Source: a virus
Reading direction: 5' to 3' (one strand)
Virus record (IMG/VR): IMGVR_UViG_3300043410_000542
Span: 1-64,000 of that record
Length of the DNA: 64,000 bases
The translations under genes and the position numbers were made by a program. The notes beneath the pieces are model-generated. The model was not told the DNA's origin and did not search any database. It saw only the letters and a program-made list of their open reading frames with translations. Of this stretch, positions 1 through 64,000 are shown piece by piece (within the stretch, counting starts at the first letter, position 1; the number at the start of each line of letters is the position of its first letter).

Positions 1-18
1 CTATGTAAAGAAATTGTT

Positions 19-246
19 TTGCCTATGTTTGCTACAAAACCTAAATATCAATTCAGCCGTGCCAAATGGTACGAGGGTAAGTTTGACTGGCGCAAGTATG
101 AAGAGGTACATAACTGGTGTGAGCAACACTTTGGTAAGCATCCCAAGAGACCAGATGCTTGGTCACGCTGGAATCACATGTATGAAGATATGATTCTTTT
201 CCGTGATGAAAAAGATTACATGATGTTTGTATTGAGGTGGTCGTGA
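19..246 (+). CDS. Small array protein 1 (WC/LRW family)
   Basis: Function unknown. First visible member of the tandem small-gene array. The 75-residue product has HNWCEQHFGK in the middle and ends DEKDYMMFVLRWS, the two signatures of the array family. It is rich in Trp, Tyr and charged residues, with no signal peptide or membrane segment. The reading frame is open to the window edge, so the true start could lie upstream; TTG at 19 and ATG at 25 are the visible options. Its stop overlaps the next start (GTGA). Confidence 0.7.
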   Translation: MPMFATKPKYQFSRAKWYEGKFDWRKYEEVHNWCEQHFGKHPKRPDAWSRWNHMYEDMILFRDEKDYMMFVLRWS

Positions 247-455
247 GATTAGAAAATGATTTAGACGGACTGCTCGTAAAAGAGCGTGTTAAATTTCATT
301 ATAAAGAAATACCATGGACCCAATTGCTTGAAATATCAGCATGGTGCGATAAACAGTTTGGTAAAAATAATTGGGGTTTTGACACGGGACATGTTGTATT
401 CAACGGTCGTTGTCCTGAAGGTAGCTCTACAATGTTTGTGTTGAGATGGTCATGA
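243..455 (+). CDS. Small array protein 2 (WC/LRW family)
   Basis: Unknown function, 70 residues. It carries SAWCDKQFGK and ends STMFVLRWS. I choose GTG at 243 because it overlaps the previous stop as GTGA and has GAGG (234-237) five bases upstream, the same arrangement as its neighbours. GTG at 237 is in frame but lies inside that ribosome site. The usual Asp-Glu-Lys before the C-terminal motif is replaced by PEGSS. Confidence 0.7.
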   Translation: MRLENDLDGLLVKERVKFHYKEIPWTQLLEISAWCDKQFGKNNWGFDTGHVVFNGRCPEGSSTMFVLRWS

Positions 456-688
456 AAGTTGAAATTATATTTGATCCAGGGAAATATCCCTATCGTGCTG
501 AAATCAAATGGCATTCCTCTACTGATTGGAACTCAACTGAGGCATACGATTGGTGCGAGAGAAACTTTGGTCACAGAAATGCCAAGTATGAAAATCCTCG
601 CTGGTATGCTAACACTAGATACTTCACCGGTAACTTCAGGTTTCGTGACAAAAAAGATGCTGAATGGTTCTTATTGAGGTGGGGATGA
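452..688 (+). CDS. Small array protein 3 (WC/LRW family)
   Basis: Unknown function, 78 residues. It shows both signatures clearly: YDWCERNFGH near residue 36 and FRDKKDAEWFLLRWG at the C terminus. ATG at 452 overlaps the preceding TGA (ATGA), which favours it over the in-frame ATG at 446. Translation is probably coupled to the upstream gene. A good reference member for family searches. Confidence 0.75.
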   Translation: MKVEIIFDPGKYPYRAEIKWHSSTDWNSTEAYDWCERNFGHRNAKYENPRWYANTRYFTGNFRFRDKKDAEWFLLRWG

Positions 689-942
689 GAGTGGAGTTTA
701 ATCAAGGCGTACCCGCAGGATGTAAGCAATGGCTTTGGGATAACGTCGGACCCGGGAATATAACATTGACTAGACCTGGTATCATTGATGCGGAGGATAG
801 TCCCGAGTATGCTTGGTTCTTTGAGCGTATTAAGAAACCAACAACCCCGGAATCGTTTTATGACGACCCGTTTTATTTTGTCCCTACTATCACAGTTAAA
901 GACCCGAAGATGGCGATGGTATTTGCGTTGAGGTGGCAATGA
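685..942 (+). CDS. Small array protein 4 (WC/LRW family)
   Basis: Unknown function, 85 residues. The central motif is altered to KQWLWDNVGPG, without cysteine, and the C terminus is KDPKMAMVFALRWQ. It has an insertion of about 25 residues between the two motifs compared with array protein 3. The start at 685 is set by the ATGA overlap and the GAGGTGGGG ribosome site inside the previous gene's last codons. Confidence 0.7.
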   Translation: MRVEFNQGVPAGCKQWLWDNVGPGNITLTRPGIIDAEDSPEYAWFFERIKKPTTPESFYDDPFYFVPTITVKDPKMAMVFALRWQ

Positions 943-1136
943 AACAATATGGAATAGCCATTGAGAGTTGGCCGGCTACACGTAAAGTAGATGTTAAGTG
1001 GTGGCTGCTTGAAAACTTTGGACCCGAAGACTCTCCGACACAAAAGGGACGTTGGGGTTGTGCGTATGACTATGGGCTGGATAATATCTACATGGATGAA
1101 GATGTTTTTATAATGTATCAATTGAGGTGGGGATGA
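939..1136 (+). CDS. Small array protein 5 (WC/LRW family)
   Basis: Unknown function, 65 residues. It has VKWWLLENFGPED in the middle and ends DVFIMYQLRWG. The Cys of the WC motif is replaced by Trp. The start at 939 overlaps the previous TGA by ATGA, with GAGG five bases upstream. Part of the same translationally coupled operon. Confidence 0.7.
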   Translation: MKQYGIAIESWPATRKVDVKWWLLENFGPEDSPTQKGRWGCAYDYGLDNIYMDEDVFIMYQLRWG

Positions 1137-1381
1137 TGGATTTAGAACTTGTAAAAAAGATTGTAGTCAGACAAGGGCAGAATGAATTTCTGAAAAACCC
1201 CATCGTATGTCCACCCGAAGCAAAAGTTGTCACTGGTATAATGAAGGAGGATGCTTACTTACATTTTTTAGAAACCAAATGCGGCGTGGAGATTCTGTTG
1301 TCAGAATATCATCACGAGATAGTTGGGTACAATGTTCTTGATGAAAAGAAGTTTTCTTGGTTTGTGTTGAAGTGGGCATGA
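1133..1381 (+). CDS. Small array protein 6 (LRW-family C terminus)
   Basis: Unknown function, 82 residues. Only the C-terminal signature is clear (DEKKFSWFVLKWA, with Arg to Lys). The WCxxxFG motif is not recognisable, so the N-terminal half has diverged or been replaced. ATG at 1133 overlaps the previous stop (ATGA); a second ATG follows at 1136. Confidence 0.68.
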   Translation: MMDLELVKKIVVRQGQNEFLKNPIVCPPEAKVVTGIMKEDAYLHFLETKCGVEILLSEYHHEIVGYNVLDEKKFSWFVLKWA

Positions 1382-1545
1382 AGTTCTTTCGTAAAGTTAA
1401 GCTAGCCGAAGCATACGCTAGGGTAGAGTGGTGTAAAACAACTTTGGGCAAAGAAGTTAAAGGTGGTAACTGGTGGCGATACAAAGGACATCTTTACTTT
1501 ACAGATGAAAAGTGTTATACTTGGTATATATTGAGGTGGTTATGA
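1378..1545 (+). CDS. Small array protein 7 (WC/LRW family, shortest)
   Basis: Unknown function. At 55 residues this is the shortest member and shows the minimal family unit: VEWCKTTLGKE, a short Trp-rich linker (GGNWWRYKG), then FTDEKCYTWYILRWL. The start at 1378 overlaps the previous TGA (ATGA). It would be the simplest member for structure prediction of the module. Confidence 0.72.
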   Translation: MKFFRKVKLAEAYARVEWCKTTLGKEVKGGNWWRYKGHLYFTDEKCYTWYILRWL

Positions 1546-1802
1546 GAGAACCTTATTTTGTTAGAGAAAGATACATCGTTCCTGTAGGCAGACTGTGGGC
1601 TGACCCTTGGCCTGACTACTTTAATAATTTTTGGGCACACTGTGGTTATGTTGCTGATGTGAATAACTGGAAACAAATCACAGTCGCTAATTATGAACTT
1701 AAACTATTAGGTGGTAAACTGATTCAAACTAGCACACAGGGTTGGTACTTGCGTTGGGATGATGAAAAGAGTCACACATTTTTTGTATTGAAGTGGTCAT
1801 GA
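1542..1802 (+). CDS. Small array protein 8 (LRW-family C terminus)
   Basis: Unknown function, 86 residues. The C terminus is DDEKSHTFFVLKWS, and an internal WYLRWDDEKS places an LRW-like triplet just before it. The central WC motif is replaced by NNFWAHCGYV. The start at 1542 follows a GAGGTGG site and overlaps the previous TGA by ATGA. Confidence 0.7.
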   Translation: MREPYFVRERYIVPVGRLWADPWPDYFNNFWAHCGYVADVNNWKQITVANYELKLLGGKLIQTSTQGWYLRWDDEKSHTFFVLKWS

Positions 1803-2011
1803 AAATTATCAAATGGTATGAGCCAACTTTCAAGCCAATCATACAATTGATTGCGAAAGAAGCAAAAGAGTCAAAGTGGGGCAACAGTGAAGGTATGCGT
1901 GTGATTGCCAAACACAAGTTCGGACTTAAGATTAGTAAGGCTTCAGGTGATTGGCATAGAATCGTTGTATTAGATGAACAGAAGTATGCTTGGATGATGC
2001 TGAAACTATGA
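1799..2011 (+). CDS. Small array protein 9 (degenerate LRW tail)
   Basis: Unknown function, 70 residues. It ends LDEQKYAWMMLKL, a shortened version of the family C terminus lacking the last Trp. The start at 1799 overlaps the previous stop (ATGA). The downstream gene starts inside its last codons at 2008, here without the GAGGTGG site seen in most other junctions. Confidence 0.66.
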   Translation: MKIIKWYEPTFKPIIQLIAKEAKESKWGNSEGMRVIAKHKFGLKISKASGDWHRIVVLDEQKYAWMMLKL

Positions 2012-2289
2012 TACAATGGAATCGTAGCATAGGCTATAACATTGATAGACATAAAGCGAAAAAGATGGATTACCATATTATTACAGACGGAGCAGACTGC
2101 TACCCCTGGCACGAATACTTTGCTATTCTTCCTAGAAAGACAGTCACAGGTAAACGTATCTTCTGGGAGAAAGCATACAAACGCAAAGTGTGGGTAGTGT
2201 GGGGCACAGGGTTTCATATGGAACCTGAAACCCAGTACGCAACTATATTTGATTTATTGACTTATGAAAATACTAAACCTAAGACTTAA
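2008..2289 (+). CDS. Small array protein 10, atypical member
   Basis: Unknown function, 93 residues. It lacks a clear WC motif. The C terminus (ETQYATIFDLLTY followed by a short Lys/Pro tail) is at best a distant version of the family motif, extended past the usual end. It overlaps the next gene by 26 bases rather than four. I read it as a real gene because it keeps the start-stop overlap (2008-2011) and the operon spacing. Confidence 0.58.
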   Translation: MIQWNRSIGYNIDRHKAKKMDYHIITDGADCYPWHEYFAILPRKTVTGKRIFWEKAYKRKVWVVWGTGFHMEPETQYATIFDLLTYENTKPKT

Positions 2290-2722
2290 GGCACGCTGGC
2301 GCAAGTATCTTGCTGACCGCAAGTTAGCAAAGAGTGGCTATAGTTCATGGCGTGTGTATAGACATTGCCGTGATGTTGATGTTATGCGTCATGCTGACAA
2401 AGTAAGTGATTTCTATTGGAAGTACAAGCATGTATTCGTGTGTGGTGGAAGTCCATCATCACACTATGCTTACAGCGTAGCACGTGATTACGGTCCTGCT
2501 GGGTTAGTGTTCGGCTACGAACTTATGAGAGACTGGTGTGAAACTAAATGCAGATTCAAGTATCGTGTTGACATTCACAGAGTATTGAAACAAACAGGTC
2601 TGGGTATTAACGGTGAAGAATATCCTGAATGGTACTTCAATGATATCGGTGGCACAGACCTAGTGTTCTTTGCTTTTATGAACGAACAAGATTATATTCA
2701 TTTTATGTTGAGGTGGGGATGA
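2264..2722 (+). CDS. Array protein 11, long member (WC/LRW family)
   Basis: Unknown function. At 152 residues this is the longest clear family member. The N-terminal 85 residues are basic (RLKARWRKYLADRKLAK) and have no counterpart in neighbours. The C-terminal part holds MRDWCETKCRF and NEQDYIHFMLRWG. It looks like an array module with an added N-terminal domain. ATG at 2264 lies inside the upstream gene. Confidence 0.68.
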   Translation: MKILNLRLKARWRKYLADRKLAKSGYSSWRVYRHCRDVDVMRHADKVSDFYWKYKHVFVCGGSPSSHYAYSVARDYGPAGLVFGYELMRDWCETKCRFKYRVDIHRVLKQTGLGINGEEYPEWYFNDIGGTDLVFFAFMNEQDYIHFMLRWG

Positions 2723-2967
2723 GTAGTTTTAAGCACAAATCAGAACGCTACTATGGTAGCAAACATCAAGTACACACTGTATCTTGGAAGGGTCAAGGTG
2801 AAGTTGACGGAGATGCGATACGTGAGTGGTGCATTAGTAAGTTTGGACCAGCTGGATATCGTGAAGACCTAGGTGAGACTATATGGTTGGATGACATTAC
2901 CGGAAACGGTGAAATCTTCTTGTGTAAAGATGAATACTTGACTATGTTCTTATTGAGGTGGGATTGA
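2719..2967 (+). CDS. Small array protein 12 (WC/LRW family)
   Basis: Unknown function, 82 residues. It shows REWCISKFGPAG in the middle and CKDEYLTMFLLRWD at the end, both strong. The start at 2719 overlaps the previous TGA and has GAGGTGGGG upstream, encoded by the preceding gene's last codons. It joins its downstream neighbour through TGATG. Confidence 0.74.
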   Translation: MSSFKHKSERYYGSKHQVHTVSWKGQGEVDGDAIREWCISKFGPAGYREDLGETIWLDDITGNGEIFLCKDEYLTMFLLRWD

Positions 2968-3245
2968 TGGAATACTTTTATGGTGGTGGCGGCAATAGTC
3001 GCCCGGTCTTCATATACAGATTCAAGGTTGATCCTTGTACTACTAAAATGTACCAGTGGGCCCAAGCATACCCAGAGAAAGGACCCTTCAGTCGTTTCCA
3101 TGTTGAATGGCGTTCAGTGTACAGCAAAATGGATTACCCGCTAGACTATGATATTATACAGTTTGAACATAGTGAAGCCGCTAAAGTATTCAGAATCGCA
3201 TTCGCCGGTGAGTATGAAGAAACCACCATGAAAGAATACAGATGA
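2967..3245 (+). CDS. Small array protein 13, atypical member
   Basis: Unknown function, 92 residues. It lacks the WC motif. Near the C terminus, FEHSEAAKVFRIAFAGEYE resembles the family tail with LRW replaced by IAF and an added acidic extension. The start at 2967 shares a base with the previous stop (TGATG). The next gene again begins by ATGA overlap. Confidence 0.62.
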   Translation: MEYFYGGGGNSRPVFIYRFKVDPCTTKMYQWAQAYPEKGPFSRFHVEWRSVYSKMDYPLDYDIIQFEHSEAAKVFRIAFAGEYEETTMKEYR

Positions 3246-3424
3246 TTGAATGGAAAGTAGTTTATCGTGATATGGCAGCTAGTCAATGGGATGAAAAAGT
3301 TAAATGGTGTGCCAACAACCTCTATAACGGTGGACACTATGAACCGAACTGGCAGACGCAGTATCCATTCATTATCTTTACAGATGAAAAAGAGTTTGCT
3401 TGGTTTAAGCTGAGATGGGAATGA
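3242..3424 (+). CDS. Small array protein 14 (WC/LRW family)
   Basis: Unknown function, 60 residues, close to the minimal family unit. VKWCANNLYNGG is followed about 20 residues later by FTDEKEFAWFKLRWE. The start at 3242 overlaps the preceding TGA (ATGA). Confidence 0.72.
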   Translation: MIEWKVVYRDMAASQWDEKVKWCANNLYNGGHYEPNWQTQYPFIIFTDEKEFAWFKLRWE

Positions 3425-3627
3425 TTGTTGTTGGTATATACGTCACTGAGGATTTTCACATAGATAATGCGATTGATTGGGTGATAGCAAACTGTGAAAG
3501 TTTTGACAAGTACCAATTGATGGAACTTGATTTTGAAGAACGACAAGAACGAGATTGCTGGTTTAGACTAGATATGTATTTCAAAGAAGAAAAAGATGCG
3601 ATGATGTATAAGTTGAGGTGGGAATAA
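3421..3627 (+). CDS. Small array protein 15 (LRW family)
   Basis: Unknown function, 68 residues. The WC motif is altered to IDWVIANCESF. The C terminus KEEKDAMMYKLRWE is typical. The start at 3421 overlaps the previous stop (ATGA). The end joins the next gene as TAATG. Confidence 0.7.
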   Translation: MIVVGIYVTEDFHIDNAIDWVIANCESFDKYQLMELDFEERQERDCWFRLDMYFKEEKDAMMYKLRWE

Positions 3628-3974
3628 TGTTTGAAGAAGTTAATAAATGGTTTAAAATATTTGGTAAAGACATAGGAGAAAAGATGGTTCACAAAGCAGT
3701 GAGCCCGGGCGACCAATTCAGCGTATTTCAAATCAAAAATGGAATGGTTGGATTCAAGCCTTTCCTAATTATTGAGAATCAAAACGAAACTGTGTTATAC
3801 TCTAATCAACATTGCGTAGCAGTTGATGTGCGCCCGGAAGTCGAACAGTGGGTACTTGAACAGCCCATTCACATGTGGAAGTATGCAGAAGAAATTGATG
3901 ATTGTCATCACGGTATGACAAGATTGCTAGTAGATAGAGAATTATTAACTTGGATGACATTGAAATGGATTTGA
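3627..3974 (+). CDS. Array protein 16 (LRW-family C terminus)
   Basis: Unknown function, 115 residues. Only the extreme C terminus keeps the family pattern (VDRELLTWMTLKWI). The first 90 residues are unrelated to the neighbours by eye. The start at 3627 shares its A with the previous TAA stop. Another case of a conserved tail on a different N-terminal body. Confidence 0.66.
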   Translation: MFEEVNKWFKIFGKDIGEKMVHKAVSPGDQFSVFQIKNGMVGFKPFLIIENQNETVLYSNQHCVAVDVRPEVEQWVLEQPIHMWKYAEEIDDCHHGMTRLLVDRELLTWMTLKWI

Positions 3975-4402
3975 ATAGCCTGTCAGATAACGAATTGATT
4001 GATTATATCATTAAGCATGATACAGATCCTGTTAGGGTTCGTCTTGCCACTCACATGCAACGAGTAGCCGGTTCAATCATTGATGGATTAGTTGATGTTG
4101 GTATGGATGATACATGGTGTACGTTTAGAAGTGAGGTTAATGGTGCTAACTATCACCCTGGACAATATATCAACCACCTTGAGAATGAGGTTGAATATCT
4201 CAATGACAAACTAAGTGATGCGCTCAAAGAAATCAAAGACCTTCAAGCACGGACTATCATGGACTTTATCGGTGAACTCAAACAAGAGATTAAGACCGTA
4301 GAGTGGTGTCGTGATGAGGCTTACAGAGACAGAGACAAAGCACAAGAGAATGAAAAGATTATGAAAAGTAAACTTGACATGTGGGCAGTGTTGAACCGAT
4401 GA
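3965..4402 (+). CDS. Array-embedded coiled-coil protein
   Basis: Function unknown, 145 residues. A long heptad-rich helix spans about residues 60-140 (NHLENEVEYLNDKLSDALKE and following), so it is probably a coiled coil and an oligomer. It contains TVEWCRDEA but no LRW tail, ending DMWAVLNR. The start is 3965 or the in-frame ATG at 3950; both overlap the upstream gene. It sits inside the array and is probably co-translated with it. Confidence 0.65.
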   Translation: MDLNSLSDNELIDYIIKHDTDPVRVRLATHMQRVAGSIIDGLVDVGMDDTWCTFRSEVNGANYHPGQYINHLENEVEYLNDKLSDALKEIKDLQARTIMDFIGELKQEIKTVEWCRDEAYRDRDKAQENEKIMKSKLDMWAVLNR

Positions 4403-4623
4403 ACACTAAAGTGGCAAGTTTTTTAGAACGTTGGTATGAAGAAGCAGAACTTAATGACAAGTACTGGCCCTATCAGTTCACAGTCAAAGACTGGCAGCGC
4501 ATTCGTGAAACTGAACGATTCTGTTATACGAACTTTAAGAGCAAGAACTGGCGCAATCGTGGAAGATACTTTGGATTCAAACGCAAAGAAGACTATGAGT
4601 GGTTTGTATTGAGGTGGGGATGA
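4399..4623 (+). CDS. Small array protein 18 (LRW family)
   Basis: Unknown function, 74 residues. It ends FKRKEDYEWFVLRWG. The central motif reads ERFCYTNFKSKNWRN, a variant of WCxxxFG. ATG at 4399 overlaps the previous TGA (ATGA), even though the upstream gene is not a clear family member, so the junction style is conserved independently of the protein motif. Confidence 0.7.
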   Translation: MNTKVASFLERWYEEAELNDKYWPYQFTVKDWQRIRETERFCYTNFKSKNWRNRGRYFGFKRKEDYEWFVLRWG

Positions 4624-4877
4624 AAACTAAAGAAGAAGAAATGATGGACATCATGGCTGAAGAAATTCGCAAAGAGATTGATGAGGGTATTATTTCAAAC
4701 ATACTAGTTGAGTCTGGTTGGACACCTGTAAAATTTTATTTTAAGAACGGTCCTCAAGCGACTGATATACAGATTTGGTTAGCCGGGACATGCACCGGAG
4801 ATTATCGTAGATTGGGTAGTGACTACGTGTTTGAAAACAAACAAGACGCTGAATGGTTTATGCTACGATGGCTTTAA
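4620..4877 (+). CDS. Small array protein 19 (LRW-family C terminus)
   Basis: Unknown function, 85 residues. The N terminus is acidic and helical (MKTKEEEMMDIMAEEIRKEI). The C terminus ENKQDAEWFMLRWL is typical. No WC motif is visible. The start at 4620 overlaps the previous TGA with GAGGTGGGG upstream. Confidence 0.7.
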   Translation: MKTKEEEMMDIMAEEIRKEIDEGIISNILVESGWTPVKFYFKNGPQATDIQIWLAGTCTGDYRRLGSDYVFENKQDAEWFMLRWL

Positions 4878-5134
4878 CGTTCAAAATAGATGAGGGTAGA
4901 GTATACGGAGCACGATACTACACGGCCGAACCTCACTGTGATGATTGGAATGAAGCAGTCCCGTGGTATTTACTACAAGACTGGGTAGAAGAAATGTATG
5001 GAGAGAGTAAAGGTTCTATCTGGTTTGACAGAAATAAAGCCCCCGAACCCGGTGAAAGATGGTATGTGAACAATGCGAAATTTTGGTTTCGCAACAAAGA
5101 AGATTTGGAATGGTTTTTACTAAGATGGCAGTAA
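4868..5134 (+). CDS. Small array protein 20 (LRW family)
   Basis: Unknown function, 88 residues. It has LQDWVEEMYGES and ends RNKEDLEWFLLRWQ. The start at 4868 lies inside the codons for the previous LRW (cgATGgc), a different overlap geometry from the ATGA junctions: ten bases are shared. The same arrangement recurs at its own 3' end. Confidence 0.7.
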   Translation: MALTFKIDEGRVYGARYYTAEPHCDDWNEAVPWYLLQDWVEEMYGESKGSIWFDRNKAPEPGERWYVNNAKFWFRNKEDLEWFLLRWQ

Positions 5135-5373
5135 CGATTAAACTCAAACAACTGTACGGTGAACAAGAAAACTGGCTTGCTAAGAATGTAGGACCAAGAA
5201 TGCACTACCTTCACAATTCAATAGGTGGTCAGGGTTGGATCGCAAAGAAAGGTTCAGAAGAAGTAGAAATGGAAGGTCATGGTGGGACATACAGGGGTCA
5301 TATAACAGTTTGGAATCTAACATTTGCAGAAGATAAGTATGCTACTTGGTTTAGGATAATGTTTCCAGAATGA
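5125..5373 (+). CDS. Small array protein 21 (degenerate LRW tail)
   Basis: Unknown function, 82 residues. It has ENWLAKNVGPR (WC-motif variant) and ends AEDKYATWFRIMFPE, where LRW has become IMF. The start at 5125 is inside the previous gene's LRW codons (agATGgc), a ten-base overlap. The next gene begins by ATGA. Confidence 0.67.
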   Translation: MAVTIKLKQLYGEQENWLAKNVGPRMHYLHNSIGGQGWIAKKGSEEVEMEGHGGTYRGHITVWNLTFAEDKYATWFRIMFPE

Positions 5374-5588
5374 TAGAAGTCAAAATCATAGATATGTTGC
5401 CAAACGAGATTATGGACATAGTCAAAGAACTAAGAAAAAGTGGGCATGTTCAGGGCACAGACTTTGACTTTGAATATCACAAGCCCGAATACGATGACTT
5501 TAGTTACGAACCAGTGTATAATAGATATACAATCTTCAAGTTTTACAAAGAAGAATTAGCGACTTGGTTCGCATTGAGGTATCAGTAA
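5370..5588 (+). CDS. Small array protein 22 (LRW-family C terminus)
   Basis: Unknown function, 72 residues, acidic and Tyr-rich. It ends FYKEELATWFALRYQ, with the last Trp replaced by Tyr. The central motif is not clear. The start at 5370 overlaps the previous TGA. The TAA stop shares its last base with the next ATG. Confidence 0.68.
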   Translation: MIEVKIIDMLPNEIMDIVKELRKSGHVQGTDFDFEYHKPEYDDFSYEPVYNRYTIFKFYKEELATWFALRYQ

Positions 5589-5875
5589 TGGCAGTATCAA
5601 GAGTAGGTGGGTTAAGCACAGGTACATTTACGACATACACTAGTATGTCTAAACCAGTGGACGAATCAGTTTACGAAGTGAAACAGAACGGACACATCCT
5701 ACATAGAATTGACCTGAGATATAATAAAGTTGATCCTGCTGATTATATCAAATGGTGTCGTAGAAACTTGGGCAATCGACAAGAGACATGGGACTTCTGG
5801 TTAGCAGGTGGTATCTTGTACGTTGAAGTCTGGGGTGACAAGGCAAAAGTCACCTATGAAATGTGGAAGCATTAA
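5588..5875 (+). CDS. Small array protein 23, last member
   Basis: Unknown function, 95 residues. It carries a strong IKWCRRNLGNRQ motif but the tail has decayed to GDKAKVTYEMWKH. With it the recognisable array ends; the next gene is unrelated by eye and one base away. The N-terminal 50 residues are Ser/Thr-rich and lack resemblance to other members. Confidence 0.65.
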   Translation: MAVSRVGGLSTGTFTTYTSMSKPVDESVYEVKQNGHILHRIDLRYNKVDPADYIKWCRRNLGNRQETWDFWLAGGILYVEVWGDKAKVTYEMWKH

Positions 5876-5876
5876 C

Positions 5877-6170
5877 ATGAGTGAACTAGTAGTAATAAAC
5901 GGAATAATACAACACAAACACGCATACATGGTGTCAGGCGATTCGATTGTATTTCACACTGCACCTCCCAACCGTTCTGATGTTAGTATTCTCATGGATG
6001 ACACTAGATATGAATACATAGGAGACGGTACTACGTTCGTATTTCAAGGAACACCTTCAGGTAGAATGAAATTTAGAAAGTTCATGGAAGAAGTGTACGA
6101 GAAGAAAGATGACCCGACAGTCAAAGACGCATTAGAGAAATTGAAAATAGTAATGGAGTTAGTAAAGTAA
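5877..6170 (+). CDS. Hypothetical small protein
   Basis: Not recognised, 97 residues. The N-terminal half looks like beta strands and the last 30 residues are a charged helix. It has no array signature, although it continues the operon with a one-base gap upstream and a TAATG overlap with the exonuclease downstream. I start it at ATG 5877. Confidence 0.6.
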   Translation: MSELVVINGIIQHKHAYMVSGDSIVFHTAPPNRSDVSILMDDTRYEYIGDGTTFVFQGTPSGRMKFRKFMEEVYEKKDDPTVKDALEKLKIVMELVK

Positions 6171-6727
6171 TGGCAGATATAATGATTGACATTGAGAGTT
6201 TGGATACAGGTCCAGACTGCGTGATACTAACAATCGGTGCAGTATTGTTCGACCCTAAAGGTCAAGGAATCATCGACAAGTTAGAACTTAGACCTACGAT
6301 TGAAGAACAAACAGATGTGTTCAATCGCACAATCAATCCAGATACATTGCGCTGGTGGGGTGAACAATCAGAAGCCGCACAAGAAGAAGCACTAGGTGAC
6401 AGAGACAGAGTATCATTTAAAGAATGCATGGATACATTGTACAAATGGTGCTGGAAGTATAACAACGGCAAAGTATGGTCGAATGGTGCATCATTTGACG
6501 TTGTGGTTATGGAGTCAGCATGGCGCAATCACAATCAGATGCCACCGTGGAACTTCTGGAACATTAGAGATACTAGAACCATCTACGATATCTGCGGCGT
6601 AAGTCTCAAAGACGGTGGACATTCCACTAGCCACAAGGCTGTAGAAGATGCTGAACGTCAAGCCATTGTCGTACAGAAAGCATACATGAAATTAATCAAA
6701 GCAGAATTGGTAGCAGCACCACGATGA
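6170..6727 (+). CDS. dexA: DexA-like 3'-5' exonuclease (DEDD fold)
   Basis: Probable 3'-5' exonuclease of the RNase T/DnaQ fold, 185 residues. Motif I is IDIESLDTG (D7, E9), followed by the family's strand ILTIGAVLFDP. A central NGASFDVVVMESAW matches ExoII. FWNIRDTRT closely resembles the FWNQRDIRT stretch of T4 DexA, and HKAVEDAERQA fits ExoIII with its catalytic His and Asp. T4 DexA is 227 residues and degrades single-stranded DNA; phage homologues are also annotated as exoribonucleases, so the substrate is open. It is co-translated with the upstream small gene and the DnaE-like gene downstream (ATGA). Confidence 0.83.
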   Translation: MADIMIDIESLDTGPDCVILTIGAVLFDPKGQGIIDKLELRPTIEEQTDVFNRTINPDTLRWWGEQSEAAQEEALGDRDRVSFKECMDTLYKWCWKYNNGKVWSNGASFDVVVMESAWRNHNQMPPWNFWNIRDTRTIYDICGVSLKDGGHSTSHKAVEDAERQAIVVQKAYMKLIKAELVAAPR

Positions 6728-7296
6728 AATTCAATTCAGATATTGACATTGACTTCGGTAACAGGGATGATATCTTAAAACATATCAATCATATCCCTGC
6801 TGCCATGCGTAATAACACACTGAGAAAACATGCGACTGGTATCTATGTAACTGAGATTCCTAGGGATGCATTACACGACATGGCTAACATTGACTATGTG
6901 GTAGCAGAGAAGCGTGGCTATGTCAAACTAGACTTGTTAAATGTTCACGTTTATTCTCAGGTCAAAGATGAAACACATCTAGCTGAATTGATGAATCGTG
7001 AGCCTGATTGGGAAAAGCTAAAAGAAAAGAAGTTTGTGGAACAATTGATTCATTTAGCAAATCACTATCAGAGTATTAGAAAGATGCCTGAACCCATTGA
7101 TAGTATTCCTAGACTAGCAATGTTTCTTGCTGTGATTCGACCGGCAAAGAAGCATTTGATCGGCTTGCCCTGGAAAGAAGTCGCTAAAACTGTGTGGGAT
7201 AAAGATGATACAGGGTATACTTTTAAGAAAAGTCACTCTGTTAGTTATGCACATTTAGTTGCTGTGCATATGAACTTGCTTAGTTCATCCTCTTGA
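6724..7296 (+). CDS. Miniature DnaE-like (C-family polymerase) palm fragment
   Basis: 190 residues that align by eye, in order, with widely spaced motifs of bacterial Pol III alpha. DIDIDF (6-11) matches the DxD holding E. coli D401/D403. KHATGI (35-40) matches KHAGGV. VKLDLL (67-72, D70) matches the strand with D555. FLAVIRP (134-140) matches ALFRPGP. GYTFKKSHSVSYA (164-176) matches YGFNKSHSAAYA. The PHP domain, most of the fingers and the beta-binding tail are absent. It begins exactly where the DnaE-like fragment at 48156-48662 ends in the DnaE alignment. The motif matches are visible; polymerase activity is not established. Confidence 0.62.
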   Translation: MKFNSDIDIDFGNRDDILKHINHIPAAMRNNTLRKHATGIYVTEIPRDALHDMANIDYVVAEKRGYVKLDLLNVHVYSQVKDETHLAELMNREPDWEKLKEKKFVEQLIHLANHYQSIRKMPEPIDSIPRLAMFLAVIRPAKKHLIGLPWKEVAKTVWDKDDTGYTFKKSHSVSYAHLVAVHMNLLSSSS

Positions 7297-7660
7297 CAAG
7301 CGTAATCGACTTTCGTTTACTCTTACGCTTTGCTAACTCTAGCATACTACACGCAGGACCGTGAACTACAGTTAGACTTTTGTTATTGAACGTTCTTAGA
7401 TAGGGTCTAAAGATAGCCCATTCTTCTTTTAAGAACATATTGATGGGCACTAGTCTATTGGATTCCCACCACCACGTGTCCCCTAATTCTAAGAATCTAT
7501 CACGCAATACCTGGTCTAGGATCGCACCATAGTCATATATAGTGGTAACAATGTCGTCCCTGTTTTGAACGATCCCTACATAGTCTTGCCCAGCATATGA
7601 GCAGACAGTTATGAAGGGATGATTTTTGCTAAGTCGTGCGAAGAATTCGTTGTGAATCAT
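7280..7660 (-). CDS. Conserved T4-type phage hypothetical protein
   Basis: Function unknown, 126 residues from ATG at 7660. The open frame extends upstream, but this ATG has a late promoter (GATAAATATT) 20 bases before it. The N-terminal IHNEFFARLSKNHPFITVC is a pattern I associate with conserved hypothetical proteins of aquatic T4-like phages. The C terminus is strongly basic (ELAKRKSKRKSITLVKRMN). It is convergent with the mini-DnaE gene, overlapping it by 17 bases, and divergent from the virion gene at 7742. Confidence 0.66.
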   Translation of the reverse strand: MIHNEFFARLSKNHPFITVCSYAGQDYVGIVQNRDDIVTTIYDYGAILDQVLRDRFLELGDTWWWESNRLVPINMFLKEEWAIFRPYLRTFNNKSLTVVHGPACSMLELAKRKSKRKSITLVKRMN

Positions 7661-7678
7661 TATTTTAAAACGTCTAGG

Positions 7679-7688
7679 AATATTTATC
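7679..7688 (-). promoter_or_regulatory. Late promoter, minus strand
   Basis: Reads GATAAATATT on the minus strand, matching the T4 gp55-dependent late element, 20 bases before the start at 7660. It is back to back with the plus-strand late promoter at 7717. Confidence 0.65.
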
Positions 7689-7716
7689 TTCGGGTAAAAC
7701 CCAATATAATATTTGT

Positions 7717-7724
7717 CATAAATA
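7717..7724 (+). promoter_or_regulatory. Late promoter
   Basis: CATAAATA, 17 bases before ATG 7742, with AAAGGA as ribosome site. Drives the virion gene divergently from the minus-strand gene. Confidence 0.68.
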
Positions 7725-7741
7725 GAGTAAAGGACCTTCAA

Positions 7742-8494
7742 ATGCAATCTACATCAGTAACCTACTACATTCCAAGACAAACGGTTGTGTTGTATGACGG
7801 CACCTCATCTAGGAGATATCAAACCGTGTACGCTAAAAATCTAAAAATCCATAAAGGGATTGACAACCGCCTGCAGTTCCAGTTCATCAATCAGGACCAA
7901 AAAGCAGTAGACATAACAGGTAAGACTCTATCTTGTAGATTGATTAGCTATGATGGCTCTAAGATTCTATTACAGAAGGCACTTACCCCGGTGTTCCCGT
8001 TGACTGGTATCTGTCAACTAGATGTTACTATGAACGAGACATTGGAAATGGAAGCTACTATGTGCTATTACTCAATCACTATCCCTAATGGGACATTTGA
8101 GTTTCCTGTATTCGTAGATGATAACTCGGGTGGCAGAGGTGTAGTTGATGTAGTCAATAGTGTGTTACCGAAATACACAAAGTCAACCGAGTTAAATATT
8201 TTACCACACACTGATCCTAGTGATGTTCAACCTGTAACATACTTCACAGGTCAATACATAACCCAAGACTCTGACTTTTTAACATTCCAAACTGTATTAA
8301 ATAACTACGTTGGTACAATCAAAGTTCAGGGTTCTGCTACAGGTAATAACACTGAATGGTATGATTTAACTGATGAGCAAGTATACGACGGCTATACAAG
8401 CACCGACTACTTTAACGTTAGCGGGTATCATGCATACATGCAAGTAGTGTTCACAAGCACTGCGGGCACCGTAGATAAAGTTCTGGTCAGATAA
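7742..8494 (+). CDS. Virion structural protein, baseplate/fibre-attachment-like
   Basis: 250 residues, no cysteine-rich or membrane regions, beta-rich throughout. The N-terminal part (KNLKIHKGIDNRLQFQFINQ, then DITGKTLSCRLIS) resembles the beta-sandwich domains at the start of many baseplate or receptor-binding accessory proteins, where a polymer-type equation of fields and strains precedes the fibre. The C-terminal 90 residues (SGYHAYMQVVFTSTAGTVD) resemble the whole of the protein at 57742-58098. The late promoter and context support a structural role; the exact position in the virion is unknown. Confidence 0.6.
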   Translation: MQSTSVTYYIPRQTVVLYDGTSSRRYQTVYAKNLKIHKGIDNRLQFQFINQDQKAVDITGKTLSCRLISYDGSKILLQKALTPVFPLTGICQLDVTMNETLEMEATMCYYSITIPNGTFEFPVFVDDNSGGRGVVDVVNSVLPKYTKSTELNILPHTDPSDVQPVTYFTGQYITQDSDFLTFQTVLNNYVGTIKVQGSATGNNTEWYDLTDEQVYDGYTSTDYFNVSGYHAYMQVVFTSTAGTVDKVLVR

Positions 8495-8507
8495 TTATCC
8501 ATCTCTG

Positions 8508-8543
8508 TTGTAAAGCGATACATATTGTGTTACACTAACACAG
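8508..8543 (+). promoter_or_regulatory. Sigma70-like leaderless promoter with dyad
   Basis: TTGTAA (8508-8513), 17-base spacer, TACACT (8531-8536), then only seven bases to ATG 8544, so transcription would start at or next to the start codon. A dyad, TGTGTTA-CAC-TAACACA (8526-8542), covers the -10 box and start site and could be an operator. No Shine-Dalgarno sequence lies upstream of the ATG. Confidence 0.6.
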
Positions 8544-9524
8544 ATGTTTGATATCCTATCTTTAATTCCGGGCAAGAAAAAACAAACGAATAGTGGTTGG
8601 ACAAGTTTCAACGGCATTTGTTGTTCCCATAGAGGTCATCGCCCTGATACTAGACAGCGGGGTGGTGTCAGATTTGAAGGGCCTAATAACTGGGTAATGC
8701 ATTGCTTCAATTGTGGCTTTACATGTAGCTTTGTATTAGGCAAAACCATCAACGGAAAGACAAGAGACTTTCTCGTATGGTGCGGAGTTGATATTCAGCA
8801 AGTACAACGATGGAGTTTAGAAAGTTTACAACACAAAGACTTACTAGACTTCACACATGAACGAAAGAAGCGTACTAACATTAAGTTCAAAACAAAAGAA
8901 CTTCCTGACAGTGAACCGCTTGACATTAATAACTACAAACATTTACCCGCTATTACCTACCTAGAGAATAGAGGCATACATTATGATAGTTATCCATTCG
9001 TTGTAACTCCCGATGATAAAGGTCGTAACAGCAACAGAGTTATCATACCATATTTCTACAACAACAGAGTTGTAGGTAATACCAGTAGATTCTTAGATAA
9101 CAGAATCCCGAAATATTTGAATGACCAACAACCAGGCTACGTTTTCAATATCGATGCACAGAAACCAGAATGGCAAATCTGTATCGTCACTGAAGGCATA
9201 TTTGATGCATTGAGCATTAATGGTGTGGCTGTCATGCACGATGACATTAGCCCAGAGCAAGTAGAGTTGTTAGCGACATTAAACAAACGAATTATCGTAG
9301 TTCCCGATTTCGATAAGACAGGCATGAACATGATTGACCGTGCTTTAGAATTGGGTTACTCGGTAAGTTTACCAGAATGGCATCCAGGAGTAAAGGATGT
9401 CAATGATGCAGTCGTGCGATATGGTAAGCTACCTACTGTACTTTCTATACTAGAAAATGCTACAATGAGTAAAATAAAACTAGAATTACAAAGGAAGAAA
9501 ATTGGCAAAAGAAACGGATTCTAA
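8544..9524 (+). CDS. 61: DNA primase, T4 gp61-like
   Basis: Makes RNA primers for lagging-strand synthesis with the gp41 helicase encoded immediately downstream. 326 residues (T4 gp61 is 342). The N-terminal zinc-binding region includes CCSHRGH and HCFNCGF (about residues 23-60). The TOPRIM core shows VTEGIFDALS (metal-binding Glu) and IVVPDFDKTG (Asp-x-Asp), and a KDVNDAVVRYG segment near the C terminus corresponds to KDVNDMIRKEG of gp61. It overlaps the helicase start by 23 bases. It is preceded by a sigma70-like promoter whose -10 box is seven bases from the ATG. Confidence 0.88.
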   Translation: MFDILSLIPGKKKQTNSGWTSFNGICCSHRGHRPDTRQRGGVRFEGPNNWVMHCFNCGFTCSFVLGKTINGKTRDFLVWCGVDIQQVQRWSLESLQHKDLLDFTHERKKRTNIKFKTKELPDSEPLDINNYKHLPAITYLENRGIHYDSYPFVVTPDDKGRNSNRVIIPYFYNNRVVGNTSRFLDNRIPKYLNDQQPGYVFNIDAQKPEWQICIVTEGIFDALSINGVAVMHDDISPEQVELLATLNKRIIVVPDFDKTGMNMIDRALELGYSVSLPEWHPGVKDVNDAVVRYGKLPTVLSILENATMSKIKLELQRKKIGKRNGF

Positions 9525-10935
9525 ACAGATAGAATACACAGCAGACGTACAGAAGTTATTTTTAAGAATGATGTTGAGTAACCCTGAGTTGTACACTCGG
9601 GTTATGAACATTATGAACACTGAGAACTTTGACAAGTCACTTAGACCAGTGGCTGAGTTTTATAAAGAACACACAGACAATTACAAAGTTCTACCAGACG
9701 TAGAACAAATTAAAGCGATGACTGGGGTTGAGATTGAACTCATCCCTGAGTTGAATGACGGACACCTTGAATGGTTCTTGGATGCATTTGAAGCGTTTAC
9801 TAAACGACAAGAACTAGAACGAGCAATTCTTAAAGCAGCCGATATGCTTGAGAAGGGTGACTTTGCACCTGTTGAAAAACTAATCAAAGACGCAGTTCAA
9901 ATCAGTCTACAAAAAGATATGGGTACTGATTACTTTGCTGACCCTAAGTATCGTATCAACAAATACTTCAATGCAGGCGGACAAGTTTCTACAGGCTGGC
10001 CGCAGATGGACAAACTATTATATGGTGGTTTCAGTCGCGGTGAATTGAATATCTTTGCAGGTGGCTCAGGTTCAGGTAAGTCTCTTGTTATGATGAACTT
10101 GGCGTTAAACTGGTTAGCAGTAGGTATGAGTGGTGTTTATATCTCATTAGAACTTTCAGAAGAACTAACTTCATTGCGTACTGATGCGATGTTGACCAGC
10201 ATGAGTACAAGAGATATTCGTAAAAACATTGACGATGCACACTTGAAGATTAAGATGATGGAAAAGAAAGCAGGTCAGTATCGTGTTAAAGCGATGCCTG
10301 CGCAAAGTAATGTCAATGCGATTCGTTCATACTTAAAAGAAGTACAGATTCAAACAGGGATTAGAATTGACTTTGTGATGATTGACTATTTGGATCTTGT
10401 TATGCCGGTGTCAGTTAAAGTTAATCCAAACGACCAGTTCATCAAAGACAAGTATGTATCAGAAGAACTGCGTAACTTGGCAAAAGAATTAGGGATTTTG
10501 ATGGTAACCGCGTCACAGTTGAATCGCTCAGCCGTTGAAGAAATCGAATTCGACCACAGTCACATCGCAGGTGGTATCTCAAAGATTAACACAGCAGACA
10601 ACGTGTTTGGTATCTTTACAAGTCGTTCAATGAGAGAGCGCGGTAAGTATCAGATTCAGTGTATGAAATCACGTAGTTCGACGGGTGTAGGTCAGAAAGT
10701 TGACTTGGAATACAACATTGAGACTATGCGTATTACAGACGAGGATCCAGATGGATATGCTGACCAACAAGCAAAATATAAGCCAGCACCGAGTCCGAGC
10801 GATATTATGAGCAAATTGAAGCCTCAGGCGACAGTTGTAGGCGAACAAATACACATCGAACCGGAAACAAAGCGGGTAGTTGCAGACGTTCAGGGTAGCA
10901 AACTTAAAGCAATGCTGAACAACCTCAAAAATTGA
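9502..10935 (+). CDS. 41: Replicative DNA helicase, T4 gp41-like
   Basis: Hexameric 5'-3' helicase of the DnaB/RecA-fold family, partner of the primase. 477 residues, against 475 in T4. Walker A is GGSGSGKS (near residue 190), followed by YISLELSEE; Walker B is DFVMIDYLDLV; VTASQLNRS is the sensor/H3 region; the C-terminal KSRSSTGVGQ matches the arginine-finger region. The N-terminal helical domain covers residues 1-150. The start is TTG at 9502, with AAGGAAG six bases upstream and overlapping the primase gene. The C-terminal tail after residue 410 is low complexity. Confidence 0.92.
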   Translation: MAKETDSKQIEYTADVQKLFLRMMLSNPELYTRVMNIMNTENFDKSLRPVAEFYKEHTDNYKVLPDVEQIKAMTGVEIELIPELNDGHLEWFLDAFEAFTKRQELERAILKAADMLEKGDFAPVEKLIKDAVQISLQKDMGTDYFADPKYRINKYFNAGGQVSTGWPQMDKLLYGGFSRGELNIFAGGSGSGKSLVMMNLALNWLAVGMSGVYISLELSEELTSLRTDAMLTSMSTRDIRKNIDDAHLKIKMMEKKAGQYRVKAMPAQSNVNAIRSYLKEVQIQTGIRIDFVMIDYLDLVMPVSVKVNPNDQFIKDKYVSEELRNLAKELGILMVTASQLNRSAVEEIEFDHSHIAGGISKINTADNVFGIFTSRSMRERGKYQIQCMKSRSSTGVGQKVDLEYNIETMRITDEDPDGYADQQAKYKPAPSPSDIMSKLKPQATVVGEQIHIEPETKRVVADVQGSKLKAMLNNLKN

Positions 10936-10941
10936 TAAATA
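10933..10941 (+). promoter_or_regulatory. Late promoter
   Basis: TGATAAATA, overlapping the helicase stop codon, 20 bases before ATG 10962. It separates late virion genes from the replication pair. Confidence 0.68.
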
Positions 10942-10961
10942 CTATTAGGATCTATACCATT

Positions 10962-11213
10962 ATGCAAAGAAAAACTCGCAGTCTTTTAGAGGAATTAGAA
11001 GCACTTGGACAAAACCGTGACACTAAACATGTCATTGAAAGTCGTGCCCATAATATCATCACCAGTGCGATTAATCTATTAGAAATGATTAACAAACACT
11101 ATGATGCCGAAAAAGCTCAGATTTTGGAGAAAAAACTTCTCAGTGCTATCAAAGCACGAGACCAGGGTAGATTCTCAAAAAGTTTGAGGAAAAATGATAA
11201 TGAGAGCCAATGA
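10962..11213 (+). CDS. Small helical virion-cluster protein
   Basis: Unknown function, 83 residues, almost entirely helical with regular hydrophobic spacing (RSLLEELEALGQ, INLLEMINKHY). It starts at ATG 10962 downstream of a late promoter and overlaps the next gene by 20 bases. Late expression and neighbours suggest a virion or assembly role. Confidence 0.6.
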   Translation: MQRKTRSLLEELEALGQNRDTKHVIESRAHNIITSAINLLEMINKHYDAEKAQILEKKLLSAIKARDQGRFSKSLRKNDNESQ

Positions 11214-11895
11214 GTTCATCAACGAAGGTTGGTTTGACGATGCAAAAGCTAAAGTAAAAACTTACAATAGAAGGCTTAATACTGACGCAAAACGTGCCGC
11301 GAACGCAATTAAAACATCTAAAATAGGACAAGCGGCAACTACAGGGGCAAACGCAGTGAAGGCTGCTGTTGCCTCTCCATACGTTCAACGTCCAGCAAGT
11401 GCATTAGCACGTGGTTTAGGTAAACTCGGTATGGGCGGGGATAAATTCTTGGGCTTCAATAATCCATTGAAGAACAGCACAAGAGCCGCAATGAGTACTG
11501 AGATTTTTATGAAGAATTTCTTAGGGTCATTGGCAGCTACAGAAAAAAGACAAGCACAACTTAATCAACCATTCGACTTGGGTACATTTGCCACCCAGTA
11601 TATGAAAAAACAGAACTGGGAACCAGGTAACTTTACACAACAGTTGCAAACAGCAGTTACAAGCCGTGACAAAAAAGCACTTGCAAGAGTTATGGATCAG
11701 ATCGGTGCTGCAAACACAGTAGACCCTGCCGCACAAGGTCCAGAAATCAACATGACACCGGGTGCGTATGATAACAAATACGGACAAATGGGTAATTTGA
11801 TGGCTCAAGCCGCAACCGCTGCGGCACAACCTAGACAGAGTTTAGCTCAGAAGATGGCATCTAAAGGTATGACACCACAAGGCGTTAGAAGATGA
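11194..11895 (+). CDS. Probable capsid-internal protein with CTS-like N terminus
   Basis: Unknown function, 233 residues. The N terminus MRANEFINEG resembles the capsid-targeting sequence of T4 internal proteins (M-x-x-x-EFI-x-E), which sends proteins into the prohead and is cut by the gp21 protease. The rest is basic and Ala/Gln-rich, helical and low complexity. ATG 11194 has GAGGAAAA upstream; ATG 11200 is the alternative and gives the cleaner motif. It overlaps the following gene by ATGA. The internal location is inferred only from the N terminus and the late context. Confidence 0.6.
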   Translation: MIMRANEFINEGWFDDAKAKVKTYNRRLNTDAKRAANAIKTSKIGQAATTGANAVKAAVASPYVQRPASALARGLGKLGMGGDKFLGFNNPLKNSTRAAMSTEIFMKNFLGSLAATEKRQAQLNQPFDLGTFATQYMKKQNWEPGNFTQQLQTAVTSRDKKALARVMDQIGAANTVDPAAQGPEINMTPGAYDNKYGQMGNLMAQAATAAAQPRQSLAQKMASKGMTPQGVRR

Positions 11896-13046
11896 ATTTC
11901 GCAGAATCATTAAGAGCATTGGCTGATAAGATATTCGCTATTAACGAAGCGGATGAATTAACAAAAGCTCACGTTGAACATCCTGAAGATTTAGTATTTC
12001 ATTCAGGTAGTAGAGGCGCCGCACAAGGCTTACAAGCGATTGTTGACACAGCCGCAAATCCTGGCGCAATTACTATCAAGTGGGACGGGTATCCTGCATT
12101 AGTATTTGGTCGTGGTGTAGACGGACAGTTTGTTGTGTGTGACAAGCATATGTTCAACAAGAAAGACGGTTCAGGTCGTGTGACGAGCCCACAAGCATTC
12201 GCAGAATACGATAGAGCAAGAGGAATTCAACGTGGTGAACTAGAGCACATCATTGCTAGAATCTGGCCTGGTCTAGAAAAGTCATTCAATGGCTCTGGTT
12301 TCTACTGGGGTGATTTGTTGTTTCATCAGCCGTTAAAAGATGAAGGTGGTTTGTATAGATTCAAAGCAAACCCAAATGGTATCACTTACACAGTTGAAAC
12401 TAACAGTGAGATGGGTAAGTTGATCGGTGGCAAAGTGGGTGGCATTGCAGTCCATCAGTATATTCCACCAAGTGCTATGAACGTACAACAGTCTACATTA
12501 CTAAACGGTAGCATTGGTCAATTAAAGAATAACAGTAACGTAGCAATCATTCCAGCTAAGATGCCAATCGTACCTAAACTAAAGATTACTAAAGCTGATG
12601 TTGCTAATGTACAGAAAGCAATCAAGCAATATGGCGCAGCAGCAGATGCATGGTTGTCACAACCACCAGCTGGTGTCAAAACAGTATTCCCGTTAATGTG
12701 TACAGTATACATCAACCGAAAGATTATGTCTGGTAACTTGAATAACTTAGTAGGTGACTTCTATGAGTTCTTCAAAACAAGACCAATGAGTGATAGCATT
12801 CGTGCTAAACTAACTCAACACTTCCAACAAAACGAAGCAGGCATTCAGGGTGCATTCGCTATTTGGATTGCACTATACAACTTAAAAATGAAAGTTGTAC
12901 CTCAATTAGACAAAGCCGCAGAAGAAAGTCCTGTTAAGGGATACTTACAAGATGGCACACAAAGTCAAGAAGGCTTTGTAAGTCATGGCATTAAGCTAGT
13001 CAATCGCATGGGCTTCAGTCGTCAAAACTTTGCCGGTAGAGCATAA
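11892..13046 (+). CDS. DUF6267-like protein with ligase-type KxDG motif
   Basis: 384 residues. ITIKWDGYPALVFGR (K63, D65, G66) has the form of motif I of the covalent nucleotidyltransferases (DNA/RNA ligases, capping enzymes), where the Lys takes AMP or GMP. Near the C terminus, EGFVSH (360-365) then KLVNR (368-372) resemble motifs IV and V. The space between them is longer than in ligases, and FYWGDLLFHQP could be motif III. I associate the family with DUF6267 of aquatic T4-like phages. MNFAESLRALADKIFAINE may be a capsid-targeting N terminus. Enzymatic activity is inference; alternatives are an inactive scaffold use of the fold. Confidence 0.6.
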   Translation: MNFAESLRALADKIFAINEADELTKAHVEHPEDLVFHSGSRGAAQGLQAIVDTAANPGAITIKWDGYPALVFGRGVDGQFVVCDKHMFNKKDGSGRVTSPQAFAEYDRARGIQRGELEHIIARIWPGLEKSFNGSGFYWGDLLFHQPLKDEGGLYRFKANPNGITYTVETNSEMGKLIGGKVGGIAVHQYIPPSAMNVQQSTLLNGSIGQLKNNSNVAIIPAKMPIVPKLKITKADVANVQKAIKQYGAAADAWLSQPPAGVKTVFPLMCTVYINRKIMSGNLNNLVGDFYEFFKTRPMSDSIRAKLTQHFQQNEAGIQGAFAIWIALYNLKMKVVPQLDKAAEESPVKGYLQDGTQSQEGFVSHGIKLVNRMGFSRQNFAGRA

Positions 13047-13049
13047 ATA
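13042..13049 (+). promoter_or_regulatory. Late promoter
   Basis: CATAAATA overlapping the stop of the preceding gene, with ATAAGGAATT as ribosome site before ATG 13068. Confidence 0.66.
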
Positions 13050-13067
13050 TTATAATAAGGAATTATC

Positions 13068-13466
13068 ATGGCATTCATTACAAGAGCGCACGGTGACGCA
13101 AAGCCGGTCTTCTCAACAGATACATTAAACGGATCAGGTTCAGCAACTACTGGAGTGCCAGTTATGCTATCAGGTCCTAAACTAGACTTCTTCGGCATTG
13201 ATTTAGGTGCTGATCCTGCAACTGAAATGGATCCAGACGAAGCAATCGAGGCAGTGCTACGTGTGATTACGTCAGTCGCTACTGTCCACTTCTATCAAGT
13301 AGAAGCTAGCGGAACTGCAAACAACATGTCAGTTGCAGTTTATCAATCATCATCATGTACAGCTAGCGGATTGCAAGCAGCTATTCGTGAACTAGGCACA
13401 GTTAGCGGATACACTCTATCAGGTGCAACAGTTACTAACGTAGGCTTCAAGTTAGCAACAGCTTAA
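13068..13466 (+). CDS. Virion structural protein candidate
   Basis: Not recognised, 132 residues, beta-rich, small residues and Ser/Thr prominent, acidic. MAFITRAHGDAKPVFSTDT and the C-terminal VSGYTLSGATVTNVGFKLA suggest an exposed or decorating virion protein. It is a single-gene late unit with its own late promoter and a strong terminator, which suggests high and independent expression. Confidence 0.6.
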   Translation: MAFITRAHGDAKPVFSTDTLNGSGSATTGVPVMLSGPKLDFFGIDLGADPATEMDPDEAIEAVLRVITSVATVHFYQVEASGTANNMSVAVYQSSSCTASGLQAAIRELGTVSGYTLSGATVTNVGFKLATA

Positions 13467-13472
13467 TAAATT

Positions 13473-13497
13473 GCCCGAGAATTTCTCGGGCTTTTTT
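13473..13497 (+). terminator. Rho-independent terminator
   Basis: GCCCGAGA-ATT-TCTCGGGC followed by six T. Eight-base perfect stem closing the single-gene unit 13068-13466. Confidence 0.88.
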
Positions 13498-13502
13498 GCC
13501 TC

Positions 13503-13510
13503 TATAAATA
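13503..13510 (+). promoter_or_regulatory. Late promoter, leaderless geometry
   Basis: Exact TATAAATA ending four bases before ATG 13515. If transcription starts about six bases past the element, as in T4, the mRNA would begin at the start codon. No Shine-Dalgarno is present. Confidence 0.7.
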
Positions 13511-13514
13511 CTAT

Positions 13515-13979
13515 ATGGCGGCAACAAAGATTAGATGTTACACACTGTTTGATATCACACAAACAGGCGTGACCAACAGACGAAACAACACTAAAACTAG
13601 TCAGTGGGAAAAAGATAGAAATACGCAATGTAATTTCGATACAATCGTGCAGGTTATATCCCTACGCAGTCAACCAGAAAACATCACATCACCAGAACAA
13701 AGCATCATCATCTTTGACGAGACTAACGAGTTCGGGTTCTTATTTGAACAAGAGGAAGAGGCACATTCATACTGGCACTTTGACTTTGATATCAACTATC
13801 AAGGTGCGTATGATGATGGTATCAACGAGTTCGGGCATTTGTATTCAGACTGTGACGGAGTCCCGATGATTAAAGTGGGAACTGAGTGGGACAAGCTCCC
13901 TGAGTTCTTGGACTCTAGTGTTGAGTTGAGAAATATTTACTTTGAGGTAATACCCAATGAAACTGAAGAAGAAAACTGA
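13515..13979 (+). CDS. Conserved T4-type phage hypothetical protein
   Basis: Function unknown, 154 residues, acidic. The opening KIRCYTLFDITQTGV and the paired NEFGFLF / NEFGHLY stretches look like a conserved protein of aquatic T4-like phages. Strands predominate. It is expressed from a consensus late promoter only four bases upstream. It overlaps the following coiled-coil gene by 23 bases, suggesting coupled translation and related roles. Confidence 0.6.
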   Translation: MAATKIRCYTLFDITQTGVTNRRNNTKTSQWEKDRNTQCNFDTIVQVISLRSQPENITSPEQSIIIFDETNEFGFLFEQEEEAHSYWHFDFDINYQGAYDDGINEFGHLYSDCDGVPMIKVGTEWDKLPEFLDSSVELRNIYFEVIPNETEEEN

Positions 13980-14451
13980 ACAACGGATGTTCAACACCTT
14001 AGCTAGGATCCTTGAAAAGGGGAACTTAGAGAAGTTAGAAGGTAAACTAGTATATCAAGACAATGACGGGTCCTATAATTTGTACGGTGAATACGTCATT
14101 CAGAAGTCTTCCAAGGGCTACGTCTTGGAGAAGAAACACACATTTACAGTCCTCGTCTTCGGCGAACTGAGACATGCAGTTACATGGGCAGCATTCGATA
14201 AACTAAATAGAATAATAGAATCTAACAAGATATTGGAGCTGGACCGACAGTTATCAGGAACATCGGAGAACATGAAAGCACATGATAAGCTGTGTAAGTC
14301 TGCTAAGGATCTTGATAAAAAGACTATCTATCTTAACAAGCTAAACGAGGACCGCGTCAAGAAAAGACGAATTTTATCTGAAATGGAAGATTTTGTGGAG
14401 AAAGCTAAGATTTGGCAGTACCGTCAATTTGAAAAGAATCCCATAAAATAA
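13957..14451 (+). CDS. Hypothetical coiled-coil protein
   Basis: Unknown function, 164 residues. A strand-rich N-terminal region (residues 25-80) precedes a long charged helix (about 85-160) with heptads such as IIESNKILELDRQL and LNKLNEDRVKKRRILSEM. It starts at ATG 13957 inside the upstream gene with GAGGTAATACCC before it. Late operon partner of the preceding gene. Confidence 0.6.
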   Translation: MKLKKKTEQRMFNTLARILEKGNLEKLEGKLVYQDNDGSYNLYGEYVIQKSSKGYVLEKKHTFTVLVFGELRHAVTWAAFDKLNRIIESNKILELDRQLSGTSENMKAHDKLCKSAKDLDKKTIYLNKLNEDRVKKRRILSEMEDFVEKAKIWQYRQFEKNPIK

Positions 14452-14460
14452 TTAAAAGAA

Positions 14461-14468
14461 GATAAATA
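14461..14468 (+). promoter_or_regulatory. Late promoter
   Basis: GATAAATA, 25 bases before ATG 14494, with TAGGAATAA as ribosome site. Confidence 0.68.
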
Positions 14469-14493
14469 CATTATTAGTACTCTAGGAATAACT

Positions 14494-15225
14494 ATGAAAC
14501 TTACAGAATTTAACAACAAATCATCTTTAAACGCCAAGAAGGCTCTTAAAGAACACTTCAACACAACTTTTGAAGTTGACAAGCTAGGTCTTTTTGAGAC
14601 CAAGAAAATGCTTGGCAAAGTCAAGGGCTTGATGAATGAAGCAAAGCAGGGTTCAGTTCAGGGTGAACAAAATCCAGCATACTTGAAGCTAGTATTCATG
14701 GAACAAGCATTGACAAATCACTACGGTGAATTGAAAGCACTTCCAATGTACAACCAACGTATCGTTGTAGAAAACGAGCAAGTTGAGAAGTCACAAGTTG
14801 TTCTAGCAGCCCAAGAAATGGTTGATGCTATGCAAAAGATGGTTGAGCAAGTATCTGACATGTTAGTTAAAGAATTGCCAGCAGTAGTTGACGGTGTTAA
14901 CTCAGAGTTCGGTACAAACGAAGGCGAACAATTCAGCAGCCAAGTAGCAGAAGCATTGACTTCTTTACAAGCAGCTATCACACAATCTAAGACAGGTCTA
15001 CAAGGCGCATTAGGTGTTATCACTGGCGTAGGCGGTGGTGCAGACACTGGCTTCGGAGACACAATGGCTGGTGGCGATATGGGTGCTGACATGGGCGGCG
15101 ACATGGCTGGTGGCGATATGGGTGACGATATGGGTGCTGACATGGGCGGCGAAGAAGATATCGGTGCTGATATCCCAGCAGAAGAACCAGAAGAAGTTCC
15201 AGCAGTAGGCCGCGCAAAGCGTTAA
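14494..15225 (+). CDS. Capsid/prohead-associated protein with Met-Gly-Asp repeat tail
   Basis: Unknown exact role, 243 residues. Residues 1-180 are mainly helical (scaffold-like, e.g. EMVDAMQKMVEQVSDMLV); residues 185-230 are a low-complexity repeat of GGDMGADM-type units followed by an acidic tail. MKLTEFNNKS is compatible with a capsid-targeting N terminus. The pattern of helical body, flexible acidic tail and late promoter suggests a prohead core or internal head protein. The repeat also creates long spurious frames on the other strand, which I discount. Confidence 0.62.
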   Translation: MKLTEFNNKSSLNAKKALKEHFNTTFEVDKLGLFETKKMLGKVKGLMNEAKQGSVQGEQNPAYLKLVFMEQALTNHYGELKALPMYNQRIVVENEQVEKSQVVLAAQEMVDAMQKMVEQVSDMLVKELPAVVDGVNSEFGTNEGEQFSSQVAEALTSLQAAITQSKTGLQGALGVITGVGGGADTGFGDTMAGGDMGADMGGDMAGGDMGDDMGADMGGEEDIGADIPAEEPEEVPAVGRAKR

Positions 15226-15226
15226 T

Positions 15227-15550
15227 ATGAGACTGTTCGAATTCAGTGATGCTGATCCGTTACGTGTGAAGTTGGTTGCGGTTGCTAGCCAACTTCAATC
15301 TACTAGCGAGCCGATGTCCACTGATGAATTCTTAACTGTTTTAAACAAGAACGGTATCAGCTTAGACAAAACAGATTTGTTTGATATCGTTCAAAAAGAA
15401 CCCTTAAAGAACGTTGTAGCTAACATCAATGATGATGAAGTTATCTTTAAAGGACAAGAAGGTGATGTAACTCAAGGGGCAGAACAACAACCCGACGAGA
15501 ACGAACGAATACGACAGCAACTGGCAAGCAAACAAGCTGGTAAAATGTAA
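15227..15550 (+). CDS. Small capsid-associated candidate with CTS-like N terminus
   Basis: Unknown function, 107 residues. MRLFEFSDADP fits the Met-basic-x-x-Glu-Phe pattern seen at the start of several proteins in this window. A small helical domain (residues 10-80) is followed by a Gln/Glu-rich flexible tail. It starts one base after the previous stop and so is co-expressed with it. Confidence 0.58.
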   Translation: MRLFEFSDADPLRVKLVAVASQLQSTSEPMSTDEFLTVLNKNGISLDKTDLFDIVQKEPLKNVVANINDDEVIFKGQEGDVTQGAEQQPDENERIRQQLASKQAGKM

Positions 15551-15559
15551 CCAAAACGA

Positions 15560-15588
15560 TTGTACTACAGAGAAATTTGTAGTACAAT
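15560..15588 (+). promoter_or_regulatory. Sigma70-like promoter inside a perfect dyad, leaderless
   Basis: TTGTAC (15560-15565), 17-base spacer, TACAAT (15583-15588), six bases before ATG 15595. The promoter sits inside the perfect inverted repeat ATTGTACTAC...GTAGTACAAT (15559-15588, ten-base arms), so a dimeric repressor could cover both boxes. The dyad could alternatively act as a weak terminator for the upstream gene. Confidence 0.62.
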
Positions 15589-15594
15589 TTCCAT

Positions 15595-16281
15595 ATGTAC
15601 ATACCAGATAAATTTATATACGAAGCGATTAAGCGTGTAGACACGCCCGAAGGTAGACGTTATGCTACACCGGACGGACAGAAGCTACCCTCAGTAACAA
15701 CAATACTTTCAGCGACACAGCCCGAAGAAAAGAAACAAGCACTACAACAATGGCGCAATCGGGTAGGACACGCTAAAGCACAAGAAATCACAACAGAAGC
15801 CGCAGGACGCGGTACAAGAATGCACAAGTTTTTGGAAGATTGGATCAAGACAGGAGAATTAAGTGCGTCAGGCTCTAACCCATACAGTATCCAAAGTCAC
15901 AAGATGGCTGACTCAATTATCCGTCAAGGCTTGGCTCAATGTAGCGAGTTCTGGGGTACAGAAGTTCCGTTATACTTCCCTAGTGTCTATGCTGGAACTA
16001 CTGATTTGGTCGGCGTCCATGATGGTAGTGAATCTATCATGGATCATAAGCAGACTAATAAACCCAAGAAACGAGAGTGGATTGATGACTACTTTATCCA
16101 ACTTGCGGCTTATGCAACAGCGCATAATGAACTTCACGGAACGAAAATCCGTAAAGGAGTTATTTTTATGTGTGACCCGAACGCTGTGTACCAAGAGTTC
16201 ATCATAGAGGGTACTGAATTCGACCACTATCAAAACGAGTGGTACAAGAAGCTAGAACAGTACTACTTACAGTTCGTATAA
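15595..16281 (+). CDS. PD-(D/E)XK exonuclease, MGME1/RecB-like
   Basis: Predicted single-strand DNA exonuclease of the Cas4/RecB/MGME1 type, 228 residues. It shows PSVTTILSATQP near the N terminus, GRGTRMHKFLEDW (helix with the conserved His), then the catalytic core AGTTDLVGVHDGSESIMDHK with Asp...Asp-x-Lys, and QLAAYATAHNE, which is the Q-x-x-x-Y motif. No Fe-S cysteine cluster is visible. The promoter is sigma70-like, in line with a role in early DNA metabolism or recombination, although its neighbours are late genes. Confidence 0.8.
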   Translation: MYIPDKFIYEAIKRVDTPEGRRYATPDGQKLPSVTTILSATQPEEKKQALQQWRNRVGHAKAQEITTEAAGRGTRMHKFLEDWIKTGELSASGSNPYSIQSHKMADSIIRQGLAQCSEFWGTEVPLYFPSVYAGTTDLVGVHDGSESIMDHKQTNKPKKREWIDDYFIQLAAYATAHNELHGTKIRKGVIFMCDPNAVYQEFIIEGTEFDHYQNEWYKKLEQYYLQFV

Positions 16282-16283
16282 AA

Positions 16284-16292
16284 CGATAAATA
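16284..16292 (+). promoter_or_regulatory. Late promoter
   Basis: CGATAAATA, 21 bases before ATG 16314. Confidence 0.68.
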
Positions 16293-16313
16293 GTATAATC
16301 AACGGATTATACT

Positions 16314-18077
16314 ATGGCAATCGTACAAATATCAAAGATTCAGCACAGAACTGGTGCAAACATCGACCTACCCCAACTAGACGAAGGGGAATTAGGTTTC
16401 TCTACTGACGAACAAAAATTGTTCATTGGTAATGATCCTATCCTTTATCCTGTGCCCGAAGGGGAAACAACTACTCAGTTAGAAATTCTAACTGAAGTTT
16501 CTAATCTAGACCACGCTAAGATTACAGGGTCAGCCAACACAGAACTACAAATTACTAGCCCTAAGATAGGTCAAGTGTTAGTTTTAGATGGAAGCAGTTC
16601 AACTTTAGTCGGCAATAAGTGGGTTAACTGGTCAGGTAACCTGCTTGGTAACGGCGCATTACATAGCAATAACAAATTACATTTAGGTGCCCCTGCTAAT
16701 ATTCAAATTACAGGAGGCATGAACGGTGGTGTGTTGTCTACTGACGGAGCCGGTAATCTATATTGGACTACTGTAGCAGGTGGTAGCGGAGACGGTTTAC
16801 CTGCTCAAAACAACAACGGTGGTAACTACTTAATCACTAACGGCACAGTCGCAACATGGGGTAATGTATTCACTGACATTCACTTTGCCCCTGCTGTTCG
16901 TTCTAACATCAGTATAACAGACAGCGGCGGCGATGGTGGATTGTCGTATAACAGCACATCCGGTGTAATCACATACACTGGTCCTAGCGCAAGCGAAGCA
17001 AGAGCACACTTTAGTGCAGGCACCGGTGTAACATATGATACTGCTAATGGTGAATTCAGTATCGCACAAGATGTATCGGCTACAGCATCACCTACATTTG
17101 ATAACTTAACATTGAGCAATGTAACTGTTAGTGGATTGTACCAAGTAGATGATCCTCAAGCAGAAGTTCCTACAGTACGAAACGGTATTGTTTACAACAA
17201 CAACTCAAACACTTTAGCTACTAATAACGAGTTCTACTACCAAAGTTCAGTGTTGCACGTAGGCAAAGTTGAAACATTAGAAACAATTACAACCGGTACT
17301 ACATTCAAGATAGCAAACATTGACAACTCAACCAAAGCGCCTAATGATCCAGGCTTCAAGGGGGAAATCTGCTGGGATGCAAACTATATCTATGTTTGTA
17401 CTGAGGGTGACGGATTTACAGCAACATGGGAAAAAGTTGAATTGGGTTCTACTGTGTCAAGTGGCGGCAGCGGCTTCAGTGGTAGTTATAACGACTTGAC
17501 TGACACACCGACACTATTCAGTGGTAGTTATAACGATTTGACTGACACACCGGTATTGTTTGATGGTGCTTATTCTAGTTTAACGGGTACACCGACGCTA
17601 TTCAGTGGTAGTTATAACGACTTGACTGACACACCAACATTATTCAGTGGTAGTTATCTAGACTTAAGTAATACACCAACTATTCCATCTAAGACTAGCG
17701 ATTTGTCTAATGATAGTGGATTTGTCACTGGTGCAGCCGGATCAAACACCCAAATTCAGTATAACATCGACGGTGCATTTAGCTCATCATCTAAGTTGAC
17801 ATTTGATCCAGATTACGGTGGCGGCGCATTAACTGCACCATATATCCATGCAAATGGTTTTGGTGGACTTGAAGTTACAAATAGTGCTAATATTTACGGT
17901 AACATGAATGTCAATGGAAATATTCAGGTAGGTGAGGCAGCAAACGTTCCTAATTTGAATTTAAAGTGGAATGGTGGCGCAAATACATTCAGAATATTTG
18001 CAAACATCGACGGGGTATTCTTAGAAGATACTAGTGACCATACCTTCTTCCGGTTCACATTAACCGCAGTGGTTTGA
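16314..18077 (+). CDS. Tail fibre / receptor-binding-type protein
   Basis: 587 residues. The N terminus (IQHRTGANIDLPQLDEGELG, then FSTDEQKLFIGND) matches the short beta domain that opens many phage fibre and tropism-determinant proteins. The centre is beta-rich. Residues about 388-458 hold five copies of a 14-residue unit of type FSGSYNDLTDTPTL, a common fibre shaft repeat. The C-terminal 120 residues (YGGGALTAPYIHANGFGG onwards) may be a beta-helix tip. Late promoter upstream. Likely binds the host surface; the receptor is unknown. Confidence 0.75.
   Translation: MAIVQISKIQHRTGANIDLPQLDEGELGFSTDEQKLFIGNDPILYPVPEGETTTQLEILTEVSNLDHAKITGSANTELQITSPKIGQVLVLDGSSSTLVGNKWVNWSGNLLGNGALHSNNKLHLGAPANIQITGGMNGGVLSTDGAGNLYWTTVAGGSGDGLPAQNNNGGNYLITNGTVATWGNVFTDIHFAPAVRSNISITDSGGDGGLSYNSTSGVITYTGPSASEARAHFSAGTGVTYDTANGEFSIAQDVSATASPTFDNLTLSNVTVSGLYQVDDPQAEVPTVRNGIVYNNNSNTLATNNEFYYQSSVLHVGKVETLETITTGTTFKIANIDNSTKAPNDPGFKGEICWDANYIYVCTEGDGFTATWEKVELGSTVSSGGSGFSGSYNDLTDTPTLFSGSYNDLTDTPVLFDGAYSSLTGTPTLFSGSYNDLTDTPTLFSGSYLDLSNTPTIPSKTSDLSNDSGFVTGAAGSNTQIQYNIDGAFSSSSKLTFDPDYGGGALTAPYIHANGFGGLEVTNSANIYGNMNVNGNIQVGEAANVPNLNLKWNGGANTFRIFANIDGVFLEDTSDHTFFRFTLTAVV
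17475..17690 (+). repeat. 42-bp in-frame repeats (fibre shaft)
   Basis: Five tandem copies of a 42-base unit encoding FSGSYNDLTDTPTL-type sequences, three nearly identical and two diverged (FDGAYSSLTGTP, FSGSYLDLSNTP). The unit is a multiple of three, so copy number can change without a frameshift. Confidence 0.8.
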
Positions 18078-18083
18078 TAAATA
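18075..18083 (+). promoter_or_regulatory. Late promoter with 80-base structured leader
   Basis: TGATAAATA overlapping the stop of the fibre gene. The following leader to ATG 18164 can form two hairpins, CTCT-taattg-AGAG (about 18093-18106) and GCAGT-aagcc-ACTGC (about 18112-18126), before AAAGGAAAAC. Long leaders are unusual in this genome. Confidence 0.6.
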
Positions 18084-18163
18084 CTATGTTCGCTCTTAAT
18101 TGAGAGTTTATGCAGTAAGCCACTGCGTAGGCCTAGAACGCCAATCATTTAAAGGAAAACAAA

Positions 18164-19369
18164 ATGGCAAGAAGTTTAAACAAAAAATATTTCGGTAACC
18201 GTAACCTCGGTACGTCAGGTACATCTGATAACGCTATCGGCGGTGAAGGTGTAGCAGCAGTTACAATTACGGCTGAAGGTTCATATACATCAGCATTACC
18301 AACAGCAACATTCTCAACACCAGACTTACCGGGCGGTGTTCGTGCTACTGGTGTAGTTCATGGTCATGCATTGTCAGCCGTTGCAACAGCAGCTGGTTCT
18401 GGCTATAACTTGGGTGATGTATTAACGCCAGCAAGTACTGGTACATATACAGTAGGTTCTACTTTCACCGTTACTGGTTTAACAGTAACAGGTATCACAC
18501 TTAACAACGGTGGTACAGCTAATGACCCTAATGACGAATTCACATTTGCTATCGCTGGTTTCGCAACTCCATTGAGAGTTCGTGTCACAGCAGCATCAGG
18601 TGGCACTGCTACAGCAGTCACTATCGTTAACGGTGGTGTATGGACAGCAGGCGCATTGCCAACTAACACTATCGGTATGACTCGTACTCAAGTAGTTGCA
18701 GGTCAAGACATGAATGGTCAAGGTCTACAAGTTAACATCACCGGATGGGGTGTTGCTACAGTTGCAGTTGCTAACCAAGGTAACTACACTGCTATTACAG
18801 GCGGTGCAAAAGCTACTACTGTTTCTCCAGCAGGCGGCACAGGTTCTACATTGACTGTTACTTACGGTGTTAGTGGTGTTGAGCCAAGCGAAAAAGGTTC
18901 TGGTTATACATCAGCAGCAGACGCAGCAGTTACATTCAGCGCAGGCGCAGCAGCAGGTACAGCAGTATTGACTACTGATTCAGGTGTATTATCTCCAAGC
19001 AATAATGACCAAGGTCAAAACGCTAGCAATAACCAAGAAAACGCAATCGTTCCTTATGCTAAGACAACTTCAGGTGGTACAAGCAAGCCAGCAGACATTA
19101 TTCGTCAAGTTGGTGCACGCCGCTTCAAAGTTAAAACAGCAGACGGTACAGCTATTTGCGAACTAAAAGGTTCAGCAGTTTCAGCAGAAGGTGAAATGAC
19201 TATCACTGCTACTGACAGTGCAGGTGGTACATACTTTGTAACAAAGATTGGTGGTCGTAAGGCTACTGTAACTCGTGGTACAGGCACACAGTTCGCTACT
19301 GATTCAGCAGTTCAATGGACATTCGATGCTCCAACATTGAATACAACTGTTAAAATCAACAACGCTTAA
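18164..19369 (+). CDS. Abundant virion protein candidate with GSGY beta domains
   Basis: 401 residues, very rich in Gly, Ala, Thr and Val and almost wholly beta. It contains modules of the form GSGYNLGD...LNNGGTANDPNDEFTF (residues 70-130) and GVEPSEKGSGYTSAADAAV. These resemble a segment inserted in the tail sheath (30418-30630). The C-terminal ADIIRQVGARRFKVKTADGT and IGGRKATVTRGTG form a separate conserved domain. Own late promoter, structured leader and strong terminator suggest high expression, for example as a head decoration protein. That role is inference. Confidence 0.58.
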   Translation: MARSLNKKYFGNRNLGTSGTSDNAIGGEGVAAVTITAEGSYTSALPTATFSTPDLPGGVRATGVVHGHALSAVATAAGSGYNLGDVLTPASTGTYTVGSTFTVTGLTVTGITLNNGGTANDPNDEFTFAIAGFATPLRVRVTAASGGTATAVTIVNGGVWTAGALPTNTIGMTRTQVVAGQDMNGQGLQVNITGWGVATVAVANQGNYTAITGGAKATTVSPAGGTGSTLTVTYGVSGVEPSEKGSGYTSAADAAVTFSAGAAAGTAVLTTDSGVLSPSNNDQGQNASNNQENAIVPYAKTTSGGTSKPADIIRQVGARRFKVKTADGTAICELKGSAVSAEGEMTITATDSAGGTYFVTKIGGRKATVTRGTGTQFATDSAVQWTFDAPTLNTTVKINNA

Positions 19370-19390
19370 TATTTTTAAGCCCAACAAAAA

Positions 19391-19411
19391 AGCCGCTATG
19401 CGGCTTTTTTT
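19391..19411. terminator. Bidirectional rho-independent terminator
   Basis: AGCCGC-TAT-GCGGCT flanked by A6 on the left and T7 on the right, between the convergent genes ending at 19369 (+) and 19396 (-). It serves both strands; the minus-strand Nudix stop codon lies in the hairpin. Confidence 0.88.
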
Positions 19412-19812
19412 ATTAGTTGTTGTAGCTTGTCAATTACTACATCAAAGTTTACTGTGTTAAACAATCCCGGATGCATCGGCTTGGGGTAACTTTTAAATTC
19501 AACCCATGCGTAACCACAATGTTCATGGTTTAACGTTGGCATGAATTCTTCATTCAACATACAGAAGAATGTGTGATATGTAAATGAGTTATTTACAAAC
19601 TTCTGAATGGGTACTATTTTTGCTTCAGGTGGAAAGAAACCTACTTCTTCTAAACACTCACGTTCGATGCCTTCGAACAATGTTTCTCCGTCCTCGACTT
19701 TGCCACCGGGTATACCCCAGTTGCTACTGTTCTTGTCATTTCTTAGTAAGTAAAGGAATCTTTGTGTGTTACTTGCGTAGAAAAAGATTCCTGCCGATAC
19801 ATTCTCTTTCAT
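19396..19812 (-). CDS. Nudix hydrolase
   Basis: Hydrolyses a nucleoside diphosphate linked to another group; substrate unknown. 138 residues. The Nudix box G37-x5-E43-x7-R51-E-C-L-E-E-V-G58 is complete, with the metal-binding REXXEE core. It is preceded by NWGIPGG. T4 also carries a Nudix enzyme (NudE, ADP-ribose/Ap3A hydrolase), but this protein cannot be assigned to that subfamily by eye. It lies downstream of gp15 on the minus strand; an 18-base dyad (19815-19832) lies between them. Confidence 0.85.
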   Translation of the reverse strand: MKENVSAGIFFYASNTQRFLYLLRNDKNSSNWGIPGGKVEDGETLFEGIERECLEEVGFFPPEAKIVPIQKFVNNSFTYHTFFCMLNEEFMPTLNHEHCGYAWVEFKSYPKPMHPGLFNTVNFDVVIDKLQQLIKKAA

Positions 19813-19831
19813 ATACTATGATTTATCATAG

Positions 19832-21190
19832 TTAGATGACGATAGAATAATCTCCTGCTTCATAGAAGCCTTCGTATGACTTTACCCATACTCTATCAGC
19901 GTAACGATATTGAATACCGCTAGTTAAGTTTCTTACGTATTCAACTGAAGAAACCTCAGCACTATTGAATGCAACAGTCCAAGCACCGCCGTTGAATTCA
20001 ATGATATCGTTTGCACTAGCATTTAGATGACCCCATGCACCAGTCACATCAGATATGATATCTTCAACTAAGAGATAACGTTGTCCGTTTGATGATTCAG
20101 GTAGTCCTTGACCAGGACCTTTTGTGTGAGGATTGATAACACTGTCTACTGGATCTAGTGTATTCTGAGGTAGTGTGTCTGGATCAATAGTATATACTAA
20201 CAAGCGGTCATCGGTTGGATTGAAGTTGATAGTACCTACAATATCCGTATCCATGTAAGGATTTTGTAACCAAATCTGACTGACGCCCGGTTTGACGGTG
20301 CCGTATACGTTCAGTACACTAGACCAAAATACAGAAGTATCAGGGTTAGTCGGATCTTCGGGTGTATTATTACTCGGAGATAGAACTTCTGTAGCCGGTA
20401 AGATTTGTAGACTGTTGCCAATCAACAACAACTTATACCCGTATGGCGTAATCTTTTGTCTAGTACCTAACAACAAGTCATCATCTTGCATATCTGTGAT
20501 AGCATTGCCTTGGAAGATACTTGCGATAATCTTGTGAATGACACCGAGTTTTCTAACCTTAGCTGAACTACTGATCCAGATAGGCATGTAGAACTTCCAA
20601 CTCATAATGTCAACTGCATTGCCTGTACCGGTAGGGATACTGCGTGAACTAAATGTGATACCATCTTGATATACGACTGATAGTGATGTCCAATCAATGA
20701 AGTTGTCAGTGGATTGAATCTCCATAGCAGGGTTAAACAATACACCAATCTGTTCAATCAACTCTAGTTTTTGCTGATAGTTAGTAGTCCAGAAATCAAC
20801 CGTGATACTTAGTTTGTATGGAACAGGCATGATACGTTCAATCGTAAATGCTTGTCCTTGTGTTTGTTCATATGTTTGTGAATCAGAATTGTAAGTGCGT
20901 TGACGAACATTCAACTTGTCAACGAAGTACGGGTCTTGAGTTCTAGTCTGTTCGTAATCTAAACCTGTAATGTAATAAGTGATTAAAGGTGCGCTAGGTA
21001 AACTGCTAGGACTGTTATTAGCAATGACAGTCTGCGCCATGCGACTTGAATCACCGTACTGGACAGGAACTCTAACAAGAATATCATTACCTGCAGGATC
21101 TTTGCCTTTAGTAACTTGCCAATCACTAAAGATACGTGCGAATTGAATTAAGAACCTACGTATCTGGTTATCGTAAAAGTGTTGTGCCAT
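19832..21190 (-). CDS. 15: Tail completion / sheath stabilisation protein, gp15-like
   Basis: Terminates the tail tube and sheath and links the tail to the neck. 452 residues, against 272 for T4 gp15. The N-terminal match is clear: FYDNQIRRFLIQFARIFSDW then VRVPVQYGD aligns with T4 FYNSSFRRYATLMGDLFSNI and IRVPITYAS. PVPYKLSITVDFWTTNYQQK with LFNPAMEIQ corresponds to the T4 segment before NTTMYE. The extra 180 C-terminal residues have no T4 counterpart. It is transcribed with gp14, opposite to gp13 and the rest of the tail genes. Confidence 0.82.
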   Translation of the reverse strand: MAQHFYDNQIRRFLIQFARIFSDWQVTKGKDPAGNDILVRVPVQYGDSSRMAQTVIANNSPSSLPSAPLITYYITGLDYEQTRTQDPYFVDKLNVRQRTYNSDSQTYEQTQGQAFTIERIMPVPYKLSITVDFWTTNYQQKLELIEQIGVLFNPAMEIQSTDNFIDWTSLSVVYQDGITFSSRSIPTGTGNAVDIMSWKFYMPIWISSSAKVRKLGVIHKIIASIFQGNAITDMQDDDLLLGTRQKITPYGYKLLLIGNSLQILPATEVLSPSNNTPEDPTNPDTSVFWSSVLNVYGTVKPGVSQIWLQNPYMDTDIVGTINFNPTDDRLLVYTIDPDTLPQNTLDPVDSVINPHTKGPGQGLPESSNGQRYLLVEDIISDVTGAWGHLNASANDIIEFNGGAWTVAFNSAEVSSVEYVRNLTSGIQYRYADRVWVKSYEGFYEAGDYSIVI

Positions 21191-21193
21191 TGT

Positions 21194-22849
21194 TTAGTCT
21201 GCTTGTATTTTGAAAATTTGTGACAATGCTTGTTTCTCTGGCATTGTTGTACCATCTGTGCGTACAGTAACGTTGCTGTTGTTGATGAAACTTGCTCTTA
21301 GTGACTTGTCATCCTCACCTAACGCTGTACCTGTACGTACATTCTCGCTAATCTTGACCCACAATGTACCACTCCAGCGGAATAGTTGTTGCGGTAAGTA
21401 ATCTGTTCTTAAGAAGTAATCACCTGATTTTGGATTACTTGGGAATGTTATTCCTGAACCCATCGGCAATCCGTTAGGTGCAGCAGCATCTCCTACCAAA
21501 TAACCACGTGTATAACCGAAGCCACGTGGAGTGAATCTAGCAACGAAGTGATATCTTGGATCAGTATCAGCACGATAGTCCATGATATCTTTGATGATAG
21601 TACCGTCAAATCCCGGTTGTGTTGGATCTTGATCGGCTTCTGAATACTCGTTATCAGTAGTACCGTATGGTCCAGTTACTTCACCCAATGGCTCTAACGT
21701 TAATGCAAGAGTTGGTGCAACTTGTCCTGAACCTGAATCTGTGGTAGTAGGTGCAATAGAACCCAACTTCAAACTGACCTTTACTAAGCTATTCAACTGA
21801 GTAAAGTCAGAGTCGGCAGTCATATCCCAAATAGACTTCATTTGTTCTGGTGATATACGAACTGCAGGAGCTTTGTTTTTATATCCAGGTGACTCCATCA
21901 TCGTAACTAAGCCAGATGGTAGTGTAGGAGAACCCTTTAAGTAAACAACGTTAACTGAGTTAACTGGTTTGTTGTTGTCATCTAATGGAGCAACGTATAA
22001 TTGAGTACGGTCATATCCTGATGCTGGTAGTAAACGTGCAGCCTCAGCAATCGCAGCATCATTGATTTCAATGTTCTTGTTGTAACGACCTAGAATGTCT
22101 GCTAAGTTGTCAGCAGTATCTAACTCCCAGTATGTGTCGTCAGGAGGAGGTGTGTCGATCGGCGTATCAATCTTAGCAATGTAAGTTTTATCACCGAACG
22201 TAATAGCGTACCCTTGAGGATACATTGTTGTGTTATTCCAGTCACCCAAATAGTTGTCTTTGTTAGTTGGTTGTGAAAGGATACTACTGAATTCTTGACT
22301 ATCAACTAGCGGCTCGCATTTGATACGCCACAAGTGAGGATACCATGTTTGACTAAAGCCTTCACTAGCAAAGTTACCATCTGTAACTTGATAATATCTA
22401 CGCAATGCGACAGGAATAGTTTCGTTCAATGGATGAAAGTCTGTCAAGTGCGGCAATTCTAGAACGTCACCGACCATCAACTTACGTCCTATAGTTTCAA
22501 TCATTTCGTTATAATGGATCGTGATGAAAATAATGTCGTTGTTTAAGAACAAACCAAACTGACTCAAATCGAAGTCTAGGTTTTGAACGTTATAGTGACC
22601 TCTGATTCTATAGATATCAGGTGCATACTTGCGGTCACGATTTTCGAGGAACAATAGATCCTGAATGTTAGTAGGGTCTAGTTGGTCATAAGCAGGTTGC
22701 GTAAGATCGGGTCCACTTGTACCGGGAACACCTAGATACTTGTGAACGTACAAATCTGTACCACCCACAGTGAATTGCTCTTTGATTAAGCGGTCAAAGA
22801 ACTTGTAATCATTGGATTTTTTGTCGCGGTAAAGTGATAATCTTGGCAT
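21194..22849 (-). CDS. 14: Neck protein, gp14-like
   Basis: Joins the filled head to the tail together with gp13. 551 residues, about twice T4 gp14 (256). Family-type features are the N-terminal LIKEQFTVGGTDLYVHKY, then LDFDLSQFGLFLNNDIIF and KLMVGDVLELPHL, followed by LWRIKCEPLVDSQEFSSIL. The remainder (about residues 240-551) is beta-rich and holds YLVGDAAAPNGLPMGSG and a C-terminal putative Ig-like or chain region. It precedes gp15 by three bases. The identity rests on pattern and on the adjacent gp15, so it is less certain than that of gp15. Confidence 0.72.
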   Translation of the reverse strand: MPRLSLYRDKKSNDYKFFDRLIKEQFTVGGTDLYVHKYLGVPGTSGPDLTQPAYDQLDPTNIQDLLFLENRDRKYAPDIYRIRGHYNVQNLDFDLSQFGLFLNNDIIFITIHYNEMIETIGRKLMVGDVLELPHLTDFHPLNETIPVALRRYYQVTDGNFASEGFSQTWYPHLWRIKCEPLVDSQEFSSILSQPTNKDNYLGDWNNTTMYPQGYAITFGDKTYIAKIDTPIDTPPPDDTYWELDTADNLADILGRYNKNIEINDAAIAEAARLLPASGYDRTQLYVAPLDDNNKPVNSVNVVYLKGSPTLPSGLVTMMESPGYKNKAPAVRISPEQMKSIWDMTADSDFTQLNSLVKVSLKLGSIAPTTTDSGSGQVAPTLALTLEPLGEVTGPYGTTDNEYSEADQDPTQPGFDGTIIKDIMDYRADTDPRYHFVARFTPRGFGYTRGYLVGDAAAPNGLPMGSGITFPSNPKSGDYFLRTDYLPQQLFRWSGTLWVKISENVRTGTALGEDDKSLRASFINNSNVTVRTDGTTMPEKQALSQIFKIQAD

Positions 22850-22856
22850 AGTCTAT

Positions 22857-22864
22857 TATTTATC
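22857..22864 (-). promoter_or_regulatory. Late promoter, minus strand
   Basis: Reads GATAAATA on the minus strand, seven bases before the gp14 start at 22849. It drives gp14, gp15 and Nudix as one minus-strand late unit. Confidence 0.68.
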
Positions 22865-22898
22865 GTACCCGTAAGTGAAAAGTACTACTTTTTAGGTG

Positions 22899-22927
22899 TT
22901 GACAAATAATGGAAACTCATATATAAT
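22899..22927 (+). promoter_or_regulatory. Consensus sigma70 promoter
   Basis: TTGACA (22899-22904), exactly 17 bases, TATAAT (22922-22927): a perfect match to the host vegetative consensus. A normal leader with AGGAG precedes ATG 22953. Expected to be a strong early promoter for the 22953-25788 gene group. Confidence 0.85.
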
Positions 22928-22952
22928 TACTGTATTGTTAATAGGAGAACGT

Positions 22953-24116
22953 ATGGCAACTCGCAAGCCCAAACAGACAGCAGACCATTTCATTAAAGCA
23001 TTGAATCCACGTGAAGCAGACACGAAGTATTTGGGTGACGAACCCTTCTTCCCATTGCAACCCGATTCTGACTTGCGAACTACTGCATTGACCCGAGGAT
23101 TCACTTGGTACAATCGTTTCTATGGCAAAAAAGATGCTAAAGACCTGTTGTGTCAGTATCTAGAACTTAACAATCGCACAGACGAAGCTAAAAAACTCCG
23201 CAAAGTTGATGAAAAAGAGTTTTTGATGACATTGTGCTGGCTTGCACGTATGACATTGCGTGGTCTTGAGTTGAATGAACACGAGGAAATGACACTTGAG
23301 AACGAAATTTCACGTTTGTTGCTGTGTGTCAATAAGCCTGAAGTTATTGAGAAGGAAGAAGACAAGCCGGTGAGCAATCGGCCTAACATTCAGGAGCTTA
23401 TGAAAGAAAAAGCACGTGATGCGGCTGGCGAACTTGAGGGTTCATTTGACGAATTCTACGCAGGTGAAAAAGTTACACAAAAGACAGTTGACATTGTTGC
23501 TAAGTTCAACGTCATGTCCCAACATATCCCATTGATTGTCGATATTTGGAAAAAGAAGCAAGCTGAGTTTGAAGAATTGTCCGAAACTGATGACAAAGAG
23601 TTGAAGGAAGCCTATGGTAACATGGGTAAAATTCAAATTCGCAACATTCTTAAGTTCATCGAAGGCGTGCTCGGTGACTTGAATTCATATATCTCAATTA
23701 AGAAAGCTAGCAAAGCTCCTCGTAAGCGTAAAGCTGTTCCAGTCGAGAAGATTGTGGCTAAACTCAAATACTTGAAAGAATTCAAAGATGCCGCAAACAA
23801 ATTGGACTTGGTCTCAGTCCACCCAACTAAGCTACACGGAGCTAGTGAAGCATGGGTATACGACACTGCCAAGCGGAAGCTCCATCATTATATTGCTGAC
23901 GAATATTCAAAGAGTTTCACAGTCAAAGGCAACACTATTCTTGGTTTCGATACTAATGCTTCCGAAATCAAAACTTTGCGAAAGCCAGGTGAACAAATTA
24001 AAGAAGTCATGGGTTCTAAGCCCGCGGCACGAAAGTACTTCAAAGAGATTAAAGCAGTTGCGGCAATTCCTAATGGTCGATTCAACGAGAACATGATTAT
24101 TCTAAAGGCATTCTAA
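22953..24116 (+). CDS. Hypothetical protein under a strong early promoter
   Basis: Not recognised, 387 residues, basic and mostly helical. ATG 22953 follows TAGGAGAAC. Segments such as FTWYNRFYGKKDAKDLLCQY (residues 50-70), a helical centre, a Lys/Arg-rich linker near 230-240 (KKASKAPRKRKAV), and a C-terminal beta region (SEAWVYDTAKRKLHHYIAD) suggest at least two domains. It is the first gene behind the only perfect sigma70 promoter in the window, so it is probably made early and in quantity. A nucleic-acid-binding role would fit the charge but is a guess. Confidence 0.66.
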   Translation: MATRKPKQTADHFIKALNPREADTKYLGDEPFFPLQPDSDLRTTALTRGFTWYNRFYGKKDAKDLLCQYLELNNRTDEAKKLRKVDEKEFLMTLCWLARMTLRGLELNEHEEMTLENEISRLLLCVNKPEVIEKEEDKPVSNRPNIQELMKEKARDAAGELEGSFDEFYAGEKVTQKTVDIVAKFNVMSQHIPLIVDIWKKKQAEFEELSETDDKELKEAYGNMGKIQIRNILKFIEGVLGDLNSYISIKKASKAPRKRKAVPVEKIVAKLKYLKEFKDAANKLDLVSVHPTKLHGASEAWVYDTAKRKLHHYIADEYSKSFTVKGNTILGFDTNASEIKTLRKPGEQIKEVMGSKPAARKYFKEIKAVAAIPNGRFNENMIILKAF

Positions 24117-24117
24117 T

Positions 24118-24435
24118 ATGAAGATGTACATTTGTATCAAAGAAGATATTCCAGTTGGTATCGCAATGAATAGTGCCGCACACGCAGGGTTGATGTGTCA
24201 CTTGCGGTTCGGTGAGGATGAAGGCGATGAAAACTATGCGACTTGGCTTGCTAAAAGTTTTAAGAAAGTAACCTGTGCGGTTACTCCAGCAGAGTTTGCT
24301 ATGCTTAAAGAAGTATCAAATTCATTCGTTGTAACCGAAAGCAGAATGAATGGGCAAGAAGTTGCTGTTGTACTTTGTCCGCGCCCTGAGACTGAGTATC
24401 CTGAATTTGTTTCACTCTTAAAACTTTGGAAATAA
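24118..24435 (+). CDS. Peptidyl-tRNA hydrolase type 2 (Pth2)-like small protein
   Basis: 105 residues. KMYICIKEDIPVGIAMNSAA followed by HAGLMCHLR resembles the N terminus of the archaeal/eukaryotic Pth2 family (strand, then a helix with AAHA). TCAVTPAEFAMLKEVSN and EVAVVLCPRP fit its second half. Some residues expected for catalysis cannot be confirmed by eye. If correct it would release peptides from tRNA or represent a phage adaptation of that fold. Lies two bases after the preceding gene. Confidence 0.5.
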   Translation: MKMYICIKEDIPVGIAMNSAAHAGLMCHLRFGEDEGDENYATWLAKSFKKVTCAVTPAEFAMLKEVSNSFVVTESRMNGQEVAVVLCPRPETEYPEFVSLLKLWK

Positions 24436-24436
24436 C

Positions 24437-24799
24437 ATGTGGCGAATTAAAATGTTTTTCAAGTTCACTCTTTGGCTTTTGAAGAAAGTTTTCAAAGTGC
24501 CCTTGATGTTGGTTGCTTACACTCACCTCTATCTTGACTACTGGAAGGATCAATGTAGACATGACTGGGGAATGGCAGCGTTGTTAATGGTATTGACAAC
24601 CGCAAGTTGTACAGTTTCCGGTCTATTGGGAGTTCTCATATTCGTACCTGAAGCCGACGTAACTAGGCACATGTTGGGTGAAGCAGTGATCCGCGGTTTC
24701 TTATTCGCAGTGGGAACATTTGTCGTTGTGATGTTGCTTGCCGCATACGAAGCCTTCCTTGAAGAATACGAACAATCATTTACTAAGTTGAAGGAATAA
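24437..24799 (+). CDS. Small inner-membrane protein
   Basis: Unknown function, 120 residues. Two clear hydrophobic segments, about residues 47-69 (ALLMVLTTASCTVSGLLGVL) and 85-104 (VIRGFLFAVGTFVVVMLLAA), with a basic amphipathic N terminus (MWRIKMFFKFTLWLLKKVFK) and an acidic C terminus. Expressed early with its neighbours, so it is more likely to act in host takeover or exclusion than lysis. Confidence 0.65.
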   Translation: MWRIKMFFKFTLWLLKKVFKVPLMLVAYTHLYLDYWKDQCRHDWGMAALLMVLTTASCTVSGLLGVLIFVPEADVTRHMLGEAVIRGFLFAVGTFVVVMLLAAYEAFLEEYEQSFTKLKE

Positions 24800-24800
24800 T

Positions 24801-25043
24801 ATGAAAATTCTAGGAGTACGTTGGTTTGCAGGACGTAACTGCGTAGGTATCGTTCAATATATTGAAGACGAGGAGGTGTCCGTTTATCGTCAAACAGGTG
24901 ATGCTGATTACAAGTATTACATCGGTGTAGGTAACGGTCGTGACGAGAAAGAAGACATGCAAACCATCGCCGATTGGGGCAGTACCTTTGATAAGGCTGC
25001 AGGTGATGTATTGTTCAACGTCATTCCGGGAACACCTGTATAA
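24801..25043 (+). CDS. Hypothetical small protein
   Basis: Unknown function, 80 residues. It opens MKILGVRWFAGRNCVGIVQY and has a central acidic strand-loop region. It starts one base after the previous stop. Early operon member. Confidence 0.58.
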   Translation: MKILGVRWFAGRNCVGIVQYIEDEEVSVYRQTGDADYKYYIGVGNGRDEKEDMQTIADWGSTFDKAAGDVLFNVIPGTPV

Positions 25044-25382
25044 ATGATTAACATTCAATTACTTGAAGCTGACGACATTGTAGAACCAGAAGATTGGTGT
25101 CGTCCCCTCTCCATTACATCAATGAGCGGTGGATACTCAGACTACTACAGTTTTCAAAGTCAGTACACTGGTGCCCCAGAGAACAATGTCAAATGGGTAA
25201 AAGTAAAGTACATTTTAGGTAAACCGTGGCATGGTTCTACTGTGAAAGCTATTGACAGCGGACTCGGAAAGTATGTAAAATATGAGTTCATTCGAGGTGA
25301 TATCCCTAGTCGTAGCAAACTTAGTTTGAGAGGATACAATGTCACTGACCACACAAAAGTATATAAGGAAGAAGATGAATAA
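25044..25382 (+). CDS. Hypothetical small protein
   Basis: Unknown function, 112 residues. Tyr/Ser-rich and beta-like, with VKWVKVKYILGKPWHGSTVK in the centre. It begins immediately after the preceding stop (no gap) and its 3' end overlaps the MazG-like gene by eight bases. Confidence 0.56.
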   Translation: MINIQLLEADDIVEPEDWCRPLSITSMSGGYSDYYSFQSQYTGAPENNVKWVKVKYILGKPWHGSTVKAIDSGLGKYVKYEFIRGDIPSRSKLSLRGYNVTDHTKVYKEEDE

Positions 25383-25788
25383 CATAGATTTAAACAAATA
25401 CAAAAATTTCGTAGAGGCTGTAACAAGCCGCCCAAGCAATGACCTAACTGACTTTATCAATCGGGTAGACAACTTAGATGCTAACGAGTTGAATATCAAT
25501 GTCCCGTTGTTGATGACAGCATGTATGGGACTTGCCGCAGAAGCAGGTGAGTTCATCGAAGTGCCCAAGAAAATCATTTTTCAGGGTAAGCCACTTGACG
25601 CTGATAACATCTTCCACATGAAGCGTGAATTGGGTGATGTTATGTGGTACTGGATTAATGCTTGCAGAGCGTTGAATCTTGACCCTAACGAAGTCATTGA
25701 CGAAAACGTGCGTAAGTTAGAATCACGCTACCCCGGTGGTTCATTTGATGCACATTACAGTGAGAATCGTCAAGCCGGCGACCTCTGA
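25375..25788 (+). CDS. mazG: MazG-like nucleotide pyrophosphohydrolase
   Basis: Predicted to hydrolyse NTPs or ppGpp-like nucleotides to monophosphates; phage MazG may change the host starvation state or clean the nucleotide pool. 137 residues with the all-alpha MazG core: GLAAEAGEFIEVPKKIIFQ supplies the first E-x-x-E, and KRELGDVMWYWINACRALN supplies E-x-x-D. ENVRKLESRYPGGSFD is the usual C-terminal part. ATG 25375 after GAAGAAG is preferred over the in-frame ATG 25339. Last gene of the early operon that starts at 22953. Confidence 0.85.
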   Translation: MNNIDLNKYKNFVEAVTSRPSNDLTDFINRVDNLDANELNINVPLLMTACMGLAAEAGEFIEVPKKIIFQGKPLDADNIFHMKRELGDVMWYWINACRALNLDPNEVIDENVRKLESRYPGGSFDAHYSENRQAGDL

Positions 25789-25804
25789 TAAAGTCTAAAG
25801 CCCG

Positions 25805-25837
25805 AACTCCAGATAAATACACTATCTGGAGTTTTTT
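25805..25837 (+). terminator. Terminator overlapping a late promoter and the gp13 ribosome site
   Basis: AACTCCAGAT (25805-25814), nine-base loop, ATCTGGAGTT (25824-25833), then T4: a ten-base perfect stem. The left arm and loop contain GATAAATA (25812-25819), a late promoter. The right arm contains TGGAG, which becomes the ribosome site for ATG 25838. Confidence 0.8.
25812..25819 (+). promoter_or_regulatory. Late promoter inside terminator hairpin
   Basis: GATAAATA, 18 bases before the gp13 start. A transcript starting about 25825 would lack the left arm of the hairpin, so it cannot form the terminator but keeps the TGGAG ribosome site. Confidence 0.68.
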
Positions 25838-26608
25838 ATGGCTATTTTGCAATCAGCGACACTTAATGAATTAAAAGAAGAATTGTTTAGAAATCTTCGC
25901 CTACGTTTGGGTGAGGGTATGGTCGATCTTGAATTAGATCCTGAACATTTTGAAGCAGCCTACAAATATGCTGTGCAAATCTATCGCCAACGAGCGCAGA
26001 ATGCTACTGAGGAAACATATACTCTGATGACACTACATGCACATCAGGATGTTTATACTCTACCGAAAGAATTCATCAACGTAAGACAAGTATTCCGTAG
26101 AACTGTTGGTATGGAAACGGGCCCTGCAGCTAGTTCTTTCGATCCTTTCTCAAGTGCTATTTTGAACACGTACTTATTAAACTATAACTTAGCAGGTGGC
26201 CTAGCAACTTACGACATGTATGCTGGATACGTTGAATTGTCAGCACGTATGTTTGGTGGCTACATCGTCTACACATTCAATAATGTGACTAAAGAAATTC
26301 GTTTAGTTCGTAATATCAAGGGTGATGGTGAACAGATTCTTATCTGGGCTGACATTCAAAAGCCGGAATCTACATTACTACAAGACCCCGGTTCAAGTGT
26401 ATGGATCGGTGACTGGACATTGAGCCAGTTAAAGTACACACTAGGAGAAGCACGTGAGAAGTTCGCTCAAATCGCAGGTCCAGGTGGCGGTACATCGTTG
26501 AACGGTGCTTCATTAAAGAACGAAGCAAAAGAAATGCAACTAGCGTTGTTAGAAGACTTGAAACGTTACGTTGACTACTCACAACCACTAACTTGGATTC
26601 AAGGATAA
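25838..26608 (+). CDS. 13: Neck protein, gp13-like
   Basis: Head completion protein that forms the neck with gp14. 256 residues. It shows the family pattern: an N-terminal helical region (LELDPEHFEAAYKYAVQIYR then RAQNATEETYTLM), then VYTLPKEFINVRQVFRRTVG, the middle LSARMFGGYIVYTFN, and the C-terminal WIGDWTLSQLKYTLGEAREK with GPGGGTSLNGASLKNEAKE. It follows a compact terminator-promoter-ribosome site. Its partner gp14 is on the opposite strand 3 kb away. Confidence 0.85.
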   Translation: MAILQSATLNELKEELFRNLRLRLGEGMVDLELDPEHFEAAYKYAVQIYRQRAQNATEETYTLMTLHAHQDVYTLPKEFINVRQVFRRTVGMETGPAASSFDPFSSAILNTYLLNYNLAGGLATYDMYAGYVELSARMFGGYIVYTFNNVTKEIRLVRNIKGDGEQILIWADIQKPESTLLQDPGSSVWIGDWTLSQLKYTLGEAREKFAQIAGPGGGTSLNGASLKNEAKEMQLALLEDLKRYVDYSQPLTWIQG

Positions 26609-27577
26609 TTGGCTGACTTCTTCTGTCCCTTGCCCTTTAAGGGTTTATTCGTACATACTGACAAAGTTGCAGTATGTTGTGCTTCCGTAAAACCAATAAA
26701 AAACATTACCCCTAATGATTTTCTAAACAGCGATTATCTAAAGAATCTTAGAGAGAAGTTCCTAGCAGGCGAGATAGATGAATCTTGTAGTTTCTGTGTG
26801 CAAGCAGAAGCTAAAGGGTTACAGAGTATTCGTCAGCATACATTGAAATCATTGGGATATGATACGACACCCAAAGTAGAGTACATGGAACTAAGAGCTA
26901 GTAATCTATGCAACTTTTCATGTAAAATGTGCAACGGGTCTAACAGTTCTTCTATCTCAGGTGTTGTAGAAAACATGACAGATGAAAGCTGGCAGCAAGT
27001 TCTATCAAACACAAAAGACTTGAAAAGTGTAAGTCTGACGGGCGGTGAGCCGTTTTTGATTAAACAGTATCACGAACTATTAGACCACTTAATCGCTACA
27101 GGGAAAGAAGATATCAATATGAGAATATACACAAACTGTAGCGTGTACAACAAGAAGTTCCTAGATAAACTTGAGCATTTCAAATCCTGCGAACTTCATA
27201 TGAGTATTGACGGGGTAGGGAAGACAGCAGAACTTCAACGTGCAGGTTCTGACTGGACTGTGGTAGATGAAAATGTAAGACGATTCATGGACTTAAAGAT
27301 TGGACTAGCATTTCATACAACGTTTACTAAGATGAACTTGTTAAGCGTAGATAAGTTAGCTGCGTACTTTGTGGAAATGCAACAGAAACGCCCTGACTTG
27401 AAATTCATTGCACACACTATATTCACCCCTAGTGATTTGACGGTAGAACAGACTCCGGAATCCTATAGACAATTTGTGATAGCAAGTATAGATAGGGCAA
27501 TTGATATCTTGCAGGATGATGCATTCTCACAACTCAGAAATGAGTTAACCAATAACAAGCGCAAACTAACCGTTTGA
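26609..27577 (+). CDS. Radical SAM protein with extra cysteines
   Basis: Predicted [4Fe-4S] radical S-adenosylmethionine enzyme, 322 residues. The CxxxCxxC motif is NLCNFSCKMCNG (C101, C105, C108), followed by SVSLTGGEPFLI and the LHMSIDG strand of the partial TIM barrel. Additional cysteines at 6, 23, 24, 60 and 63 lie before the core and could hold an auxiliary cluster, as in SPASM/twitch proteins but N-terminal. The start is TTG, directly after the gp13 stop. Substrate unknown. Such genes occur in other aquatic T4-like phages; expression with gp13 suggests late activity. Confidence 0.85.
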   Translation: MADFFCPLPFKGLFVHTDKVAVCCASVKPIKNITPNDFLNSDYLKNLREKFLAGEIDESCSFCVQAEAKGLQSIRQHTLKSLGYDTTPKVEYMELRASNLCNFSCKMCNGSNSSSISGVVENMTDESWQQVLSNTKDLKSVSLTGGEPFLIKQYHELLDHLIATGKEDINMRIYTNCSVYNKKFLDKLEHFKSCELHMSIDGVGKTAELQRAGSDWTVVDENVRRFMDLKIGLAFHTTFTKMNLLSVDKLAAYFVEMQQKRPDLKFIAHTIFTPSDLTVEQTPESYRQFVIASIDRAIDILQDDAFSQLRNELTNNKRKLTV

Positions 27578-27595
27578 CTTTTATTCGGTGTAGAC

Positions 27596-27616
27596 TAGAG
27601 TATAATAAGTAGCTAT
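27596..27616 (+). promoter_or_regulatory. Possible promoter before dNMP kinase
   Basis: TATAAT at 27601-27606, ten bases before ATG 27617. An upstream TTGACT (27574-27579) is 21 bases away, too far for a classical pair; TAGAGT (27596-27601) would give a 16-base spacer. Short leader in either case. Confidence 0.45.
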
Positions 27617-28264
27617 ATGATTCTAGGCGTAACAGGACTGATAGGCTCCGGAAAAGACACTATCGCAGATTATTTGGTTACTGAGCATGGCTTCAAGCGA
27701 GTTTCATTCGCAGCCAGCTTAAAAGACGCTGTAGCAGCCGTTTTTGGCTGGGACAGAGACTTATTAGAGGGTACTACTAAACAGAGTCGTCAATGGCGTG
27801 AAGAAGTTGACACTTGGTGGGCTACTCGCTTAAACATCCCCCATTTGACTCCTAGATGGGTCTTACAGCATTGGGGAACGGATGTTCTTAGAAATCATTT
27901 CCATACTGATATATGGGTTGCATCAGTTGAAAACAAACTTAGACAGACTAAGGACAACGTTGTTATTACTGACTGTCGTTTCTCAAACGAAGTAAATGCT
28001 ATCAAAAACGCAGGTGGTACAACTTGTAGAGTCTTTAGGGGAGAGAACCCTGAATGGTATCAGGCTGCGATTGATTACAACAGAGGTCCAAATGGTAATG
28101 AGGGATGGTCTCTAGGTAAGCGCAAGCTAGACACCTGCAAAGTACACGCTAGCGAATATAGCTCAGTTGGATTAAAGTACGACCACTTTATTCAAAACGA
28201 TGGGACTATCCTAGACTTACACGAGCAAATCAATCAACTTCTAAATCACCCCGACGCCAGTTAA
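27617..28264 (+). CDS. 1: Deoxynucleoside monophosphate kinase, T4 gp1-like
   Basis: Phosphorylates dNMPs to dNDPs for phage DNA synthesis. 215 residues (T4 gp1 is 241). The P-loop is GLIGSGKDT (7-15), followed by ADYLVTEHGFKRVSFAASLK with an LKDAVAAVFGW region equivalent to IKDALAYAWGV of T4. Further matches are LQHWGTDVLRNHFHTDIWV (T4 has MQALGTDLIVNNFDRMYWV) and VVITDCRFSNEVNAIKNAGG. The C terminus ends IQNDGTILDLHEQIN like T4 ITNDGSLEELFSKIK. It is convergent with the zinc protein and overlaps it by 35 bases. Confidence 0.88.
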   Translation: MILGVTGLIGSGKDTIADYLVTEHGFKRVSFAASLKDAVAAVFGWDRDLLEGTTKQSRQWREEVDTWWATRLNIPHLTPRWVLQHWGTDVLRNHFHTDIWVASVENKLRQTKDNVVITDCRFSNEVNAIKNAGGTTCRVFRGENPEWYQAAIDYNRGPNGNEGWSLGKRKLDTCKVHASEYSSVGLKYDHFIQNDGTILDLHEQINQLLNHPDAS

Positions 28265-28571
28265 CTTCTTTCTTCTTAACGACCTCAACACAGTTAAGAC
28301 ATACAGTTCTCAAGTTAACTAGTTCAGTATTTTCTAGTTTACCATCTACATGAAACACTGTTAACTGACTAGCTAACAAAGCCTTAAAGCCACATAAATC
28401 ACATGTGGCTTTTTTCTTGTACCCACTCTTTTGCCAAGTAGGCTTTCTTGGTTTAAGTTTGTTTTTCTTACGACCACACTCATCACATATGCTACGATAG
28501 TGGGTTACTCCGGCACGGATATAGTTCACTGCACAGTGATTCTTACCGCAAGTCTTACATATAGGTCTCAT
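28230..28571 (-). CDS. Conserved zinc protein with degenerate HNH-like fold
   Basis: 113 residues from ATG 28571 (GTG 28595 is also in frame). Four CxxC knuckles: CKTC, CDEC, CDLC and CLNC. The C-terminal pair, with LLASQLTVFHVDGKLENTEL and VNLRTVCLNC, follows the spacing of an HNH treble clef (central FHVDG, Asn, second zinc pair), but the first His of the usual HH pair is Phe and the last His is missing. So it is probably a DNA- or RNA-binding protein rather than a nuclease. Linked basic segment KKNKLKPRKPTWQKSGYKKK. Late element GCTAAATA four bases before the ATG. Confidence 0.66.
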   Translation of the reverse strand: MRPICKTCGKNHCAVNYIRAGVTHYRSICDECGRKKNKLKPRKPTWQKSGYKKKATCDLCGFKALLASQLTVFHVDGKLENTELVNLRTVCLNCVEVVKKKEVNWRRGDLEVD

Positions 28572-28575
28572 ACTG

Positions 28576-28583
28576 TATTTAGC
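28576..28583 (-). promoter_or_regulatory. Late-promoter-like element, leaderless geometry, minus strand
   Basis: GCTAAATA on the minus strand, four bases before ATG 28571. The same four-base spacing occurs at 13503, 51893 and 61871. The element differs from consensus at one central base. Confidence 0.5.
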
Positions 28584-28622
28584 CTTCGAAGGCACGGTTA
28601 TTGGTGCTTTTTTAATTTTTTC

Positions 28623-28629
28623 ACTAAAT
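28623..28629 (+). promoter_or_regulatory. Weak late-promoter-like element before the sheath gene
   Basis: CTAAATA, with a GGGAGTTAACCCTC dyad just downstream in the 50-base leader and AAAGGAAAT as ribosome site before ATG 28682. Weaker than the other late elements, which is odd for a sheath gene. Confidence 0.45.
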
Positions 28630-28681
28630 AATAGTACACTAGGGAGTTAACCCTCACAATCATAACATAAAGGAAATAAAA

Positions 28682-31600
28682 ATGGCACTAGTATCACCAG
28701 GCGTAGAAGTAAACATTATCGACCAAAGTCAATATTTACCAGCTGCCTCAAATTCAGTTCCGCTTATCGTTTTAGCCACAGCGCAAAGCAAGGCAAACGC
28801 AGCGGGAACAGCAGTTGCAGCGGCTACGACCAAAGCAACAGCTAACAAGCTATATCAGGTAACAAGTCAGCGTGACCTAGTTACATTGTACGGTAATCCG
28901 TTCTTCTATAAAACAACGAACGGCACTCCAATTCATGGATATGAATTGAACGAATACGGTCTATTGGCTGCTTATTCATTGTTAGGTACAACAAATCGTG
29001 CGTATATCTTACGTGCTGACGTTGACCTAGCTGCATTCGTCGGTTCTGTCTCTCGTCCTTCTGGTGCTCCTGCATCAGATTCATATTGGTTAGACACAAC
29101 TAACTCTACATGGGGTATCAATGAATTTGATGCTGTAACAGGTACATTCAGTGGTATGGAACCAATCGTATTGACAGACCCTAACGATGTAGTAGACGGA
29201 GCTCCAAAAGCTACTCTAGGTAACATCGGTGACTATGCAGTTATTGCATATGCACAAGAAGGTGCTGGCTTAGACGTAAGCACATATTTCTTCAAGAACC
29301 GTTTCAACACATGGGTTGCATTAGGTTCAAGAGAGTGGAAAGAAGGTATCCCTGCAGTAACAGGTACAGTTTCTAACCCAACATTGACTTCAGGTAATAC
29401 AATCATCATTACTCCATACAATGCAGTATCAGGTTCTATTACTCCTATCGCTCCTATCACAGTTACATTGACAGGATCTACAGTTGACAGTTTAGTTACA
29501 GCAATCAACGACTTGAATTTACAAAACGTTGTTGCTTCTAACATCTCAGGTAAGTTGTCATTAGCATTCACGAACCTACAAACAGAACAGCAAACTCTAT
29601 TCCCATATGGTTTGGCTAACGGTTCAGGTTCTCCATTGACAACATTGGGTATTGCCCCAGGCATCTACTACTCACCATCTGTTGTATACGGTGTTTCTTC
29701 TAGAATGCCATTATGGACAGCAAGTCAAACAACACCGCACCCAACAGGTTCTGTATGGGTTAAGGTTAACGCTGTTAATAACGGTATGAGCCTAGCATTG
29801 TCTAAGTTCAATGGTACAACAAGTTCGTATGAAAATATTAACGTAGCTACATATAGAACAGACGCAGACGCTACTGTTGCTATCGATAGTACTGGCGGCA
29901 AAGCGGTACCAGCTGGTACTGTATACGCACAATTTGGTCTAGACGGTCTAAACCCAACAGCACCAGTTCAGTTGTTCAAGCGTTTAGCTACAGGTGCTAC
30001 AGTTGTTACTGGTATCACTACACCAACTACAGTTCCACAGAACACAACATTGCGTGTGTTCGTAACTACTCCAGGCGTAGCTACTGGTTCTACAACATCA
30101 TCATCAGGTATCCCTGGTACAGCACACATTATCGTAACGACAGGTACGACAATCGAATCATTCATTAATGATTGGACTGCTGCACAGATTCCTTACACAA
30201 CAATTAAGTTAACAACTGCAGGTAATCTACAGATTACACATACTGCAGGCGGTGAAATTTTAATGTCAGACAGAGATCCATCAACTGGTGACTTCAACAC
30301 ATTAATGGAAGACTTAGGCTTTGTTGCTGGTACTACAATTGGTGTTAAGAAAAGTCGTCCTGCCCCATTCACTAACCCTACTGTAAACCCATCATCTACA
30401 TCAGGTGCAGGTACAGGTGCTTCATTGAGCATCACTAGCTTGGGTTACGAGTACATCGTTAACAGCGTAGCAGGCGGTTCAGGTTATCAATTGGGTGACA
30501 CTATCACTATCAACGGTAGCGAATTAGGTGGCTCAACTCCTGAAAACAACTTGGTTCTTAAAGTTGTTGCTATTTCAGGTGGTTCAGTAACTAGAGTTGT
30601 TGTTGAATCAGGTTACGGTGTTGCAGACTACGGTCTTGTATTGTCTAACTGGGTTCCAGTAACATACACTGCGAACGAAGGTGCTCCAGTTGCAATCCCA
30701 AGCAACGGTACATATTGGTATTACTCAACTCCAAGCCAAGTTGACATTATGATTAACAAAGGCAACGTATGGAGAGGTTATAGAAACATCGCATTTGATG
30801 CGAATGGTCACCCAGCATCATCAGGTACTGTTGGTCTAACTGACGCTGCAGGTCCAATCATCGCAGCAGCAGCTCCAACTACACAAACAGATGGTACAGC
30901 TTTAGAGTACGGTGATCTATGGGTCGATACAAGTGACTTAGAAAACTACCCAATGATTTATCGTTGGAAGTCAGTAAACAATCTACCACAGTGGGTCTTG
31001 ATTGACAAGACAGACCAAACATCTAGCGAAGGTATTGTATTTGCAGATGCACGTTGGGCAGCAAGAGGTGATGTAGATCCAGTTGAAGATCCGATCCCAA
31101 CAATCGCTAGCTTATTAGTAAGCGATCACTTAGACCTAGACGCACCAAGCGCAACATTGTATCCACAAGGTACAATCTTGTTCAATACACGCCGTTCAGG
31201 TTACAACGTTAAAGAGTTCAAGACTAACTATTTCAGTGGTAAGAACTATCCTAACGCAGGTGCATACAACTCAGGTGCCCCGGCATCAAACACTAACTTG
31301 CCTAAAGTAAGTTATGCATGGGTTTCTGCTAGCGGTCTAGCAGCAGATGGTTCAGCTTACATGGGTCGTAAGGCTCAACGTAACATGGTTGTTCAAGCAT
31401 TGAAGGCAGCAGTTGCTACTAACCAGACAATCCGTGAAGAAGATAACTTCTTCAACTTGATTGCTACTCCTGGTTACCCAGAACTACAACCTGATATGGT
31501 TGCATTGAACAATGACCGTCACAACACAGCGTATATCGTTGGTGACACTCCATTGCGCTTGAAGGATCAAGCAACAGACTTGACCAACTGGGCTACTAAC

Positions 31601-32305
31601 GCAGCCGGTGCAACAGCATCTGGTGAAGATGGTTGGGTTACACGTGACAGCTACTTGGGCGTATTCTACCCAAGCGGTATCACAACAGACTTGTCAGGTT
31701 CTCCTGCAGTAGTTCCAGCATCACACATGATGTTGCGTACATTGTTGCGTAATGATACTATCGCTTATCCTTGGTTAGCTCCAGCTGGTACACGCCGTGG
31801 TACAATCGACAATGCTACAAACATCGGTTACTTAGATTCAACAACTGGTGAATTCCACACAGTTAAGAATCGTATGAGCATCCGTGATGTATTGTACACA
31901 AATCAAATCAACCCATTAGCATTCTTCACAGGCGTAGGCTTGTTGAACTATGGTAACAAGAACTCATTTGATTCACAATCAGCATTGGATCGTATCAACG
32001 TAGCACGTTTAGTTGCATACATTCGTCAACAATTGATGATTGCAGCACGTCCATTCGTATTCGAACCAAACGATGCGTTGACTCGTCAACAAATCACAGC
32101 GGTAGTTCAATCATTGTTTATCGACTTGGTTGCTAAACGTGGTCTATACGACTATCTAGTTGTATGTGATAGTTCAAACAACACACCATCACGTATCGAC
32201 AGAAACGAACTATGGATCGACATTGCGATTGAGCCAGTGAAAGCTGCGGAATTCATTTACATTCCAGTACGCTTATTGAACACAGGGGCTCTAGGAGCAG
32301 CGTAA
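28682..32305 (+). CDS. 18: Tail sheath protein, gp18-like, greatly enlarged
   Basis: Contractile sheath subunit. 1207 residues compared with 659 in T4. Conserved ends: the N terminus MALVSPGVEVNIIDQSQYLP with LVTLYGNPFFYKTTNGTPIH and LNEYGLLAAYSLLGTTNRAY, and the C-terminal core from FYPSGITTDLSGSPAVVPAS through MSIRDVLYTNQINPLAFFTG to LVVCDSSNNTPSRIDRNELW and IAIEPVKAAEFIYIPVRLLN. Between about residues 200 and 780 is a long Thr/Ser/Gly-rich beta region, probably surface-exposed insertion domains. One of them carries the GGSGYQLGDTITI pattern shared with the protein at 18164. Followed by a terminator. Confidence 0.92.
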   Translation: MALVSPGVEVNIIDQSQYLPAASNSVPLIVLATAQSKANAAGTAVAAATTKATANKLYQVTSQRDLVTLYGNPFFYKTTNGTPIHGYELNEYGLLAAYSLLGTTNRAYILRADVDLAAFVGSVSRPSGAPASDSYWLDTTNSTWGINEFDAVTGTFSGMEPIVLTDPNDVVDGAPKATLGNIGDYAVIAYAQEGAGLDVSTYFFKNRFNTWVALGSREWKEGIPAVTGTVSNPTLTSGNTIIITPYNAVSGSITPIAPITVTLTGSTVDSLVTAINDLNLQNVVASNISGKLSLAFTNLQTEQQTLFPYGLANGSGSPLTTLGIAPGIYYSPSVVYGVSSRMPLWTASQTTPHPTGSVWVKVNAVNNGMSLALSKFNGTTSSYENINVATYRTDADATVAIDSTGGKAVPAGTVYAQFGLDGLNPTAPVQLFKRLATGATVVTGITTPTTVPQNTTLRVFVTTPGVATGSTTSSSGIPGTAHIIVTTGTTIESFINDWTAAQIPYTTIKLTTAGNLQITHTAGGEILMSDRDPSTGDFNTLMEDLGFVAGTTIGVKKSRPAPFTNPTVNPSSTSGAGTGASLSITSLGYEYIVNSVAGGSGYQLGDTITINGSELGGSTPENNLVLKVVAISGGSVTRVVVESGYGVADYGLVLSNWVPVTYTANEGAPVAIPSNGTYWYYSTPSQVDIMINKGNVWRGYRNIAFDANGHPASSGTVGLTDAAGPIIAAAAPTTQTDGTALEYGDLWVDTSDLENYPMIYRWKSVNNLPQWVLIDKTDQTSSEGIVFADARWAARGDVDPVEDPIPTIASLLVSDHLDLDAPSATLYPQGTILFNTRRSGYNVKEFKTNYFSGKNYPNAGAYNSGAPASNTNLPKVSYAWVSASGLAADGSAYMGRKAQRNMVVQALKAAVATNQTIREEDNFFNLIATPGYPELQPDMVALNNDRHNTAYIVGDTPLRLKDQATDLTNWATNAAGATASGEDGWVTRDSYLGVFYPSGITTDLSGSPAVVPASHMMLRTLLRNDTIAYPWLAPAGTRRGTIDNATNIGYLDSTTGEFHTVKNRMSIRDVLYTNQINPLAFFTGVGLLNYGNKNSFDSQSALDRINVARLVAYIRQQLMIAARPFVFEPNDALTRQQITAVVQSLFIDLVAKRGLYDYLVVCDSSNNTPSRIDRNELWIDIAIEPVKAAEFIYIPVRLLNTGALGAA

Positions 32306-32311
32306 ATATAG

Positions 32312-32336
32312 TCCCCCGGAGACGGGGGATTATTTA
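32312..32336 (+). terminator. Hairpin terminator after sheath gene
   Basis: TCCCCCG-GAGA-CGGGGGA followed by TTATTT. Very stable seven-base GC stem with a GNRA-type loop; the T tract is short, so it may act partly as an mRNA 3' stabiliser. Confidence 0.72.
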
Positions 32337-32337
32337 A

Positions 32338-32345
32338 GATAAATA
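32338..32345 (+). promoter_or_regulatory. Late promoter
   Basis: GATAAATA, 21 bases before ATG 32367, with CAGGAGAAAC as ribosome site. Separate promoter for the tube. Confidence 0.7.
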
Positions 32346-32366
32346 AGTATAACAGGAGAAACACAA

Positions 32367-32993
32367 ATGGCAACAGCCTCACAATCACTCTTTAACATGA
32401 CAGTTGGCGCAGACAACACACCTAGTTCTCAAGGTTTGTTGATGCCTAAGTTGCAATATCGTTTCAGAGCTTTATTCATTAACTTCGGTACAGGCGGTTC
32501 TACTCAAGAATTGACTAAGCAAGTTATGGACATTCAACGTCCTAACGTTCAGTTTGAAGAAGTTACATTGGACATCTATAACAGCAAAGTGTATCTAGCT
32601 GGTAAGCACTCATGGCAAGAAACTCAAATCAACTTGCGTGACGATGCTGCTGGTAACGTATCTAAGTTAGTTGGTCAACAATTACAAAAGCAATTTGACT
32701 TTGTTGAGCAAGCATCTGCTGCTACAGGTCAAGATTACAAGTTCCAAATCAACTATGAAATCTTAGACGGTGGTAACGGTACACTAACTCCAAACGTATT
32801 AGAGACATGGGAATTGTACGGTTGCTTCATCAAATCAGCAAACTACAACAACATGGATTACAAATCAAACGATCCAGCAACTATTCAGTTGTCAATTCGT
32901 TTCGATAACGCAATTCAAAGTCCTCTATCTTCTGGTATTGGTACTAATGTCGGTCGTGCATTCGGCGGTACAGCGGTTACTGGTCTAGGTTAA
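32367..32993 (+). CDS. 19: Tail tube protein, gp19-like
   Basis: Forms the inner tube of the contractile tail. 208 residues (T4 gp19 is 163). LLMPKLQYRFRALFINFGTG, VMDIQRPNVQFEEVTLDIYN and the centre KVYLAGKHSWQETQINLRDD match the tube-protein pattern of aquatic T4-like phages; the C-terminal part has VLETWELYGCFIKSANYNNM and IQLSIRFDNAIQ. It lies directly after the sheath gene, as in T4. Confidence 0.92.
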   Translation: MATASQSLFNMTVGADNTPSSQGLLMPKLQYRFRALFINFGTGGSTQELTKQVMDIQRPNVQFEEVTLDIYNSKVYLAGKHSWQETQINLRDDAAGNVSKLVGQQLQKQFDFVEQASAATGQDYKFQINYEILDGGNGTLTPNVLETWELYGCFIKSANYNNMDYKSNDPATIQLSIRFDNAIQSPLSSGIGTNVGRAFGGTAVTGLG

Positions 32994-33006
32994 TATTTAG
33001 GATATT

Positions 33007-34167
33007 ATGTCTGGATTTTTCCAAGACTTACTGCAATCTGCCGTTTCTACTGTAAAGAAAGAATCTGGCAACGCAGTCAAAGCATTCTTCGGTAATGAAT
33101 ACTTGCGTGATTACACTCACGCAAGTAAAACCTTTAGGTCTAATTCATATGGCTATGCACCGAAGTTCAAATTCTTATTCCACGTTTATTTCGATATCAA
33201 CAAAGACTTGATATCTGCTACTGGTAGATTACCTACAGACCAGAACTTTGGTCTTGCAGTGAAAACAGTTCAATTACCTAAGTTTAGTTTTGACTTAGCA
33301 ACAATGAATCAATACAATCGTAAACGTGTAATTCAAACAAAAATCAAATACGATCCTATTACTATCACATTCCATGATGACCACAGTAATTTGATTCGTA
33401 AGTTATGGCACACATACTACACTTACTATTATAAAGATGCGGCTCAAACTGACATGAGTCCTGGTAGTACTAGTGGAAGAAACGTATATACTAACATAAC
33501 TCAAAATGACCACGATTGGGGTTATATCGGTGAAGGTAACGACAAACCTACACCAACAGGAGCAGCACTAGGTGCTACAAAACCTGTATTCTTCAAGACT
33601 ATTGATATCTATGGAATGAGTCAACATAACTTCTCATTGTATAGATTAGTCAATCCAGTCATTGAGAGTTTCCAACATGATACACACAGCTATTCTGAAG
33701 GTAGTGGCATCATGGAAAACACAATGACACTTCAGTACGAAACAGTTAAGTATTACGAAGGTGCATTGGATGGTAAGAGACCAGACGAAATCGTTAAGAT
33801 GTTTGGTCAAGATGCTCATTATGACAGAACAGTTAGTCCTATTGCTAAACCAGGTAGCCAATCAAGTATTCTTGGTCAAGGTGGTTTGGTTGATGCCGCA
33901 GGTGGTATCTTAGATGACTTGACAAACATTCCACCGAACTTCTTGGGTGCTATTCAGAAAGCTGGCACAACAGCACAGACATTTAAGAATCCTAAGAATG
34001 TATTGAACATTGCTAAAGGTGAAGCACTTGGTATGGCAGCAGATGCCATCACCGGAACACCTAATAGAAATACGATGTTCAACTTCCCTAACGCTGCATC
34101 ATCAGTTGTCAAATCAACTAATGCGGCAATCGGGCGTGTAGTTCCTCCTATCACTATTAACAAGTAA
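33007..34167 (+). CDS. Tube-like virion protein (gp19/gp54-type fold)
   Basis: 386 residues. The region from YAPKFKFLFHVYFDINKDL to KTVQLPKFSFDLATMNQYNR, and ITITFHDDHSNLIRKLW followed by GIMENTMTLQYETVKYYEGA, follows the plan of tail-tube-related proteins such as the tube initiator gp54 and tube gp19. The last 110 residues are Ala/Gly-rich and flexible. Position directly behind gp19 without its own promoter supports a tube-associated role (initiator or terminator). The exact orthologue is not certain. Confidence 0.62.
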   Translation: MSGFFQDLLQSAVSTVKKESGNAVKAFFGNEYLRDYTHASKTFRSNSYGYAPKFKFLFHVYFDINKDLISATGRLPTDQNFGLAVKTVQLPKFSFDLATMNQYNRKRVIQTKIKYDPITITFHDDHSNLIRKLWHTYYTYYYKDAAQTDMSPGSTSGRNVYTNITQNDHDWGYIGEGNDKPTPTGAALGATKPVFFKTIDIYGMSQHNFSLYRLVNPVIESFQHDTHSYSEGSGIMENTMTLQYETVKYYEGALDGKRPDEIVKMFGQDAHYDRTVSPIAKPGSQSSILGQGGLVDAAGGILDDLTNIPPNFLGAIQKAGTTAQTFKNPKNVLNIAKGEALGMAADAITGTPNRNTMFNFPNAASSVVKSTNAAIGRVVPPITINK

Positions 34168-34173
34168 TAAATA
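34165..34173 (+). promoter_or_regulatory. Late promoter
   Basis: TAATAAATA overlapping the stop of the previous gene, with CGAGGTATA as ribosome site before ATG 34189. Confidence 0.65.
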
Positions 34174-34188
34174 TACTACGAGGTATAT

Positions 34189-34551
34189 ATGGCACAAATC
34201 GTAGACGGACCAAGAACACATTTAGACAACACAGTAAGAGTATTTGATAGCTTTTACAATTTTGAAATTAGCATCGATGCTAACACATATGAAATTGTGA
34301 GATCCTATTTCTATTCTGTATCAGATAATGCTGACATAGCAGATAACTTCACTGCTATGTTGTTTAGAATTTCAAGTATCACAGATGAAGAACCCTTAAA
34401 CTTGTTAGGCTACTTGCAAGGTACTTCTAAGTTAGAAACTACCGCATTGATGGCTTACTACTTAAACAGTTTAAAGAGTAAGACGACATTATACGGAGTT
34501 AGCGCAACGCCTACTCCCAACGAAAACGTACAACGTAACGTGGTGGTATAA
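34189..34551 (+). CDS. Hypothetical virion-assembly protein
   Basis: Unknown function, 120 residues. An N-terminal beta region (TVRVFDSFYNFEISIDANTY) and a helical C-terminal half (LNLLGYLQGTSKLETTALMA). Its stop shares a base with the gp4 start (taATG), so it is translationally coupled to head completion and may act in head or tail assembly. Confidence 0.6.
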   Translation: MAQIVDGPRTHLDNTVRVFDSFYNFEISIDANTYEIVRSYFYSVSDNADIADNFTAMLFRISSITDEEPLNLLGYLQGTSKLETTALMAYYLNSLKSKTTLYGVSATPTPNENVQRNVVV

Positions 34552-34988
34552 TGGCTAAGTGGGCACAGGGTATTTATGAAGTAAGAAATCCAGAGAAGTA
34601 CATAGGTAATCACAAACCTAAGTATCGTTCAGGATGGGAATTTACTTTCATGCAGTTCTGTGACAACAACAAAGCAGTGTTGAAATGGGCAAGCGAGGCA
34701 ATCGCAATTCCCTATATGAATCCTATAACTGGCAAGAGAGCCAACTACATCCCTGACTTTTTCGTAGTCTACCAAAACAAACATGGCAAGCAAATTGCCG
34801 AAATGATTGAAATCAAACCCAAGAAACAAAGTCTTATTGAAAGTCGTGTAGCGTCAGCACGTGATAGGGCAGTTGTAGCAGTGAATCATGCTAAGTGGGC
34901 AAGTGCAAAAGCATATTGCATTCAAAGCGGATTCACATTTAGAGTCATCACCGAAGATGACCTTTTCTACAACGGCAGACGCAAGTAA
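34551..34988 (+). CDS. 4: Head completion protein, gp4-like
   Basis: Stabilises DNA-filled heads before tail joining; the fold is nuclease-like. 145 residues (T4 gp4 is 150). PKYRSGWEFTFMQFCDNNKA followed by VLKWASEAIAIPYMNPITGK aligns with ITYRSNWEKFFFEWLDKNPE and AWGSETAVIPY of T4, PDFFVVYQNKHGKQIAEMI is followed by EIKPKKQSL as in T4 EIKPKKETQ (the E-x-K active-site-like motif), and GFTFRVITEDDLF matches IKFRILTEDGL. Confidence 0.88.
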   Translation: MAKWAQGIYEVRNPEKYIGNHKPKYRSGWEFTFMQFCDNNKAVLKWASEAIAIPYMNPITGKRANYIPDFFVVYQNKHGKQIAEMIEIKPKKQSLIESRVASARDRAVVAVNHAKWASAKAYCIQSGFTFRVITEDDLFYNGRRK

Positions 34989-34994
34989 TAAATA
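34987..34994 (+). promoter_or_regulatory. Late promoter
   Basis: AATAAATA overlapping the gp4 stop, 21 bases before ATG 35016. Confidence 0.65.
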
Positions 34995-35015
34995 CTACTA
35001 TTATAGGATAGTAGT

Positions 35016-35507
35016 ATGACCAAGAAACTCAGTGAATTATTTGAACTGCCGGAAGATGAGCAGACTCCTGAGCCACATGAATTACAAGCAGAGCAAGCAT
35101 TCGAAGTAACACAAGAAGCATACTCTACATTAGAAAAGATTGAAAATGCACTGCCTCAAGTCAGAGGATTAGAAGCAAGTGACAATGAGATGGATGAATT
35201 AGCAACTTTAGCCACAGAATCATACAAAGACTTGATGGATTTAGGCATGCAAGTTGACAGTAGATTTGCTAGTGAGATTTTCAACTCGGCAAGTAGTATG
35301 TTAGGTCATGCTATCACTGCTAAGACTGCAAAGATTAACAAGAAGCTAAAAATGCTTGATTTGCAGTTGAAAAAAGCAGGTTTAGATGCTAAGAAAGCTG
35401 GCAAAGAAGAAGAAATAGAAAATATTCCACTAGGGGAAGGGTCACTAGTAGACAGAAACGAACTACTAAGAACGATCCTAGCAAAAAAACCCACTAGTGA
35501 TAAATAA
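35016..35507 (+). CDS. 16: Probable small terminase subunit, gp16-like
   Basis: 163 residues (T4 gp16 is 164). Opens LSELFELPEDEQ with an acidic N terminus, then a helical centre: ESYKDLMDLGMQVDSRFASE, then FNSASSMLGHAITAKTAKIN, then KKLKMLDLQLKKAGLDAKK. This follows the coiled-coil plan of gp16, which forms rings and regulates the large terminase gp17. A flexible tail with LGEGSLVDRNELLRTIL ends the protein. Position between gp4 and virion genes is consistent but not the T4 order. Identity by pattern only; no large terminase in the window to confirm. Confidence 0.65.
   Translation: MTKKLSELFELPEDEQTPEPHELQAEQAFEVTQEAYSTLEKIENALPQVRGLEASDNEMDELATLATESYKDLMDLGMQVDSRFASEIFNSASSMLGHAITAKTAKINKKLKMLDLQLKKAGLDAKKAGKEEEIENIPLGEGSLVDRNELLRTILAKKPTSDK
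35498..35506 (+). promoter_or_regulatory. Late promoter
   Basis: TGATAAATA overlapping the last codons of the previous gene, 19 bases before ATG 35526. Confidence 0.68.
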
Positions 35508-35525
35508 TATAATAGGAATAACACA

Positions 35526-36134
35526 ATGAAAAGCCTTCGACATTACTTAACAGAAAGTGCTCGTACATATCACTACACGATTAAAATCTTGGGTGATGTT
35601 GACAAGAACTTTTTAGACTTATTCAAGCACAACTTGAGCAAATTCGATCCTGTAAAGATTGAAGAACCAAAGACAACACCTATTCAGAAGAACCCATACG
35701 GTTTTACTGATGCTGAACCTAATCAGAGTGTTACTATCATCAAAGCAGAATTCAGATATCCAGCGACTGAACCAATGATTCAGCAAGTTGCGATGCAACA
35801 AGGATTTAACATTAATAGAATTCGTGCGTTGACTACAGATTTCAATGACAGTTTGAATGCAGAAAATGACATGTATGCAAATGAAATGTCCGATGAAGAT
35901 AAAGAACCATTGTTGAACACTGAAGAAATGGGAGACAATGGTAAGCAAGCAGGTGAAGATTATTCAAAACAATATCTAGACAAAGTTGTTCCTACAAAGC
36001 CTAGTATTGATTATGCGTTCGCAGGAAAGCCAGCCCCGAAGGATGTCAACAAGACCAAAGAAGGTATACAGACCAAGAGCCCGTTTAGCAAAATTAATAT
36101 GCCTCCTAAGCCAACGACTGGAGCGAGCCGATAA
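35526..36134 (+). CDS. Probable capsid-internal protein, CTS-like N terminus
   Basis: Unknown function, 202 residues. MKSLRHYLTESART resembles the capsid-targeting N termini of prohead internal proteins. Residues 15-110 form an alpha-beta domain (YHYTIKILGDVDKNFLDLF, then SVTIIKAEFRYPATEPMIQQ) that looks like a ferredoxin-type fold; residues 110-202 are acidic then Pro/Lys-rich and disordered. Own late promoter. Confidence 0.58.
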   Translation: MKSLRHYLTESARTYHYTIKILGDVDKNFLDLFKHNLSKFDPVKIEEPKTTPIQKNPYGFTDAEPNQSVTIIKAEFRYPATEPMIQQVAMQQGFNINRIRALTTDFNDSLNAENDMYANEMSDEDKEPLLNTEEMGDNGKQAGEDYSKQYLDKVVPTKPSIDYAFAGKPAPKDVNKTKEGIQTKSPFSKINMPPKPTTGASR

Positions 36135-36135
36135 A

Positions 36136-36348
36136 ATGATTGACTTCACAGCAAAACAATTGAGTTGGATTGTTCTTACTGCATGTGGCATTGGTGGCGG
36201 TGGCTACTTAACTATTGACGGTAAGATTAAAGAAGTTGATAACAAGCTAACAGTTAACAGTGTTAGACAAGAATCAATTAATGATAAACTAGCCGAGTTG
36301 ACTAAACAGCTAGGTAGAATCGAAGATAAATTAGATAGAAGAAGATAA
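36136..36348 (+). CDS. Small membrane-anchored coiled-coil protein
   Basis: 70 residues. A hydrophobic segment at about 8-24 (QLSWIVLTACGIGGGGYL) is followed by a charged coiled coil (DKLAELTKQLGRIEDKLDRR). This plan is common among small phage lysis accessory or XhlA-like proteins, but glycine content in the segment is high and no lysis gene is adjacent. Starts one base after the previous stop. Confidence 0.55.
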   Translation: MIDFTAKQLSWIVLTACGIGGGGYLTIDGKIKEVDNKLTVNSVRQESINDKLAELTKQLGRIEDKLDRRR

Positions 36349-36358
36349 GGAAACGAAT

Positions 36359-38419
36359 ATGGATTTCAGAAGCCTATTACAATCAATTACTGACCTTTCT
36401 GAGTCAGAAGGTAGTCGAGTACATAAAGGTACATACGGTACAAGTTACGGCAAAGAAGATGTTCGTGACCAATATGGCCATAAAGTTGGTAAAGTAGATA
36501 AGGGTGCAGAAGCATCTAAAGAAGCACCAAAGAAAGGTCGCGGTCGTCCAAAGAAGGATGGTGGTGAAGGTGCTAAGTTTGATTCATCAGCATTAAGCGC
36601 AGCATTTGGTAGCAAGAAGCCAAGCGGTAAAGTTGGTACAGTTTCAGCAAAGCATTCATTAAAAGAATACATTGAATCACAGGAACAACTGAAAAGATTT
36701 GAAACTGTTATGGAAGGCATCTTCGGTGGTAGTGTTGACCATTCATCAATCGCAGCTAACTTATCTAAACTAGCAAGAGTTATCAAGTCAGTACAAACTC
36801 CAGAACAATTTGCAGTTGCACAAAAGTACGCTCAACGTATGTCTGGTACTATTCAAAAACATCAGCACGACGGAATGGGTTTTGGTCCAGGCTTGAGAGC
36901 TAACATTGGTGTATCTAGAGATATCCAGAAAGACCTAGCAGCTAAGGCTCGTGAGTTAGGTATTGAATACAAAGCGTTGGAAGAAGAAGAATTAACAATC
37001 AAGCCTTTGCCAGGTGCAAGTCAAATTGTTGACCCTACAGGTAAAACAATCGGTACAGCAGATGCACAAACAGCAAACGTATTGAAGCAAGCTGCCGCAA
37101 AAGGCACATTAAACTTAGGTGGACAAAATATGGCAGAAGGTAAAAAAGCAAAGCCAGATTTCTTAGACGTTGATGACGATAAAAATGAAAAGGAATCATT
37201 TAAAAAGGCTGTATCTGATAAAGAAAAAGACAAGAAAGAAGTTAAAGAAAGTATCAGCTTTAACGAAATGTCACAAGAAACTCAAAATGATGCACAAGAA
37301 ATGTTGGCTGAATTGCAATCAGACATTGATGAATTCATCAACACCGGTCATTGCAGTGATAAGTTAGAAGCATTCTTAAAAGTGCATGGTCATAGCAAGA
37401 AGAAAATTGCAGATGAAGCAACTACAATCCCTACATCTTCATTTACAAAACCAGGTAGCCCGATGGCAGAACCTAGAACTTCAGCTCCTTTAAGTCCTGC
37501 AGTTCCAGCAACAGGTGGTGCAGCTCCAATGGACGGTGGTTCTTTCCTTAAGAATCTAACAATGCCTACAAAAACATTTGAAAGTACAGATATGAAAGAT
37601 ATTCAATTAGAAGGCTGGGAAAAGCAGCTAAACGGTTTATTAACAGAAGGTATCACTGTATCTTCAAGTCAAGGTCAACAAGGTGCTCCTGATTCAGTAT
37701 CAGTGACAGCTAATGATGCAGATGCACAACAGTTATTAGCTGTATTGCGTCAAGCAGGTTTAGGTGTATTCGGTGGCGGTGAGCAACCAACTAGTAACTA
37801 TGGTGCTCCGATGCCCGCACATGGTGAAGAGCCAGAAGGTAACGGTACAGAGCCAGAAGCTAGCCCAGAAGTAGCTGATGCAGATGACGATATCATGTCT
37901 CTAATCAAGAAAATGACTGGTATTGAGCAAGGTGGTGAACAGCCTCAAACTCTAGAGCCAGCGCAAGGCGGTGAAGAAGGCAGCGAAGATTACAAAGATG
38001 AAGAAGGTTCAGAAGAACAATCTCAAGGTTCAGAAGAACAATCAGGTGAAGAAGAAGTTACTGACGAAGGTAACGACGGTAATCTAGCTAATAACGCTGA
38101 ACCATACGATGAAATCACTCAAGGTGACGTAGTTGCAGGTCGTTTAGGTAAAGATGAAGAAGGCGGCGAAGCAGAGCACGAGCATGAAGAAACTTGTTCT
38201 GATTGCGGTCAAGCATCATGCGAATGCGATGACGAAGAATCTAAAGTAGAAGAAGGTTATGCTAATGAGCCAGACGAAGAAATGGCTAAATTGAAAGCAT
38301 TGCTATCAATGGGCAACGACATGCACCGCATGAAAGGCTCACAAGCAGTTGGTAATCCTGTAAGAGTTGCAGAATCTAACATGATTAACGACTGGAAAAA
38401 GTTAAGCGGAATAAAATAA
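36359..38419 (+). CDS. Large acidic internal virion protein with AT-hook and EF-hand-like loop
   Basis: 686 residues, mostly low complexity. MDFRSLLQSITDLSE may be a capsid-targeting N terminus. KKGRGRPKK (58-66) is an AT-hook-type DNA-binding motif. Residues 100-210 form a helical domain. FLDVDDDKNEKESF near 270 has the D-x-D-x-D-x-N-E spacing of a calcium-binding EF loop. The C-terminal third is extremely Glu/Gln/Gly-rich, with a Cys cluster (CSDCGQASCEC) around residue 612. It could be a prohead core or DNA-associated internal protein that is processed during maturation. Function is inferred from composition and context. Confidence 0.62.
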   Translation: MDFRSLLQSITDLSESEGSRVHKGTYGTSYGKEDVRDQYGHKVGKVDKGAEASKEAPKKGRGRPKKDGGEGAKFDSSALSAAFGSKKPSGKVGTVSAKHSLKEYIESQEQLKRFETVMEGIFGGSVDHSSIAANLSKLARVIKSVQTPEQFAVAQKYAQRMSGTIQKHQHDGMGFGPGLRANIGVSRDIQKDLAAKARELGIEYKALEEEELTIKPLPGASQIVDPTGKTIGTADAQTANVLKQAAAKGTLNLGGQNMAEGKKAKPDFLDVDDDKNEKESFKKAVSDKEKDKKEVKESISFNEMSQETQNDAQEMLAELQSDIDEFINTGHCSDKLEAFLKVHGHSKKKIADEATTIPTSSFTKPGSPMAEPRTSAPLSPAVPATGGAAPMDGGSFLKNLTMPTKTFESTDMKDIQLEGWEKQLNGLLTEGITVSSSQGQQGAPDSVSVTANDADAQQLLAVLRQAGLGVFGGGEQPTSNYGAPMPAHGEEPEGNGTEPEASPEVADADDDIMSLIKKMTGIEQGGEQPQTLEPAQGGEEGSEDYKDEEGSEEQSQGSEEQSGEEEVTDEGNDGNLANNAEPYDEITQGDVVAGRLGKDEEGGEAEHEHEETCSDCGQASCECDDEESKVEEGYANEPDEEMAKLKALLSMGNDMHRMKGSQAVGNPVRVAESNMINDWKKLSGIK

Positions 38420-38437
38420 TAAAAATCCGCATTTTTA

Positions 38438-38467
38438 AATAGCACTCTTCGGGGTGCTATTTTTTTG
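38438..38467 (+). terminator. Rho-independent terminator with UUCG loop
   Basis: AATAGCACTC-TTCG-GGGTGCTATT followed by T6: a ten-pair stem capped by a C(UUCG)G tetraloop. Confidence 0.9.
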
Positions 38468-38487
38468 GGCATGTGTTTATTTAAAAA

Positions 38488-38496
38488 CGATAAATA
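38488..38496 (+). promoter_or_regulatory. Late promoter
   Basis: CGATAAATA, 21 bases before ATG 38518, with ATAAGG as ribosome site. Drives the giant fibre. Confidence 0.7.
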
Positions 38497-38517
38497 CATA
38501 ATAAGGTGTAATAGAAC

Positions 38518-41500
38518 ATGGCACAACAAATTATCGACTTCGGCGCATTCCCTAACGATCCTGCAGCCGATCCTATACGAGCAGCCTTTGCAAAGGTACA
38601 GAACAACTTCACGGACTTGTATTCAGCTACATTGAATACAGGTGTACAATCGCTTCAAACTGGACCTGGGTTAACTCAGAATAGAACGACTGGTAACGTA
38701 GTAATATCAGCAAACATATCAAATATCACAATTCAGACTGGACCTGGATTGTTTGTCGGCGCGGGCGTTGCAGGCACAAATAGCTCTGCTACTATCAGTA
38801 GTTATAACACCCCATTCGTTATTACCCTATCACCTAACGTTACTACTTCAAACATCACTGCGAGTAACATTAGTGGTACTATTAGAACTGGTGCACAACC
38901 TTATATCACATCGGTAGGTACTTTAACTAGCTTATCCGTAACAGGTGGTATTACTGCAAGTTCATTCTCCGGTAACGTAGTTGGTGGGCAAATTTCAGGT
39001 ACAATTACTGCACCTGGTTCTAACACACAAATCTTATTCAATAACAGAGGTAACGTAGGTGCTACTTCTAACTTAGTATACACTGGTACCACATTGACAT
39101 TGACTGGTGCATTGTCAGTTGTAGGTAACATCACAGCACGTAACGTAGACGGTGGTAACTTAGTTTCTGCTAACTACTTCCAAGGTACATTCTTGGGCCC
39201 TGCTGCTAACGCAAGTACAGTTAGTGCTAGTTCACAACCTAACATTACATCAGTTGGTGTATTGACTGGTCTACAAGTTGCAGGTACATTGAATGCTCCT
39301 AGCGTTCAGGGTAACTTGTTAGGTAACGTTACTGGTAACGTTATCGGTAACCTAGTAGGTACTGCTGCAAACTCAGTAACAGTTACAGCAAGTAATCAAC
39401 CAAACATCACTGCACTGGGTAACCTAGTATTACTAAACGTTGACGGCAATGCGAACATCGGTAACATTAGCGCAACGTATGTAACAGCATCATTGACTGC
39501 TGATGCAAGTAATCAGCCTAACATTCGTAAAGTTGGTTTACTAGACGGTCTACAAGTTTCAGGTACAATGGAAGGTGGCAACATCACCTTGACTGGTAAC
39601 TTAGTAGCTCCTAACATGAGCGTTACGACATTCAGTGCAACGTCAATGTCTGGTAACTTGGTAGGTAATGTACAAGGTAATATTTCTGGCAACGTATCAG
39701 GTAACGTATCAGGTAACATCAGTGGTAATATCTCTGGTAACATCAGCATCCCAGGTCAAAACACATACGTTGTATTCAATGATGGTGGGTTAGCTAACAC
39801 ACATAGCGGCATGTCATATAATAGAACAACAGCGTTGTTGTCTATTACAGGTAACGTTCAAGGCGGTAACGTAACTGCTGCTGGTATTATGTTTGCTACA
39901 GTTGCAGCCAACGTAGGTCGTGTAGAATCTGCTAGCAGAACTATCACACTTGCACCTAGCAATCCAATTACATATTCTGGTACAAGAGTAACAGTTAACA
40001 CAGCTTCACCTCATGGATTGTCTGTTGGAAATGAAGTCACGTTGAGTGGCATCACTGGTCCTACTCTAGGTAGTCCTACAAGTGAACCTAACGGTAGCTG
40101 GGCAATTGATACAGTACCATCAGCAACATCTTTCACAATCGTTACGGCAAGTACATATACAGGTACATTCGGTGGTACACAAGTATTGACAGCACTAGGT
40201 ACAGTAAGTGCAACTGGTACTATTAAAGGTGCTAACTTAGTTACAAACGGTTTCTTAAGTGTTCAAGGTAACGCTAACGTTGGTAACATCTATGCAACAA
40301 CTCACACTGGTGTTGCAGTATCAGTTTCCGGTAACGTATCAGGCGCTAACTTAGTTGCTAGCGGATTGTTGAACGTTGTCGGTACATCTAACTTGTCAGG
40401 TGGTGCAAACATCAATGGTACTATCGTTAACAACGGTAATATTACAACACCTAACGTAAACGTAACAACAAAATTAACCACACTAGACTTGTCTGCACGT
40501 GGTAACTTAGACGGTGCAAACATCAGTACTGGTGGTATTCTATCAGTAACAGGTAATGCTTCTACTGGTAACTTAGCTACAGGTATCATCGTAGCAACTG
40601 GCAACATTACAGGTGGTGCTGGCACTAACATCAGTATCGGTGGCAACTTTGTAACAACAAGTGGTGTACAAGGTGCAACATTAAGATCAACCGGTGGTGC
40701 AAACGTAGGTGGCACTGCTAACGTAGGTAGCTTAGAAACACCGGGCACAATTACTGCTACTGGTAACATCAATGCTAATGCTGCAACTGTTAACGCTGCA
40801 AACTTAGTTGCAACTAACTCAATGACAGCCGGTAATCTAGTGACACCGGGTACTCTCGCAGTAACTGGTAATGCGAACGTAGGTAACTTAGGTGCAACTA
40901 CAATGACTGGTGTAACTTTGATTGCATCAGGTAACGTATCGGGTGCTAACTTAGTTGCTAGTGGTTTACTATCAGTAACCGGTAATGCTAATGCAGGTAA
41001 CGTCGGCACTCAACATATTGTTGCAACCGGTGATATCACTGCATCTTCTGGCACACTAACATCTAACGTTGCTAACGCTAACTTAATCAATGCCGGTAAT
41101 GTACAATCAGGTAACATTTATGCAAACAGTGGTTTAATCAGAGCATTGAATCATACTGTAACTGGACAAGCGACATTGTTGCACGTTGCAGCTTCGGGTA
41201 CTGCTAGCTTCACTGGTGCTACATTCAGCGTATCTGGTACAGCTACATTAGGTGAAGTTCCTACAGTCGGTAACATTACATCGCAAGCAAACGTTCAAGC
41301 TGCAAACTTAGTTGCAACTAACACATTGACCGGTGGTAACTTAACAACTCCTGGACAATTGAGCGTTGCTGGTACAGCTAACGTATCACATATGACATTG
41401 CCTACAGTCACATTGACTGGCACAGGCAGTATCACTTCTATTGCATATAGTAGCACTACAATTCGTGTTACTACAGTAAACCCACACGGCATGACAATCG

Positions 41501-44247
41501 TGGGTGCAACAATCACGGTAACAAACGCATCTGCTACATCAAACGCACCTAATGGTACATATGTAGTAAGCAACATCATCGATCCTAATAAGTTTGAATT
41601 TATTGCTGCGTTAACACCATCAAACACACCATCTGGCTCAATTACAATTAGTTCTTCTACTACTATCGTAATCAAGCCATTATTGTCAAGTACTGGTTCA
41701 GGGTCATTCGGCGGCACATTGAGCGTATCTGGTAACAGCAACGTAGGTAACGTCGGTACTCAGCACGTAGTTGCGTCGGGTGACGTTTACGCTAACAGCG
41801 GTACATTGTACTCTAACGTTGCTAATGCAAACACTATTAATACAGGTAACTTAGCAACTACAGGTAACTTGTATGCTAATACTGGTTTAATTAAGTCTGC
41901 AAACAGTACTATCACTGATACTCTATCAGCATTGCATGTTACCGGTACAGGTAACTTAGTCTTTACTAATGCGGCAGCAAACTTCACTGTAGCTGCGAAT
42001 GCTAACATCGGTAACATTGCAAGTGTAATGCACATCAATGCGACTGGTGACTTCACAGCATTGAATGGTACAGTGAAGTCATTGAATGCTAACGTAACTG
42101 GCTTACACACTGCTGGCAACTTGAAGATTACAACTGATGCAAACATAGTAGGTAACAGTACGCACGGTAACATTGAATCGTTAGGTTTATTGAACGTTAG
42201 AGGTAATGCTAACATCGGTAACGTGGGTATACAACACATCGTTGCTACTGGTAATGCAAACATTTCCGGTGCAATCAAAGTTACTGGGCAAGCTAACGTA
42301 GGTAACTTGAGCTTCCCACCAACAGCAACTATAGCAATGTCAAGTGTAGGTTATTCAAGTACAACTATTACAGTTGGCACTTCTGCTCCACACGGTTTAG
42401 CAGTTGGTAACGAAATTATCTTAGCTGGTCTAACTGCAACCACGAATGCTCCTAACGGAATCTATTTGATTGCAACTGTCCCTAGCGACTCTACATTTAC
42501 TATTACTGCAACAGTAGCTCCGACAGGCGCTATTGGTTTCGGCAGTGCTACATTGACAGTACGTCCATTGATTACTTCACAAGGTTCTGGTATATTCAAT
42601 GGTAGATTAGTAGTCGGTGGTGATGCTTCATTGGGTAACATCCCATCAGTAATGCACATCACTGCAACCGGTAACGTACAAGCTGCGTTTATGGCATCAG
42701 GCAATGCTAATATCAGTTCTAACTTAAGCGTACTTGGTACTGCTAACTTGAACAACGTCAACATGACTGGTGTATTAGGTACAACAGGTGGTGCTAACTT
42801 CGGTAGCGGTAATGCAGTGTTCTATGCCAACGGTGCAGCTAACTTGACCGGAAATATCGGCGCACCTCATGTATTCGTTTCAGGCAACGTTGAAGCAGGT
42901 ATATTGAAATCATCTGGTATCATGTTCGCTACTGGTAACGTAACAGGTGGCAACTTAGTAACCAACGGTGTACTAGATGTTAAAGGTGATGCTAGTGTTG
43001 GTAACATCACTACGAAAGATATCAATGGTACATTAGTAACTGTATCAGGTAACGTATCGGGTGCTAACTTAGTTGCTAGCGGCGTATTGAAAGTTGCAGG
43101 TACTGCTAACGTAGGTAACTTGAACTTACCAAGTACATTAGTAGGTATCACAAGTGTATCTTATTCAGGTACGACTATCACTGTTGTTACAGCGACAGCA
43201 CATGGTGCATCAGTTGGTACAGAATTCACATTAACTGGTATTACAACATCAGGTGCTAATCCACCAAACATCAATGCAGGCGGTAACCCAGCATGGTTCA
43301 CAGTTACAAGCGTAACTAACACAACAACATTCGTGTTCACGGCTGCTGTTGCACCGTCTGGTACATTGAATACTAGTGCAGGTTCATTGAACATTCGCCC
43401 ATACTTAATCAGTACAGGTTCTGCTACATATGGTGGTAACTTAACTGCTACCGGTAACGTTGTTGCTGGTGCATTTACTGGTGTAGGTTCTGGGTTAACT
43501 TCATTGAATGCTAGTGCGATTACGTCAGGTACTATCTCATCTAGCTTGATCCCTACATTGAATCAAAGCACAACAGGTTATGCAGGTACCGTATCAGCAT
43601 CAAATCAACCTAACATTACAGCAGTTGGTCAATTGCTATCATTGGCAGTTGGTGCAGCAGGTGGAGGTGCGAACGTTAACTTGTATGCTAACGGTGCAGC
43701 TAACTTCAGTGGTAACTTGAATGCATCGTACATCAGTGCTAACGGTTCATTGCTAACATCTATTAACGGTAGCAACGTAAGTAAAGTTGGTACTGCAGGC
43801 ACTGCTGATATTGCAAACGATATTAAAGCAGGTTCATACACTAACATTACTGGTGTAGGTACATTGAACGCATTGAGCATGAGCGGTGCTATCACCGGTG
43901 TTACTAACATCACTGCTAGCGGCTTTGTAATGCACAGTGCAGGTACTGGTATTGCAGCTACAGGTACTACACAAGGTACTTCAACTCCGTTGACTAAACA
44001 GATTAACGTAGTTACAAGTTCAACTCCTGCAGTAAATGATGGTGTTATGTTACCGACAGTTGCAGCTGGTATGACATGTATCATCATTAATACAGCAGTA
44101 GCGAACATCAAAGTATATCCACAATCATCAGGATATGTTGATGGTTTAGCAGTTAACACACCATTCGTATTAGGGCCAGGTGCAAGACTAATGTTCGTTG
44201 GAACAAGTTTGACACAATGGTACACAATGACAGCAGTTTATGGATAA
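38518..44247 (+). CDS. Giant tail fibre protein
   Basis: 1909 residues. The N-terminal IDFGAFPNDPAADPIRAAFA and VQNNFTDLY is an attachment-type domain recurring in aquatic phage fibres (compare 47068). The shaft consists of dozens of short Gly/Asn/Thr/Val repeats of type TGNANVGNI, GNVSGANLVASGLL and NISGNVSGN, probably a beta-helix. Four copies of a 75-85-residue domain (starting YSGTRVTVNTASPHGL or YSSTTITV) interrupt it at about 39970, 41440, 42340 and 43146. The C-terminal 110 residues (GTTQGTSTPLTKQINVVTSS) lack repeats and could be the tip. Likely long tail fibre or whisker-type adhesin. Confidence 0.8.
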   Translation: MAQQIIDFGAFPNDPAADPIRAAFAKVQNNFTDLYSATLNTGVQSLQTGPGLTQNRTTGNVVISANISNITIQTGPGLFVGAGVAGTNSSATISSYNTPFVITLSPNVTTSNITASNISGTIRTGAQPYITSVGTLTSLSVTGGITASSFSGNVVGGQISGTITAPGSNTQILFNNRGNVGATSNLVYTGTTLTLTGALSVVGNITARNVDGGNLVSANYFQGTFLGPAANASTVSASSQPNITSVGVLTGLQVAGTLNAPSVQGNLLGNVTGNVIGNLVGTAANSVTVTASNQPNITALGNLVLLNVDGNANIGNISATYVTASLTADASNQPNIRKVGLLDGLQVSGTMEGGNITLTGNLVAPNMSVTTFSATSMSGNLVGNVQGNISGNVSGNVSGNISGNISGNISIPGQNTYVVFNDGGLANTHSGMSYNRTTALLSITGNVQGGNVTAAGIMFATVAANVGRVESASRTITLAPSNPITYSGTRVTVNTASPHGLSVGNEVTLSGITGPTLGSPTSEPNGSWAIDTVPSATSFTIVTASTYTGTFGGTQVLTALGTVSATGTIKGANLVTNGFLSVQGNANVGNIYATTHTGVAVSVSGNVSGANLVASGLLNVVGTSNLSGGANINGTIVNNGNITTPNVNVTTKLTTLDLSARGNLDGANISTGGILSVTGNASTGNLATGIIVATGNITGGAGTNISIGGNFVTTSGVQGATLRSTGGANVGGTANVGSLETPGTITATGNINANAATVNAANLVATNSMTAGNLVTPGTLAVTGNANVGNLGATTMTGVTLIASGNVSGANLVASGLLSVTGNANAGNVGTQHIVATGDITASSGTLTSNVANANLINAGNVQSGNIYANSGLIRALNHTVTGQATLLHVAASGTASFTGATFSVSGTATLGEVPTVGNITSQANVQAANLVATNTLTGGNLTTPGQLSVAGTANVSHMTLPTVTLTGTGSITSIAYSSTTIRVTTVNPHGMTIVGATITVTNASATSNAPNGTYVVSNIIDPNKFEFIAALTPSNTPSGSITISSSTTIVIKPLLSSTGSGSFGGTLSVSGNSNVGNVGTQHVVASGDVYANSGTLYSNVANANTINTGNLATTGNLYANTGLIKSANSTITDTLSALHVTGTGNLVFTNAAANFTVAANANIGNIASVMHINATGDFTALNGTVKSLNANVTGLHTAGNLKITTDANIVGNSTHGNIESLGLLNVRGNANIGNVGIQHIVATGNANISGAIKVTGQANVGNLSFPPTATIAMSSVGYSSTTITVGTSAPHGLAVGNEIILAGLTATTNAPNGIYLIATVPSDSTFTITATVAPTGAIGFGSATLTVRPLITSQGSGIFNGRLVVGGDASLGNIPSVMHITATGNVQAAFMASGNANISSNLSVLGTANLNNVNMTGVLGTTGGANFGSGNAVFYANGAANLTGNIGAPHVFVSGNVEAGILKSSGIMFATGNVTGGNLVTNGVLDVKGDASVGNITTKDINGTLVTVSGNVSGANLVASGVLKVAGTANVGNLNLPSTLVGITSVSYSGTTITVVTATAHGASVGTEFTLTGITTSGANPPNINAGGNPAWFTVTSVTNTTTFVFTAAVAPSGTLNTSAGSLNIRPYLISTGSATYGGNLTATGNVVAGAFTGVGSGLTSLNASAITSGTISSSLIPTLNQSTTGYAGTVSASNQPNITAVGQLLSLAVGAAGGGANVNLYANGAANFSGNLNASYISANGSLLTSINGSNVSKVGTAGTADIANDIKAGSYTNITGVGTLNALSMSGAITGVTNITASGFVMHSAGTGIAATGTTQGTSTPLTKQINVVTSSTPAVNDGVMLPTVAAGMTCIIINTAVANIKVYPQSSGYVDGLAVNTPFVLGPGARLMFVGTSLTQWYTMTAVYG
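39969..40195 (+). repeat. Fibre inserted domain, copy 1
   Basis: Encodes the YSGTRVTVNTASPHGLSVGN module, first of four in the giant fibre; each has a turn with PHGL/PHGM/AHGA followed by a Gly-Asn-rich loop and a FTI/FEF/FVF strand. Confidence 0.65.
41440..41680 (+). repeat. Fibre inserted domain, copy 2
   Basis: Second copy: YSSTTIRVTTVNPHGMTIVG through APNGTYVVSNIIDPNKFEF. Same order of motifs as copies 1, 3 and 4. Confidence 0.65.
42339..42580 (+). repeat. Fibre inserted domain, copy 3
   Basis: Third copy: YSSTTITVGTSAPHGLAVGN through APNGIYLIATVPSDSTFTI, ending in a VRPLITSQGSG strand like copy 4. Confidence 0.65.
43146..43415 (+). repeat. Fibre inserted domain, copy 4
   Basis: Fourth copy: YSGTTITVVTATAHGASVGT with a longer Asn/Pro/Gly loop, ending NIRPYLISTGSA. 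Confidence 0.65.
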
Positions 44248-44259
44248 TAAGGAAATATT

Positions 44260-44883
44260 ATGATTACAGTAGATTTATTACAGGCACTATGCCCAAAGAC
44301 AAAGCGTTCAGTTTTAGAATTGTACGCACAACCTCTACACGAAGTTGCAACATACTACGATATGTATGATAATATGCATCGTGCGGCCGCATTCGTTGCT
44401 CAGACAGCACACGAATCAGGTGGCTTTAATTTTGTTAAAGAAAACTTGAACTACAGTGCTAAAGGTTTGATGGGTACTTTCAAAAAGTACTTCCCTAACG
44501 AAGCAATTGCTAAAGAGTATGAGCGTAAACCAGAGAAGATTGCTAACAGAGTTTATGCTAATCGTATGTCTAATGGCGATGAAGCATCAGGTGATGGCTA
44601 CAAGTTCTGTGGTCGTGGTTTGATTCAATTGACTGGTCGTGCTAACTATACAAAGTTTGCAGAAGACTTGGGTATCAGCTTAGATGAAACAGTAGCATAC
44701 CTAGAAACACCAGAAGGTGCTGTAAGTTCAGCTGGTTGGTTCTGGGACAATAACAACTTGAACAGCTATTGCGACAAAGACGATTTTGTTACATTGACAA
44801 AACGTATCAACGGCGGTACTATTGGATTAGAAGATAGACAACATCATTATCACATTGCACTAGACTTGTTACAAGGTCATTAA
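44260..44883 (+). CDS. Endolysin, GH19 chitinase-like
   Basis: Predicted peptidoglycan hydrolase of the glycoside hydrolase 19 fold, 207 residues. AAFVAQTAHESGGF holds the catalytic acid (E52) and KENLNYSAKGL the second Glu (E61). FCGRGLIQLTGRANYTKFA is the family's signature, and FWDNNNLNSYCDK and LTKRINGGTIGLEDR follow as expected. No signal peptide, so export needs a holin (see 53091) or the domain is carried on the virion. It lies 12 bases after the giant fibre and one base before a tail protein, an unusual place for a lysis gene. Confidence 0.87.
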   Translation: MITVDLLQALCPKTKRSVLELYAQPLHEVATYYDMYDNMHRAAAFVAQTAHESGGFNFVKENLNYSAKGLMGTFKKYFPNEAIAKEYERKPEKIANRVYANRMSNGDEASGDGYKFCGRGLIQLTGRANYTKFAEDLGISLDETVAYLETPEGAVSSAGWFWDNNNLNSYCDKDDFVTLTKRINGGTIGLEDRQHHYHIALDLLQGH

Positions 44884-44884
44884 T

Positions 44885-47044
44885 ATGTCACAACCAGTAT
44901 GGAAAACGCAAGCAGGTAGCTTAGGAACATACCCTACAGGAATCCCGATATCTATTCAATTAGCAGCGACTCCTGAAATACCTGCGACAATGGTATCATA
45001 TACGTTGTTGAGTGGTAACTTACCAGCTGGTGCATTGACCTTAAGTTATTCAGGATTGTTGTCGGGAACTCCTGACAATATTTCAACTGAAGAAACATCT
45101 ACGTTTACAATACGTGCCAAAGATGATTTGAACAACATAAGAGACAGAACATTTTCGTTGACTGTATCAGGATCTAATCGTCCTACGTTTACAGTTCCAC
45201 CTGGTGAACTGTTGCACATACAAGACAGTGTTTATGTAGAGTATCATCTAAGTTATTCTAATCCTATCAGTGACAATGAAGTTACTGTATCAGTATCATC
45301 TGGTAGTTTGCCACCTGGTCTGTATATGGATCCTAAGGGTATCATTAAGGGATATCCTGAGATTCCCGTAATGGCTGATAGAAGCCCTACAACTACAGTG
45401 TCTACATTCTCAGTGCAATTGAGAAGTGCGCTGGGCGATGATTTGACTGTATATTCAATAACCATTATGAATCAGCAATTACGCAATCCACCTAATACAC
45501 GATTGCCTGTAATTCTAAATAAGAAACCATTGAGCGAGCCTATTGCTAATGATGACTTGAACTACGATTTTTATTTGTTGAACAATAAACAGATTCCCAC
45601 TATTCGTGCGAATGAAAACTTCTCATTCAAAATCATAGGTCATGACTTTGACCGAAATGAACTTCAGTATCATTACGGTGATTTGCCACCTGGACTAGTC
45701 GGAGATCCTAGCACAGGCTGGATAACAGGTGCACCTGTTCTTCCTGATTTCTCCATTAAGAGATACGATGTTACTGTCAGCGTAGCTAAGAAATTTGCTT
45801 TGGGTATTACCAGTCGCCCTGAAACATTCACCATACTTGTAACTAATCAAGTACCAGAAGATATTGTATGGGTAACTAAACCTGACTTGGGTACTATCTT
45901 TAATGGCACTGTCAGTACCATGACACTAGAAGCAACTTCTACGTTGGATTTGGTTTATAGAATAACAGATGGATCATTGCCACCTAACTTAGTATTATTA
46001 GATACAGGTGAGATAGTAGGTCGTGTAGCAGAACAACCAACCGAGTATATCTTGCCAGAAGGTGCAGATACATTATACACATTTACAGTAGAAGCGTTGA
46101 ACCCAAACAATCCTGCATTGTCTAAGTTTCAAACATTTACTCTCGTTGTAAATCAGTATTACCCTGAACCTTTAGAGAACGTATATTTTAAGGCAGCATC
46201 GTCAATCAAAGAGAAAAGAACAATTCATAGTTTGTTGACAAATGAAGCTATCATCCCTACTGAGATGTTATACAGACCACGAGATCCGTATTACGGTAAG
46301 GCAACAGATGTTAGAATCATTCAAGCATATGGCATGAAAGCTAGCACTGTAAATGATTACGTCAATGCTGTAAGAGAGAACCACTATCAACGAACAATCG
46401 TATTGGGCGAGATACAAACCGCAGTTGCTACAGACGCACACGGCAATGTAATCTACGAAGTTGTCTACAGTAAAGTTATGGATGACTTAGTAAATGAAAA
46501 AGACGTTAGTGTATCAAAAACTTTGATATGGCCTAGACCTATCAATTTACGTTTAGGTCCATGGACTATCAATAATTCTTCAATCAAACCTAAAGAAATG
46601 AGGACGTTGCATACTAACTTAAGTCCTGGCAATATCAGTTCTTTGAACACCGGTAGTTTGGAGAATATGCGTAAAGAGCTAACAGATAATATAAGCCAAA
46701 ACGTAGATAGTCGCTTGTTGCCACAATGGATGGTAACACAACAAACAGATAGCACAACATTGGGCTTCACATTAGCATGGGTAATCTGCTACACAAAGCC
46801 AGGAATGTCTGCCACTATCAAAAACAACATTGAGACATTGTGGGGTCACAAACTCAATGAAATCGACTTTACAATAGATAGATATGTAGTCGATAAGAGT
46901 GCAACCTATAATTGGAACACAAATCTTGCTGTTCCTACATGGAACTCATTACCTAGCGGAGTTCCGGTGCCCGATCCATTCGATTCTAATGACATTGTAG
47001 TTCTATTCCCTAGAAAAACAATTTTGCCTAAAGAAATCGAATAA
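44885..47044 (+). CDS. Tail/baseplate protein with putative Ig (He_PIG) repeats
   Basis: 719 residues. It repeats a putative-Ig motif of type SGNLPAGALTLSYSGLLSGT, SGSLPPGLYMDPKGIIKGYP, YGDLPPGLVGDPSTGWITGA and DGSLPPNLVLLDTGEIVGR, about 100 residues apart (four domains, residues 1-430). The C-terminal 290 residues are alpha-beta with an RIIQAYGMKASTVNDYVNAV region and look like a separate virion domain. Likely exposed tail or fibre-connector protein binding carbohydrate or other tail parts. Co-transcribed with endolysin. Confidence 0.72.
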   Translation: MSQPVWKTQAGSLGTYPTGIPISIQLAATPEIPATMVSYTLLSGNLPAGALTLSYSGLLSGTPDNISTEETSTFTIRAKDDLNNIRDRTFSLTVSGSNRPTFTVPPGELLHIQDSVYVEYHLSYSNPISDNEVTVSVSSGSLPPGLYMDPKGIIKGYPEIPVMADRSPTTTVSTFSVQLRSALGDDLTVYSITIMNQQLRNPPNTRLPVILNKKPLSEPIANDDLNYDFYLLNNKQIPTIRANENFSFKIIGHDFDRNELQYHYGDLPPGLVGDPSTGWITGAPVLPDFSIKRYDVTVSVAKKFALGITSRPETFTILVTNQVPEDIVWVTKPDLGTIFNGTVSTMTLEATSTLDLVYRITDGSLPPNLVLLDTGEIVGRVAEQPTEYILPEGADTLYTFTVEALNPNNPALSKFQTFTLVVNQYYPEPLENVYFKAASSIKEKRTIHSLLTNEAIIPTEMLYRPRDPYYGKATDVRIIQAYGMKASTVNDYVNAVRENHYQRTIVLGEIQTAVATDAHGNVIYEVVYSKVMDDLVNEKDVSVSKTLIWPRPINLRLGPWTINNSSIKPKEMRTLHTNLSPGNISSLNTGSLENMRKELTDNISQNVDSRLLPQWMVTQQTDSTTLGFTLAWVICYTKPGMSATIKNNIETLWGHKLNEIDFTIDRYVVDKSATYNWNTNLAVPTWNSLPSGVPVPDPFDSNDIVVLFPRKTILPKEIE

Positions 47045-47050
47045 TAAATA
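47043..47050 (+). promoter_or_regulatory. Late promoter
   Basis: AATAAATA overlapping the previous stop, 17 bases before ATG 47068. Confidence 0.62.
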
Positions 47051-47067
47051 CATCACGGAACAACAAT

Positions 47068-47874
47068 ATGAGCGCAATCAACACTAACAGCATTAATGTA
47101 AATTATCCAACTCCCGGAGTCAACAACAGTACTCAGGGTTTCAGAGATAACTTTGCTGGAATCAAAAATAACTTAGATACTATCAAGACTGAGATTACTG
47201 ATATCCAAAGCAAAGCAGTAGTTAAAACAGGTTTAAACGGAGTAACGTTGAACAATGACATGGCTAACACATTGATTAGCAATGCATTAGTACGTTCATT
47301 CAGAGCATCGACTTACCCATTGGGTAATGACTTGCAAGGAACTGTCATTGTTGACGTATCTAAAGGTGATGTGCAGTATGGTACTATTGTTGCTGATACT
47401 ACAATCAACTTTGGTGGATGGGCACCCACTAACACACAAAGTAATGTTCAATTGAATTTGACAATTGCAAACTCTGCGGCAATAATCCACTTCCCTGATA
47501 GCAATTATCAAAACCAAGTATTAGTATCTGGTATGACTAAGACTGCGTTCGTGCTAGAAAACTACGAATCTGAATCTACAATCAGCGGTGCTAACGAAAC
47601 ATTGACAAATCAAGTCGCTATCCCTGTTGGAGTGACAGAACTACAATACACATTCAGTACAACAGATTGCGGAACAACAATTGACATTTACCCACTAAAC
47701 AGAAGTCAATCTGCAAGTAGAGTTACACTTAGATCACCTTCAGCAGTGGGACTTCCAGGTGACCAAGCTGGCGCCATATGTGTTGCTGACAACTTGCTAT
47801 ATGTATGTGTTGGTACATATGATGGTAGCACACCTATCTGGGGCTACACTCCTCTATACGCAGTAGGTAGTTAA
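47068..47874 (+). CDS. Short tail-fibre-like structural protein
   Basis: 268 residues. The N terminus NTNSINVNYPTPGVNNSTQG followed by FRDNFAGIKNNLDTIKTEI is an attachment domain plus helix frequent in aquatic phage fibres, analogous to the opening of the giant fibre. The middle is beta-rich; the C-terminal GAICVADNLLYVCVGTYDGS and PIWGYTPL resembles the end of trimeric fibre tips. Late promoter upstream. Confidence 0.68.
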   Translation: MSAINTNSINVNYPTPGVNNSTQGFRDNFAGIKNNLDTIKTEITDIQSKAVVKTGLNGVTLNNDMANTLISNALVRSFRASTYPLGNDLQGTVIVDVSKGDVQYGTIVADTTINFGGWAPTNTQSNVQLNLTIANSAAIIHFPDSNYQNQVLVSGMTKTAFVLENYESESTISGANETLTNQVAIPVGVTELQYTFSTTDCGTTIDIYPLNRSQSASRVTLRSPSAVGLPGDQAGAICVADNLLYVCVGTYDGSTPIWGYTPLYAVGS

Positions 47875-47875
47875 T

Positions 47876-48109
47876 ATGTCACATCCCTTCATGCCTGATA
47901 TATCTGGTAAGTCGATGGAAGAAATTCAGAATTCGATACAAGACCTAACGAGCAAACTCACATTCGCATATAGAATGGGCAAGCCTATGATGGTCAATCA
48001 GATTCAGATGGTACTTGAAGGGTACAAGACTGAATACGCAAAGAAAATGGATGAGCTTTACAAGAAGCAAAACATCCAAAATAAAATTAGCATCAATAAT
48101 TCCAAATAA
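47876..48109 (+). CDS. Small helical hypothetical protein
   Basis: Unknown function, 77 residues, helical throughout (MEEIQNSIQDLTSKLTFAYR) with a basic C terminus. Starts one base after the fibre stop. Possibly a fibre assembly factor or chaperone, from position only. Confidence 0.57.
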   Translation: MSHPFMPDISGKSMEEIQNSIQDLTSKLTFAYRMGKPMMVNQIQMVLEGYKTEYAKKMDELYKKQNIQNKISINNSK

Positions 48110-48122
48110 GGGCAAATCGCTC

Positions 48123-48150
48123 TTGCTTTTTGTTAAGTCTATGTTATAAT
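48123..48150 (+). promoter_or_regulatory. Sigma70-like leaderless promoter
   Basis: TTGCTT (48123-48128), 16-base spacer, TATAAT (48145-48150), five bases before ATG 48156. Transcription would start within the start codon region. No clear dyad here. Confidence 0.6.
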
Positions 48151-48155
48151 AGGCT

Positions 48156-48662
48156 ATGCGTAATGACAAATACAGCCAGCAAATTTTAGACGAGAACGAC
48201 CTAATCAGTGCGTACTTGACTGATCCAGGTAGAGATTTACATGATGCATTTGTTTCGGATGAAATCAAATTCGATGACATCCTAGAAGTACAAAACAAAC
48301 CCAAACTAATTCAATACATAGACCCGAAACTCTCTGTAGCAGAATTTGACAAGCAGAAACAATCTAACTGGTTTATGCCGGACGAGTACAAGCAATTTGA
48401 CATTGCTAAGTGGGTTCTAGACCAATGCAAAACAGATGTAGAGTTACAACGAGTTGGAGACGAACTAATCAAATTCCAAGAACGTGACTTGTTTCCATTA
48501 CTACAGTACACAAAATACCTAGTTGATACAATGCGTAAGCATAATGTACTTTGGGGAGTAGGTCGTGGTAGTAGCGTAGCCAGTTATGTATTGTTTTTGA
48601 TAGGGGTACACCGTATAAATAGTTTGCATTTTGACTTGTCTATAGACGAGTTCTTAAAATAA
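48156..48662 (+). CDS. DnaE-like fragment with GRGS palm motif
   Basis: 168 residues. The C-terminal 50 residues match the start of the bacterial Pol III alpha palm: YLVDTMRKHNVLWGVGRGSS (GRGSS at 136-140) then SYVLFLIGVHRINSLHFDLS and IDEFLK, against [20 protein letters not shown] and ERFL in E. coli. It stops exactly where the protein at 6724-7296 begins in that alignment. The N-terminal 100 residues (DENDLISAYLTDPGRDLH, DKQKQSNWFMPDEYK) could be a shrunken preceding region, with no PHP motifs. Early-type promoter. Role unknown; an assembled two-part palm with the 6724 product is the hypothesis. Confidence 0.62.
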   Translation: MRNDKYSQQILDENDLISAYLTDPGRDLHDAFVSDEIKFDDILEVQNKPKLIQYIDPKLSVAEFDKQKQSNWFMPDEYKQFDIAKWVLDQCKTDVELQRVGDELIKFQERDLFPLLQYTKYLVDTMRKHNVLWGVGRGSSVASYVLFLIGVHRINSLHFDLSIDEFLK

Positions 48663-48672
48663 GGAGAATAAA

Positions 48673-49020
48673 ATGGCAATACACAGATCCGCAATGGGAA
48701 AGACAGTTGATATGGCTTCCCTGTCAGGAAGAAATGAAAAAGTAAGAGCAGTCGGCAATATGAACGTCAATGCCCGTGGTGATGTATTAGACAGTCACAA
48801 TCGTGTGATTCAGGATAACACACAACGAGTTCAAGCATCTTACCGAAATACAGTGTCAGAGACACCGGCGCACTTGACACCTAGTAGACCTACAAGTACA
48901 ATTCAAGAAGATACTGTTGTCCAAGAAGTACCAGTTGAACTACCAGTTGAAGAACCGGTTGAATTGACAGCAGAAGAACAAGAATTGTTTGACGACACTG
49001 ACGAGGAAGAAACTAAGTGA
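48673..49020 (+). CDS. Hypothetical protein with acidic tail
   Basis: Unknown function, 115 residues. The N-terminal half (AIHRSAMGKTVDMASLSGRN then VRAVGNMNVNARGDVLD) looks conserved; the C-terminal 45 residues are Glu/Pro/Val-rich and disordered. TAAGGAG precedes ATG 48673. The stop overlaps the GTG start of the GroES-like gene, so the two are translationally coupled. Confidence 0.6.
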   Translation: MAIHRSAMGKTVDMASLSGRNEKVRAVGNMNVNARGDVLDSHNRVIQDNTQRVQASYRNTVSETPAHLTPSRPTSTIQEDTVVQEVPVELPVEEPVELTAEEQELFDDTDEEETK

Positions 49021-49397
49021 CCGATGAAAAGAAATTAGCATTTGAACCACACAAGTTCAATAAAAGCCAATTTAAAGCAATCAGTGACCACGTGATTGTG
49101 TGCGATATGAACTTTGAAGAACGTATCACACACAGTGGCATTGTGCTACCCAATGACGATATGAAGTCTGCGGGTATTCGCCCAAGATGGGCAAGGATTT
49201 ATGCTGTTGGCCCTGACCAGAAAGATCCTGAACTAGTTGTAGGTAAATGGATTTGGATTAGTCACGGACGATGGACACGCGGTGTTAATATCGAAGACGA
49301 AGAGGGTAAAAAGACCATACGCAGAGTAGATAATAATGATATACTACTTGCATCAGATGAACCAGTATACGACATGACATGGAGTGATAAGATATAA
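49017..49397 (+). CDS. GroES/gp31-like co-chaperonin
   Basis: Caps the host GroEL ring; T4 gp31 replaces GroES for folding the major capsid protein. 126 residues. AISDHVIVCDMNFEERITHS followed by GIVLPNDD matches the GroES beta-barrel start and mobile loop region, and RARIYAVGPDQ-like WARIYAVGPDQKDPELVVGK plus NNDILLA follow the GroES order. The start is GTG 49017 overlapping the previous stop (GTGA). The mobile-loop IVL motif needed to bind GroEL is present. Confidence 0.82.
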   Translation: MTDEKKLAFEPHKFNKSQFKAISDHVIVCDMNFEERITHSGIVLPNDDMKSAGIRPRWARIYAVGPDQKDPELVVGKWIWISHGRWTRGVNIEDEEGKKTIRRVDNNDILLASDEPVYDMTWSDKI

Positions 49398-49750
49398 TGA
49401 AATGGTTTTTTAATTGGCTCTATAAGGGTCTTAAGAATGTAGAATCGGATGAGGAAGAAAGACGGGCAGATAGAGACAGTCCGCTTATTCCCCGTGTTCG
49501 TGCAGCTAGGTCACCTGGACTAAAGATTAATATGGCTGTGGGAACATCCACTCCTGAAGGTCATGTTCACCTTAATCAACAACCTCTACACTTTAAGATT
49601 TACCCAGCAACGGGCGGACACATCGTAGAATACACATTCTACAATGAAAAAAGAGATAACAATGACCAAGCACTTCACTTGATACCCAGTGAGCTTGACT
49701 TAGGCACAGAACTTGCTAAAATTATGACTTTAGAGGCATTGAAGCGATGA
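49397..49750 (+). CDS. Hypothetical protein
   Basis: Unknown function, 117 residues. Basic-aromatic N terminus (MKWFFNWLYKGLKNVE), a beta-rich middle with LKINMAVGTSTPEGHVHLNQ and FKIYPATGGHIVEYTFYNE. Overlaps both neighbours (TAATG upstream, ATGA with gp44), so it belongs to the replication/chaperone operon. Confidence 0.6.
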   Translation: MKWFFNWLYKGLKNVESDEEERRADRDSPLIPRVRAARSPGLKINMAVGTSTPEGHVHLNQQPLHFKIYPATGGHIVEYTFYNEKRDNNDQALHLIPSELDLGTELAKIMTLEALKR

Positions 49751-50670
49751 ACAATCAATTATGGGTAGAAAAGTATCGTCCACAATCTGTTGAAGATTAT
49801 GTGTTTGTGGATGAGCGTCAAAAGCAACAAGTTACTGGTTGGATTGAGAATGAATCAATCCCGCATCTATTGCTTTCAGGTGAACCGGGTACAGGTAAAA
49901 CAACACTAGCAAAAGTGTTGATGAAAGAACTAGGTGTAGAAGAATTCGATATCTTGGAAATCAACGCATCACGTGAAAATAGTGTTGACGTTGTTCGTAA
50001 CAAGATTGTTGGCTTTGTTCAAACTATGCCATTCGGTAAGTTCAAAGTTGTTTTGCTAGACGAAGCAGATTATTTGACTCCAGCTGGGCAGGCTGCTTTG
50101 CGTAATGATATGGAAGCATATCACATGACTGCACGTTTCATTCTAACTTGTAACTATGAGCATAGAATTATCCCTGCACTTAAGAGCAGATGCCATGAAT
50201 TCCGTATCACTAAGACTGATAAGACAGAATTTACAGCAAGAGCCGCAACAGTTTTAGTATCAGAGCAAGTTGAGTTTGATTTAGACGTGTTGGATAGCTA
50301 TGTAGATGCTACATATCCAGACTTGCGTAAGTGTTTGAATCAGCTACAAGTAAATAGTAGCACAGGTAAGTTGTTGCCACCAGTCGATTCAGGTAACGGC
50401 GAAGATGAATTGTTGTTCCAAGCAACTGAGTTGTTTAAGAATGGTAAAATCTTAGAAGGTCGTCAACAACTATTGCAATATCTAGGAATGTATCCTACAC
50501 GTTTAGAAGATATCTATCGTTGGATGTACAACAACTTAGATTTGTGGGGAGATTCTAATGAGAAGCGTGATGCTAGCATCATTATCATTAGAAATGGTCT
50601 AGCCAACTTGAGTCTCGTGGGTATTCCCGAGATTAGCTTGGCAGCAACATTAGTAGAATTAACGGGTTAA
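49747..50670 (+). CDS. 44: Sliding clamp loader ATPase, gp44-like
   Basis: AAA+ large subunit of the clamp loader that places gp45 on primer junctions. 307 residues (T4 gp44 is 319). LWVEKYRPQSVEDYV opens it, Walker A is GEPGTGKT (45-52), Walker B is LLDEAD (103-108), and ILTCNYEHRIIPALKSRCHE holds sensor 1 and the SRC arginine-finger motif. The small subunit gp62 is not next to it here. It follows by ATGA overlap. Confidence 0.93.
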   Translation: MNNQLWVEKYRPQSVEDYVFVDERQKQQVTGWIENESIPHLLLSGEPGTGKTTLAKVLMKELGVEEFDILEINASRENSVDVVRNKIVGFVQTMPFGKFKVVLLDEADYLTPAGQAALRNDMEAYHMTARFILTCNYEHRIIPALKSRCHEFRITKTDKTEFTARAATVLVSEQVEFDLDVLDSYVDATYPDLRKCLNQLQVNSSTGKLLPPVDSGNGEDELLFQATELFKNGKILEGRQQLLQYLGMYPTRLEDIYRWMYNNLDLWGDSNEKRDASIIIIRNGLANLSLVGIPEISLAATLVELTG

Positions 50671-50671
50671 T

Positions 50672-50923
50672 ATGAGATATCTAGTAGTTACATACGTAAA
50701 GAAACCAGACGGTAAAATTGACGAACAAGTTGAGATTACGAAGAATTTAAAAGAGCGTGACCTAACAATGTCAAACATCATTTTGGATTTCAAAGAAAAG
50801 AAAGTTCAAAAGAGTACAGTGAATGGTCAGCAAATTAATACAAGCTGGGATGTGTTAGTAGAACACTATCGCAAAATCTATCCAGACTATATTGCAGAAT
50901 TAGAAAAACTGCAAGACGAATAA
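50672..50923 (+). CDS. Small hypothetical protein downstream of gp44
   Basis: Unknown function, 83 residues. MRYLVVTYVKKPDGKIDEQV, then an alpha-beta fold with VLVEHYRKIYPDYIAELEKL. One base after gp44. Too short for gp62. A conserved neighbour of clamp-loader genes would be my guess. Confidence 0.6.
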   Translation: MRYLVVTYVKKPDGKIDEQVEITKNLKERDLTMSNIILDFKEKKVQKSTVNGQQINTSWDVLVEHYRKIYPDYIAELEKLQDE

Positions 50924-50926
50924 AAA

Positions 50927-50947
50927 GGGGCGTTAAGCCCCTTTTTT
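50927..50947. terminator. Bidirectional rho-independent terminator
   Basis: GGGGC-GTTAA-GCCCC flanked by A5 and T6 between the convergent gp44 operon and PhoH gene. Confidence 0.88.
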
Positions 50948-50948
50948 A

Positions 50949-51734
50949 TTAAGCATACAAGCGAAGTACATGCTCAATGATACGATGCCTTTGAACATCT
51001 TTTAGTTCAAAGTGGCATAGTTGCAACCCTGGAATCACCCCCTTCCTCAATCGATTTTGTAAGTCTAGTAGCCCATTGTCGGCTGTTTTTCTATCGGCTT
51101 GTTCAATGTCACCAGTAATTACAATCTTACTGTTAACGCCGATTCTAGTCATAATCATCTTGAGTTGACCAGGTGTTGCATTTTGAGCTTCATCTAAGAT
51201 TATCCAGCTATTTTTAAAGTTTCGACCTCGACAGAATGCTAGGGGTGCTATTTCCACTATCTGTTCTTCTAGCATGTGGGCGATTTCCGCTGCCGTATAA
51301 TACTCTCTCAGCACATCCAATAAAGGTCTTGTCCAAGGTTCCATCTTCTGATTGATATCACCTGGCAAGAATCCATGTTGTTCGTCATCTACGGTTACCG
51401 CAGGTCTAGTCAAGATAATACGGTCTGTCTCACCTGCTTTTAGAGCCTTGATGGCTGCTAACATAGCAAGATAAGTCTTACCTGTACCTGCAGGTCCACC
51501 GACTACTACAATATCTGTAGTCTCATCAGTAAGTGCTAGGATGTATTTTTCTTGATTGACTGACTTAGGGACCAATGTAATCGGTCTTTTGTCAACTTTA
51601 GCGCGGACTTGATTGAAATTTATTGTCTTGTTTTCATTTACGTAGAATGTTTGCTGACTATCGTGTTTTTTGCTGTGTGAGTAACGTGTGTCTTGTTCTG
51701 TTTTGCGTAATGCGCTAGTTTTTCGCTTGCTCAA
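50949..51734 (-). CDS. phoH: PhoH-like ATPase
   Basis: P-loop ATPase of the PhoH family, common in aquatic phages; proposed RNA helicase or phosphate-stress role but unproven. Walker A is GGPAGTGKT and Walker B IILDEAQN; LTRPAVTVDDEQHGFLPGD and MIMTRIGVNSKIVITGD are the usual motifs. I start it at TTG 51734, preceded by AAGGAG with six bases spacing; an in-frame GTG at 51776 would add 14 residues without a good ribosome site. About 261 residues. Its C terminus faces the shared terminator. Confidence 0.88.
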   Translation of the reverse strand: MSKRKTSALRKTEQDTRYSHSKKHDSQQTFYVNENKTINFNQVRAKVDKRPITLVPKSVNQEKYILALTDETTDIVVVGGPAGTGKTYLAMLAAIKALKAGETDRIILTRPAVTVDDEQHGFLPGDINQKMEPWTRPLLDVLREYYTAAEIAHMLEEQIVEIAPLAFCRGRNFKNSWIILDEAQNATPGQLKMIMTRIGVNSKIVITGDIEQADRKTADNGLLDLQNRLRKGVIPGLQLCHFELKDVQRHRIIEHVLRLYA

Positions 51735-51835
51735 AGTATTCTCCTTCTCTAGAGCCTGTGTGTTCTCATAAAACACAAAGATATTTACAGGCTAATGATA
51801 TGCGTCAAGTAGTGTACTTTAAACGCAACAGATTT

Positions 51836-51844
51836 TGATAAATA
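51836..51844 (+). promoter_or_regulatory. Late promoter, upstream of a tandem pair
   Basis: TGATAAATA, 57 bases before a second late promoter at 51893. Transcripts from here would carry the 12-codon leader frame at 51871. Confidence 0.66.
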
Positions 51845-51870
51845 TTAAGCTAACCCCAGAAGGTTCTTTA

Positions 51871-51909
51871 ATGCTCAAAGTCATTGCAAGAATGATAAAT
51901 ACAACATGA
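51871..51909 (+). CDS. Possible 12-codon leader peptide
   Basis: ATG 51871 encodes MLKVIARMINTT and its TGA overlaps the next start as ATGA. AAGG lies seven bases upstream. It is present only on transcripts from the first of two late promoters, so translation of the next gene would be coupled on one mRNA and leaderless on the other. It may be chance, given its length. Confidence 0.35.
   Translation: MLKVIARMINTT
51893..51901 (+). promoter_or_regulatory. Late promoter, leaderless geometry
   Basis: TGATAAATA ending four bases before ATG 51906, same spacing as 13503 and 61871. Confidence 0.68.
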
Positions 51910-52541
51910 GCAAACTACCAGCAGACGATTTTTTCAAAGATGTGGACTACGAACACATCATTGACACCATTAAGGGTATCTATACCAGCGACGGTTCCAT
52001 CAGCACTTTGTTAGACTTTGAACGTGTGTTGGATGAAGCAGATTTGTATGCGTACAAAAACTGGATTCTAGGGGAACTTGTAGACGGACCCATCATCAAG
52101 AAATACACCGTAGCGTGTATCTTTATGTACCCTGAAACACTTATGCCCGATCCGAGAGGTGGCAAGCGATTGACGCACTTGGACTGTATGATTCACTTTA
52201 AGAAAACTCAGATTGAAGTTCCAGTAAAAGTTGAAGGGCATGATGACTTTCAGCCCGGAACTACTTATCCTAAGATGGTTAAGAAGTGGGTTTGGTTAGT
52301 TCGTATTGAGATTCCAAAAGAACTAATGAACGATATCCGTGAAGGATCGATTGACTTAGCGGGTGAGACACTTGATTTAGAAGAACTAGATGATGCATAT
52401 GACGAGGATCTAGATAAAGCAGGTGTTGAGGAAGAAGAAGGACAGGCTCCTGCTGACCAAGGTATGGGTGGCGGAATGGGTGGCCCTGCTCCAGCAATGG
52501 GCGGCGCAGCTCCGTTGCCAATGCCCGGAGGACAGATGTAA
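51906..52541 (+). CDS. Conserved late hypothetical protein
   Basis: Unknown function, 211 residues. The N-terminal 150 residues are alpha-beta (NWILGELVDGPIIKKYTVAC, KKWVWLVRIEIPKELMNDIR); the tail is acidic then Gly/Pro/Met-rich (QGMGGGMGGPAPAMGGAAP) and disordered. It has two late promoters. Its stop is followed by ATG 52541 sharing one base (taATG). Likely virion or assembly protein. Confidence 0.62.
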   Translation: MSKLPADDFFKDVDYEHIIDTIKGIYTSDGSISTLLDFERVLDEADLYAYKNWILGELVDGPIIKKYTVACIFMYPETLMPDPRGGKRLTHLDCMIHFKKTQIEVPVKVEGHDDFQPGTTYPKMVKKWVWLVRIEIPKELMNDIREGSIDLAGETLDLEELDDAYDEDLDKAGVEEEEGQAPADQGMGGGMGGPAPAMGGAAPLPMPGGQM

Positions 52542-53089
52542 TGCAACTTAATGAAAACTTAGATTACCATGATTTGGCTGGACAAGTTATCTCTACTTTA
52601 TCAGTGGATGAATACTCAGCTAAAGCAGGTACAGATGATGAAATCGTTACATTAGCTTTCATCGTTAGAGGCACACAAGCAAGTCAGGATATTACTGATT
52701 GGTTTGAACGTGGGTATGATTGGGTTCTTGATGCTCAAGTAAGTGAAGGCGAATATGTACCGGGTAAAAACTTGGTGTTTGTTGAAATGCCAAGACGTAC
52801 TAAGTCAGCAGAAAGAATCATTGAACTATTACAGGACTTAGAAACTTTGACTGATATTAAATTAACCGAATGGACTATTAGCGTTGACGGTGAAGAGTAT
52901 GACGCAGACGTTGAAGTACTGAAATCAGTTATTATCTCATCACCACATGATTATCGTGAAGCACACCCAGAGGGCGAAGAAGAAGCAGAATTAAACGAGA
53001 TGCGTGAAATTGCAGGTATCCCGCATAAAGATGTTTACAAAGAACACGACCAGACATTAAAGAATTTTTTAGCAAAGGCAGGATTATAA
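52541..53089 (+). CDS. Conserved late hypothetical protein
   Basis: Unknown function, 182 residues, acidic. Alpha-beta body with AFIVRGTQASQDITDWFERG and ERIIELLQDLETLTDIKLTE; a helical tail after an EEEAELNEMREIAG linker. MQLNENLDYHDLAGQV could be another capsid-type N terminus but fits poorly. Coupled to the previous gene and one base before the holin candidate. Confidence 0.6.
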   Translation: MQLNENLDYHDLAGQVISTLSVDEYSAKAGTDDEIVTLAFIVRGTQASQDITDWFERGYDWVLDAQVSEGEYVPGKNLVFVEMPRRTKSAERIIELLQDLETLTDIKLTEWTISVDGEEYDADVEVLKSVIISSPHDYREAHPEGEEEAELNEMREIAGIPHKDVYKEHDQTLKNFLAKAGL

Positions 53090-53090
53090 A

Positions 53091-53702
53091 ATGGCAACAT
53101 TACTAGCAAGAAAAGCAGGAACAGAAACGCCAATCGCAACTGATGATGACCATCACGAAGCATTAGCATCTGATCCAGCAGTATCAGCATTCCCTACAGG
53201 GAGTTCATTTGGTGGAGGATTCGGAAATGCAACAAGCAGCACAGCAGCACCTGGCGCTACGCCAGCAGGAGGCTTCGGTAGTACCGGTGGCTTTAGTTCT
53301 ACAACATCAACATCTACAACAACGAGCAGTTTCGGATCAGGTTCGCCAGTATCAGGAGCAGCAGCCCCTCAACACAACCCAGCAGACTTATTAAAGTCAG
53401 GTGGCGGTGCAATGTCAGAAGGTGGAGAATCTACTGTAGCACTAGACAAAGACGCAACAGATTGGATCAACAAGAAGATGCGCCCGATGATGGGTTGGAT
53501 CTATATGTTGACATGTACTTGCGACTTCGTTATCTTCCCAATCTTATGGTCACTGTTACAAGCATTAACACACGGTAACGTTACAAGTCAATGGCAACCA
53601 TTAACACTTCAAGGCGCTGGTCTATACCATATCGCTATGGGTGCTGTTCTTGGTATCGCAGCATACGGCAGAACAAAAGAAAAGGTTGCCGGGGTAGCTT
53701 AA
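53091..53702 (+). CDS. Holin candidate with disordered Gly/Ser N terminus
   Basis: 203 residues. Residues 1-120 are Gly/Ser/Thr/Ala-rich with FGGGFG-type repeats. Residues 124-195 hold the membrane part: INKKMRPMMGWIYMLTCTCD, FVIFPILWSLLQALTHG, then LYHIAMGAVLGIAAYGRTKE. The RP before the first segment and GR-K-E-K after the last resemble the three-helix holin family of gene transfer agents. If correct it would let the GH19 endolysin (44260) reach the cell wall. The long soluble N terminus is unusual for a holin. Late operon member. Confidence 0.6.
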   Translation: MATLLARKAGTETPIATDDDHHEALASDPAVSAFPTGSSFGGGFGNATSSTAAPGATPAGGFGSTGGFSSTTSTSTTTSSFGSGSPVSGAAAPQHNPADLLKSGGGAMSEGGESTVALDKDATDWINKKMRPMMGWIYMLTCTCDFVIFPILWSLLQALTHGNVTSQWQPLTLQGAGLYHIAMGAVLGIAAYGRTKEKVAGVA

Positions 53703-53743
53703 TAAATATTGACTTAGCAGACAAACTCTGCTAAAATCAATAC
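53700..53743 (+). promoter_or_regulatory. Late element followed by sigma70-like leaderless promoter with dyad
   Basis: TAATAAATA (53700-53708) abuts TTGACT (53709-53714), 17 bases, TAAAAT (53732-53737), then six bases to ATG 53744. The spacer is filled by TTAGCAG-acaaact-CTGCTAA (53714-53734), a possible operator. The chaperone genes could thus be read both early and late. Confidence 0.62.
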
Positions 53744-54547
53744 ATGAGTGACCATTATCAAACTCTCGGGGTAGCACGTGATGCTACTCCCGACGAAATC
53801 AAAAAAGCATATAGAAAATTAGCAGCCATTCATCACCCAGACAAGGGTGGTGATACTGCTACATTCCAAAAGGTACAAGCTGCCTACGAAATATTGTCTG
53901 ACCCACAAAAGAAACAAGAATATGACAGCCCTCGCCAACAATTTGGTGGCAGTGGATTCCCGGGCGGATTCAGTTTCCATACTCAAGGATTTGATATCAA
54001 TGATATTATCGGGCAAATGTTTGGTGGAGGAGGCGGTCCCTTTCACAATCCATTCCAACAGAATTTCAGAACTACAATTTGGGTAACGCTTGAACAAGTG
54101 TATTCGGGTAGCGAACAAATGCTACAGATGCAAGGCCCTAATGGGGTTCAAGTTGTAAAGATTCAGATTCCTAAGGGTGTAGAGAATGGACAAACAATGC
54201 GCTTTGATAACATCATTCAAGGTGCTATACTGTTAGTGGATTTTAGAATTCATCCGCATGCTAAGTTCACTAGAATTGGGCAAGATTTACAAGTCACACA
54301 GCGAATCAGTGTTTTAGATTTACTTGCCGGAACGAGTTTTGAAGTAACAACTATTTCGGGCAAAACGTTCACTGTTGCAGTGAAACCCGGAACGCAGCCT
54401 GATGCTACATTGAAAGTAGCGGGTCAGGGTTTACCAATTCAAAATAGTACCCAATTTGGTGACCAATTAATCTTGCTAAAACCCTTCATACCTGATAAAA
54501 TAGACGACAGAATCATTGATAGCATTAAACAATTTAAAGGAAACTAA
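53744..54547 (+). CDS. dnaJ: DnaJ/CbpA-like J-domain co-chaperone
   Basis: 267 residues. The J domain (1-65) has the HPD motif (31-33) required to stimulate DnaK. A Gly/Phe-rich linker follows (FGGSGFPGGFSFHTQGF). The C-terminal substrate domains run from FRTTIWVTLEQVYSGSEQ to GDQLILLKPFIPDKI. There is no cysteine zinc domain, so it is the type II (CbpA-like) form. Phage-encoded J proteins are rare. It precedes the Clp ATPase by a single-base junction, implying that the two act together in remodelling host or virion proteins. Confidence 0.9.
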   Translation: MSDHYQTLGVARDATPDEIKKAYRKLAAIHHPDKGGDTATFQKVQAAYEILSDPQKKQEYDSPRQQFGGSGFPGGFSFHTQGFDINDIIGQMFGGGGGPFHNPFQQNFRTTIWVTLEQVYSGSEQMLQMQGPNGVQVVKIQIPKGVENGQTMRFDNIIQGAILLVDFRIHPHAKFTRIGQDLQVTQRISVLDLLAGTSFEVTTISGKTFTVAVKPGTQPDATLKVAGQGLPIQNSTQFGDQLILLKPFIPDKIDDRIIDSIKQFKGN

Positions 54548-56827
54548 ATGCACTCACCCGAAATCGAATCAATCATCGAACATGCGATTGGTTTAGCTAA
54601 AGAGCGTAACCATCAGTATTGTACTGTAGAGCATTTGTTACTAGCCCTAGTCACCCATGCACCGTTTAAAAAGTGCATCGAGCAGTTTGGCACTAATGTT
54701 GAGGGTCTAACAGGTGATATCAATGCATACTTAGATAGCCTCAAATCTATCGTAGTTAATGTAGACCAAGGTCAAGAAGTTGCACCGCGCAAAACTAACA
54801 GCTTGGAACGAGTAATGAACCGTTCTGTGACGCAGGTTATGTTCACTGGTCGTAAAATGATTACTACAGTTGATTTGTACTTGTCAATCTCAGCAGAAAC
54901 TAACAGTCACGCCCATTACTTCTTATTGAAGTATGGTTTCTCTAAGACAGAGTTTGTTCCCTTCTGGCAGAAGAATTACAAGAGCAATCAATCTGAAGTT
55001 AATATGAGCGAAGACCAGGCTGACGAAGTTCTGGAAGAATACACAACTAATCTTACAGCAATGGCACGTGCTGATAAGCTAGAACCAGTTATCGGTCGCA
55101 ACAAAGAAGCGGAAGACATTGTTAACGTACTCGCTAAACGTTTCAAGTCGAACGTATTGATGGTCGGCGACCCTGGTGTAGGTAAAACTGCTATTGCAGA
55201 AGGTCTAGCACAGAAGATTATCGCAAAAGATGTACCTGACTTCTTGCAGGGCCACGAATTGTACTCACTTGAAATCGGTTCATTGCTTGCTGGTTCTAAA
55301 TATCGCGGTGACTTTGAAGAAAAGGTCAAAGCTGTACTAGAAGCACTAAACACTAAGAAGAAATCTATCCTATTCATTGACGAAGCACACACAATGCAAA
55401 GTGCAGGTAGTTCAACGAATGGTTCAGTTGACTTTGCTAACATGATTAAGCCTGCATTGACTAAAGGCACAATCAAAGTTATTGCAAGCACAACTTGGGA
55501 AGAGTATTACGAGAGTTTCGAGAAGGATCGTGCGTTGATGCGCCGATTCTACAAAGTCTCAGTTGACGAACCAAGTCAAGAATCTACAGTTCGCATTTTG
55601 AAGGGCTTGTCAGCACGACTTAACGACTTCCACAGTGTTGAAATCACTGACGAAGCTATCGAAGCCGCAGTTGAAGGTGCTACTCGTTACATTCAGGATC
55701 GTAAGAACCCGGATAAGTCAATCGACTTGATTGATGCCGCGTGTGCTAAACAACGTGTAGCAGAAAACAAGGGTGCAATCATCACTAAAGAACTTGTCTA
55801 CGAACAAATTGAGAAGTACACAGGTGTTCCTGCTGATAAGTTGAGCGATGACCGCAGTGACCGCATTGTTAACTTGGAATCTAACGTTAAAGACAAGCTA
55901 TACGGTCAAGAAGAATCAGTTGACAAAGTACTTGAACGTGTCTATGTGTCATTCGCCGGTATCGGCAACGAAACTAAGCCTCTAGCAAGTTTCTTGTTCT
56001 TAGGTCCAACTGGTACAGGTAAAACTGAACTTGCTAAGTTGTTGAGTAAGAACTTAGACATGCCATTGCACAAATACGATATGTCAGAATACGGCGAGAA
56101 GTTCTCTGTATCTAGCTTGATCGGTGCTCCCCCCGGATATGTAGGTTACGGTGAAGGTAACTTAGGTGGTGGTCGTTTGATTAACGACTTGAGCAAGAAC
56201 CCTCATGCTATCTTGTTGTTTGATGAAGTTGAAAAAGCTCACCCTGATATCTTCAACATCTTCTTGCAGTTGTTGGATGAAGGTCGTATCACTGGTAGTA
56301 ACGGTAAAGTCGTTAACGCTAAGAACACTATTGTTATTATGACTAGTAACTTGGGTTCTGCTGACAGTGAAAAGAACGTCATTGGCTTCGGTTCACAAGA
56401 AAAAGTCGGTGAAGATGACAAAGCATTGAAAGAGTTCTTTAAGCCAGAATTTAGAAACCGTATTGACTTGATTTGTAAGTTCAACAAGTTGGACATGCTT
56501 GCTATTAAGAAGATTGTGGTTAAGTTTGCAGATGATTTGAAGAAGTCATTGAAGTCTGTACACGATATCACATTGAATCTAAGTGAGCCAGTTATTGAAT
56601 ACTTGGCAGAAAAAGGTTACGATCCTAAGATGGGTGCTCGTCCGTTGTCTCGTAAGATTGATGAATTGATTCGGGTGCCTCTATCTAAGAAAATCTTGTT
56701 TGAGCGAATCAAAAGTGCTACAATCAACGTACACATTGGACTCTCTAATGAGATTGAGTTTGATGTAGTACAGAAATTAGTAGCGAAAGTAGGAGAAGAT
56801 GGCATTATCGAAGTCACATCCGAATAA
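54548..56827 (+). CDS. clpA: ClpA-type AAA+ unfoldase
   Basis: 759 residues, the length of E. coli ClpA (758). N domain (1-140) with HSPEIESIIEHAIGLAKERN; two ATPase modules, Walker A GDPGVGKT (207-214) and GPTGTGKT (486-493); Walker B LFIDEAH and LLFDEVE; pore loops KYRG and GYVG. VIGFG (611-615) lies at the ClpP-docking loop, so the IGF tripeptide could recruit host ClpP. No long middle coil, unlike ClpB. Probably redirects host proteolysis, with the DnaJ-like protein encoded just upstream. Confidence 0.92.
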   Translation: MHSPEIESIIEHAIGLAKERNHQYCTVEHLLLALVTHAPFKKCIEQFGTNVEGLTGDINAYLDSLKSIVVNVDQGQEVAPRKTNSLERVMNRSVTQVMFTGRKMITTVDLYLSISAETNSHAHYFLLKYGFSKTEFVPFWQKNYKSNQSEVNMSEDQADEVLEEYTTNLTAMARADKLEPVIGRNKEAEDIVNVLAKRFKSNVLMVGDPGVGKTAIAEGLAQKIIAKDVPDFLQGHELYSLEIGSLLAGSKYRGDFEEKVKAVLEALNTKKKSILFIDEAHTMQSAGSSTNGSVDFANMIKPALTKGTIKVIASTTWEEYYESFEKDRALMRRFYKVSVDEPSQESTVRILKGLSARLNDFHSVEITDEAIEAAVEGATRYIQDRKNPDKSIDLIDAACAKQRVAENKGAIITKELVYEQIEKYTGVPADKLSDDRSDRIVNLESNVKDKLYGQEESVDKVLERVYVSFAGIGNETKPLASFLFLGPTGTGKTELAKLLSKNLDMPLHKYDMSEYGEKFSVSSLIGAPPGYVGYGEGNLGGGRLINDLSKNPHAILLFDEVEKAHPDIFNIFLQLLDEGRITGSNGKVVNAKNTIVIMTSNLGSADSEKNVIGFGSQEKVGEDDKALKEFFKPEFRNRIDLICKFNKLDMLAIKKIVVKFADDLKKSLKSVHDITLNLSEPVIEYLAEKGYDPKMGARPLSRKIDELIRVPLSKKILFERIKSATINVHIGLSNEIEFDVVQKLVAKVGEDGIIEVTSE

Positions 56828-57539
56828 AGCAACTACAGGGATCGACCTAGTCGACCAACGTAGCACACTTTATTACAGTAAGTATCAGTTTAGGGCACGT
56901 ATTACGCTAGATGGTTTGAACAGAACCTACTATGCTAAGAACTTTGCGGAGTACCAAAAAGTTATTGACCGTAACAAAAACAAGTCTAGTAAACGTTTGC
57001 GTGAGGAACTTGACAAAATCGATATGGCTAGTGTAGAACGTTATATTGATTGGCGGAACAAAGCCAAGGGCAATAAAACTGCAATGATTCGTGTCGAGGG
57101 CAACACTGCAGGCGTTTTCAGTAACGATTTGCAGTTATTGAAAACGCTAGAAGCTATTGCACCGGGTATTGCGACGGTCGATTACACTGAGGTAGACCAG
57201 TCTATCCCGCATGGCACAAAGTATTACGTCAAACAACCTAAACATAACTATCGTGTTTATCTAAAATCTAAGCGAGTAGATAAAGCATGGAAAGAAAGTT
57301 TATCTAGGTTCATTGACAGATACAAGAATACTGAGACGGTTGTGGTTCCTAGCACAGCATTGAAATGGTGGTTAGAACCTAATAAAAATTCAAATCATTG
57401 GTACTGGAATGATAGCTATTGTTCTAGTCATTATTTCATTGATTTTGACCAAGAATCAACCGACACACTGTTTGCATTGATGTTCGGGGACATGATTAGC
57501 AGACGTTTCAAACTAGAAAAACGACCCGATCCTGTTTAA
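56799..57539 (+). CDS. Hypothetical basic protein
   Basis: Unknown function, 246 residues, Lys/Arg/Tyr-rich. Begins inside the ClpA gene (29-base overlap, AGGAGAAG before ATG 56799). YRVYLKSKRVDKAWKESLSR and the C-terminal SHYFIDFDQESTDTLFALMF resemble at a distance the C-terminal pattern of the small array proteins (acidic turn, then F-x-L-x-F). Could be partner or adaptor of ClpA, from coupling only. Confidence 0.58.
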   Translation: MALSKSHPNKATTGIDLVDQRSTLYYSKYQFRARITLDGLNRTYYAKNFAEYQKVIDRNKNKSSKRLREELDKIDMASVERYIDWRNKAKGNKTAMIRVEGNTAGVFSNDLQLLKTLEAIAPGIATVDYTEVDQSIPHGTKYYVKQPKHNYRVYLKSKRVDKAWKESLSRFIDRYKNTETVVVPSTALKWWLEPNKNSNHWYWNDSYCSSHYFIDFDQESTDTLFALMFGDMISRRFKLEKRPDPV

Positions 57540-57542
57540 CTA

Positions 57543-57551
57543 TGATAAATA
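57543..57551 (+). promoter_or_regulatory. Late promoter
   Basis: TGATAAATA just after the stop of the preceding gene, 23 bases before ATG 57575. Confidence 0.68.
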
Positions 57552-57574
57552 CTCTATTACATAGGGTATTTACC

Positions 57575-57742
57575 ATGGCAAAGATCGTAGAAGATGTACT
57601 AGTCATCAAATTCAGCAAAATCGTTAAAGATTCTGAAACAGAAACTTCAGGAATCGCAGGACATGACGTTCAGCAAGCATTAGAACAAGTCGCCCAAGAA
57701 TTAGTTGGCGACACCGTTGTCGTAGAAGTGGTAAGAGCATAA
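57575..57742 (+). CDS. Small late protein
   Basis: Unknown function, 55 residues, alternating strand and helix (VEDVLVIKFSKIVKDSETET, VQQALEQVAQELVGDTVVVE). Starts at ATG 57575 downstream of a late promoter; its stop shares a base with the next ATG. Confidence 0.6.
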   Translation: MAKIVEDVLVIKFSKIVKDSETETSGIAGHDVQQALEQVAQELVGDTVVVEVVRA

Positions 57743-58098
57743 TGGCACAAACTACTATATTAACTCTTTTGCCTCAAACTAACGCAGTTGTAGTTGGTAC
57801 TAAACAGCCTGCAGCCTGCTACTACGTTTCAGGTAAGATTATGCAAACAATCACATGGAAAGCTACAGGTTTCATCGGAACAGCAGTAGTTCAAGCTAGT
57901 CTAGTTGACGATCCACAAACTGACAGTGATTGGTTTACTGTGTATAACTTAGTTTGTACATTGAACAACGGCAACGGCGGAACATTAGATACCCCTAAAT
58001 TTGCGTACATGAACATTCAAGGTAACTTTGCATGGGTTCGTGCTAAAGTTACATCATATACTTCAGGTACATTAGATTATTTGAAGGTCTGTTACTAA
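57742..58098 (+). CDS. Virion beta-sandwich protein
   Basis: 118 residues, beta-rich. GKIMQTITWKATGFIGTAVV through SDWFTVYNL and GNFAWVRAKVTSYTSGTLDY resembles the C-terminal third of the protein at 7742 (GTIKVQGSATGNNTEWYDLT, GYHAYMQVVFTSTAGTVDK). So the two probably share a carbohydrate-binding-type or discoidin-like fold in the virion. Coupled to its upstream neighbour. Confidence 0.62.
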   Translation: MAQTTILTLLPQTNAVVVGTKQPAACYYVSGKIMQTITWKATGFIGTAVVQASLVDDPQTDSDWFTVYNLVCTLNNGNGGTLDTPKFAYMNIQGNFAWVRAKVTSYTSGTLDYLKVCY

Positions 58099-58099
58099 G

Positions 58100-60793
58100 A
58101 TGGCTACGATTGTTGTTTATGGCGGTGGTTTTCAGCCGTTTCACGTAGGTCATTTATCTAGTTACCTACAAGCAAAGAAAGCATTCCCTAATGCCGCTTT
58201 ATATGTTGCTGCTAGTAACGATACTAAGCAACGTCCTATCCCGTTCAAAGATAAACAATTCTTAGCACAGCAAGCTGGTGTTAAGGATCCAATGGTCGAG
58301 ACTAGAAATCCTATCAACCCAGTTGAGATTTTAAGTCAGTACGATCCAAACAAAGATGTGTATATCATTGTTCGCAGTGAACGTGATCCTATGCCATATA
58401 CAAAGAAAGATGGTAGTCCTGCATATTATCAGCCATATGTTCCGGGCGAACCAATGCAACCTTTCAGCAAACATGGTTATGTGTTTGTGACAAAGAAGCA
58501 CACGTTCATGGTCGGTGGACATGAAATCTATTCAGGTACTCAGGTGCGTGACATGTATACTAGTGCAAATGACAAAGGTAGAATGGAATTGATCCATGAA
58601 CTTTATCCTAATAGCAAACAACAACTAACAATTAAGAAAATGCTAGACAAGTATTTGGCTGCAGGCCCAATAACTACAGGAAGTGCTGTGTCTAAACTAA
58701 AACAAAAGAAATTAGCGGAACATATTAAGAAGATTCGTCCTCTGTTGAAAGAAGCTACAGGTGAACAAAAGTTAAAGTTAATGAAACTTATGAAATCTGC
58801 TTTAAATGAGAATAGAATCATGGATCGTAACGCATTGATTAATGCTTACTATGTTTCTACAAAAGGTGACCGTCACAAAGTTGCAGAGAAGATTCCCTAT
58901 TATCTATTAGACAGGCTAGTGGGGTTATTGACTAAGAAATACAATATCACAATGAACGATATTGAAGTTCGTCCTGCCGACAAGAATCAATATCGTAGAA
59001 CACACCAGCCTGAATTAGCAGAGAAGAAAGAAAATGATATCGGTGACGAGTTCACAGATCCAACTGCTAAACGTGCATTAGACTTAGCTAAACAACATTA
59101 TCCGGGTTCCAAGTCTAAACAAGAAGCGTTTATTAAGTTTGTCCAACGTTCATTAGCTCACGCCGAGCAAGATGATAGACAACAGGATCAACAGATTCAA
59201 CGTTTAGAACAAGAGTTAGCACAGATTAAACAAGCGTTGTTGAATCAACAAGGTGTTCAAGAAACAGCATTGCAAGGTCAAGATGATTTAGATGCAAAAC
59301 GTCAATCACTACAGCAGATGGAGCTTGAGCCTGGTCATGACAAAGAAGCTATTCGTCAACGTAAGTTAGACTTAGATAGAGAAGCACGTGCCAAGAACTT
59401 ACAAGAGTTCGCAGTAGATGACAACAGTGGTGACAGTGAAGATGCATTCTTCAAATACGCCAAAATGTGGTACAATGGTGACTTGCAAGTACAACAACAA
59501 GTTGAACAAATCTTAGCTAATGCTGGTTGGGAAATCGGTGAATTAGAATCAGAAGAAGGTGGCGCATTCATCGTTCAATCTGGTGATGAAAATGGTGACA
59601 CTTACCTGGGTTGGTCAGCAGAACAACTTCAAGGTTTAAATGAGTTCGCACCGAACGGCTTTGATGGATTTGAAGATGACAATAGAGTACCGATGCACTT
59701 TGTCGTTGAAAAAGAATTGTATAACCGTCGTAGTAAGTGGAAGAAGTCTAGAGATGCTGATGGCGTTATCTTATTTGCTACTAAACAACAAGCAATTCAA
59801 GCCGCAGAAAAGTTCAACAAGCTAGATCCAAATCGTGAATTCGCTTACGGTGGGACACAAATGGTTCATGTAGATGATGAAGATTTAGATGAAGGTTTCG
59901 ACAAAGAAGAATTCCGCAGACACATGAAAGATTTGGAAGCACGTGAAGAATTACGCAAGACTGATCCAGTAAGTGCAAAAGCATTAGACTTGCGTGGACA
60001 ACTGCCACAACAATCTAAAAAGAAACCAGAAGATGATTCAATGAGCATCAATGATCCACGTCATCCTGGCTACTCTTATACTGAGATAGGGCATCACAAA
60101 GTTGACGAAGGTGATGTAGTTCAATTTCCTAAGAAGCATCGCGGTGATATAAGTGACATGCACGAATGTCCAAAGTGTGGCGGAGACTTACAAGGCGGCA
60201 AGTACATGGGGCATCAAGTTCAAGTATGTATGCCATGCAAGCAAGTATATCTTCCACCTAATAGTGGTATTGACCAACAGGGCAATAAGATTAAAGAAGC
60301 TATCGGTCGTAGAGGTATTCTTAAAGGCTTAGGTGCAGCAATGGCTGCAGGTGCAGCAGGTAAAGCAAGTGCTATCGCAGGAGCTTTTCCAACACCAAGT
60401 CATCAACAAGCTATGTACAAAGCGGCCGCAGATAGTAACGCTGCCCAAGCTCGTGCTGATGCAGCCGAGAAAGCAAAGCGTGATGCACAGCGTTTGAAAC
60501 AAGGTACAGCCGACATTGAAAGACTAAACAAAATCAACTATCACGGTGGCAAAGTTACTCCTATCAATGCTACATGGGATGGCGACAGTGACTTCATGGA
60601 TGTAGATGGTACAAAGTACGCTATGGCAAGTAGAATGCCTATCAAAGGTGATGAGCCTGGCAATATGAAACTTGTATCTACTAAAGAAGGACGTCAAGTT
60701 TACATGTGGACACGCAACAGCTTGAAAGGTGTTGTAGGTCGTTACTTCTACCCAGCACCAGCAAACGAATCCGACGACTATTTGGACGAATAA
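58100..60793 (+). CDS. Multidomain protein with HxGH nucleotidyltransferase domain
   Basis: 897 residues. Domain 1 (1-185) is a cytidylyltransferase-fold enzyme: GGGFQPFHVGH (HxGH, 15-18) and YSGTQVRDMY (the S/T-x-x-R site, 145-150), most like NMN adenylyltransferase (NadM/NadR). Residues 320-430 are a Gln-rich coiled coil, 440-600 hold acidic small domains, around 690-715 two CxxC pairs (CPKC...CMPC) form a zinc ribbon, and IGRRGILKGLGAAMAAGAAG is a hydrophobic stretch with twin Arg. The C-terminal domain (MDVDGTKYAMASRMPIKGD) is small and beta-rich. The patchwork suggests a virion polyprotein, maybe cut by the prohead protease. NAD role is inference. Confidence 0.72.
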   Translation: MATIVVYGGGFQPFHVGHLSSYLQAKKAFPNAALYVAASNDTKQRPIPFKDKQFLAQQAGVKDPMVETRNPINPVEILSQYDPNKDVYIIVRSERDPMPYTKKDGSPAYYQPYVPGEPMQPFSKHGYVFVTKKHTFMVGGHEIYSGTQVRDMYTSANDKGRMELIHELYPNSKQQLTIKKMLDKYLAAGPITTGSAVSKLKQKKLAEHIKKIRPLLKEATGEQKLKLMKLMKSALNENRIMDRNALINAYYVSTKGDRHKVAEKIPYYLLDRLVGLLTKKYNITMNDIEVRPADKNQYRRTHQPELAEKKENDIGDEFTDPTAKRALDLAKQHYPGSKSKQEAFIKFVQRSLAHAEQDDRQQDQQIQRLEQELAQIKQALLNQQGVQETALQGQDDLDAKRQSLQQMELEPGHDKEAIRQRKLDLDREARAKNLQEFAVDDNSGDSEDAFFKYAKMWYNGDLQVQQQVEQILANAGWEIGELESEEGGAFIVQSGDENGDTYLGWSAEQLQGLNEFAPNGFDGFEDDNRVPMHFVVEKELYNRRSKWKKSRDADGVILFATKQQAIQAAEKFNKLDPNREFAYGGTQMVHVDDEDLDEGFDKEEFRRHMKDLEAREELRKTDPVSAKALDLRGQLPQQSKKKPEDDSMSINDPRHPGYSYTEIGHHKVDEGDVVQFPKKHRGDISDMHECPKCGGDLQGGKYMGHQVQVCMPCKQVYLPPNSGIDQQGNKIKEAIGRRGILKGLGAAMAAGAAGKASAIAGAFPTPSHQQAMYKAAADSNAAQARADAAEKAKRDAQRLKQGTADIERLNKINYHGGKVTPINATWDGDSDFMDVDGTKYAMASRMPIKGDEPGNMKLVSTKEGRQVYMWTRNSLKGVVGRYFYPAPANESDDYLDE

Positions 60794-60807
60794 AAATATT
60801 TCGTACC

Positions 60808-60844
60808 CCTCTTTAAAGTGTAAATATTTTCATCTTTAAAGAGG
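60808..60844 (+). promoter_or_regulatory. Inverted repeat enclosing late-promoter-like element
   Basis: CCTCTTTAAAG (60808-60818) and CTTTAAAGAGG (60834-60844), perfect 11-base arms, with a loop containing TGTAAATATT. The right arm supplies AAAGAGG, the ribosome site for ATG 60850. Confidence 0.55.
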
Positions 60845-60849
60845 ACCAA

Positions 60850-61815
60850 ATGGCAACAAAGAAAACAACAGCAAAACCCGCAGCAAAAAAAGCTGCTCCA
60901 GTTAAAGCAGCAGCGGCTAAGAAAGCTCCTGCAAAGGCACCGGCAAAAGCAACTAAGGCTACGAAATCTGTCGAACCAAAGACAGTTCCAGTAGAACGAG
61001 TTCAAGAAATTGCTGAACAGGCTGCACAAGAACAACAACAAAAACAGGCTCAACAAGGGCAAGTTCAAGTTAACGTTGACTTCTTGAAAACAACTAAAGT
61101 CCACATTGCAATGCCATGCTATGGTGGCATGTTGACAGAATCTACATTCATGTCATTCATCAAATGGGCTAACACTGCTCGTCAATTGGGTATTGATTGG
61201 ACATTGGAAACAATGGTCAACGAATCACTAATCTCACGTGCTCGTAACACACTAACAGCTAAGTTTTTAGAGCAAGAGGGTGCAACTCACTTGTTCTTCG
61301 TTGACGCTGACATTGGTTGGGAGCCATGGCACTTGTTAGTATTGTTGAACCGTGACGTTGATGTTATCGGTGGTTTATACCCAATGAAGACTATGCCAAT
61401 CAAGTGGGTAGTTAATGGCTTTGAAGGCGCAGAAGAAGGACCAGACGGTCTACAAGAAGTATCTAAAGCAGGTACAGGTTTCTTGTTGATGAAGCGTCAT
61501 GTATTTGAGAAATTGAAGTCTCACCCAGCTGTTAAGCAATACAAGAACGACATTGGTTTAGATCCAAAGTACGACCAACACTTGAAGACCTACTTCGATA
61601 CAGCAGTTCGTCAGAATCGTTACTACAGTGAAGACTGGACATTCTGTGAAAACTGGCGTGACTTAGGTGGTAAGATTTGGGTTGACAAGCGTGTATTGTT
61701 ACGTCACTCAGGATCTTATGTATTCTGTATGGAGAATCAAACTCACTTGTTGAATACAATCGGACCTATGTACGTTGAAGAACAACGCAAACAACAAGGT
61801 CAACAACCCCAATAA
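60850..61815 (+). CDS. GT-A-type glycosyltransferase with histone-H1-like N-terminal tail
   Basis: 321 residues. Residues 1-45 are almost only Lys, Ala, Pro and Thr (KKTTAKPAAKKAAPVKAA), as in histone H1 or bacterial H1-like proteins; 46-80 is a Gln-rich helix. The rest is a nucleotide-sugar transferase fold: VHIAMPCYGGMLTESTFMSF, SRARNTLTAKFLEQ, HLFFVDADIGW with the D-x-D (152-154), and DVDVIGGLYPMKTMPIKW. The basic tail would bind DNA or the negatively charged cell surface. A DNA-modifying transferase is possible, but sugars on virion proteins fit as well. Confidence 0.75.
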   Translation: MATKKTTAKPAAKKAAPVKAAAAKKAPAKAPAKATKATKSVEPKTVPVERVQEIAEQAAQEQQQKQAQQGQVQVNVDFLKTTKVHIAMPCYGGMLTESTFMSFIKWANTARQLGIDWTLETMVNESLISRARNTLTAKFLEQEGATHLFFVDADIGWEPWHLLVLLNRDVDVIGGLYPMKTMPIKWVVNGFEGAEEGPDGLQEVSKAGTGFLLMKRHVFEKLKSHPAVKQYKNDIGLDPKYDQHLKTYFDTAVRQNRYYSEDWTFCENWRDLGGKIWVDKRVLLRHSGSYVFCMENQTHLLNTIGPMYVEEQRKQQGQQPQ

Positions 61816-61835
61816 TAGTCTACTATTATGACACA

Positions 61836-61869
61836 ATGGTTATCGCGGAAACGTGATAACCATTTTTTT
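61836..61869 (+). terminator. Rho-independent terminator with GAAA loop
   Basis: ATGGTTATCGCG-GAAA-CGTGATAACCAT followed by T7 (61863-61869); one G-T pair. GNRA tetraloop. Confidence 0.88.
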
Positions 61870-61870
61870 A

Positions 61871-61878
61871 TATAAATA
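61871..61878 (+). promoter_or_regulatory. Late promoter, leaderless geometry
   Basis: Exact TATAAATA immediately behind the terminator's T tract and four bases before ATG 61883. Confidence 0.72.
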
Positions 61879-61882
61879 CAAT

Positions 61883-62800
61883 ATGCACTTTAGAGAATTA
61901 GAGAACTTTAGCCTGAAAGATGTGGTTCACTTCCATGATGAACTGAATCAGGCCCTCTTTGATGGCGACCACTTAAACCCTGAAGTCAGAGAGCAACTAT
62001 TAGTGATTGCTAATGATTTCATGGAACATCTAGGATTACCTGATATCCATGTCCAAGACATTACATTGTCAGGATCCAACGCAGCGTACAGTTATACAAG
62101 ATTAAGTGATATCGACTTGCATTTGCTAGTGGATATATCACAGTTTGAGCATGATGACGTTTACCGTGAACTATTTGACGCTAAAAAGACAGTTTACAAC
62201 GAGAACCATGACATTATCATCAAGGGGTTTGAAGTAGAGTTATACATACAGGATGCTAACATGCCTGTTATTAGTCTAGGTGAGTACTCAGTATTAAACG
62301 ATAAGTGGATCAAGTTACCTAGAAAGAGAAAAGCAGACTTTGACCAAGTTGCTACTAAAGAAAAGTATCGTAAGATTTTCAAACTAGCACAATATGCGTT
62401 GAAGACTAGTAATGCAGAGAAGATTACCCGAGTTATCAAAACACTAAAGAAATACAGACAAGTTGGATTAGATAAGGCCGGTGAATTCAGCCCTGAGAAT
62501 CTAGCATTCAAAATATTGCGTAGGAAAGGTACAATCAAAGATTTGTACGAGAAACTAAGAGAACTACACGATGAACATTTAAGTTTAGCAGAGAATGAAC
62601 CTGATATCATGCCTGGAATTCAACAAGAATGGCAGATGTATGAATGTTCGGGGTACATTCCTAGCGAATCTGAAAAAGACGACCCACGTTGGAAGATGGC
62701 ACTGTCTGTGGACGTAACCCCACAATCAATCAAAGACAATGCACGTAGATTGGGAAGTAACATAAAAAGAAACGGCAGACCGCCGTTATTGAGACCTTAA
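61883..62800 (+). CDS. Pol-beta-type nucleotidyltransferase
   Basis: 305 residues. LSGSNAAYSYTRLSDIDLHL has the GS-x(10)-D-x-D signature (G64-S65, D76, D78) of the polymerase-beta nucleotidyltransferase fold; IIIKGFEVELYIQD may supply the third acid (E). The C-terminal 130 residues are helical and basic. MHFRELENFSLKDVV looks like the capsid-type N termini of other late proteins here. Possible target: RNA, protein or small molecule; not determined. Expressed from a consensus late promoter, so presumably packaged or active at the end of infection. Confidence 0.78.
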   Translation: MHFRELENFSLKDVVHFHDELNQALFDGDHLNPEVREQLLVIANDFMEHLGLPDIHVQDITLSGSNAAYSYTRLSDIDLHLLVDISQFEHDDVYRELFDAKKTVYNENHDIIIKGFEVELYIQDANMPVISLGEYSVLNDKWIKLPRKRKADFDQVATKEKYRKIFKLAQYALKTSNAEKITRVIKTLKKYRQVGLDKAGEFSPENLAFKILRRKGTIKDLYEKLRELHDEHLSLAENEPDIMPGIQQEWQMYECSGYIPSESEKDDPRWKMALSVDVTPQSIKDNARRLGSNIKRNGRPPLLRP

Positions 62801-62809
62801 GGAATAAAC

Positions 62810-63277
62810 ATGTCAACTATTTTATATAGACCACCGTCAGTCAATACTAAATTCGATCCTGGTTTAGAATACATAGCTCAACACGAACAGCAAACAGTGT
62901 TGAATAGTACCACTGCAGCCGGCGATACTAAACAAGGTGTTGTGTTGGAACAAATCAATAACGTCATTACAAATATTGTACGTAATGACCCTGCCGATAC
63001 TGTATTGGACTTGGTTGATTTGAATCTAGTAGAATACATTTTGATTGACTCAAGCGTAACAGCCACGATCCTAACCGGCGCGCCAATAAATATTGATAGA
63101 ACAATTCGTTTAGCTCCAGCTGTAACAATGACAGGTAGAAGAATGATTGTTATTAACAGAAGTCCTTTCCAACATCTAATTGTACAGGATAGTCAGTTAA
63201 ATACTATAGTGGTTGTCGAGGGAGAGACGAGTGAAGAAATCTTGTCAGATGGATACGATTGGATAGCGGTAAACTAA
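62810..63277 (+). CDS. Virion structural protein candidate
   Basis: 155 residues. N-terminal extended segment (ILYRPPSVNTKFDPGLEYIA), central helix (LEQINNVITNIVRND), beta-rich C terminus (RRMIVINRSPFQHLIVQDSQ). The C-terminal half resembles the short beta caps on fibres (compare the end of the giant fibre, which has CIIINTAVANIKVYPQSSG). Follows in the late operon with TAAGGAATAA before the ATG. Confidence 0.62.
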   Translation: MSTILYRPPSVNTKFDPGLEYIAQHEQQTVLNSTTAAGDTKQGVVLEQINNVITNIVRNDPADTVLDLVDLNLVEYILIDSSVTATILTGAPINIDRTIRLAPAVTMTGRRMIVINRSPFQHLIVQDSQLNTIVVVEGETSEEILSDGYDWIAVN

Positions 63278-63278
63278 T

Positions 63279-63515
63279 ATGAAAATACAAGATTTAATTA
63301 AAGTACTAACTGATATGGCTGGCGCAGAAGAAGCTGCGGCCGCACCCGAAGAAAAACAAGAAACAATGGTATCTCCGCTACAACAAGAGTTAGAGTTACT
63401 AAAGAAAGCAACCGGCGTAGAGAGTATGTACGATGATTGCGAAGAGGAAGAATTGACAATAATAAAAAAGAACGCTGGCATACCAGTGCAACAAATACAA
63501 AGGGGAGAAATCTAA
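63279..63515 (+). CDS. Small acidic protein
   Basis: Unknown function, 78 residues, helical and acidic (EEAAAAPEEKQE). MKIQDLIKVLTDMAG is another candidate for a capsid-type N terminus. ELTIIKKNAGIP is a recurrent pattern in these late proteins (compare NEMREIAGIP at 52541). One base from the previous gene. Confidence 0.56.
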   Translation: MKIQDLIKVLTDMAGAEEAAAAPEEKQETMVSPLQQELELLKKATGVESMYDDCEEEELTIIKKNAGIPVQQIQRGEI

Positions 63516-64000
63516 GTGTCAAATACAAAAAAGATTAAAGCAGGCTTAGTATTACAAGAACCATCAGAGTTCATTGGACATGCTGGCACACTATTTTATA
63601 ATCCAGATACAGGTTCAATGTATCTTAGTGACGGCGTTACTCCCGGTGGTATTTCATTAGGTCAGGGCGGTGGCGGCGGTGGCTTCAGCGGTAACTATGC
63701 TGATTTGACAAACAAGCCAAACCTACAAGTTTACGCTACAAACACATATGTTGATAACAAGACAACATGGGGCAATATCACAAGCAAGCCAAGTTTTGCT
63801 GCTGTGGCAACTAGTGGTTCATATAATGACTTGACAAATAAACCTAGTATCCCTAGCTTGAGTGGCTATGCTACTGAATCATATGTTAGTAGTGCAGTAT
63901 CAGGTAAGGTTGATTCTAGCAGTTTAGCAACTGTTGCGACTAGCGGTAACTACCATGATTTGGAATACTTACCAACTATTTCTACAGTTGGTACTACTGG
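63516..64000 (+). CDS. Tail fibre protein, truncated by the window end
   Basis: GTG 63516 after AAGGGGAG; the frame is open to the end of the window (at least 161 residues). It begins with SNTKKIKAGLVLQEPSEFIG, followed by a LFYNPDTGSMYLSDGVTPGG beta module like the opening of the 16314 fibre. It then shows a Gly7 linker and FSGNYADLTNKP / GSYNDLTNKP / GNYHDLEYLP units, the same type of shaft repeat as at 17475. Probably a second receptor-binding fibre. Confidence 0.75.
   Translation, partial: MSNTKKIKAGLVLQEPSEFIGHAGTLFYNPDTGSMYLSDGVTPGGISLGQGGGGGGFSGNYADLTNKPNLQVYATNTYVDNKTTWGNITSKPSFAAVATSGSYNDLTNKPSIPSLSGYATESYVSSAVSGKVDSSSLATVATSGNYHDLEYLPTISTVGTT

Follow-up and report, generated by a model that had tools for sequence, protein, structure and literature searches.

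A tandem array of small jumbo-phage proteins with a common C-terminal domain and variable, in part capsid-like, N-termini

The window analysed here, 64,000 nucleotides of a viral genome record (IMG/VR IMGVR_UViG_3300043410_000542, positions 1–64,000), opens with a dense tandem run of small genes on the plus strand. An ORF survey places 23 of them within positions 19–5875, as an earlier note on this DNA had described, and a 24th reaches 6170. The genes are joined mainly through ATGA overlaps of 4 bases, with longer overlaps of up to 26 bases, the range that the note had given. A C-terminal tail, [FYMW]xL[RK][WYL]x, closes 18 of the 267 ORFs in the window (at least 17 genes had been claimed to share such a pattern); all 18 lie inside 19–5588, no other ORF on either strand carries it, and it is absent from genes 10, 13, 17 and 24. 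The central motif W-C-x3-(N/K)-(F/L)-G is rarer than the dozen or so genes first credited with it, its strict form occurring in about six (g1, g2, g3, g7, g12 and g23, any residue being allowed before F/L), and the total comes to 10–11 when the relaxed forms WLLENFG, WLWDNVG, WVEEMYG and WLAKNVG are counted.

We defined membership of the LRW array family by an E value of 0.001 or lower against an HMM of the C-terminal domain. This profile matches 15 array genes, 14 at E < 1e-3 and the fifteenth, g21, at 0.002. The first gene, g1 (1–246; HMM E 1.7e-16; body 94% identical to L240), consists of a leader remnant with an NrdA-like active-site motif (LCKEIVLPM), a KYQFSRAKWY body and the LRW tail. 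Its frame is open from base 1 (LCKEIVLPMFATKPKYQFSRAKWY..) and its 5′ end is lost at the contig edge; the array therefore does not start at 19, as had been supposed. Contig L016, which has exactly 127 identical bases in common with the start of the window and looks like its adjoining assembly piece, supplies one further member upstream and the complete start of g1, whose full leader, read from L016/L288, includes a P-loop motif. The LRW members g2 (243–455; 6e-7), g3 (452–688; 4e-13; with paralogues in its own genome), the divergent g4 (685–942; 1.4e-6; 93% identical to its orthologue in L181) and g5 (939–1136; 8e-9; dN/dS 0.01 against L129) are followed by g6 (1133–1381; orthologues at 83–89%), recognized by eye from its tail only (WFVLKWA), the minimal 55-residue member g7 (1378–1545; 4e-11), and two genes assigned from their sequence, g8 (1542–1802), again tail only (FFVLKWS), and g9 (1799–2011), with a degenerate tail (WMMLKL). 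After g10 (2008–2289), which is without the domain, the 152-residue g11 (2264–2722; 8e-9) joins a conserved basic N-terminal domain, typical of a subfamily of about 21 members, to the LRW domain.

The second half of the array comprises g12 (2719–2967; 6.5e-9), g13 (2967–3245; without a clear domain), the minimal 60-residue member g14 (3242–3424; 2.5e-10), g15 (3421–3627; 2e-7), g16 (3627–3974; tail WMTLKW), g17 (3965–4402; without the domain), g18 (4399–4623; 3.5e-10), g19 (4620–4877), an LRW member whose N-terminus resembles a helix of the capsid protein, and g20 (4868–5134; 1.3e-10). The weak member g21 (5125–5373) has lost the tail (WFRIMFPE), g22 (5370–5588; 5.5e-5) is an LRW member with ALRYQ, and g23 (5588–5875), a weak member judged by sequence, keeps WCRRNLG and has lost the tail. 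The small flanking gene g24 (5877–6170), without the domain, precedes a gene for a DexA-like 3′–5′ exonuclease (6170–6727), also on the plus strand, which forms the array boundary and a syntenic anchor.

The family profile recovers 938 ORFs, spread over 170 of 200 loci, and none among shuffled or reversed ORFs, and that a single model finds the core members together with hundreds of relatives bears out the idea of repeated duplication with strong divergence. AlphaFold2 models of two members, g14 (beta-alpha-beta-beta-alpha; pLDDT 89.5, pTM 0.71) and g20 (beta-beta-alpha-beta-beta-alpha; pLDDT 84.5, pTM 0.75), have a beta-alpha-beta-beta-alpha core in common. With one core fold in both models and a clean HMM search, neither of the outcomes that the earlier note had named as fatal to its proposal, random hits only or unrelated folds, was found. 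Every member joins a variable N-terminus to a conserved C-terminal domain of the beta-alpha-beta-beta-alpha type, which finishes in LRW. The domain falls within no Pfam, PHROG, NCBIfam, PADLOC or PDB family, so that the initial impression of no known system holds across these resources: a PDB sequence search with members returned no match, Foldseek comparison of both models with the PDB gave nothing at E < 0.001 (best E about 0.7 for each), and PADLOC models run against 116 members produced two isolated weak matches and no tie to any PADLOC system. No relative of the g1-type was found in bacterial genomes. Among cultured phages, tblastn with single members, two relatives and consensus sequences gave no family match; members surfaced by profile search only, in the jumbo phages Phosso (43), Atu_ph07 (8) and PA5oct (3).

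Orthologues are under purifying selection, with a pooled pN/pS of about 0.25–0.28, which, together with the empty controls, rules out chance ORFs and, being well below 1, leads us to reject present positive selection on members. Array gene content, by contrast, turns over quickly, with horizontal exchange between phages, so that the fast divergence first proposed applies to gene content and subfamilies and not to orthologues. The number of genes and the type of leader differ between close relatives, about 15 changes of leader type are counted by parsimony on a weak tree of the bodies, and leaders have the same pN/pS as bodies (0.35). The array is a tandem set of small accessory proteins belonging to one unnamed jumbo-phage family.

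Overlapping array genes are probably translation-coupled. The LRW codons, TTG-AGG-TGG, resemble a Shine–Dalgarno site for the following gene, and the arginine is encoded by AGG at 81 of 117 overlapping junctions against a background of 8% (in the window, in 9 of 13 LRW genes, or 10 of 14 including g22). Taken to its limit, this codon preference would reduce the tail to the next gene's ribosome-binding site in translated form and leave no protein family, a reading that is scarcely credible given that g19 (CTA-CGA) and g20 (CTA-AGA) keep LRW, that LRW is still present at non-overlapping gene ends, and that similarity and fold span 45 or more residues. We reject such an artefact as the sole cause and retain the double use: the terminal LRW codons likely serve also as a ribosome-binding site, which would be an elegant example of coupled coding within an array that duplicates.

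Two N-terminal subfamilies, the g1-type and the g19-type, both represented in the window, contain pieces of the phage's major capsid protein (MCP). The g1-type piece corresponds to MCP 43–99, including the Lit-activating Gol segment of T4; in a comparison with core proteins the leaders match MCP 48–101, with no match from shuffled sequences. In an unbiased test of 37 N-terminal cluster HMMs against about 175 large proteins of genome G011 plus core proteins, all matches at E < 0.01 were to MCP, from two clusters to two MCP regions (E down to 1e-8), and reversed sequences gave none. The g19-type matches MCP 173–216, a long amphipathic helix: the first ~30 residues of g19 align with 175–211, the subfamily HMM reaches 7.6e-5 (reversed, none) and the L032 and L094 relatives 1e-9 and 9e-9. 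Against the Pfam Gp23 profile (PF07068) g19 itself aligns at 171–199 with an E of 2.4e-4, below the cut-off; small ORFs in G011 (2e-12, 3e-7), G012 (4e-7), Phosso and L018 pass the curated threshold. Matches are confined to segments of ~30–60 residues and none extends to a full-length HK97-type capsid protein (Gp23), the complete MCP being encoded as a separate gene elsewhere in phages of this kind. When member N-termini were compared by BLAST with a mixed set of ORFs, matches did not exceed those of reversed controls, since that set did not contain MCP. An MCP-like segment also occurs outside the family (Phosso 182280–182546), indicating that the segments are not tied to the LRW domain.

Alignment of the g1-type leaders places their capsid segment at about 89–132 of T4 gp23, with a GVQPM core invariant across eight aligned sequences; the limits of Gol, which we take to be 93–122 (PAVMGMVRRAIPNLIAFDICGVQPMNSPTG), fall inside this stretch. 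The L319 relative of g16 (G011:13507–13854) has the capsid segment IVGVQPMT, which g16 itself no longer matches. Leaders are always in frame at the ORF start. Their DNA is only 45–65% identical to that of MCP, too little for recent copying of MCP DNA; synonymous sites are close to saturated, and the amino acids are conserved. These sequence comparisons establish that the two subfamilies either descend from or imitate two MCP segments, Gol and the 173–216 helix.

Short NrdA and P-loop motifs are found in other leaders of the g1-type; they match NrdA near 436–456 and DnaB near 146–202 (shuffled, none), with E values of 1e-5 to 0.05. BLAST found no significant match between TerL and the leaders, and the RQTGKS likeness of TerL was seen by eye. 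In the g1-type, short P-loop or NrdA active-site segments can take the place of the capsid segment. Because these motifs are short and are known intein sites and hot spots, they may have a different origin. One could go further and see all leaders as remnants or decoys of sites targeted by homing endonucleases or inteins, which prefer just such conserved motifs (P-loop, NrdA, capsid gene), the more so as HNH homing-type genes lie directly behind MCP in L313 and L314 and T4 segD adjoins gene 23; the conserved amino acids over near-saturated synonymous sites and the constant frame make this DNA-level explanation very improbable.

That 35 of the 37 N-terminal clusters, and the singletons, match no core protein would suit a general host-takeover cluster, in which each member has a separate host target and the MCP and enzyme segments are recruited folds or recombination accidents; small overlapping accessory phage genes are often of this type. 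We think this unlikely, since the segments keep their native frame and are under purifying selection, and MCP alone is matched, by two subfamilies. Resemblance to the phage's own MCP, DnaB/TerL and NrdA could instead point to self-regulation, with MCP-like N-termini binding capsid subunits, or the chaperone or EF-Tu by which these are handled, and so tuning assembly or translation. Gol of T4 gp23 does bind EF-Tu, with a suggested role in the translation or folding of capsid protein (PMC3014915), yet rapid turnover and varying gene number and leader type sit poorly with an essential assembly factor, and we consider this account unlikely as well.

The capsid and enzyme segments make the host-takeover or anti-defence role first suggested both more plausible and more specific, and we favour, at a probability of about 0.4, a conflict or bait function of the array proteins, between phage and host or between phages. 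The constant C-terminal domain would bind a partner common to the members, and the variable N-terminus would be a bait imitating conserved phage surfaces. Such baits might occupy or misdirect host sensors of capsid and other core phage proteins, of the kind known from Lit, CapRel and Thoeris, or alternatively disturb these proteins in rival phages; through duplication in tandem and exchange of leaders the phage could vary its baits. As most members' N-termini are unlike known proteins, a bait is suggested for two subfamilies only and, since Lit is activated by Gol in T4, a plain copy might be damaging to the phage that carries it. Only tentatively do we extend the bait function to a modular decoy system, a tandem, translation-coupled library with a constant docking domain and exchangeable N-terminal baits. 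In this doubtful but possible form, the baits would be cut from those surfaces of the phage's own capsid, terminase/helicase and ribonucleotide reductase that are most conserved, and would perhaps sequester or redirect the host immune sensors or rival-phage machinery that recognize those surfaces.

The family, array and capsid-segment findings, taken jointly, we hold with high confidence. They give a name to a large, previously unnamed jumbo-phage protein family, some of whose members occur in phages of cultivable hosts (Sinorhizobium phage Phosso), and reveal short capsid-protein segments that have been detached, joined in frame with an accessory domain and kept by selection. In the jumbo phage Bacillus phage G a small zinc-ribbon protein has likewise undergone lineage-specific expansion, to about 35 copies, but its domain is a different one, and neither an LRW tail nor imitation of capsid segments is reported for it (PMC7824862). 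Sinorhizobium phage Phosso, Agrobacterium phage Atu_ph07 and Pseudomonas phage PA5oct have members of this family among their hypothetical proteins, and the papers searched do not describe these as a family; those of Phosso, with tails such as LFKLTW or LFKLRW, are, unlike the array here, scattered over several clusters, of which some are neighbours of tRNA genes. Lit, CapRel and Thoeris each sense capsid proteins (PMC3014915, PMC9712102, PMC11312562). Gol comprises 29 residues within the first quarter of T4 gp23 (PMC3014915), and the g1-type leaders cover it, but as a segment separate from the capsid protein and joined to a small, unrelated domain. CapRel and Thoeris are host systems, in whose descriptions we found no phage capsid mimic (PMC9712102, PMC11312562); bacterial capsid sensing of this kind would give a capsid mimic a target. 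Were the bait function true, the array would be a new phage answer to immunity based on capsid sensing, and the segments that are mimicked would indicate which features bacterial sensors recognize.

The 86,257-base IMG/VR contig, of which the window is bases 1–64000, belongs by sequence to a contractile-tailed phage of the jumbo type; its tail sheath protein finds its best matches in the jumbo phages Atu_ph07, Phosso and PA5oct, and related loci occur on contigs as long as 367 kb. The sheath (28682–32305; 1207 residues) probably carries a large insertion, since known sheaths align to it in two separate parts that together span about 58%. The array lies between the contig edge and a DexA-like exonuclease gene at 6170, with 24 small ORFs (g1–g24) packed into 1–6170 and g1 truncated by the contig start. 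Bases 1–127, and exactly these, are 100% identical to the last 127 bases of contig L016, which looks like an assembly-graph overlap typical of a break inside the array; the two contigs are presumably neighbours. L016 supplies one more upstream member and the complete g1 start (MTKTITIDLETW..GGIHAGQMMVITSGRRTGKS..YDTNLCKEIVLPMFATKPKYQFSRAKWY), preceded by a 242-residue gene of a different kind.

An earlier note had read a shared C-terminal tail in at least 17 array genes, and this stands: [FYMW]xL[RK][WYL]x ends 18 window ORFs and none of the other 249. An HMM search of the kind it proposed, seeded with ten array ORFs and iterated on 200 loci, recovered 938 ORFs from 170 loci (15 in the window) and none among shuffled and reversed ORFs, defining a domain (consensus EWNEIEDWCEENFGGPGEGGRWHGTEGGTTFYFKDEKDATWFLLRWS) that nearly always forms the C-terminal end. 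About 119 loci were picked up with a tail-like DNA pattern, which biases their member counts; in the unbiased set, 78 loci reached via the neighbouring exonuclease, 64 have members (mean 5.4 over all 78). Among cultured phages, a profile search (E<=1, the weakest matches doubtful) located 43 places in the Sinorhizobium phage Phosso, 8 in Atu_ph07 and 3 in PA5oct, all under hypothetical-annotated genes in the stretches inspected, and nothing convincing in T4, KVP40, CBB or S-CAM1. IMG/VR jumbo contigs have 0 to 20 matches each at E<=0.01, and phage genome G011 has 35 member ORFs, which form two main clusters. The LRW domain belongs to no Pfam, PHROG, NCBIfam or PADLOC family, and a literature search outside subscription journals found no description of the family or of mimics like those described below. 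A subfamily of about 21 members (window 2264–2722; L158, L157, L102, L034 and others) has a conserved basic domain, KARxRKYRAERKLKKSGYxSWRxYR.., before the LRW domain, with no core-protein match.

Folding of small members, also proposed earlier, predicts a common beta-alpha-beta-beta-alpha core: g14 (60 aa, 66 sequences; pLDDT 89.5) consists of it, and g20 (88 aa, 116 sequences; pLDDT 84.5) is predicted as beta-beta-alpha-beta-beta-alpha. Neither model matched the PDB below E 0.6; a viral structure library gave five matches at E<0.001, each an uncharacterised protein from an uncultured phage.

Orthologous array pairs have dN/dS of ~0.01–0.44 where measurable, and pooled pN/pS is ~0.28 against locus L129 and ~0.25 against L181. 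Gene content is highly variable among relatives: in most with an exonuclease 86–93% identical, array proteins are mostly 33–57% identical or missing. Against L181, measurable array genes lie at synonymous distances of ~0.3–1.4 (one saturated) and the exonuclease at 2.7, a closeness that suggests horizontal swapping of array genes.

Array genes mostly join through ATGA overlaps, and the LRW codons TTG-AGG-TGG occupy the expected Shine-Dalgarno position of the next gene. In the exonuclease-anchored loci, long genes use AGG for 8.3% of their arginines; it encodes the LRW arginine at 81 of 117 overlapping junctions and in 15 of the 46 other cases. g19 and g20 retain LRW with CTA-CGA and CTA-AGA, the next start being placed differently there. 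This AGG excess and these alternative codons argue that the peptide is conserved in its own right and that its codons appear to serve twice; dual coding is likely, with ribosomes presumably using the LRW codons.

Certain family members start unusually, and L018 matches Pfam Gp23 at E 1e-7. The g1-type members join a variable N-terminal leader to a body ending in the tail. The body as query retrieved 70 loci, with leaders of type MCP (major capsid protein; ..LPMIRQVTPTLLANSILGVQPMTGPVGEIFTMRANY..), P-loop plus NrdA (..GGFKQGQMTLYSAGRQTGKS..NNLCKEIVLP..), NrdA plus YYAPYIP, or none. When 52 different leaders were compared with MCP, NrdA, TerL and DnaB fetched from phages of the same kind, 15 matched MCP at E<0.01 and 14 at E<1e-4, within residues 48–101 save one longer match from 31; other matches fell around NrdA 436–456 and DnaB 146–202. 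Shuffled leaders produced no match, and reversed leaders gave one, to an unrelated protein. By eye, P-loop leaders resemble a DnaB-like strand fused to a loop judged TerL-like from the TerL Walker motif, PRQTGKS; common origin of the P-loop and NrdA motifs with the core genes is likely. One terminase match (L332; G013:303827–305365) contains one in-frame TAA, perhaps because the gene is interrupted or spliced, or because the assembly is wrong there. MCP leaders have a pN/pS of 0.35, equal to the body, and 45–65% DNA identity to MCP with synonymous sites near saturation, which speaks for old conservation at the protein level and disfavours recent copying of MCP DNA. Parsimony on a weakly resolved body tree gives ~15 changes of leader type, of which well-supported branches force just one or two per type.

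The N-termini of all members formed 37 clusters of at least three, whose HMMs, run against ~175 large G011 proteins and the fetched core proteins, matched MCP alone at E<0.01, through two clusters: the g1 type (MCP 43–99) and the largest, 89 members including g19 and g20 (MCP 173–216). Reversed proteins gave no match. By itself g19 matches modestly (Gp23 profile 171–199, E 2.4e-4, below cut-off; hhalign 55%); its relatives L032 and L094 match MCP down to 1e-9, and g19 is probably of the same origin. At 114 kb, Phosso has an LRW member with similarity to Gp23 305–354 (6.6e-6, below cut-off). Phosso also has, at ~182.3 kb (L374:1396–2076), an ORF of 226 residues that lacks the LRW domain and contains a Gol-like capsid segment (Gp23 9–62, 4.6e-10, above cut-off); the annotated CDS XYS97433 begins later, from 182439, and may omit that segment.

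The family, array, fold prediction, selection, turnover and capsid segments in two subfamilies are demonstrated; the members' function we infer. Residues 93–122 of T4 gp23, which we take to be the limits of its Lit-activating Gol segment, align to MCP 58–87. The function of that segment is given in PMC3014915. Because several bacterial defences recognise capsid proteins (PMC3014915, PMC9712102, PMC11312562), our first choice, at roughly 40%, is that these proteins would act as baits or adaptors in conflict. Generic host takeover seems to us a less likely account, self-regulation slightly less likely still, and DNA-level causes quite improbable. On two jumbo contigs, HNH homing-type endonuclease genes lie immediately behind the MCP gene (L313:2609–3379; L314:2380–3060), much as segD lies behind gene 23 in T4.
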